Origin: Prevotella sp.
GTDB taxonomy: Bacteria > Bacteroidota > Bacteroidia > Bacteroidales > Bacteroidaceae
Reading direction: 5' to 3'
Assembly: GCA_016283605.1 (NCBI GenBank)
Contig: JAEENF010000158.1
Coordinates: forward strand, 1 to 34,088
DNA length: 34,088 nt
Shown here in pieces: positions 1 through 34,088 of this stretch; the stretch's first letter is position 1, and every line of letters starts with the position of its first letter. The position numbers and the translations under genes are program-made. The notes beneath the pieces were generated by a model. It was not told the origin of the DNA and did not search any database. It saw only the letters and a list, made by a program, of their open reading frames with translations.

Positions 1-897
1 GGGTACTACCTTGCCAACGGAATCACTCACAGTGCCCTCAAAAACCGAATCACAATGATGTTACATAAAGAATCCCCCCGCAGACGCCTGTTGAAACTGC
101 TGGCCCTGCTGCCCATCGTTGGCGTCACCCTTGCCCTCAACGCCGAGACTGTCACCGATGTCATCTATAAGAACGATAAGCCGCAGAAGCAGGTGCCCGT
201 GAAGAAGGGCAAGGCCAATGCGACCATCAGGACGGGTAACAACCAGACCATCCAGGTGGTGGCCACGGACATCCAGAAGACTGAGAAGCAGGAGGTCAAG
301 GAGGAAGCCTCCGCTAAGCCTAACGACGAGCGTGCCTTCGATGTCGTGGAAGAGATGCCTCAGTTCCCTGGCGGCATGCAGGCATTGATGGAATTCCTCT
401 CAAAAAATATCCGCTATCCGAAGGAAGCCTTCGAGGCTAACAAACAAGGCCGTGTCATTGCCAATTTCGTGATTGAGAGAGACGGCAGCATCAGCGAGGC
501 CAAGGTCGTGAAATCTGTAGATCCAGCGCTCGATGAGGAAGCAGTCCGTGTCATCAACGCAATGCCTAATTGGATGCCAGGCAGACAGAGCGGCAAGGCC
601 GTGCGCGTGAAGTACACTGTTCCGATCAATTTCCGTCTGGACGGCAGCAAACCCAAGGACAACAACGTTGCTAACGTCATGCAGGCTGCTGCTTCTGGTA
701 ATATCTTTCTAACGACAAACAATCCTGTCAAGACGCCGTTGATTATTGTCGATGGCAAGGAAGTGCCTTATGAGAACTTGAAAACTATCGTCCATGATGA
801 TGTCGAGAGTATCAATGTGCTGAAAGACAAGGCCGCCGTCACTATGTATGGTGAGAAAGGCAAAGATGGTGTTATCGTCATCACCACGAAGAAGTAA
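1..897 (+). CDS. M56 (BlaR1/MecR1-like) peptidase C-terminus fused to TonB C-terminal domain and a TonB-receptor plug-like tail; 5' end outside window
   Basis: The frame is open from base 1 (GYYLANGITHSALKNRITMMLHKESPRRR), matching the conserved 'xxHSxLKNRITMM' segment of Bacteroidetes M56/BlaR1 proteins. TonB C-terminal motif follows (YPKEAFEANKQGRVIANFVIERDGSI...PNWMPGRQSGKAVRVKYTVPINF), then the tail PLIIVDGKEV...DDVESINVLKDKAAVTMYGEKGKDGVIVITTKK. The ATG at 55 is internal. Confidence 0.85.
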   Translation, partial: GYYLANGITHSALKNRITMMLHKESPRRRLLKLLALLPIVGVTLALNAETVTDVIYKNDKPQKQVPVKKGKANATIRTGNNQTIQVVATDIQKTEKQEVKEEASAKPNDERAFDVVEEMPQFPGGMQALMEFLSKNIRYPKEAFEANKQGRVIANFVIERDGSISEAKVVKSVDPALDEEAVRVINAMPNWMPGRQSGKAVRVKYTVPINFRLDGSKPKDNNVANVMQAAASGNIFLTTNNPVKTPLIIVDGKEVPYENLKTIVHDDVESINVLKDKAAVTMYGEKGKDGVIVITTKK

Positions 898-908
898 TAA
901 ATCCTCTT

Positions 909-2021
909 ATGAACAGAATCATAATATTCTTAGGCCTCGCCTTTCTGACGACTCTCTCCGTCAGGGGCGAGGTCTTTGCGAAAAAGAAGGTGGTGGAACC
1001 CATTGCCACGGATTCCCTCACCCTTCTGATAGAAGCTGGTGACAGCTGTATGAAGCAGTCCAACACCTTCGAGGCACTCCAATATTTCCAGCAGGCCTAT
1101 GCCCATTGCGACAGCAGTCTCACACGCATCAAACTCGCAGACTGCTACTACAAACGGGGAAACTACTATCAGACCGCCAATCTGCTGAAAAATGTCCCAG
1201 GCGGACAATTCACCCACGAAGCCCTGCGACAGCTCGCCTTCAGCTATCAGAAACAGAATGATATCGACTCCTACCTCTTTTGGGCTGGGCAATTGGTGGC
1301 CCACTATCCCATGGACGGTGAGATGATCGCGGGTCTCACGGTGGGCTATGCCAGGAAAGACCAAGCCTGGAAGGGCGTCAGTTATGGCGAAGGTTACTTC
1401 AAGGAAGACTCCACGAACATCCTCGTAAACCGTGCCCTCGCCGATGCCTATTTCATGGACCGTAAGTTCGACAAGTCGGCAGCGATGTACGAACGTCTGC
1501 TGCAGCAAGGGGATTCCACCTTCAACACGCTCTACTCCGCAGGCATGTGCTACTCACAGTTAGACAGCCTAGAACTGGCCTATGAGCATCTTCGCAATGC
1601 CCTCTTCCTATCACAGATGCAACACGCCAATTGTGCCTATCGGTTAGGAGTTGTTTGCGTGGATACCCACCGATTGGACGAGGGAATCGGCTATCTGGAT
1701 CTCGCCACAGAGCTTCTGAAGCCCGATACCACCGTCATGAAAGCTATCACCCTCGCAAAAGGCGAAGCCTACTATCTGTCATTTCACCATGCCAAAGCTG
1801 TGGAAGCCTGGAAGGAACACTTGAAATATAATCCCAATTCCATCGCCACCTATTATAATATCGCCAATGCCACCTATTATTACCTTCCAGACAATAAACA
1901 AGCGAAGAGTTACTTTGAGAAGTTTCTCGAACTTGCCCGCAAGGAAGAGACCCCCAATGCCCAGCTGAAGGAGATGATGGAGAAGGCAGAGACATTGCTC
2001 AAAAAGTCTAAAGTACGTTAA
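909..2021 (+). CDS. Tetratricopeptide-repeat protein with signal peptide
   Basis: N-terminal hydrophobic signal (MNRIIIFLGLAFLTTLSVRG). Repeated TPR-like helices (EALQYFQQAYAHCDSSLTRIKLADCYYKRGNYYQTANLL; ATYYNIANATYYYLPDNKQAKSYFEKFLELA). Confidence 0.8.
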   Translation: MNRIIIFLGLAFLTTLSVRGEVFAKKKVVEPIATDSLTLLIEAGDSCMKQSNTFEALQYFQQAYAHCDSSLTRIKLADCYYKRGNYYQTANLLKNVPGGQFTHEALRQLAFSYQKQNDIDSYLFWAGQLVAHYPMDGEMIAGLTVGYARKDQAWKGVSYGEGYFKEDSTNILVNRALADAYFMDRKFDKSAAMYERLLQQGDSTFNTLYSAGMCYSQLDSLELAYEHLRNALFLSQMQHANCAYRLGVVCVDTHRLDEGIGYLDLATELLKPDTTVMKAITLAKGEAYYLSFHHAKAVEAWKEHLKYNPNSIATYYNIANATYYYLPDNKQAKSYFEKFLELARKEETPNAQLKEMMEKAETLLKKSKVR

Positions 2022-2036
2022 GTTTTTTACGTTTCG

Positions 2037-2067
2037 TTGCATAGTTCCGATTTTTTCTGTATTTTTG
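2037..2067 (+). promoter_or_regulatory. Bacteroidetes-type promoter upstream of the hypothetical/rpoN operon
   Basis: TTG (2037-2039), 20 bp spacer, TATTTTTG (2060-2067), matching the TTTG / TAnnTTTG consensus. Confidence 0.55.
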
Positions 2068-2086
2068 CAGAAAAAATAGAGAGACT

Positions 2087-2734
2087 ATGGCAAGAAACGC
2101 GAAATGGTCGGAAGACTACTGGCTGCTGCTGATGCAGATCTACCTCCAAAAACCCGTGGGTGTCAAGCCCATGTACAGCCGGAAGATGGTGGATCTAAGC
2201 CTTGAATTGCACATCGCGCCCAACATACTGTTTACAAAGATGTGTCAGATTGCCAATCTGGAAACTCCCCGTGTCGAACATATCTGGGAGACTTACGGCA
2301 ATAACCCCCGTAAACTGACTCGTGCCATCAAACTGTGGCATGAGATGCGTGGTTATGGTCATGCAGATGAGTTTTATGATGGCGTGGAGGTGAACGAAAC
2401 CTTTGAGAAGGACTTCAAACCTGTATCCGACAGCAACATGACCCCCGCGATGCTCATCCTGATCCTGGACCTGTACTTTCGTCTCACCCCCATCACGATG
2501 GTCAGCGAGACTCCAGAGATCCAACAACTGGCCAGACTTCTCAAGGTAAAGCCACAAGAGGTCGTTGAGGTGATGGAGGTCTTCCAACACTGCGATCCTT
2601 ACCTAAATAAGAAGGACGTCATGATCAGTCCATTGCTCTTGCCCTGTAATGACATCTGGCGACGTTTCGGCAATTCAGACACAGAACAGTTGGCATCGTT
2701 CGCAGAACAACTCTCAGAATACTTTAAGGGATGA
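2087..2734 (+). CDS. Conserved-looking hypothetical protein (215 aa), translationally coupled to rpoN
   Basis: Full ORF behind a good promoter. Its TGA (2732-2734) overlaps the rpoN ATG (2731) as ATGA. Confidence 0.7.
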   Translation: MARNAKWSEDYWLLLMQIYLQKPVGVKPMYSRKMVDLSLELHIAPNILFTKMCQIANLETPRVEHIWETYGNNPRKLTRAIKLWHEMRGYGHADEFYDGVEVNETFEKDFKPVSDSNMTPAMLILILDLYFRLTPITMVSETPEIQQLARLLKVKPQEVVEVMEVFQHCDPYLNKKDVMISPLLLPCNDIWRRFGNSDTEQLASFAEQLSEYFKG

Positions 2735-4233
2735 GTGTGAAAAGCGGTCAGATTCAGGAACAGAGACTGACGGAGAGTCAGAAACTGGCTCAGAGCATCT
2801 CACACCAGCAGCTGCTACAGGCGTCGTTGGTAGAGTTGCCCGTTACCCAACTCGTAGACCGTATCAACACAGAGATGAACGATAATCCTGCTTTGGACAT
2901 AGACTATGATGCACAGGAGGCTCCAGACTATCCGGACTATACCGATGACAACGAAGCTACAGACTACGAGATGAACAATGAGCGCGAAGAACGACAGTCC
3001 GCTCTCGATGAGGCCCTCGCAGGTATCGGCCGCGACGATGAGGACCTGCCTGTATATCATGGTGGCATCGATGTGGCGGAAGAGCGCGAAGAGATGGTCT
3101 ATGGCGAAACCACATCCTTCTATGATCAACTGAAAGAACAGGTAGGCGAGACGAATCTCACGGAGCGCCAGCGCGACATCATCGAATATCTCATCGGCTC
3201 ACTCGACGACGATGGATTACTGAGAAAATCCCTCGACGTCATCAGCGACGAACTGGCCATCTATCACAATCTCGACACCACCCCTCAAGAAATCGAGGAG
3301 GTGCTCACCATCCTGAAGGACTTCGACCCTGCGGGCATTGGTGCACAATCGCTACAGGAATGCCTGCTGATACAGATCTCGCGGCGCGAGAAATCGATAG
3401 TAAAAACGCTGATGAAAAAGGTCATCGCCGACTATTTTGAGGAATTCACAAAAAAACACTGGGACAAGATACAACAGGCTCTGGATTTGACGGATATGCA
3501 GGCTAAAGCCCTCTTTGACGAACTCCGCAAGCTGAATCCACGTCCAGGAGCCTCGATGGGCGAGACGGTGGGTAGAAGTCTGCAACAGATAACCCCAGAT
3601 TTCATCGTAGATACACAAGACGACGGCACCATCACCTTTACCCTGAACAACGGTGAGATACCTGAATTGAAGGTGTCGCAATCGTTTGTAGACTCCATGA
3701 AAGAATATCAGGAGAACAAAGACCACTTAAGCCGACAGACGAAGGAGGCACTGTTGTATATCAAGAAAAAGGTGGATGCCGCACAGGGATTCATCGAAGC
3801 AATCAAAGCGCGACGACATACCCTCGCAGTAACCATGCAGGCCATCATCACACTGCAACGACAGTTCTTTCTCGATGGCGACGAAGCCTCATTACGTCCT
3901 ATGATATTAAAGGATGTGGCAGAATATACGGGACTGGATCTCAGCACCATCTCACGTGTCAGCAATTCAAAATACGCCCAGACCCGTTGGGGCACTTTTC
4001 CCCTGCGACATTTCTTCAGCGACAGCTATGTGACGGAGAGTGGTGAGGAACTGTCTACACGACAGATCAAGGCTGCCCTGCGTGACATCATCGAAGCTGA
4101 AGACCCCAAGAGTCCACTCAGCGACGATGCTCTCCGCGAGGAACTCACTAAGAAGGGTTTTCCTATAGCCCGACGGACGGTTGCTAAATATCGTGAGCAA
4201 CTAGGTATCCCCATAGCAAGACTAAGAAGGTAA
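2731..4233 (+). CDS. rpoN: RNA polymerase sigma-54 factor
   Basis: N-terminal Q-rich LTESQKLAQSISHQQLLQASLVEL; DFDPAGIGAQSLQECLLIQI; C-terminal RpoN box ARRTVAKYREQLGIP. Confidence 0.97.
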   Translation: MSVKSGQIQEQRLTESQKLAQSISHQQLLQASLVELPVTQLVDRINTEMNDNPALDIDYDAQEAPDYPDYTDDNEATDYEMNNEREERQSALDEALAGIGRDDEDLPVYHGGIDVAEEREEMVYGETTSFYDQLKEQVGETNLTERQRDIIEYLIGSLDDDGLLRKSLDVISDELAIYHNLDTTPQEIEEVLTILKDFDPAGIGAQSLQECLLIQISRREKSIVKTLMKKVIADYFEEFTKKHWDKIQQALDLTDMQAKALFDELRKLNPRPGASMGETVGRSLQQITPDFIVDTQDDGTITFTLNNGEIPELKVSQSFVDSMKEYQENKDHLSRQTKEALLYIKKKVDAAQGFIEAIKARRHTLAVTMQAIITLQRQFFLDGDEASLRPMILKDVAEYTGLDLSTISRVSNSKYAQTRWGTFPLRHFFSDSYVTESGEELSTRQIKAALRDIIEAEDPKSPLSDDALREELTKKGFPIARRTVAKYREQLGIPIARLRR

Positions 4234-4254
4234 AAGTGAATAGTGAATAGTGAA
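4234..4254 (+). repeat. Heptad tandem repeat, class A (aagtgaa tagtgaa tagtgaa)
   Basis: Three 7-bp units between the rpoN stop and the PAP2-like gene. Confidence 0.85.
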
Positions 4255-4870
4255 AAGGGAGAAGACAATCATATTGACGGCTAGGGTGATGAGTATGGTA
4301 TTCACGCCCTTCTATCTGCCAATCGTAGGACTGGCGGCATTGTTTACGTTGAGCTATCTCAGTCAGATGCCGACGCCTTACAAACTGCAGGTGCTCACGA
4401 TGGTCTACTTGTTTACCATCCTTCTACCTACGGTGCTGATTCATTTATACCGCAAGCATCAGGGATGGACACTTATACAATTAGGCAACCGCGAACGGCG
4501 TATGGTGCCTTATATGATCAGTATCCTTTGTTACTTCTGCTGTGTCTACTGGATGGACTATCTACACATTCCCCACTTCATGAGCAATATCGTTTCAGTG
4601 GCGCTGTTTATTCAGATTGTATGTGCACTGATCAACGTGTGGTGGAAGATCTCAACACATACCGCCGCCATCGGAGGAGTGGCTGGAGCACTCTTCGTCT
4701 TCGGCGAACTCTTCGGCTTTAATCCCGTGTGGTGGCTCTGCCTGGTGTTTATCCTGGCTGGTATCCTTGGAACAAGTCGTATGATCCTGCGTCAGCACTC
4801 GTTGTTACAAGTCGTAGCAGGATTTGTCATCGGCGTCATTTGCGCCTGCATCGGACTGGTGTATTTTTAA
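4250..4870 (+). CDS. PAP2-superfamily-like integral membrane protein
   Basis: Multiple hydrophobic helices with KISTHTAAIGG (SGH-like) and SRMILRQHSLLQVVAGFVIG (SRxxxxxHxxxQVxxG-like) motifs. The GTG start proposed in the ORF track lies in the heptad repeat. Confidence 0.75.
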   Translation: MKREKTIILTARVMSMVFTPFYLPIVGLAALFTLSYLSQMPTPYKLQVLTMVYLFTILLPTVLIHLYRKHQGWTLIQLGNRERRMVPYMISILCYFCCVYWMDYLHIPHFMSNIVSVALFIQIVCALINVWWKISTHTAAIGGVAGALFVFGELFGFNPVWWLCLVFILAGILGTSRMILRQHSLLQVVAGFVIGVICACIGLVYF

Positions 4871-4896
4871 GTGAATAGTTATTAGTGAATAGTGAT
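4869..4896 (+). repeat. Heptad tandem repeat, class A (aagtgaa tagttat tagtgaa tagtgat)
   Basis: Four 7-bp units ending immediately before the purE ATG at 4897. Confidence 0.85.
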
Positions 4897-5403
4897 ATGA
4901 AACCGTTAGTAAGTATTATCATGGGTAGCACGAGCGACCTGCCCATTATGGAAAAAGCCTGTAAGTTGCTGAATGAGATGCAAGTGCCCTTTGAAGTGAA
5001 TGCATTGTCAGCACACCGTACTCCCGATGCTGTGGAGGAATTTGCACGCACGGCCAAGAGTCGTGGTATCAAGGTTATCATTGCAGGTGCCGGAATGGCT
5101 GCTGCTTTACCTGGTGTCATCGCTGCCTCGACGACACTGCCCGTTATTGGCGTACCCATCAAAGGGATGCTCGACGGTCTTGACGCCATGCTCTCCATCA
5201 TCCAAATGCCTCCAGGCATCCCCGTAGCGACAGTGGGTGTGAATGGTGCCCAGAATGCAGCCCTTCTGGCTGTAGAGATGATGGCCCTCAGCGATGAGAT
5301 GCTGGCACAGCGTCTCGCCGTATATAAAGGTAACCTGCGGATTAAGATTGAAAAAGCCAATGAGGAATTAGCCCAAATCAAATATGAGTATAAGACGAAT
5401 TAG
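4897..5403 (+). CDS. purE: 5-(carboxyamino)imidazole ribonucleotide mutase
   Basis: VSIIMGSTSDLPIMEKACKLL...EVNALSAHRTPD...IIAGAGMAAALPGVIAASTTLPVIGVP. The start is moved from the track's GTG at 4885 to ATG at 4897. Confidence 0.96.
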   Translation: MKPLVSIIMGSTSDLPIMEKACKLLNEMQVPFEVNALSAHRTPDAVEEFARTAKSRGIKVIIAGAGMAAALPGVIAASTTLPVIGVPIKGMLDGLDAMLSIIQMPPGIPVATVGVNGAQNAALLAVEMMALSDEMLAQRLAVYKGNLRIKIEKANEELAQIKYEYKTN

Positions 5404-6772
5404 TAGTGAAACCCGTGTGGGCGGTATCGGCATCGGAGGTGCAAACCCCATCCGTATCCAGTCGATGGCAACTGTAGACACCAACGACACAGAAGGCTGT
5501 GTGGCTCAGGCCAAGCGTATCATCGATGCAGGTGGTGAGTTGGTACGTTTTACCACACAAGGCACCCGTGAGGCTGAGAACATGAAGAACATCTCTGCCC
5601 GTTTGAAGGCCGACGGTTACGAGACTCCCCTCGTAGCCGATGTGCACTTTACGGCACATACGGCCGATGTCGCAGCCCTCTACTGCGAGAAGGTGCGTAT
5701 CAACCCTGGTAACTATGTGGATCCAGGACGTACCTTTAAGCACCTGGAATATACCGATGAGGAATATGCTGCAGAGCTGCAGAAGATAGGACACCAGTTG
5801 GTGCCTTTCCTGAATATCTGTAAGGAGCACCATACGGCAGTGCGTATAGGTGTGAATCACGGTTCTCTCAGCGACCGTATCATGTCACGTTATGGTGACA
5901 CGCCAGAGGGTATCGTAGAGAGTTGTATGGAATTCCTACGCATATGTCGTCGTGAAAACTTCAACGATGTGGTTATCTCCATCAAGGCCTCGAACACCGT
6001 AGTGATGGTGACCACCGTTCGTCTGTTAGTGAAAACGATGGATCAGGAAGACATGCATTATCCCCTGCATCTGGGCGTCACTGAGGCTGGCGAAGGTGAG
6101 GACGGACGTATTAAGAGTGCTGTCGGTATCGGTGCGCTGTTGACAGAAGGCATCGGCGACACTATCCGTGTGTCTCTCTCTGAAGAACCTGAGTGCGAAA
6201 TCCCCGTGGCCCGCAAGCTCGTGGATATGATTGAGGAATGTGCTGCGCTGCGTGCTCAAGCTGAAGCCAGCATTCAAGATGACACCATCACGCTGACCCT
6301 CGATGCCCCAGATTGGGAAACTCTACAACTGAAAGCTGCAATGTCTGTCGGCGCCCTCCTCATCGATCACAAGGCCCATCAACTTGTCATCCGTCTTAAC
6401 AGCGGTAGCAAACTCTCAACTCTCAGTTCTCAACTCTCCACTCTCTCCGATGCCATTCTCCAGGCCGCCCGTATTAAGTTTACGAAGACCGAATACATCT
6501 CCTGTCCAGGCTGCGGACGTACGCTCTATAACCTTCAGGAGACCATCGCAAAGATTAAGGCGGCAACGAAGGACCTCGTGGGACTGAAGATAGGTATCAT
6601 GGGATGTATCGTCAACGGTCCTGGCGAGATGGCTGATGCTGATTACGGTTATGTAGGTGCCGGCCGTGGGAAGATCAGTCTCTATAAGGCTAAGGAATGT
6701 GTGGAGAAGAACATTCCTGAGGAAGAGGCTGTAGAGAAACTACTCGAACTCATCCGTAACGACAGAAAATAA
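5384..6772 (+). CDS. ispG: 4-hydroxy-3-methylbut-2-enyl diphosphate synthase (IspG/GcpE), shortened middle domain
   Basis: N-terminal NPIRIQSMATVDTNDT, HLGVTEAGEGEDGRIKSAVGIGALL; C-terminal 4Fe-4S domain ISCPGCGRTLYNLQ...GIMGCIVNGPGEMADADYGYVGAGRGKI. Confidence 0.95.
   Translation: MSIRRISSETRVGGIGIGGANPIRIQSMATVDTNDTEGCVAQAKRIIDAGGELVRFTTQGTREAENMKNISARLKADGYETPLVADVHFTAHTADVAALYCEKVRINPGNYVDPGRTFKHLEYTDEEYAAELQKIGHQLVPFLNICKEHHTAVRIGVNHGSLSDRIMSRYGDTPEGIVESCMEFLRICRRENFNDVVISIKASNTVVMVTTVRLLVKTMDQEDMHYPLHLGVTEAGEGEDGRIKSAVGIGALLTEGIGDTIRVSLSEEPECEIPVARKLVDMIEECAALRAQAEASIQDDTITLTLDAPDWETLQLKAAMSVGALLIDHKAHQLVIRLNSGSKLSTLSSQLSTLSDAILQAARIKFTKTEYISCPGCGRTLYNLQETIAKIKAATKDLVGLKIGIMGCIVNGPGEMADADYGYVGAGRGKISLYKAKECVEKNIPEEEAVEKLLELIRNDRK
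6411..6445 (+). repeat. Heptad tandem repeat, class B, inside ispG (aactctc aactctc agttctc aactctc cactctc)
   Basis: Five 7-bp units encoding ...SKLSTLSSQLSTLS.... Confidence 0.85.
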
Positions 6773-6801
6773 AGAATCCCGCCAGCTGGCGGGATTTCTT
6801 T
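6771..6801. terminator. Bidirectional Rho-independent-type terminator between convergent ispG and HK-like gene
   Basis: aatcccgcca-gc-tggcgggatt perfect inverted repeat (6775-6796), flanked by aaaga / tttcttta. Confidence 0.85.
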
Positions 6802-8302
6802 ATGTATGCAAGTTCAACACGAACCGCGTTCCTTTAGTGAAAGCTGGATCGATGTCTAGGTCGCCGTTCATCTTCAGCGCCATCTGACGACAGATTGGCA
6901 GTCCGAGACCATCGCCAGTGGTAAGATCCTTCACCTCGAGGAAAGGCTTGAACACATCCTCACGCTTCTCTTCAGGAATACCCTCACCTGTGTCTGATAC
7001 TAGGAACTGCTGGGCATGGGCACCACGTTTCTTGAACTCAAGACAGATCGTGCCACCCGCAGGTGTATATTCTGCGGCATTCTCCAACAGATGGCTCAAG
7101 ATATGAGAGACATATTCCTTGTGGATGGGTGCACTCATATTAGGAGCGTTCACCGTCAGCGTCACACTGCTTTTCACCTTGTCGCGGATCTGGTCCATCA
7201 GCGTCTCACAGAACTTTGGAATCTGAGTATCTTCCAGTTCCACAGGCTCCGTAGAGTTCTCCAATTCAGACAGCGTCTGGATATGTTCTGAAAATTCCAT
7301 CAGCGCCTTCACCTCAGGCTGGCTGTTATCGAGTTTCTGCAAAGTCGGATCCAGCTGAGCAGAGATGTTACTGATAAACTTTGCTTTCAGGGCGTTGTTC
7401 TCATTGGCTATGCGAATGGTCTTCTTCTGCTTACGCGTCAAGAGGATAAAACGCATCAGTACGACACCCCCAATTACCAGTGCTGCGGCGAGTGCTGCGG
7501 CGAGGATACAGAGTCCGATGATGATGGCCTGACGTGTGGTCAGCGAACTGTCTTTCTCTGAGATGGAGGCCTCGTTGTCGGCTATCTGCTTCTTCAAGGC
7601 ACCAATCTCATCAGCATGCTTCAAAGCATCGGTAGAGTCCTTCCAGGCGAGATAGTTGCTATACGACTGTGCCACCATATTGGCATTATTGCTCCTGCGG
7701 GCATTAGCGATGAGCGTCTTGTATACCTCGTCCACCTTGCCGTACTCCTTCTGTGCCGTCAGCTTGCTGGCCATCTCCTTGAAGACAGCATTACCCTGGG
7801 CATTCTGGCCGAAGGAGTAGTAATAGACGGCCTTGTTGTAGAGCAGGTCGTTCTTTACACTCTCATCGCCTGAGGTATTGGCCTGACTCTCCATGATGTC
7901 TAACTGTTCCTTCACACTCGAGGGCCTATGCAGTTTCATATACATCTGCATACGTTCCTTCGTCACTAGATAGTGCAGCGCAGCCTTTTTGACAGCACTC
8001 TTCTCGTTGGCGATGATAGTCTGGTCGATGCGACGCAACAAATCGAAGGCCTCCTTGTAATAGTTCTCCTTGTAATACAGCGCCGTAGCCTTGACACCAC
8101 ACTCTACACCCTGTTTAATTTGCCCCTTGTTGGCATAGTCCTCAAAAGCACGGATAAAGTTAAAACGGGCACTGGCAACTTTGCCTTTCTCAATGTCGGC
8201 TTCTGCATGTTGTTGAAGCTCGCTCTTCTTCACCTCCTGCGCACCAACCATGCCACAGCAGAAGAATACACTCAGAAGTAATACAAAAACTTTCTTGTTC
8301 AT
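6800..8302 (-). CDS. TPR-type sensor with one transmembrane segment and a HATPase_c domain; degenerate histidine kinase
   Basis: Signal peptide, TPR-like region, TM (AIIIGLCILAAALAAALVIGGVVLMRFILL), DHp-like FISNISAQLDPTL, N box HLLENAAEYTP, G1 DTGEGIP, G2 TTGDGLGLPICRQMA. Confidence 0.88.
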   Translation of the reverse strand: MNKKVFVLLLSVFFCCGMVGAQEVKKSELQQHAEADIEKGKVASARFNFIRAFEDYANKGQIKQGVECGVKATALYYKENYYKEAFDLLRRIDQTIIANEKSAVKKAALHYLVTKERMQMYMKLHRPSSVKEQLDIMESQANTSGDESVKNDLLYNKAVYYYSFGQNAQGNAVFKEMASKLTAQKEYGKVDEVYKTLIANARRSNNANMVAQSYSNYLAWKDSTDALKHADEIGALKKQIADNEASISEKDSSLTTRQAIIIGLCILAAALAAALVIGGVVLMRFILLTRKQKKTIRIANENNALKAKFISNISAQLDPTLQKLDNSQPEVKALMEFSEHIQTLSELENSTEPVELEDTQIPKFCETLMDQIRDKVKSSVTLTVNAPNMSAPIHKEYVSHILSHLLENAAEYTPAGGTICLEFKKRGAHAQQFLVSDTGEGIPEEKREDVFKPFLEVKDLTTGDGLGLPICRQMALKMNGDLDIDPAFTKGTRFVLNLHT

Positions 8303-8314
8303 AATTACAACATT

Positions 8315-9562
8315 TTATTCACTGTTTACTAACTTAAAAAGCTTATCACTGGGGCGTACTTTGTCCGTGACAGCGATGGATACACGAGTACCTTGTTCCG
8401 CTACCTCCACAGGTCCATGATCACCATGTATCTCATCGGCAGTGACATACATCACCCCTGTCGTGGGGCCTGTGATCAGCATCTTGTCACCCACCTTGAA
8501 GGTATTCGCCTCGACGGTAAACTCTGCCACACCTAGTTTCGAAAAGTACTTCACACCCTTGCCGATATACACCTTGCGCTCTGTGGCGTTCGAACCGTAG
8601 TTCTTGTTCCATTCTCCCATCAGTTGTCCCTGATAGTATCCATCCCAGAAACCACGGTTGAAGACAGTGGCAAGACGTTCGTCCCACTCGTCTTTCTTCT
8701 CCTCCGTAAACGTGCCATCGAGCACAGCCTGAATGGCTTCTTTGTAACACTTCACGACGGTATACACGTATTCTGGACCGCGCGCACGTCCTTCAATCTT
8801 AAACACCCTCACGCCACTTTTCATCATACGGTCGATGAAACGGACGGTCTTCAGGTCCTTCGGGCTCATGATATATTTGTTGTCGATGTCCAACTGATAG
8901 CCCGTCTCGTTGTCCGTAGCGGTATAGCTGCGGCGACACACCTGGATACATTCACCACGATTCGCCGAACGATTGGCTGCATGGAGACTCATGTAACACT
9001 TGCCGCTAATGGCCATACAGAGGGCACCGTGACAGAACATCTCGATACGGATCTGTTCACCAGAGGGACCGCAGATATGCTCTTCTTCCACCTGACGGAA
9101 AATCTCTGCCACCTGGTCCATATTCAACTCTCGCGCCAGCACCACAACATCGGCAAACTGTGCGTAGAAACGCAGGGCCTCGATGTTCGAGATGTTCAGC
9201 TGCGTAGAAAGATGCACCTCCTGTCCCACTTTGTTACAATAGGTCATCACCGCCACGTCGCTAGCGATGACGGCAGAGATGCCTGCCGCCTTCGCGGCAT
9301 CGATGATCTCATGCATCAGAGGGATATCCTCACCGTAGATGATGGTGTTCACTGTCAGATAGCTCTTGATACCATGCTCACTACAGGTTTGTGCCATCTC
9401 CTTCAGGTCGTCGATAGTAAACGCCGAGGCAGAATGCGCCCGCATGTTCAGCTTTTCGATGCCAAAGTAGATGCTGTCGGCTCCTGCCTGTATGGCTGCA
9501 GTGAGTGACTCGCGTGAGCCTACCGGCGCCATGATCTCGAACTCTTCACTTTTCACTTTCAC
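8315..9562 (-). CDS. Peptidase U32 family protein (YegQ/TrhP/RlhA-like)
   Basis: EIMAPVGSRESLTAAIQAGADSIYFG; signature EMFCHGALCMAISGKCYMSLH. The annotated start is in a heptad repeat; ATG at 9532 (MAPVGS) is an alternative. Confidence 0.9.
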   Translation of the reverse strand: MKVKSEEFEIMAPVGSRESLTAAIQAGADSIYFGIEKLNMRAHSASAFTIDDLKEMAQTCSEHGIKSYLTVNTIIYGEDIPLMHEIIDAAKAAGISAVIASDVAVMTYCNKVGQEVHLSTQLNISNIEALRFYAQFADVVVLARELNMDQVAEIFRQVEEEHICGPSGEQIRIEMFCHGALCMAISGKCYMSLHAANRSANRGECIQVCRRSYTATDNETGYQLDIDNKYIMSPKDLKTVRFIDRMMKSGVRVFKIEGRARGPEYVYTVVKCYKEAIQAVLDGTFTEEKKDEWDERLATVFNRGFWDGYYQGQLMGEWNKNYGSNATERKVYIGKGVKYFSKLGVAEFTVEANTFKVGDKMLITGPTTGVMYVTADEIHGDHGPVEVAEQGTRVSIAVTDKVRPSDKLFKLVNSE

Positions 9563-9570
9563 AATTCACT
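9541..9570 (-). repeat. Degenerate heptad repeat, class A, at the patatin/U32 junction
   Basis: Minus strand reads aagtgaattgtgaaagtgaaaagtgaagag: repeated gtgaa words spaced about 6-8 bp. Confidence 0.65.
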
Positions 9571-11792
9571 TAAAAAACGTAGCCTAAATTGATATAAAAG
9601 TACGGACTCTTTGTGCGATTGGCATAACCCAGCGTCGCCCCCAGAGGTCCGAACATCGTCTTGTAATAATAAGCCCCCTGCACACCTATCAGCGTCTTGG
9701 TCTTCATGATGTCGGCGATATGCTCAGCATGCTGGGCTACTGACGTCCGCAGCAATACATAATGGTTACTCCCCAACCGCTGCTGTGCCTGCAGTCTCAC
9801 GGCCAGATAGTGTCGCTCGGCATACTCCAAATGTCCCAGACCGGCAAAGGGCACCTGTTGTTCTACGTAGTGTCCGAAGGTGTCGCCACCCATGATATTG
9901 CCGAAGATATGCGGCAACTCCGGGCCGAAAATTAGACGTCCGTACAGCATTGTCTGCAGCGTGAAGCGCGAGTTCATCGATAGTGACTTGCGCCAGTGGG
10001 CGTTCACATCCGTCAGGCCTGCCTTACCTTTCATCTTTGCCAGATTATCAGTGATAAAAGCATATCCTGCATGGAAACGGGCACCACGGGAGGGAAAGTA
10101 CCAGTCGTCCTCAGAATTAAAGTCCAACTGCGCCCGATAACTGAAATAGTGGTCATTCTCAAACTCCACCGTTCGCGACTGATTCGACTGCAGCTTATTG
10201 CTGAAGTGGAAATAGTCCCAGCGCACACCCATCCTCAGGTCGAAGTTATGCACACTCAGGTTCACGGGCTCAAGGTTCAGCTGATGGTGGTTGTAGAGCA
10301 CACTGTACTCACGCTCGCCTTCCAAATAGACGTCCATGTCGTTATGACGGTAAAAATAAGAAATTGCTGGACGTGTGAAATGCAGCGTCTTGGGGTGTAA
10401 GATTAATTCTCCTCCTACCATCAGACGTTTTCCTAGCCTCAGGGTAATATCCGAACTCACGAGCAACGTCTTGTTCAACGGCAGACTAACATTCGTCTGC
10501 AGCGCCACGATCTCTTCGGTATCAAAACGGAAGCCCACATTCACCTGACTGGTCTTCCTGCTTCCTCCCGTAAGGATGAGGCGATAGCCGTCGCCCTCCT
10601 CAATGAGTCGAGAGGTGGCAATACGATAAAACAAGTCCATACGCATGGCCGTGGTCAGCAATGCCTCTTCACGGGGACTGATACTGTCCAGACGGTTCAG
10701 ATGGAACTTGTCTGTTAGGAACTTCTCGTCGCTGGCGGTCATATTCTCGAATACAACGCCCTTCAACCGGACCTTCTCTGTCAGCACAGACAGCCGCCGT
10801 GAAGGGTTTTGAGAGTGTAGAGTTGAGAGTTTAGAGTTTGCTACTGCTCCCAACTCTCCACCAATCTTCGTCAACTCTTCCCAGTGCTTCATCGCCTCTT
10901 CCTCACCCCATCGCAGTAGCGTGTCTACGGCGGCCTTGTTAAAGCTGGCAGCACTGTAGCTCTTAGGATCCACACAGATATGAACGTCCGTCATAGCGAT
11001 GTTATCGTCGAGCTTATTCATACAGTTCACATCTACCAGCTGCTGGACGATGGCAACGGTATTCGACAATTTCTCTGCCGACCTTGGAGGTTCCGTCACA
11101 GTGACGCCGATAATAATGTCGGCTCCCATCTCGCGGGCCACGTCGGCAGGATAGTTGTTGCGGAGACCACCATCCACGAGCACCATGTCGCCCATGCGCA
11201 CAGGCGAAAAGACTGCAGGGATGGCCATCGAGGCGCGCAACGCCTGGGGCAGGCGACCAGAGTGGAAGTCGTATTCCGTATAAGTCACCAGATCTGTCGC
11301 CACACAGGCAAAGGGTATCGGCAGACGGTTGAAATCTATCGAATCCGTATAGCCCGTACAGAGTTTCTGGAGCAGCATGTCGATGTTCTTGCCCTTGACG
11401 AAGCCACCGGTCATCTCGACGGTCTTACCCAACGTCAAACCTGTAGAGAGCATATAGGTATTCTGTTTCTTTCTGTCCACCAGACTCTGTCTACTCATAT
11501 TCTCACGGTCTGAGAGCAGATAGCTCCAGTCCTGTGCACGCACCAGCGAGTCAAGGGTGTTCGCATCGTAACCGATAGCATACAGACCACCTACCAGACT
11601 ACCCATCGATGTTCCTGTGATGATATCCACAGGAATCCCCGCACGCTCCAACACCTTCAGAGCACCGATATGGGCCATACCCTTGGCACCGCCGCCACTC
11701 AATACGACGGCAACCTTTTTGCGTCCTGTCGTCTCTGCCGAGACACCCAAGACAACCATTATGGCCAAAAGAAAACATACAATCTTTCTCAT
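9570..11792 (-). CDS. Patatin-like phospholipase with C-terminal Omp85/BamA-like beta-barrel
   Basis: SGGGAKGMAHIGALKVLE, GTSMGSLVGGLYA (GxSxG), VDGGLRNNYP (DGG); C-terminal barrel ending FYINLGYVF. Start placed at ATG 11792 (MRKIV). Confidence 0.92.
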   Translation of the reverse strand: MRKIVCFLLAIMVVLGVSAETTGRKKVAVVLSGGGAKGMAHIGALKVLERAGIPVDIITGTSMGSLVGGLYAIGYDANTLDSLVRAQDWSYLLSDRENMSRQSLVDRKKQNTYMLSTGLTLGKTVEMTGGFVKGKNIDMLLQKLCTGYTDSIDFNRLPIPFACVATDLVTYTEYDFHSGRLPQALRASMAIPAVFSPVRMGDMVLVDGGLRNNYPADVAREMGADIIIGVTVTEPPRSAEKLSNTVAIVQQLVDVNCMNKLDDNIAMTDVHICVDPKSYSAASFNKAAVDTLLRWGEEEAMKHWEELTKIGGELGAVANSKLSTLHSQNPSRRLSVLTEKVRLKGVVFENMTASDEKFLTDKFHLNRLDSISPREEALLTTAMRMDLFYRIATSRLIEEGDGYRLILTGGSRKTSQVNVGFRFDTEEIVALQTNVSLPLNKTLLVSSDITLRLGKRLMVGGELILHPKTLHFTRPAISYFYRHNDMDVYLEGEREYSVLYNHHQLNLEPVNLSVHNFDLRMGVRWDYFHFSNKLQSNQSRTVEFENDHYFSYRAQLDFNSEDDWYFPSRGARFHAGYAFITDNLAKMKGKAGLTDVNAHWRKSLSMNSRFTLQTMLYGRLIFGPELPHIFGNIMGGDTFGHYVEQQVPFAGLGHLEYAERHYLAVRLQAQQRLGSNHYVLLRTSVAQHAEHIADIMKTKTLIGVQGAYYYKTMFGPLGATLGYANRTKSPYFYINLGYVF
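10811..10838 (-). repeat. Heptad tandem repeat, class B, inside the patatin gene
   Basis: Plus strand gagagtg tagagtt gagagtt tagagtt; minus strand aactcta aactctc aactcta cactctc encodes NSKLSTLHSQ. Confidence 0.85.
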
Positions 11793-11801
11793 ATCCAACT
11801 G

Positions 11802-11809
11802 CAAAGGTA
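11802..11809 (-). promoter_or_regulatory. -7 element for the patatin gene
   Basis: Minus strand TACCTTTG (TAnnTTTG), about 10 nt upstream of the ATG. Confidence 0.55.
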
Positions 11810-11852
11810 GTATTTTTTTTAGAAACTAAAGACAAATAGGCTATTTTTTAAC

Positions 11853-11924
11853 GACAACTTGGACAACTCTGACAACATTCGACCTTTTGCCAGTTAAAAA
11901 AATGTCCAAGTTGTCCAAGTTGTC
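11853..11924. promoter_or_regulatory. Large inverted repeat with internal 9-bp periodicity between divergent genes
   Basis: Arms gacaacttggacaactctgaca (11853-11874) and tgtccaagttgtccaagttgtc (11903-11924): 20/22 complementary, 28-bp spacer, each arm built of about 9-bp units. Confidence 0.8.
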
Positions 11925-11936
11925 ATAAATAAATAG

Positions 11937-11944
11937 TACTTTTG
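11937..11944 (+). promoter_or_regulatory. -7 element for the C1 peptidase gene
   Basis: TACTTTTG (TAnnTTTG), 5 bp upstream of the ATG at 11950. A -33 element at standard spacing is not clear. Confidence 0.5.
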
Positions 11945-11949
11945 CAGCG

Positions 11950-12717
11950 ATGAAACGAATTATTTATTTGATTATGGTATTTCTGATGGCCAGTTGCGCG
12001 AAGCAGCCCCCACAGCACTTCACCCACGACCTGCTCAATCGCATGACGCCCATTAAGGACCAGGGCAACAGCGAAACCTGCTGGATCTACGCCATGCTCG
12101 CCGCCATCGAAACCGAGCACCTCAGCTGGGGCGACTCCGTCAACCTCTCACCTTACTATATCGAGAAGATGATCGAGCAGGAGCCTCAGTGTCCAGCCAG
12201 CCGTCGTGGCATGGGCGCCACACTCATCCGACTCATCCACAAATACGGCATCGTGGGGTACAATGCCATGAGCTCTGTCGACACCCCCGCACCGCGTTTC
12301 GTGTTTATGTTGGGGGCTGAATACACACCTCAAGAGTTTGCCCGCAGCGTCTGTGCCCGCGACGAATATGTAGCCTTAACCTCCACATCGCAAGAACCTT
12401 ATTATAAAGAGACGGTTCTCAATGTGCCCGACAACTGGCTACATGACCGTTTTCTGAATCTCCCGATGGACTCTTTGCTGGCTACCACCCTACGTGCCGT
12501 GCGCCAGCATCACGGGGTCTGCTGGGAGAGTCGCGGTCATGCAATGGCCATCGTGGGCATTGCTCACAACGATCGGAACGAACCTTATTTCATCATGAAG
12601 AACTCCTGGGGCACCGACGGTCCCTACAAAGGTCTCGACTATCTGTCCTTTGATGACTTCAAAACTCAGACACTCGCCGTAGAACTCCCCCGTTTTGTCG
12701 TGTCTGCTTCGAACTAG
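11950..12717 (+). CDS. C1 (papain-family) cysteine peptidase, predicted lipoprotein
   Basis: Lipobox FLMASC; MTPIKDQGNSETCWIYAMLAAIE (Gln/Cys), RGHAMAIVGIAH (His), PYFIMKNSWGTDGPYKG (Asn). Confidence 0.9.
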   Translation: MKRIIYLIMVFLMASCAKQPPQHFTHDLLNRMTPIKDQGNSETCWIYAMLAAIETEHLSWGDSVNLSPYYIEKMIEQEPQCPASRRGMGATLIRLIHKYGIVGYNAMSSVDTPAPRFVFMLGAEYTPQEFARSVCARDEYVALTSTSQEPYYKETVLNVPDNWLHDRFLNLPMDSLLATTLRAVRQHHGVCWESRGHAMAIVGIAHNDRNEPYFIMKNSWGTDGPYKGLDYLSFDDFKTQTLAVELPRFVVSASN

Positions 12718-12763
12718 GCACATTGAATTTTTCTGTATTTAATTGTCTTTTTTCTGCTTTTTC

Positions 12764-12794
12764 TTTGCGCTTTGCATTTTTATATCTATCTTTG
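12764..12794 (+). promoter_or_regulatory. Promoter of the susC/susD pair
   Basis: TTTG (12764-12767), 19 bp spacer, TATCTTTG (12787-12794): close match to the Bacteroidetes consensus. Confidence 0.7.
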
Positions 12795-12819
12795 CAGCAA
12801 GAAGAAAAGATGAATTGTT

Positions 12820-15489
12820 ATGAGAACATGGGTGATGATACTGGCGATGGGGGTGGTGATGACTGCCTGGGCACAGGAGGCCAGTGTGGATTCGACGGCG
12901 CAAGGTGTGAAGATTGGATACTCTCGGGCAGACTGGAAGACGCTGTCGGGTGCCATTGACAAGGTGACAGAGGAACGCATGAATAAAGGACTGGTGATTT
13001 CGTCACTCGATGCCCTAAGTGGACAATCAGCAGGTGTGACGGTGGCCACCGGTGGTAATCAGGAGGCGATGGTGAGTGCCGTGCGCGTGAGAGGTACGAC
13101 CTCGTTGACGGGTGGCAACGACCCGCTAGTGATTATCGATGGTGTGACGGCAGACCTGGCAACGCTATCGACCATCTACCCCTCGGACATTGAGAGTTTC
13201 ACCATTCTGAAAGATGCCTCGGAAACGGCACAGTATGGTTCGAGAGGTGCAGCGGGTGTGATAGAGGTGGCCACGAAGAAGGGAAAGAGTCAGAAGTTTC
13301 AGATATCATACGACGGTAACTTCGGTTTTGAGCAGGTGTACAAACGGCTGGAGATGACCGATGCCACAGGATTCCGGCTGGCGGCCCAGCAACTGGGCGT
13401 GAACTATATAGACAAAGGCTATGACACCGACTTTAACAAGGCCATTGAACGCACGGGACTAGTGCAGAGTCATCACATCGCCTTCGGTGGAGGTACGGAG
13501 ACGGCTAACTACCGTGCCTCAGTGGCGGTGACCGACCATAAGACGGTGATCAAGACGCAGGGCTACCGTAATTTCATTGCCAAACTCGACATCTCGCAAC
13601 AGGCCTTCGACAACCATCTGGCAGTGGATCTGGGTATGGTGGGATCGACACAAAAGGTGGACTTTCTGCCCTCGCAACAGCAGCTGCTCTACTCGTCGGC
13701 CACGTTTATCCCTACCCTCTCGGACAAGAGAAATCCCGACGGTACGTATGACCAGGTGACGGAGGCCCTTTGGATCAGTAACCCGATGTCGTTGCTGGAC
13801 AAGAAACAGAAGGAGGACAACAGCCACTTCAACCTGCACATGAAAGCGAAGGTGACACTGGCCAAGGACTTATACCTGAGAGCATTCGGTTCGTATTCGT
13901 TTAACAACGTGAGCAATGCCCATTACTACCCCACTACGGTGTGGAACCGCGGAGAGGCCTTCAGAGGCCACGAGAAGAACGAGGAGATACTGGCAAACGT
14001 CTCGCTGAGTTACCTATTGAAGACGGGCAATTCGGAACTGAGTCTGATGGCTCTGGCGGAGGAGAATACGCACAAGAGCAGGGAATTCCACACCACCGTG
14101 ACGGGATTCACCAGCGATGCCTATGGCTATGAGGAACTGACGGCAGGTTCTGCACGTCCCTGGGACGGTACAGACTCGCACTATACAGAGACACACATGC
14201 AGTCGGTGCTGCTGCGTGCACAGTATACCTTCGATGAGAAATATACGCTGACGGTAAATGCCCGCGGCGATGCCTCATCGAAGTTTGGTAAGAACCACCG
14301 CTGGGGTTTCTTCCCCTCTGCCAGCGGTGCGTGGATTATCAGCAAGGAGAAATGGATGAAGCCACTGACCTTCATCACCAATGCAAAGCTACGCGCAGGT
14401 TACGGACTATCGGGAAACCAAGCGGGTATTGACTCGTACAACTCGATGGAACTAATACAGCCTAATGGTATCGTGCCGGTGAACGGGGCGCCAACGGTGA
14501 CGCTGGGTATCATCCGTAATGCCAATCCCGACCTGAAATGGGAGATCAAACGCACATTTAACGTAGGTCTCGACCTCGCCCTGTGGCAGAGCCGTATCGT
14601 GATGAGTCTGGACTACTACCGTTCGAAAACCACCGATTTACTCTATGTGTATGACGTGCCGGTGCCACCATTCACCTACGATAAGCTGTTGGCAAACCTC
14701 GGATCAATGCGCAACAGCGGTCTGGAGATAGGATTCGGTATCACCCCCTTGCGTACGGAAGAGATGGAACTGACAGTGAACATGAACTGGACCTTCGAGC
14801 GTAACAAGCTGCTCTCACTGGACGGCGACTACAACGGTCAGCACCTAACGGCTCCCAGCGTGAAGTGCATCTCTGAACTCTACGGTGCAGGTTTCCACGG
14901 CTCGAGCGATGTGGTGATGCAGATGGTGGGAGAACCCTTGGGTGTATTCCTGCTGCCCCACTGCAACGGACTGGTGACCATAGAAGACGGTTCGAAATAC
15001 TACGACGTGTCGGAAGAGAAATACATCTGCGGACAGGCCATGCCGAAGGCCACGATGGGTGCGAACGTCGCTTTTAGGTATCGGCAGTGGGACGTGACGA
15101 TGCACATGAACGGTGCTTTTGGACATCATATCTACAACGGTACCGCCCTTACCTGTATGAACATGCTGATGCTGCCCAACTATAACATCATGAAAGGTGC
15201 GGAGAAGGAGAACATACAGGATCAGACCATCAGCGACTACTGGCTGGAGCGGGGCGACTACGTGAACATCGACTACTTGACGCTGGGCTGGAACGTGCCC
15301 ATCCGCTCGAAATATTGTCAGGGACTGCGACTCTCGGTATCGGTAAACAACCTGGTTACCATCACGGGTTACAGCGGTGTGACGCCAATGATCAATTCGA
15401 ACGTGATCAACGGTTCGCTCGGTATCGATGACAAGAACACAATGCCGGTGTATCGGAGCTATACCATGGGAGTAAGCGTCAAATTCTAA
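12820..15489 (+). CDS. SusC-like TonB-dependent outer membrane transporter (lacks the usual N-terminal carboxypeptidase-D-like domain)
   Basis: Plug motif SLDALSGQSAGVTVATGG...VRVRGTTSLTGGNDPLVIIDGV...IESFTILKDASETAQYGSRGAAGVIEVATKKGK; long barrel ending YTMGVSVKF. Confidence 0.93.
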   Translation: MRTWVMILAMGVVMTAWAQEASVDSTAQGVKIGYSRADWKTLSGAIDKVTEERMNKGLVISSLDALSGQSAGVTVATGGNQEAMVSAVRVRGTTSLTGGNDPLVIIDGVTADLATLSTIYPSDIESFTILKDASETAQYGSRGAAGVIEVATKKGKSQKFQISYDGNFGFEQVYKRLEMTDATGFRLAAQQLGVNYIDKGYDTDFNKAIERTGLVQSHHIAFGGGTETANYRASVAVTDHKTVIKTQGYRNFIAKLDISQQAFDNHLAVDLGMVGSTQKVDFLPSQQQLLYSSATFIPTLSDKRNPDGTYDQVTEALWISNPMSLLDKKQKEDNSHFNLHMKAKVTLAKDLYLRAFGSYSFNNVSNAHYYPTTVWNRGEAFRGHEKNEEILANVSLSYLLKTGNSELSLMALAEENTHKSREFHTTVTGFTSDAYGYEELTAGSARPWDGTDSHYTETHMQSVLLRAQYTFDEKYTLTVNARGDASSKFGKNHRWGFFPSASGAWIISKEKWMKPLTFITNAKLRAGYGLSGNQAGIDSYNSMELIQPNGIVPVNGAPTVTLGIIRNANPDLKWEIKRTFNVGLDLALWQSRIVMSLDYYRSKTTDLLYVYDVPVPPFTYDKLLANLGSMRNSGLEIGFGITPLRTEEMELTVNMNWTFERNKLLSLDGDYNGQHLTAPSVKCISELYGAGFHGSSDVVMQMVGEPLGVFLLPHCNGLVTIEDGSKYYDVSEEKYICGQAMPKATMGANVAFRYRQWDVTMHMNGAFGHHIYNGTALTCMNMLMLPNYNIMKGAEKENIQDQTISDYWLERGDYVNIDYLTLGWNVPIRSKYCQGLRLSVSVNNLVTITGYSGVTPMINSNVINGSLGIDDKNTMPVYRSYTMGVSVKF

Positions 15490-15512
15490 TTAATATTTTA
15501 GGATTAATAATT

Positions 15513-17180
15513 ATGATTACCTGGACAAACAAGATAAGGCGCATGGTGAATGGTGTAATACTATTCACTATTCACTGTTCACTATTCACTGTACTTTCTT
15601 CCTGTTCTCTCGACGAGAATCCGAAGGACCAAATTCCGGAGGAAGAGGCTTATGCCGATGCCGGGGCGTTGTACCGCAATACCGTAGCGACGCTCTATAA
15701 CTATATCGGTGGGGCAACAGACGGACAAGGATTACAAGGCACCTGTCGCGGCATCTATGACCTGCAAACGTTCGGCTCTGACGAGGCGATGATTCCCACA
15801 CGCGGCACAGACTGGTATGACGGTGGCATCTGGCAAGAGCTGTACCGTCACGACTGGACACCGGGACACCCGATGCTCGGTAATGCATGGTCGTATCTCT
15901 ATAAGGTGATCACCCTCTGCAACCGTTCACTGGAACTGTTGGAGTCGCATCAGCACCTGTTGGACGAAACAGACTATCTGGACTATACCGCTGAGGTACG
16001 CGCCCTGAGAGCTATCTATTACTGGTATCTGATGGACCTCTTCGGACGGGTGCCGATTATCACCACCACCAAGACGTCACTGAGTCAGTTGGAACAGATG
16101 CCCCGCAGCCAGGTGTTCAAATTCGTGGCCAGCGAACTGCAACAGGTAGTATCCCAACTCCCACAAAGGAGAAGTACGAGACAAGACGACTTCTACGGCA
16201 GAGTATCCAATGCCGTTGCCTGTTTTGTGCTGGCAAAGTTGATGCTGAATGCGGAGGTCTATACCGATGATGACTGGACAGACGGAGATCGTCCTGACGG
16301 CAGCACAATAAGGTTTTCTGTGGAAGGTGAGACGATGAACGCCTGGGAAGCCACCATCTTCTACTGCGAGAAGTTGAAGGATGCGGGTTACAAGTTAGAG
16401 CCAATCTATACCAATAATTTCGAGGTACACAACGAGAATTCCAGCGAGAATATCTGGACCATCCCAATGGATAAGGACCTTTATTACAACGAGATGCAGT
16501 ACCACTTCCGCTCCTGGCACTATCGTCATGCAGCAGCCTTCGGATTCACGGGTGAGAACGGTGCCTGCGCCACCAAGCACACACTTCAGATCTTCGGCTA
16601 TGACACCGATGAAGAGGACAAGCGCTTCCTTTTTAATTACTACGAAGGCGTCGTCACCGATAATAACAGTCATCTCGTACTCGACCGCAACGGCAATATA
16701 TTAGAATATAAGCCGTGGGAGGTAGAACTCGACCTGAGCGGCAGTCCTTACTTGGAAACAGCCGGTGCCCGTATGGGCAAATACATAGTGGACAAAAACG
16801 CCACGAAGGATGGTAAACTTATGGACAACGATATCGTGCTCTTCCGATATTCTGACGTGCTGCTGATGCAGGCAGAGGCCTTGTTGCGTAATGGACAGGC
16901 AGCGGAAGGACAGGCATATTTCGATGCCGTGCGTGATCGTGTGGATGCACCAGATCGTCCCCTCACCCTGCAAAACCTGCTGGATGAGCGTCTGCTGGAG
17001 CTGTGCTGGGAGGGTTGGCGACGACAGGACCTGATCCGTTTCGGACAATATGAGAGTCTCTTCATGGGTGACCAGTGGGATGCAAAGGTGGATGAGAGCG
17101 ATGGGCACACCACCGTATTCCCCATTCCCGGAGGAATGATAGACTTCAATCCCAATCTGACACAGAACGAGGGATACTGA
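15513..17180 (+). CDS. SusD/RagB-like outer-membrane lipoprotein
   Basis: Lipobox LSSC; SLDENPKDQIPEEEAYAD; RALRAIYYWYLMDLFGRVPIIT; DVLLMQAEALLRNGQ; LLDERLLELCWEGWRRQDLIRFGQY. Confidence 0.93.
   Translation: MITWTNKIRRMVNGVILFTIHCSLFTVLSSCSLDENPKDQIPEEEAYADAGALYRNTVATLYNYIGGATDGQGLQGTCRGIYDLQTFGSDEAMIPTRGTDWYDGGIWQELYRHDWTPGHPMLGNAWSYLYKVITLCNRSLELLESHQHLLDETDYLDYTAEVRALRAIYYWYLMDLFGRVPIITTTKTSLSQLEQMPRSQVFKFVASELQQVVSQLPQRRSTRQDDFYGRVSNAVACFVLAKLMLNAEVYTDDDWTDGDRPDGSTIRFSVEGETMNAWEATIFYCEKLKDAGYKLEPIYTNNFEVHNENSSENIWTIPMDKDLYYNEMQYHFRSWHYRHAAAFGFTGENGACATKHTLQIFGYDTDEEDKRFLFNYYEGVVTDNNSHLVLDRNGNILEYKPWEVELDLSGSPYLETAGARMGKYIVDKNATKDGKLMDNDIVLFRYSDVLLMQAEALLRNGQAAEGQAYFDAVRDRVDAPDRPLTLQNLLDERLLELCWEGWRRQDLIRFGQYESLFMGDQWDAKVDESDGHTTVFPIPGGMIDFNPNLTQNEGY
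15561..15588 (+). repeat. Heptad tandem repeat, class A, inside the susD signal-peptide coding region
   Basis: ctattca ctattca ctgttca ctattca, encoding LFTIHCSLFTV. A degenerate inverse-oriented pair (atggtga atggtgt) lies just upstream at 15543-15556. Confidence 0.88.
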
Positions 17181-17208
17181 TTAGTATTTCACTAATCACT
17201 TATTCAGT
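17180..17208. repeat. Hairpin plus degenerate class A heptads between convergent susD and cysS
   Basis: tgattagt-atttc-actaatca inverted repeat (8-bp stem), continuing into ttcacta atcactt attcagt. The cysS stop codon lies in it. Confidence 0.6.
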
Positions 17209-18704
17209 TTCCAGGTGACGCCGTCCTTGGTGTCCTTGACCTCAAAGCCTGCGGCGGCAAGTTCGTCACGGATCTTGTCGCTGGTGGCCCAGTCCTTATC
17301 GGCTTTAGCCTTTGCACGGAGCTCAAGCACCATGTCTACAACCTTTCCGAAAGCCTCCTCGCGAGTGTTTCCTCCATTGACCATTGAACATTGACCATTA
17401 GTCATCGAGAGGCCGAGGATGTCGAATGCGAAGAGGTGCATCGTCTCGGAGAGTTCCTTCAGGCAGTCGGCACAGATGGTGGCCTTGTGGTCTACGAGCT
17501 TATTGATGACGGTGCAGGCCTCGAAGAGGTGACTGATGACCTGCGGTGTGGCGAGGTCGTCGTTCATGGCGTCGTAACACTTCTGGCGCAGATCCTTCAC
17601 CACCTTTTCGGTCTCGGCATCGCACTTGTCACTTACCTGGATACGCTCAAGGTCGCTGATGGCGTTCATCAGTTTCTCCAGTCCACGCTCAGCGGCTACG
17701 AGGGCTTCATTGGAGAAGTCAACGGTACCACGATAGTGTGCACTCAAAACAAAGAAACGGATGGTCATGGGTGAATAAGCTTTCTCCAATAGCGGATGAT
17801 TGCCTGTAAAGAACTGCTCGAGGGTAATGAAATTATTATACGACTTACCCATCTTCTGACCATTGATGGTAAGCATATTGTTGTGCATCCAGTATTTCAC
17901 GGCAGGATGCCCCATAGATGCCTGCGCCTGCGCAATCTCACACTCATGATGTGGGAACACGAGGTCGAGGCCGCCACCGTGGATATCGAATTCCTCACCC
18001 AGATACTTGCGTCCCATAGCTGTACACTCGCAGTGCCAGCCAGGGAATCCGTCACTCCAAGGTGATGGCCATCGCATGATGTGCTCGGGCTGTGCCTTCT
18101 TCCAAAGGGCAAAGTCTGCCTGATTTTTCTTCTCGCCAACACCGTCGAGGTTTTCGCGCGAAGCATCCTTGATATTCTCCAACGAGCGTCCGCTGAGGAT
18201 GCCGTACTTGAATTTCTTATTGTAGGCCTCGATATCGAAATAGATGCTGCCATTGCTCTCATAGGCAAAACCGTTATCCAGGATTTGCTGTACCAACTGC
18301 TGCTGTTCGATAATATGACCTGAAGCATGGGGTTCGATAGAAGGGCGCAACACGTTCAACGCATCCATATACTGATGGTAACGGTTAGTGTAGTACTGGG
18401 CAATCTCCATGGGTTCCAACTGCTCCACACGCGCTTTCTTGGCAATCTTATCCTCACCCTCATCGGCATCGTGCTCCAGATGGCCTACATCGGTGATGTT
18501 ACGGACGTAACGCACCTTATAGCCCAAGTGTTTCAGATAACGGAACACCAGGTCGAAGGTAATGGCAGGACGTGCGTGACCCAGATGGGGATCACCGTAT
18601 ACTGTAGGTCCACAGACATACATGCCCACATTGGGGGCGTGAAGTGGCTCGAAACGCTCTTTCTGACGCGTCAGCGTATTGTAAATAACCAGTTTTGAAT
18701 CCAT
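17196..18704 (-). CDS. cysS: Cysteinyl-tRNA synthetase
   Basis: [23 protein letters not shown] (HIGH), [37 protein letters not shown] (KMSKS-like), C-terminal DGVTWKLNK. Confidence 0.97.
17373..17400 (-). repeat. Heptad tandem repeat, class C, inside cysS
   Basis: Plus strand tccattg accattg aacattg accatta; minus strand encodes [14 protein letters not shown] between DILGL and [11 protein letters not shown]. Confidence 0.85.
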
Positions 18705-18725
18705 AATCTAATCAGTTTTTGGGCA

Positions 18726-18756
18726 CAAAGGTACAGCAAATCGCTCAAACCACCAA
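18726..18756 (-). promoter_or_regulatory. Promoter of cysS
   Basis: Minus strand TTG (complement of 18754-18756), 20 bp spacer, TACCTTTG (complement of 18726-18733). Confidence 0.55.
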
Positions 18757-18795
18757 ATTTTCCTTAAATTTCTTTTAAGTTTCGATGAAATGTCG

Positions 18796-18803
18796 TATCT
18801 TTG
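18796..18803 (+). promoter_or_regulatory. -7 element for the DUF3857 gene
   Basis: TATCTTTG followed by a 27-nt leader before ATG 18831. Confidence 0.6.
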
Positions 18804-18830
18804 CATCGACTATCAACAAAGTGTAACAAA

Positions 18831-20810
18831 ATGAAACTTAACGTATTAAAACTATTCCTTTTTATGACGATGATGTGCCAAGTGGCTATGGCACAGGACA
18901 ACGTCAATCTGAAATTCGGCAAACCCACCAAGGAAGAAATGCAGATGACGATTTACGAGGCTGAGCCTGACGCTGAGGCCGTAGTATTGTGTCGTCTGAC
19001 GGATGTGGAATATACCGTGCAGACCACCAGCTTTTTGGTGGACTATCGTGAGAAGTGCCGCATCAAGGTGCTGAAACCTAGTGGCGCCCGCTTTGCGAAG
19101 GTTGTCGTACCTTTCCAGAAGAACATGTCAGCATATAACATCGGTGGCTCGAAAATCACAGCCATGTCACTTCCAAAACCTGGAGGTAGTTCCGACTCCT
19201 ATTTCGAGGGAGAGGGCGTCTCTATGACTGAACAAATCTTTGACGCCAGTGCTGATGAGATGGTGGAGAGTATCAAGGCCACGGCCTTCAACCAGGAAGG
19301 TGGCAAGGTGGTGAAGACATCGCTGAAGAAAAGTGACATCGTAACGACAAAGATTGACGAACAGAACTATCAAGTGGAGTTTACCGTTCCTAACGTAAAA
19401 GAGGGTACGGTGATCGAATACGAGTACAATATCCACAGTCAGTTATTCTGGACATTGCGCGACTGGTATGCCCAAGGCGAGATACCCGTGGTCTATGCAA
19501 AACTGGATATGAATATTCCTAACTACCTGATTTTTAATATCGAGGATCACGGCATCCAGCGTCTGACATATACCTGTACGATGGGAAGTCTGAAATTCAA
19601 GGTGGTCAGCGACCCACTGGCTAATCCTATGACTGTAAACACCAACCATTACGTCTATACCGGCCGCAACCTGAAAGGTATGCCGAAGGACGACTATGTG
19701 TGGAATATTCAAGACCACTGTGCAGGCATCACAGCCGAACTGAAGACCTACCGTCTGCCAGGCATGAACCAGATGGACTATGCCAAGACTTGGGAACAGA
19801 TTGACGAAATGTTGCTCGACGATGATGACTTTGGCAAACAGACAGCCAACCACAGTCCGCTGCGCGAGACTCTGGAGACTGCTAAAGTAAAAGACATCAC
19901 CAACGAACAAGAACGGGCGGCAGAGGTTTGTCGTCAGGTCTTGAACCACGTAAAATGGAACGGAAAATACGAAATACATCCTGAGAACACCAGTGAAACA
20001 CTAAAGAAAGGCGAGGGCACCAATGCCGATATCAACATGCTACTGATCCAGTCGCTTTGCGATGCGGGGTTGCAGGCCTATCCCGTTGTGCTCCGTGAGC
20101 GCAACAAGGGACTGCTACCCTATAACTTCCCCTCGCTCAGCAAGTTGTCGACCTATGTGGTGGGCATCAAATACAGCAATGGGGCATTGGCCTATATCGA
20201 TGCCTCATCGAAGGCCGGACACCTGAATGCGCTGCCAGAGGTGCTACAGGTGGAGAAAGCACGTCTGATTGCCAAGGGCAAGGGTAGCACATGGGTGAAC
20301 CTCCAAAAGATATCACGTGCACAGACGGCTACTACTATCGTTGCCGTGCTCGATGCCGATGGGAAGCTCACGGGGACACAGACCACTCTCAACAAGACTT
20401 TAGATACCAAAGAGGAGGTGGCATTCACCAAACAAGGCGAAGTGAAGGACGACAAGATCTATATCAACCCCTTCTACACCGCTCCGATAGAGAAGAACCC
20501 GTTTACTGCCGAGACGAGAATCATGCCCGTAGAGTTCCCATCAGAGCTCTCTGAGCAGATGACAATCGACATCACCCTGCCCGAGGGTTACGTGTTGGAG
20601 AGTGAACCTTGGAAGATCGTTGCCACGACGCCTGATAAAGGCATCGAAGGCCGACTGGTCACCACCACTTCTGAAAAGATGACCCGTGTAAGATATCTGT
20701 TTAACATCAATAAGGTGTCACATTCTGAAAAGAACTATGACACCTTACGAGGAATCTTCGATCTGATATCGAAACGCAGCGCGGAACCGCTGATCTTTAA
20801 GAAGAATTAG
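18831..20810 (+). CDS. DUF3857 / transglutaminase-like domain protein with signal peptide
   Basis: Signal peptide MKLNVLKLFLFMTMMCQVAMAQ; DUF3857-like VEYTVQTTSFLVDYREKCRIKVLKPSGARFA; transglutaminase-like GTNADINMLLIQSLCDAGLQAYPVVLRERNKG. The track start (18801) is a TTG inside the -7 element. Confidence 0.8.
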   Translation: MKLNVLKLFLFMTMMCQVAMAQDNVNLKFGKPTKEEMQMTIYEAEPDAEAVVLCRLTDVEYTVQTTSFLVDYREKCRIKVLKPSGARFAKVVVPFQKNMSAYNIGGSKITAMSLPKPGGSSDSYFEGEGVSMTEQIFDASADEMVESIKATAFNQEGGKVVKTSLKKSDIVTTKIDEQNYQVEFTVPNVKEGTVIEYEYNIHSQLFWTLRDWYAQGEIPVVYAKLDMNIPNYLIFNIEDHGIQRLTYTCTMGSLKFKVVSDPLANPMTVNTNHYVYTGRNLKGMPKDDYVWNIQDHCAGITAELKTYRLPGMNQMDYAKTWEQIDEMLLDDDDFGKQTANHSPLRETLETAKVKDITNEQERAAEVCRQVLNHVKWNGKYEIHPENTSETLKKGEGTNADINMLLIQSLCDAGLQAYPVVLRERNKGLLPYNFPSLSKLSTYVVGIKYSNGALAYIDASSKAGHLNALPEVLQVEKARLIAKGKGSTWVNLQKISRAQTATTIVAVLDADGKLTGTQTTLNKTLDTKEEVAFTKQGEVKDDKIYINPFYTAPIEKNPFTAETRIMPVEFPSELSEQMTIDITLPEGYVLESEPWKIVATTPDKGIEGRLVTTTSEKMTRVRYLFNINKVSHSEKNYDTLRGIFDLISKRSAEPLIFKKN

Positions 20811-22708
20811 TATTCCAGTCCAATGTAGCTGTGGGCGGGGAGCTTGAGGGCGAAGACAGTAGCGCCATGGTGGCTGAAATAGCGGCCACGAAAGTAACGG
20901 TTCGGGGCGGACTGTTCCTCCTGGGGTTGGAGGGTCTCGCCGGTGAGGAGGTTGCGCAGCGACGACACCTTCGCGTTGATGATGACATTCACCGAGACGG
21001 CCTCATCGTTGAAGTTCTCGACGACGAGCGTGCGGTTGTCGTAGGGGAAGAGGGCTACCTTCGAGGGACCTTCGATATAAGCCCCGGCATCGAGACTCAT
21101 GGTACGGCGGATGACGTTGAGGGCCTGTGCGGGATAGTCGTAGAGGTTGCCGAAGTCGTCGGGGATGGTGAGCACGAAGAGGGTGCCCTTGGAGTAGGTG
21201 TTACGCAGCAGGATGGGATAGCCGGAGACACCACCATTGAGCGGACGGCCTGCGGAGACCACCTCCCAGGCATCGTTGGTGAAGTACTTCACCTGCGGGA
21301 TGATAAACTCACGCTCGGACTTGCCCTGCCAGCCGAAGTCGTTGACGATGGCCTTCAGGTCGCCACAGTAGAGTTCGCAGACATCAGCGAGCTCCTCGCG
21401 AATGGCTTTCAGAAGTCCGGTGGTGACGATGACATCGCCACCCTTACGGAGCTGGGCCTTGATCTTCTCCACAATCTGCGGGTCTTTCGCGGCCTGCTCG
21501 GTGAGGAGAATCTGCTGACGGTCGGTGAGGAACTGGGGGTACATGTCCATCGGCAGTCCGATCATACCGAGGTAGTTCTGCAGGAAGTCCTCGCCGGAGG
21601 AGTGCCAGGGTTTGTAACTGGCGATTCCGACGGGACGGCCGAGCTTACCTACAAGGGCATCGGTCTGCTGGAGGGTGACACTGGCGAAACGGGCCATCGT
21701 CGTGGGCGTGACGCTCTTGCCGTTCTTCGTGAAGGGTGCCACCATCTCGTCGTAACGGAAACTGTTGCCGCCGGCATCCTGCCACGCCCTACGCATCATC
21801 TCAGGCTGAATCTTCACGTCGTGGAGCTGCATGTAGTTCCAGAGGATGATCTCGGGGGTCTTCGCCAGCATCGTCAGATGAAGCTGTTCGGCGTAACGGT
21901 CCATGCTCATGTTGATGCCGCCGGCATCCACCCAGCCACCGCCATTTTTGCCAGGTGCGATATTGTCGAAGTAGCGGATGATGTTATAGCTGAGATAGTT
22001 CTGCAAGTGCTGCGCCGAGCCTGGGTCACGGGTCTCGGTACCTGTCCAGATGCCGTCAAAATAGAGGGGTTCTTCCTCGAGGTTGAAGCCGAGACCGTGG
22101 AAGTGGTCATACCAATTAGGATACTTGATGATGACCTTCACTTTCGGGTTGACTTTCTTCGCTGGTTCCACGACGAGTTCGCGACCGGCATCGGCCATGA
22201 GGCGCAGACGGTATTCCGTCCAGCTTTTCGTGCCCTTGGCGGCAATCTCATCATCGTTCTTCAAGTCGATGAAGAAGAAGTCGTCGAGGATGAAATCGTC
22301 GAAGAGTTTCGCGGTGAACTCTGCAACTTCTTTCACAGTCTGGCGCTCGTTGGCGCGGGCATAGCTGTAGGTTTCGAAGTCCTTAGGCTCCGAGCGGGTG
22401 TAGGTAATACCACCGCCCACCTCAAGGCCTTTCGACAGGAAGAACTTCTTCACTTTCTGCATGGTCTTCTCATCGACGGTGAACGCGTCACGGTGGGTCT
22501 CGAGGTAGATCTTATCGAGGTCTACCTGTGAGCTCACGGTCTCCCACGTCGCATTGAGGAACTTTTCATCTGCCATCCGCGCCACATCCTGCGCACGGAT
22601 ATACGATGACACCTTGAAATTCTGATACTTGCCTTTTCCCATAACAGGCATTGTGGCCAAAACGGCTGCTCCTACTAAAAGCATTCTGCTCATCATTTTA
22701 CTTATCAT
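20807..22708 (-). CDS. Secreted glycoside-hydrolase-like (TIM-barrel-like) protein of unknown specificity
   Basis: Signal peptide MISKMMSRMLLVGAAVLATMPVMG; KVKVIIKYPNWYDHFHGLGFNLEEEPLYFDGIWTGTETRDP resembles barrel glycosidase segments; located beside GH3/GH9 genes. Confidence 0.6.
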   Translation of the reverse strand: MISKMMSRMLLVGAAVLATMPVMGKGKYQNFKVSSYIRAQDVARMADEKFLNATWETVSSQVDLDKIYLETHRDAFTVDEKTMQKVKKFFLSKGLEVGGGITYTRSEPKDFETYSYARANERQTVKEVAEFTAKLFDDFILDDFFFIDLKNDDEIAAKGTKSWTEYRLRLMADAGRELVVEPAKKVNPKVKVIIKYPNWYDHFHGLGFNLEEEPLYFDGIWTGTETRDPGSAQHLQNYLSYNIIRYFDNIAPGKNGGGWVDAGGINMSMDRYAEQLHLTMLAKTPEIILWNYMQLHDVKIQPEMMRRAWQDAGGNSFRYDEMVAPFTKNGKSVTPTTMARFASVTLQQTDALVGKLGRPVGIASYKPWHSSGEDFLQNYLGMIGLPMDMYPQFLTDRQQILLTEQAAKDPQIVEKIKAQLRKGGDVIVTTGLLKAIREELADVCELYCGDLKAIVNDFGWQGKSEREFIIPQVKYFTNDAWEVVSAGRPLNGGVSGYPILLRNTYSKGTLFVLTIPDDFGNLYDYPAQALNVIRRTMSLDAGAYIEGPSKVALFPYDNRTLVVENFNDEAVSVNVIINAKVSSLRNLLTGETLQPQEEQSAPNRYFRGRYFSHHGATVFALKLPAHSYIGLEY

Positions 22709-22730
22709 ATCTGTTTGTTTTAAAATATTA

Positions 22731-22847
22731 TTACTTCTTCAGATAGTCTGTTGGCGTGCTATTGTATAGCATCTTAAAGTAGTGTGAAAACTGTTTAGGC
22801 GAGAGTCCAACCATCTGGGTCCTCTTTATTATCCGTCTTATAAATTC
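22731..22847 (-). pseudogene. Remnant of an AraC-family regulator (C-terminal HTH end only)
   Basis: Minus-strand frame between stops reads EFIRRIIKRTQMVGLSPKQFSHYFKMLYNSTPTDYLKK*, matching the end of AraC HTH domains (VGFSxxxYFxxxFKxxxGxTPxxYL). No in-frame upstream N-terminus in the gap. Confidence 0.7.
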
Positions 22848-22873
22848 TCAACATCCGAGGCTTCAGCCTACAA

Positions 22874-25135
22874 TTATTTGATAGTTGTTGTCTGACTTAA
22901 TGGCAATTGTGCTGACGAGCCGCCGACGTGGACGGTCAGCTCTCCGGGCTCTAACTTCCAGGACTGACTGGACTCCTCCCAATGGCAGAGGTCAGAGCAC
23001 CGTAGAGGAATCGTCACGGCCTTGTGCTCACCGCGCTTCAGAGCTATGCGCTTAAAGCCTTTCAGTTCCTTCACAGGACGTTCGATACTTGATGCGGGGC
23101 GCGAGACATAGATCTGTGCCACCTCTTCGGCCTCGAACTGGGAGTTATTGGCTAACGTGAAACTGACATCGAGACCGTCGGCCGTGGGCGAAACTCTCAG
23201 GTCGCTATATTCGAAAGTCGCATAAGAAAGCCCGTGACCGAAAGGATAGGCCGGAGTTACACCCTTACTGTCATACCAACGGTAACCCACGAGATCCTGC
23301 TCGGCATAGTCGGCGACGAGTTGCTGACGGCGGTCATTACTGCGGTTACGGATGATATCGACGAAAATATCGCCCTGATTATTGTTAGCGACATTCTGCG
23401 GATAGGTACCTGTAGCATAAGCGGGCACATCCTCGAGTTTCTTCGGCCACGTCATCGGCAACTTACCGGAGGGCGTAGTATTTCCCGCAAGCACTTCAGC
23501 TAACGCCAGACCGCCCATCGAACCATTGAACCATGAGACGATAAGGACGGGAGAAACGGCGCTGACCGTGCTGACATCCACGGGGCCTCCGGCGACGATG
23601 ACCGTCACCAGACGAGGATTCGCTTTTGCAAGGGCTTGGGCCAGTTCGTCCTGTCCTGAGGGCAGGGTAATGCTCTTGCGGTCGGAGCCTTCGGTCTCGA
23701 CCTCACGGTTGTCACCAGCAAAGAAGATCACAAGATCGGCCTCCTGAGCCACCTTTACGGCCTCAGCCATGAGGGCAGGGTCACCAGGCTGCTGCGGACT
23801 CTGACGCTTGTTACGGCTATCTCTGTCGAAACTCTTGTAGCCTGGCGCGTAGGTGATTATCTTCCCACCACCGAGTACGGCCTGCAACCCCTCGAGAGGC
23901 GTAATCTCTTTGCGGGTCTTGACACCGGCACCCACTCCACCGAGCGCCATCTTCGTCATAGCATTCTCACCAATGACGGCAATACGCTTTACAGATGTCA
24001 GGTTGATGGGTAGCAAGGGCCAGGGTTGGTTCTTCGCCGCCTTCAGGGCATGCTTCCCGACAATGGGCTCGTTCTTCAGCAGCACAATGCTGCGCCGTGC
24101 CACCTGCAGGGCCGTCAGCATCTCATCGTCATTACCCACAGGCTTCTTGTTGGCTTCCTCTCTTGCGACGGGTTTCACCGTCAGACGCACTCGCAGAATC
24201 TCACGTACACGCTGGTTGATGACGTCCTCGCTCACCTTTCCTGCTTTCACAGAGTCGAGCAGCGCCTGACCGAAGAAACGATTTCCCGGCATTTCGACAT
24301 TCATTCCTGCGGTTACGGCATCCACCGTGGAGTGGACACCGCCCCAGTCACTGATGACCATGCCTGGAAATCCCCACTGCCGACGCAGAATGGTGGTGAG
24401 CAGCGGTTCATTCTCGGAACACCAACGCCCATTGACCTTATTATACGCTGCCATCACTCCCCAGGCATCTGCCTCGCGGACAGCCATCTCGAAGGGTCGC
24501 AAATAGATCTCATGCATGGCACGGTCAGAGATGTGTACATCGACAAAACCACGATAGTCTTCCTGATTGTTCAGTGCATAATGTTTCAGACAGACAGCCG
24601 TACCATCCTCCTGTGCGCCCTTCGTATAAGCCACCGACAGCATGCCACTCAACAAGGGGTCTTCACTCAGATACTCATAGGTGCGACCACCTGTGGGGAT
24701 GCGCTGAATATTGATAGCAGGGCCGAGAATCATGTCCTTACCCCTCAGCCGCGCCTCACGGCTCATACCCCGCCCGTATGCGTAAGCCCACTCCATACTC
24801 CATGTAGCAGCCAACGCCGAACCCGTGGGGAAGAATGTGGCCGAGTCCGTCGTCAGATGGGCGGAGTTCCAGGAATGAGGCTCCATCTCCTCACGGATGC
24901 CGAAGGGACCGTCGGCATACTCCATATCGGCGATACCCTGACGAGGAATACCCGCCGAAGAGAACATATTCTTACCATGAAGCATGTCGATCTTCTCTTC
25001 GAGCGTCATACTCCTGATGATATTATCTATCTGCTGCTCATGTTCCAGCAACTTTGTCGGGTACAGTTGTCCCTGAACTCCAATGCTGAATACCATCGCA
25101 ACGCCCACTAACACTATTCTTCTGCGCTTCTTCAT
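22874..25135 (-). CDS. Glycoside hydrolase family 3 beta-glucosidase (BglX-like)
   Basis: MTLEEKIDMLHG, PAINIQRIPTGGRTYEYLSEDPLLSG, KHYALNNQE, GMVISDWGGVHSTVDAVTAGMNVEMPG; C-terminal FnIII-like VAQIYVSRPASSIERPVKELKGFKRI. Start moved to ATG 25135 (MKKRRR). Confidence 0.95.
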   Translation of the reverse strand: MKKRRRIVLVGVAMVFSIGVQGQLYPTKLLEHEQQIDNIIRSMTLEEKIDMLHGKNMFSSAGIPRQGIADMEYADGPFGIREEMEPHSWNSAHLTTDSATFFPTGSALAATWSMEWAYAYGRGMSREARLRGKDMILGPAINIQRIPTGGRTYEYLSEDPLLSGMLSVAYTKGAQEDGTAVCLKHYALNNQEDYRGFVDVHISDRAMHEIYLRPFEMAVREADAWGVMAAYNKVNGRWCSENEPLLTTILRRQWGFPGMVISDWGGVHSTVDAVTAGMNVEMPGNRFFGQALLDSVKAGKVSEDVINQRVREILRVRLTVKPVAREEANKKPVGNDDEMLTALQVARRSIVLLKNEPIVGKHALKAAKNQPWPLLPINLTSVKRIAVIGENAMTKMALGGVGAGVKTRKEITPLEGLQAVLGGGKIITYAPGYKSFDRDSRNKRQSPQQPGDPALMAEAVKVAQEADLVIFFAGDNREVETEGSDRKSITLPSGQDELAQALAKANPRLVTVIVAGGPVDVSTVSAVSPVLIVSWFNGSMGGLALAEVLAGNTTPSGKLPMTWPKKLEDVPAYATGTYPQNVANNNQGDIFVDIIRNRSNDRRQQLVADYAEQDLVGYRWYDSKGVTPAYPFGHGLSYATFEYSDLRVSPTADGLDVSFTLANNSQFEAEEVAQIYVSRPASSIERPVKELKGFKRIALKRGEHKAVTIPLRCSDLCHWEESSQSWKLEPGELTVHVGGSSAQLPLSQTTTIK

Positions 25136-25140
25136 ATCAT

Positions 25141-25168
25141 AACTCTTAACTGTCAACTCTCAACTATC
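25141..25168 (-). repeat. Heptad tandem repeat, class B, at the Gfo/Idh-GH3 junction
   Basis: Plus strand aactctt aactgtc aactctc aactatc; the minus strand carries the Gfo/Idh stop (gatagTTGA..) and ends 5 bp before the GH3 ATG. Confidence 0.85.
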
Positions 25169-26131
25169 CATCGGATACCTTACGCCCCACTTCTGACGCA
25201 GCCCGTCCATGAGCTGCATGATATAGAGCGTCTCGGCATGCGGCATCTCACGAGGCTCCTGCAATCCCTCTGCAAGGGCCTCACGACAGGCGAGGAACTG
25301 GTATTCGTAACCCGTGATCTGCTGCGGCACGCGGATGGTTTCTACATAGGTACGATCCGGACCATTCACAGTAATCGTCTGCGGATTGTTGATATTGTCG
25401 ATGATGAGGTTACCCTCGGTACCTGCGATGACACCGATATTGTCACCTACACACTGCGCCGAGCTCTGCACATTAGCGAGGATACCATCTTTCAAAATAA
25501 TGGTAATGGCATTGGTAAGATCCATACCCGTATCAGATTTCACACAATGACCGTCGATGCTGACAATATCGCTATCCGTAAACATACGCACGAAATTCAG
25601 TGCATAGACACCGAGGTCGAGCAAGGCACCACCGCAGAGGTCGGGACGCATGATACGGGGTTTATTACCCATCGAATAGCCTAGCGTGGCAGTGATCAGG
25701 TGCGGCGTTCCTATACGGCCGTCGGCAATAAGCTGTCGCATGGTAGCAACGACAGGCTGGTAACGTGTCCAGATGGCCTCAGCAATAAAGACTTTCTTCT
25801 CATGGGCAAGGTCGAGGATCTCCTTCGTCTGTCGGGCATTAGCCATAAAGGCTTTCTCCACGAGACAGGGCTTACCTGCGAGAATCGCCTCGCGTGTCAC
25901 ATCGTAATGATGGGAATGAGGTGTGCCCACATACACCAAGTCGACGTCAGGGTCGGCCAGCAGTTCATTGTATGAGCCATAGGCCTTCGGGATGTTCCAT
26001 TTCGCCGCGAAGGCTTCGGCCGTCTCTTTCTTCCGCGAGCCCACAGCGTAGGCTTCGCAGGTGTCTAATCCGTTTAAGGTGATGGCCGCCTTCTCGGCAA
26101 TCCATCCCGTTCCTATGATTCCAACTCGCAT
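25160..26131 (-). CDS. Gfo/Idh/MocA-family oxidoreductase
   Basis: MRVGIIGTGWIAEKAAITLNGLDTCEAYAVGSRKKETAEAFA, DLVYVGTPHSHHYDVTREAILAGKPCLVEKAFMANARQ, GGALLDLGVYALNF. Confidence 0.94.
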   Translation of the reverse strand: MRVGIIGTGWIAEKAAITLNGLDTCEAYAVGSRKKETAEAFAAKWNIPKAYGSYNELLADPDVDLVYVGTPHSHHYDVTREAILAGKPCLVEKAFMANARQTKEILDLAHEKKVFIAEAIWTRYQPVVATMRQLIADGRIGTPHLITATLGYSMGNKPRIMRPDLCGGALLDLGVYALNFVRMFTDSDIVSIDGHCVKSDTGMDLTNAITIILKDGILANVQSSAQCVGDNIGVIAGTEGNLIIDNINNPQTITVNGPDRTYVETIRVPQQITGYEYQFLACREALAEGLQEPREMPHAETLYIMQLMDGLRQKWGVRYPMDS

Positions 26132-26132
26132 T

Positions 26133-27317
26133 TTACCCTCTTGCCATTTTATAGATGGATTCCATATCTTCGGCCTTCAACACTTTCAGACAGCCACAGG
26201 TCGAGGTGTAGTCACGGCTGCACTTACGGGTCATTTCCTTGATCTCCTCATCAGAAATATCCTTACCGATGAGTTCCTTGATGTTGATGGGCATACCTAT
26301 AGCGTGGTAGAAACGCTCCATGGCCTCAATACCCTTCAGGGCAGTGCCCTCGGGATCCGTGAAGTCATTGGGCACACCCATCACATTGACAGCGAAGCGC
26401 ACGAAGCGACACAGATTCTCATGCATCACATAACGTGCCCACGATGGCCAGATAGCAGCAAGTCCTGCACCATGAGTGACATCAAACATACCACTCAGTT
26501 CATGTTCCAACTGGTGCGTGGCCCAGTCATCAGCGACACCACAGCCCGTAAGTCCGTTGTGCATCAGACTGCCACCCCACATGATCTGTGCACGGTAGCG
26601 ATAGTCCTCAGGATTCTTCAATACGGCAAATACGGCATCCTTGATTGAGCGCAGCATAGCTTCAGCGATGTCGGTCGTGAATTCCATATCGTCATCCTTG
26701 GTGAAATAACGCTCCATGGTATGCATCATCATGTCGGTCACACCGGCTGCCGTCTGATAAGGAGGCAATGTAAAGGTGCGACGGGGATTCATAATGGCGA
26801 ACTTAGGACGGGAGAGGTTATTCGAGTAGCCAAGCTTTACATCGCCCTCCTCGTTAGTGATTACCGATGCCTCACTCATCTCACTGCCGGCAGCGGGAAT
26901 CGTAAGCACACAGGCTACAGGCAACATCTTCTCAGGTTGAGCCTTACCCAGATAGAAGTCCCAGACATCACCCTCATAGGGTACGCCATAAGCAATACAT
27001 TTCGACGAATCAATGACACTACCGCCACCCACAGCGAGGATAAAGTCGACACCCTCCTGACGACAGAGTTCGATACCTTTCTGCGCCAACGATAGACGGG
27101 GATTAGGCACGACACCACCGAGGGTAACAAACTCGACACCGCCTTCTTTCAGCAATCCGCAGACCTTATCGAGCAATCCCGACTTGACAGCACTCTTTCC
27201 ACCATAATGTACCAGCACTTTCGTGCCACCATATTTCTTCACGAGGACAGCTACCTGCTCCTCACTCTTTTCACCGAACACCACTTCCGTCGGTGCATAG
27301 TAATTAAAATCCTTCAT
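26133..27317 (-). CDS. Iron-containing alcohol dehydrogenase (BDH/YqhD-type)
   Basis: FNYYAPTEVVFGEKSEEQVAVLVKKYGGTKVLVHYGGKSAVKSGLLD, DFILAVGGGSVIDSSKCIAYG, HQLEHELSGMFDVTHGAGLAAIWP. Confidence 0.95.
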   Translation of the reverse strand: MKDFNYYAPTEVVFGEKSEEQVAVLVKKYGGTKVLVHYGGKSAVKSGLLDKVCGLLKEGGVEFVTLGGVVPNPRLSLAQKGIELCRQEGVDFILAVGGGSVIDSSKCIAYGVPYEGDVWDFYLGKAQPEKMLPVACVLTIPAAGSEMSEASVITNEEGDVKLGYSNNLSRPKFAIMNPRRTFTLPPYQTAAGVTDMMMHTMERYFTKDDDMEFTTDIAEAMLRSIKDAVFAVLKNPEDYRYRAQIMWGGSLMHNGLTGCGVADDWATHQLEHELSGMFDVTHGAGLAAIWPSWARYVMHENLCRFVRFAVNVMGVPNDFTDPEGTALKGIEAMERFYHAIGMPINIKELIGKDISDEEIKEMTRKCSRDYTSTCGCLKVLKAEDMESIYKMARG

Positions 27318-27343
27318 ATTTTTACTTCTTTACCTTTTTACCT

Positions 27344-29890
27344 TTAAATATTTTTTGCTGCTAAAACGAGGAACATATAGTGCGACGATCCGCCACCGAG
27401 CACATACTCCGTCTGCTGCCATAGGAAGGGGAAGGTGAGCAGTTCAGGGAAGTCTGGACGAATCAGCGCCGTACCAGAGACCACGCCACCAGGGATATAC
27501 GACCAATCCGCACGATTCAGACCGTATGCCACCGTAGCCGACTTAGCCCCCACACCCGAAGCAAAGGAAGCGGTATTGCTGCCTGGATGACAACCTAACA
27601 CGAAGTTCAAGGCATTATAAACGGTCTCCTTCGGGAAAATGTCGGGATAAGCTGCCGCAAGGAAATAATACTCAAATCCAAAGCGCTGGATGTCCCAGCC
27701 TGCACCCCAGATACTCGGACGATAGGGTACACCGTAAGGTGTCTCTGCCGCCTGCTGATCAAGCTGAGTCTTATAGCCCATGAGGGCATTGCGATAGGCG
27801 GCAACAAACTGACGACTGCGTTTGTCTTTCTTGGTTTCCAGTTCCTTGGCAACACGGGCGATAAACCAGGCCGAACGGCCTACGCTCCTTACGATCTGCT
27901 CCTGCTGACTCAGCACGACATCGAGATACTCTGCCTCGCCCGTCGTCAGATACAGTTCTACGGCAGCCTGAAGCTTCATGCCCGCCATCATCCCTGACAC
28001 TTCCGTCTGATGATAGATATCAGCAGCAATCTGCTGACACTCATAGCTCAGTTCGTCGTTGAATCCCCGAAGTACACGGGCGGCACCTGCCAACTGTGCC
28101 GCTGTAGAGAGGGCACGCATGGGATTATCCTCGGTAAAGATCCAACGGTCGTCGTCATTGCCGATGATACCGTCGGTCATTGCTGCCGCGTCACCAAGCA
28201 TGGCATACTGGCGCAACGAGTTACAGATGATACCACGATACAGCCGACCAAGCGCCTGATAACTGCGTACAACGGTCAGTGCACCGTTCTCCACCTGTTG
28301 CAGGATGTCGTTCTTACCGTCGGGCTCATGGATCTCCACACGATGCCGCTGCTGGTCGATAGCCGTCGCATCAATTTCCGGATGGAACTGCTCATAGGCC
28401 AGTGCGAGGATATAGGCCTCCCCGGCCTGCGACTCCACACGAAGGTCGAAGTCGCCGGCATCGTGCCAACCGCCGACATTCACACCCGGCACCTTTTCTC
28501 CCTCTGCATATTTCGAGAGACCGGGCTGCTGGTCGTAGCCGTCAATATGGTTTCCCACATGCGCCATCAGGGCATCATCCATGTGACAGGCATCATGCCA
28601 GATGCGATACTTCTCCGAAACCCTCATGTGACACATCTGCACAGGCAGGAAATACTCGATGACAGGCTGCCACACGCCACGCTCATAGACATCATCGGCA
28701 ATACGGAAGACACTCGAGACACTCTGCCCATACTTCACCTGATAGAGCCCCGGCTCAGTGACTTCACTAAAGTCGGCCGTCAGATAGCGGTAGCGCAGGA
28801 ACTGTCCCCAGACCTTAGGCTCCACACGACAGACGGACTGCTCACCGTTGGCATCGATACGTACCAGATCGGCGTGTCCCACAGCCGTGTCACGTGGGTC
28901 AGTCTCGATGACCACCGTCTTAGGCTGTCTCGTCGTATAACCGATCTGCGAAGTCTGGATGACGGCAGGATAACGCCAGTCCTTATCTACCTCGGGCGTA
29001 ATCAGCCAGCGCACGGCACCCTTCGTGGCACCTTTCGCAATCTCACTGCGCAGCACAAACCAGCCGTTATTGTGGTTCATACGTCCGTCGTAGAGTTTCA
29101 GGTCGCCCGTGAACGACTCCACCCTCAGCTTCTGTGAGGGGGCATCGGGACGGGAGATGAAGATACGACCCACGGCGTAAGGCTCGGCGATGATATCATC
29201 GGCACGCAACGGACTATAGCCCTCACCGTCGAGCTGTGCAAGGTTTGCCTTCTGCTTAGGTGCAGACGGGAATCCGCCACGCGAGGGTGCGGCCTGCGAG
29301 GTGAAGTAATCGCCGTCGTGACCGCGGTTCGTCGCCACCTGCAACAACGGCCCGTTAGGCTGCTGAGGATAGATGCCTCCCGTCTGGTCCATCACCCACG
29401 GTTTGCCAAACAGCTCGCCAGGGAAGAACTCCAGGTTGAAGCCTGCCTTTCCGAGCAGGAAGTCGGGCACAGGCTTGTCGAGATCGACGGTGACCAGTAT
29501 ACCATTGCCCTGAGGCTCTACGTTGACGGTGTAATTCACGTGATAGTCAGGATAGACCATCGGATTGAAACCCGTCATGTGACGCGACGAGTCGGGGTAG
29601 CAGAGCGTCGTCGTGATACGCCCGTTCTCCACCTTCCGACTTAACTGTTTAGGTACGGGCTGCCACTGTCCAGGTGTCGCCTCCATACGGATATCACCGT
29701 TGGTAGCGATACGCTTGCCGTTCATAATGACACACACACCTCCCTGATGACCCTCTGGATAGAAATCACTGAAAGCCATCACGTCAGTACCTCCTGCATT
29801 GAAATAGCCAGCCTCATTCAGCTTAAACGTCTGTGCCGTCGCCATCTCCGCCGTCACCAACGCCATCATCAAAATAACAACCTTTCTCAT
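27344..29890 (-). CDS. Glycoside hydrolase family 9 (endoglucanase-type) with CelD_N-like Ig domain
   Basis: VGGWHDAGDFDL (GH9 Asp motif), EPDGKNDILQQVE, C-terminal FPFLWQQTEYVLGGGSSHYMFLVLAA (GH9 Glu region); CelD_N-like VTEPGLYQVKYGQSVSSVFRIADDVYERG. Confidence 0.9.
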   Translation of the reverse strand: MRKVVILMMALVTAEMATAQTFKLNEAGYFNAGGTDVMAFSDFYPEGHQGGVCVIMNGKRIATNGDIRMEATPGQWQPVPKQLSRKVENGRITTTLCYPDSSRHMTGFNPMVYPDYHVNYTVNVEPQGNGILVTVDLDKPVPDFLLGKAGFNLEFFPGELFGKPWVMDQTGGIYPQQPNGPLLQVATNRGHDGDYFTSQAAPSRGGFPSAPKQKANLAQLDGEGYSPLRADDIIAEPYAVGRIFISRPDAPSQKLRVESFTGDLKLYDGRMNHNNGWFVLRSEIAKGATKGAVRWLITPEVDKDWRYPAVIQTSQIGYTTRQPKTVVIETDPRDTAVGHADLVRIDANGEQSVCRVEPKVWGQFLRYRYLTADFSEVTEPGLYQVKYGQSVSSVFRIADDVYERGVWQPVIEYFLPVQMCHMRVSEKYRIWHDACHMDDALMAHVGNHIDGYDQQPGLSKYAEGEKVPGVNVGGWHDAGDFDLRVESQAGEAYILALAYEQFHPEIDATAIDQQRHRVEIHEPDGKNDILQQVENGALTVVRSYQALGRLYRGIICNSLRQYAMLGDAAAMTDGIIGNDDDRWIFTEDNPMRALSTAAQLAGAARVLRGFNDELSYECQQIAADIYHQTEVSGMMAGMKLQAAVELYLTTGEAEYLDVVLSQQEQIVRSVGRSAWFIARVAKELETKKDKRSRQFVAAYRNALMGYKTQLDQQAAETPYGVPYRPSIWGAGWDIQRFGFEYYFLAAAYPDIFPKETVYNALNFVLGCHPGSNTASFASGVGAKSATVAYGLNRADWSYIPGGVVSGTALIRPDFPELLTFPFLWQQTEYVLGGGSSHYMFLVLAAKNI

Positions 29891-29933
29891 ATATTTACTC
29901 TTATTTTCTGCCTAACAATGTCATCAACATACC

Positions 29934-32402
29934 TCATTTCTCATTTACTATATTTTTCAGCGCAGAGCCAAAGATGATGTACTGAGTATTTCCAGCAATC
30001 GTTCCCTCGTTCTGACCCCAGAGGAAGGGCCAGTCATCATAGTTCTCGAAATGATCAGGCTTACGGAACAGCAGACCTGGTGCCACATTACCAGGAATGG
30101 CCGAGAAGTCTGCACGGTTATTACCATAGAACACCTGCTTCGGTCGCGTGGCACCCACAACGGCCACAAACGAATAATTATGGTAAGGATGACAACCGTA
30201 GAGCCAATTTGCCACACGATAGACCTCATCCTTCTTCACAATATCGGGGAAATAGATATGGGCATAGTTTACGGTGATGCCGAAGTTCAGCACCGCATTC
30301 ACACCCGCCCAGTTACCCAGACCGATGGGTACGCCGTAAGGATTCTGGGTGTCGAAGCTACGGATGTAGTCAGCATACTGCTGAACGGCAGGCCGGAGCC
30401 CCTCTTTGTAGGCAGCGTCTTTCATGGGTATGCTGTCAAGCATAGTCTGCAGATTACGGGCTACATTGCGGTAGTTACCGTCGCCAGTACCGGTAAGCCA
30501 GTCGTAATCGGCTTCAGCCTGGGCATTCCTGCGACCACGACGCTGCGCCATCAGGGATTCAGCTTCCTTACGCAGACGATCAGCCTGCTTCTGTGCGCGC
30601 TCGGCCAATTCATCGTTGTAGCCTTTCAGGACACGGGCAGCAGAGGTGAATACACCTGCAGCCTGAAGGTCAAGGCTCGGATTGCGATTGGTGAAGGCCC
30701 ACATATCGTCAGGCGTACCCGATCGCTTACCGTCGGCACTAACCTCGTAAGGCTTCAGCGAAGGATCGTAATGCAGACCGTCCGTGATGCTCGCAGCATC
30801 ACCGAGATGGTGATAGTTATCCAGGATACTGTTCGAGAGCGTCGAAGCCATGTGCCCGATCTGCTCAGCCTGAGCCACAAGGTTTAGCACGCCATGTTCG
30901 ATAAACTGCAAAATATCAGGCACGCCGTCGGGTCGGTGCAGATCCACATAACGCTGCTGTTGCGAAACAAAGGTCTCATCGCGTTGTGGCTTAAACAACT
31001 CCCAAGCACGGATAAGGTTCTGTACAACGTTGATGTTCGATCCTGTCTCGATGTCGAAGTCGCCGGCATCGAAGAAACCACCCACATTCAAACCCGGAAT
31101 CAGTTCCAGCGGTTTGTACTTCGTATCTGTCGACGGGCCCTGACGATGCAAATCGAAGTGGTCACTCTCAGGCGCCTGCAGATAACCCTCCTTGAAGGGT
31201 TCTCCATGCCAAGTGCGATAGCCCTCGGTCACATACATGTGGTTCATATGGATCGGCACCCACACATCCGTCGTCGCATCGGTGATCTTATCATAGACGT
31301 GCGCATCGATAAGGAAGTCGTTCGTCTTCGTATTGCCGTACTGGATATAATAGACACCGGGCTCCTTCACCGCCGAGAAGTCGAACTTCACATAATTATA
31401 TTTAAAATAAGGCCCCCACGCCTTCACATCACCTTTGAAAGCTTCTGTCGTCGAACCGTCGGTATTAATACGCATCAGCGAGGCCGTAGATAACATGCGG
31501 TCTTTCTTGTCCAATTCAATCACGGCCACCTTCGGTTGCTCAGGGATATATCCGATCTGCGAGAAACCTATATTCGGCTCACGAATCCAGTTCTCGATGG
31601 CATTGGGCTCCACGGTCCAGGTCACCACCTTGCCAGTCTTGCCCTTCGGTAACACACTCCGCAGCACAAACCAACCGTTCTGCGCCAGCATCCTCCCGTC
31701 GAAGAGTTTCAGTTCGGCATCCTCACTCGTGATCCTGATCATGCGCGAAGGGTCATCCGTAGCCACAATCATCTGATGTCCCGTCTCCAAAGGCAGCGGA
31801 TCAACGAAACGGTCAGTACCACGATCATCGTAGGTCTTGAAGCCCTTGAACTGTCTGGGCTTCTCGCTGTTCGGTCGCGTGATGGTCTGACTGGTTGCAT
31901 AGCGTGGGAAACGATTCAGGCGTCCGTCCATCAGGAAGGTCTTCAGCCAATACTGCGATGGCAGGAACTCGATGTTGAAACCAGCCTCACCGGCAAGCTT
32001 CTCAGGCACGGGCTTATCCAGGTAGACGGCTATCTCCACAGCCTTGCCTTTCGCCGTGACCACCACACGACTATCGAAGTCGTAGTCATCGTAGCGCAAA
32101 CCCACTTCGATACTGCCGTTCTCACGGTCCACCCTGCGGTTCGTCATCTTAGGCACAAGATCCCACTGCTCCGGTGTGTTATTCAACCGGACAGCACCGC
32201 CTTGTACGGTTCTGACACCATGATGAATGATTTCGATACCTGAGTTCTTCTCGTCATTGAACCCGCCGTTAAAGCTGTTGCTGAACACTAATACGTTCAC
32301 ACCCTGCCGCTCAAAATAATCGAGGTCATTGAGTTGCAAATCCTGCGCCTGGCTGACAGAAGTCGCCAACATTCCTGTAAGGACAAATAATAGTCTCTTC
32401 AT
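29934..32402 (-). CDS. Glycoside hydrolase family 9 (endoglucanase-type), tandem paralogue
   Basis: VGGFFDAGDFDIETGS, RPDGVPDILQFIEHG, WPFLWGQNEGTIAGNTQYIIFGSALKN; CelD_N-like VKEPGVYYIQYGNTKTNDFLID. Start placed at ATG 32402 (MKRLLF). Confidence 0.9.
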   Translation of the reverse strand: MKRLLFVLTGMLATSVSQAQDLQLNDLDYFERQGVNVLVFSNSFNGGFNDEKNSGIEIIHHGVRTVQGGAVRLNNTPEQWDLVPKMTNRRVDRENGSIEVGLRYDDYDFDSRVVVTAKGKAVEIAVYLDKPVPEKLAGEAGFNIEFLPSQYWLKTFLMDGRLNRFPRYATSQTITRPNSEKPRQFKGFKTYDDRGTDRFVDPLPLETGHQMIVATDDPSRMIRITSEDAELKLFDGRMLAQNGWFVLRSVLPKGKTGKVVTWTVEPNAIENWIREPNIGFSQIGYIPEQPKVAVIELDKKDRMLSTASLMRINTDGSTTEAFKGDVKAWGPYFKYNYVKFDFSAVKEPGVYYIQYGNTKTNDFLIDAHVYDKITDATTDVWVPIHMNHMYVTEGYRTWHGEPFKEGYLQAPESDHFDLHRQGPSTDTKYKPLELIPGLNVGGFFDAGDFDIETGSNINVVQNLIRAWELFKPQRDETFVSQQQRYVDLHRPDGVPDILQFIEHGVLNLVAQAEQIGHMASTLSNSILDNYHHLGDAASITDGLHYDPSLKPYEVSADGKRSGTPDDMWAFTNRNPSLDLQAAGVFTSAARVLKGYNDELAERAQKQADRLRKEAESLMAQRRGRRNAQAEADYDWLTGTGDGNYRNVARNLQTMLDSIPMKDAAYKEGLRPAVQQYADYIRSFDTQNPYGVPIGLGNWAGVNAVLNFGITVNYAHIYFPDIVKKDEVYRVANWLYGCHPYHNYSFVAVVGATRPKQVFYGNNRADFSAIPGNVAPGLLFRKPDHFENYDDWPFLWGQNEGTIAGNTQYIIFGSALKNIVNEK

Positions 32403-32443
32403 CTCTAGCATTTTGTTTTATAGTTTTTGTAGGTATAAATTTG

Positions 32444-32464
32444 ACGTTTTACTAGGTAAAACGT
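32444..32464. promoter_or_regulatory. Palindrome upstream of GH9, candidate operator
   Basis: acgttttac-tag-gtaaaacgt, perfect 9-bp arms, about 41 bp upstream of the GH9 ATG. Confidence 0.5.
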
Positions 32465-32501
32465 AAAAAAGGCTATCTCATAATTATAAAACATTAACAC
32501 A

Positions 32502-32537
32502 AAATAGCCACTATCCTTTTCGAGATAGTGGCTATTT
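32502..32537 (-). terminator. Strong hairpin downstream of the CoA-transferase, terminator/attenuator-like
   Basis: aaatagccactatc-cttttcga-gatagtggctattt: perfect 14-bp stem. On the minus strand it is followed by ttttgtgtt. Confidence 0.75.
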
Positions 32538-32603
32538 AAAGGCTTTTCACGCTACGCATCGCGTTGCATAAAAAGCAGATTATTGTTTGCGCTTTATGAT
32601 GCT

Positions 32604-34088
32604 TTAGTGCATAATATATTCAGAAAAATCAGTCAACTTCATGTCGCCCTTGCGCGCCAGCGTGTCGTGCATGGCGAAGGCGGCAGGCAGGTTGTGACGC
32701 GTCTGTCCCATCTTCGAGATCTTCAGGTAGTCCCACAACAACTGCTTGTAGTCGGGATGTGCGCAGTTCTCGATGATAATCTCCGCACGCTGTGCAGGCG
32801 ACTTGCCACGCAGATCGGCTACACCCTGCTCTGTGACGATGATGTTCACATCGTGCTCTGAAGAATCCTGATGGCTCACGAAGGGTACGATCGAAGAGAT
32901 CACGCCACCCTTGGCCACACTGGGACATGTAAATATAGATAGGTACGCGTTACGTATGAAGTCACCAGAACCGCCGATACCGTTCATCATCTTCGTGCCG
33001 CTGATATGCGTAGAGTTCACGTTGCCGTAGAGGTCGGCCTCGATAGCGGTATTGATGGCGATGACACCTAAGCGACGGATGATCTCAGGTGAATTAGAGA
33101 TCTCACTCTGACGCAGGGTCAGGTGCTGCTTCATATAGTCCATGTTGTCGTAGACATCCATCAGGCACTCGTTGCTGACGGTCAGCGAACAGGCTGAAGC
33201 ATCCTTCACACGACCGTTGAGCATCATCTCAATCACGGAGTTCTGGATGACCTCCGTATAGATATTGAAGTCGGGCACGTGCTTGTCCTCGCCCAGTGCA
33301 CCAAGGATGGCGTTGGCCGTTGAACCCACACCACTCTGCAGGGGCAGGAACTCCTTGGGGATACGACCCTTGTGCATCTCCTCTACGAGGAACTCAGCCG
33401 TCAGGAATCCGATCTTATCGGTCACAGGGTCGCTGTCCTTGAAGGCACGGGCCTCGTCAGGGATGTTACACTCCACGACACCCACCACCTTCTCTTTGGG
33501 AATGCTCACGTAGGGCTTACCGATACGGTCGCCGACATGCTCGATGGGGATAGCCTTGCGGTAAGGAGGATCCAGGGGCTCATACACATCGTGGATGAAC
33601 TTCGCATTGGGATTGTGGAAGCTGTTAAGCTCCAGGATGACGTGCTTAGCCAGACGGGCAGCCGTCGGAGAGATACCACCGGCAGCGGTCAGATAGACGT
33701 GATAGTCGTTGCCCACCTCTTCGATGTCACACACCTCAAGGATAGCCCAGTCGACATCACCATAGAAGCCATAGCGCAACTCCTGTGCCATGTGACTCAG
33801 GTGCAAGTCGTTGTAGGGAATCTCACCAAGGTTCACGTGTTTGCGGAAGTCGGGATTCGTGGTGTAGGGGGCACGGTAGAGGATAGCCTGTGCATTGGCC
33901 AGGTCACCATCGGTCGACTGTCCCGTGGAGGCACCTGTAAAGATGGCCACTTTGAACTCACGGCCGGCCTCATGTTCAGCCACAGCGATTTTTGCTAACT
34001 CTTTGGTTGTTGCCTTGGCCACACCGGCTGGTGTGAAGCCACTCATGGCGATGTGATCGCCATTCTTAATCAGTGCCGCAGCCTCTGC
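32604..34088 (-). CDS. Acetyl-CoA hydrolase/transferase (succinyl-CoA:acetate CoA-transferase type); 5' end outside window
   Basis: The frame stays open to the window edge (AEAAALIKNGDHIAMSGFTPAGVAK). FTGASTGQSTDGDLANAQAI, PLQSGVGSTANAILGAL, GIGGSGDFIRNAYLSIF, IVTEQGVADLRGKSPAQRA. Confidence 0.95.
   Translation of the reverse strand, partial: AEAAALIKNGDHIAMSGFTPAGVAKATTKELAKIAVAEHEAGREFKVAIFTGASTGQSTDGDLANAQAILYRAPYTTNPDFRKHVNLGEIPYNDLHLSHMAQELRYGFYGDVDWAILEVCDIEEVGNDYHVYLTAAGGISPTAARLAKHVILELNSFHNPNAKFIHDVYEPLDPPYRKAIPIEHVGDRIGKPYVSIPKEKVVGVVECNIPDEARAFKDSDPVTDKIGFLTAEFLVEEMHKGRIPKEFLPLQSGVGSTANAILGALGEDKHVPDFNIYTEVIQNSVIEMMLNGRVKDASACSLTVSNECLMDVYDNMDYMKQHLTLRQSEISNSPEIIRRLGVIAINTAIEADLYGNVNSTHISGTKMMNGIGGSGDFIRNAYLSIFTCPSVAKGGVISSIVPFVSHQDSSEHDVNIIVTEQGVADLRGKSPAQRAEIIIENCAHPDYKQLLWDYLKISKMGQTRHNLPAAFAMHDTLARKGDMKLTDFSEYIMH

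Follow-up and report, generated by a model that had tools for sequence, protein, structure and literature searches.

The gap of 165 bp between the stop codon of a GH3 family glycosidase gene (22874) and the start of the adjoining glycosidase-like gene GHx (22708) raises the question of whether a regulator once stood next to these genes and, if so, what became of it. The gap lies in a Prevotella sp. contig, of which the whole analysed stretch of 34,088 nucleotides is called the window below. Translation of the minus strand from 22847 to 22731 confirmed that it encodes the peptide EFIRRIIKRTQMVGLSPKQFSHYFKMLYNSTPTDYLKK*, directly preceded by an in-frame TGA (22848-22850). The initial annotation had taken this peptide for the end of an AraC-type helix-turn-helix (HTH), left by a regulator of the AraC or hybrid two-component type that had probably been deleted down to its last ~38 codons, leaving the beta-glucan genes without a local activator. 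The open frame comprises 38 codons only; stop codons and the GH3 coding sequence lie directly upstream.

Residues 8-38 (22734-22826) were found to match the C-terminal end of the second AraC-type HTH of the ~1330-residue HTCS, the hybrid two-component regulators of Bacteroidota polysaccharide utilisation, with 55-68% amino acid identity to their C-termini in tblastn. With the 38-mer as tblastn query, matches at E <= 0.01 were obtained in 30 of the 298 other genomes of the genus (31/299 with its own genome), the best foreign one at E = 2.7e-10, and nearly all fall at the extreme C-terminus of long open frames, typically of ~1300 codons. The Pfam search proposed with the initial annotation did return the AraC profiles over residues 11-37 (HTH_18, E = 0.0014; HTH_AraC, E = 0.0037); the shortness of the peptide keeps both hits under the curated cut-offs. 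An nhmmer search with a DNA profile of 22 HTCS tails from relatives matched 22819-22733 at E = 2.8e-13, the runner-up in the window having E = 1.9, and still gave E = 1.2e-11 when 1.46 Mb of related loci were searched; this bears out the reading as the end of an AraC-type HTH. At the sequence level, the homology of residues 8-38 to the HTCS C-terminus can be regarded as certain. Of the two parent types that had been considered, tblastn, the tail profile and synteny point to the hybrid one, and specifically to an HTCS.

The secure remnant, as aligned by nhmmer, tblastn and hmmsearch (residues 8-38), thus runs from 22819 to 22734 on the minus strand and comprises the last ~29 codons of the second HTH (MVGLSPKQFSHYFKMLYNSTPTDYLKK plus flanking codons), followed by a TAA (22733-22731) at the place where intact HTCS genes, which terminate in YLKK plus 0-10 residues, also end. 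The HTH end is therefore real, but its certain part covers 29-31 codons rather than ~38. Residues 1-7 (EFIRRII) weakly resemble the HTCS helix EFIRIIK, which lies ~20 residues further upstream in HTCS (peptide shuffle p = 0.0135, DNA shuffle p = 0.22, profile E ~0.03); if the likeness of EFIRRIIKR were genuine, 22820-22847 on the same strand would be a second piece of the gene and would mean a small internal deletion, a reading that is not secure. An nhmmer search of 22815-22873 gave no further HTCS match and, with the DNA shuffle at p = 0.22, no remnant of the HTCS body is claimed beyond 22820. The remaining 22848-22873, which includes the in-frame TGA, is spacer up to the GH3 stop, as judged by comparison with the GH3-GHx spacers of loci L104, L107, L115 and L066. 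The rearrangement junction lies somewhere within 22820-22873.

The extent of the loss is illustrated by the HTCS of L064, which shares a contig with locus L105. It carries two-component propeller repeats (Reg_prop), HisKA, HATPase_c, Response_reg and HTH_18 in one chain, and its best solved relatives are HTCS pieces (e.g. 12aw, 3v9f, 4a2l). In the window ~30 of the ~1330 residues are left, corresponding to the C-terminal half of the second HTH; the sensing and phosphorylation parts are gone and a single, partial helix-turn-helix persists. The remnant has neither the sensor, HisKA, HATPase_c, receiver and two HTH in one frame of a functional HTCS, nor the complete two-HTH domain of ~80-100 residues of a stand-alone AraC protein, since only 27 of the 80 HTH_18 positions are matched. 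Because it has no sensing or phosphorelay parts and no complete DNA-binding domain, the remnant itself is most likely inert.

The neighbouring genes are all on the minus strand. GHx (20807-22708) encodes a putative secreted glycoside hydrolase of 633 amino acids that has no sequence match in Pfam, NCBIfam or PDB. Its AlphaFold model reached a pLDDT of 50 with 16 sequences and of 84 with more rows, including two relatives of 27-28% identity, and the model matches a GH164 beta-mannosidase (E 8e-19, TM about 0.55-0.63, 10% identity) as well as GH42 enzymes. GHx is thus plausibly a glycosidase of a family uncurated in Pfam and NCBIfam and, as it has a predicted fold but no sequence family, the label "beta-glucan" is only a guess for this gene. 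Of the 299 genomes of the genus, 44 contain it, and its candidate loci number at least 322. The GH3 gene (22874-25156; Pfam Glyco_hydro_3 and Glyco_hydro_3_C, and synteny) is preceded by the rest of a putative operon (25160-32411), in which Pfam recognises a Gfo/Idh/MocA oxidoreductase, an Fe-alcohol dehydrogenase and two GH9-type cellulase-like genes. Further along the window, 6800-8302 on the minus strand encodes a putative signal-transduction protein with HATPase_c; the Pfam scan showed no HisKA, and no response regulator was recognised alongside.

The gene order was compared in 80 loci encoding a GHx of 61-89% identity. As the initial annotation had suggested looking for, a full regulator exists in related genomes: an HTCS of the same subfamily stands directly 5' of GHx in 17 of the 80 loci (three cut by a contig end and one split by a frameshift), usually in the order HTCS > GHx > GH3. 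In L154, the HTCS upstream of GHx was matched as two overlapping pieces in different frames, which suggests a frameshifted, decaying regulator. Most GHx-bearing relatives also have no adjoining HTCS of this subfamily. In several intact loci only about 0-20 bp separate the HTCS stop from the GHx start, and the tail in the window keeps the position and spacing to GHx of intact loci. In loci with an intact HTCS the GH3 gene comes after GHx, but in the window it precedes the remnant, and the resulting order GH3 > tail > GHx is unique among the relatives examined. The order GH3 > HTCS > GHx was found in no relative, GH3 being absent upstream of the intact HTCS wherever upstream sequence exists. The order in four other close relatives (L104, L107, L115 and L066) is GH3 > GHx > alcohol dehydrogenase, the spacer being short and lacking a tail, and L112 has acetyl-CoA hydrolase > GHx > cysS, i.e. 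the outer flanks of the window without the GH9-ADH-Gfo-GH3 block. In L181, and also in L110 and L149, the only GH3 matches after GHx are fragments, either internally deleted or C-terminal, and the GH3 of the pair may be decaying in some lineages. The junction itself was found in no same-species or very close genome among 397 other genomes of the genus and 148 other relatives, in which the relevant DNA matches fell either on the coding ends of GH3 or GHx or on HTCS tails, the latter with ~71% identity.

The assembly to which the window belongs (2.68 Mb in 288 contigs, 81% complete) contains no HTCS of this subfamily elsewhere. Relocation within the genome was considered and rejected, the best match to the L064 HTCS being only 34% identical; other HTCS-like and histidine-kinase genes are present, all of other subfamilies. 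From the HTCS found 5' of GHx in relatives, together with the absence of the subfamily from the rest of this 81% complete assembly, we conclude on comparative grounds that the regulator has been lost from this locus. Since the two genes co-occur across genomes (GHx in 11 of the 13 genomes with the HTCS versus 44/299 overall; Fisher p = 1.3e-8), the intact HTCS is likely to be functionally linked to GHx. Pfam scans of the window's main genes revealed no other HTH activator, so that the proposed absence of a local activator is plausible and the genes would have lost their sugar-specific induction.

The loss appears not to be confined to the window. When the tail profile was run over the 1.46 Mb of related loci for partial matches with E < 1 that run up to the C-terminus and are separate from any longer HTCS (leaving out the ends of longer, more distant HTCS, as in L176, L178 and L179), only four scars were found: the window (1.2e-11), L126 (2.3e-4), L159 (0.032) and L156 (0.68). 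All four are on the GHx strand, directly 5' of GHx and no more than about 160 bp from its match, the last three at 84 to 43, 155 to 98 and 106 to 47 bp before it, respectively. The L126 scar reads MMYGDTLSEYLKN* and has a Bacteroidota -7 box (TAnnTTTG) 29 bp in front. L156 and L159 have a frameshifted tail, and their alignment with the sister locus L151, in which the HTCS is intact, continues across the spacer into GHx. The scars of the window, L126 and L156/L159 occupy three separate places on the GHx tree, on which the presence of an HTCS next to GHx changes 11 times, at least six of these changes being forced by supported branches, in a set in which some loci are cut by contig ends. Because scars also lie 5' of GHx in L126 and L156/L159, the same regulator has, on this sequence evidence, been lost repeatedly, independently in at least two other lineages, with its last codons left behind. 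That the repeated removal of the HTCS spared its last 14-30 codons because the DNA retains a function, as GHx promoter or leader or as a leader peptide, seems improbable to us; if true, GHx would have been rewired and not merely orphaned.

Trees of the two neighbouring genes bear on the history of the junction. In the GHx tree the window groups with the HTCS-bearing L105 (92/85), a grouping rejected by the GH3 tree (p-AU 0.0037), and this discordance fits a recombination near the tail. Segment by segment, the DNA identity of GHx is mixed, with L104/L107/L066 nearer than L105 for most of the gene; the discordance may thus partly reflect a mosaic within the gene. Over 27 codons, the tail differs from intact HTCS with pN of about 0.18 and pS of about 1, compared with 0.14 and 0.79 among intact genes, values that come from one sequence with saturated pS. 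As they resemble those of intact genes, they fit a tail that diverged mostly under coding constraint and a loss that is recent relative to the divergence.

We consider it very probable that the stretch is a pseudogene scar, namely what remains of the 3' end of an HTCS gene formerly located immediately before GHx, the rest of the gene having been replaced by a rearrangement. Two other histories are compatible with such a scar and differ on how it arose. Homologous recombination might have imported GHx together with the adjoining HTCS end into a locus with GH3 > GHx in which the regulator had never been present, as the existence of HTCS-less GH3 > GHx loci in near relatives and the discordant trees, with a breakpoint that would fall at the tail, could suggest; yet the 5' part of the window's GHx is nearer by DNA to L112/L104/L107 than to the HTCS-bearing L105, and the acetyl-CoA hydrolase and cysS flanks are common to L112, which has no GH3 cassette, so that we regard an import as possible but doubtful. 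Rather unlikely is a simple deletion in place, by which an HTCS between GH3 and GHx would have lost all but its tail: the position and spacing of the tail agree with it, as does the partly kept frame, in which EFIRRIIKR could be the other side of an internal deletion, but no locus with the order GH3 > HTCS > GHx was found, and tail-less GH3 > GHx pairs with short spacers exist in L104, L107, L115 and L066. As GH3 does not precede an intact HTCS in any locus with upstream sequence, the history requires that the HTCS body was lost and also that the GH3 block arrived. The initial annotation was thus right that a regulator was lost here, but GH3 and its upstream genes must also have been brought next to the tail, and simple shrinkage of the gene where it stood is less likely than a rearrangement that also carried GH3 in. 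An intermediate arrangement was seen in no genome examined.

Two further explanations were weighed. A false join of two loci in this metagenome-assembled genome might be suspected from its 288 contigs, its 81% completeness and an arrangement unique among the relatives examined; it is very improbable, since the GH3 stop and the GHx start are both intact, the tail, with ~65-70% DNA identity to HTCS genes, copies no relative examined, and comparable scars occur in independent assemblies. Even less credible is continued translation of the 27-codon frame from the ATG (MVGLSPKQFSHYFKMLYNSTPTDYLKK) into a leader or small protein serving GHx. The frame is open, ends 22 bp before GHx and has pN/pS like that of intact genes, but this ratio comes from one sequence of 27 codons with saturated pS, the tail is frameshifted in L156/L159 and shorter in L126, and no conserved open frame or peptide was found among HTCS-less relatives.

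Under the preferred reading of a pseudogene scar left by a rearrangement, the HTCS gene would formerly have occupied the position immediately before GHx that it retains in related rumen Prevotella. Given the distance of only about 0-20 bp between HTCS stop and GHx start in several intact loci, transcription of GHx then probably came from read-through of the HTCS gene or from a promoter located in the 3' end of that gene. The rearrangement would have removed the sensor, kinase, receiver and first HTH, the GH9-ADH-Gfo-GH3 string taking the place of the lost body, and the last ~30 codons would have been spared since they abut the start of the retained GHx. As no consensus Bacteroidota promoter (TTTG-N17-22-TAnnTTTG, with at most one mismatch in the -33 box) was found between GH3 and GHx, the latter is now probably read with the GH3 operon.

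Taken together, these sequence data show that sugar-degradation clusters of rumen Prevotella exchange or discard the sensor dedicated to them yet retain the enzymes, and that such a loss is recognisable from a scar of ~30 codons. Counts of such scars would offer a direct means to date and count regulator losses. The data also call for caution in deducing the regulation of such clusters from their enzymes alone. HTCS are established activators of hemicellulase and related genes (review PMC10766802), and for Segatella/Prevotella one study describes CAZyme clusters that lack SusC/SusD and an inulin locus with no HTCS gene contiguous to it (PMC11784079); in the window, by contrast, the lost HTCS can be recognised from its scar. 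We found no specific report of HTCS pseudogenes in polysaccharide loci in the literature consulted. As a pseudogene remnant the scar is of an ordinary, known kind: like other deletion pseudogenes beside a retained gene, it is a short 3' fragment abutting a conserved neighbour, recurrent in related lineages, and its own assembly (81% complete) has no intact copy elsewhere. What is new here is the exact parent gene, the proof from synteny, the corrected history and the recurrence in other lineages, and it is only by this recurrence at GHx, in three lineages, that the window differs from ordinary pseudogene remnants.
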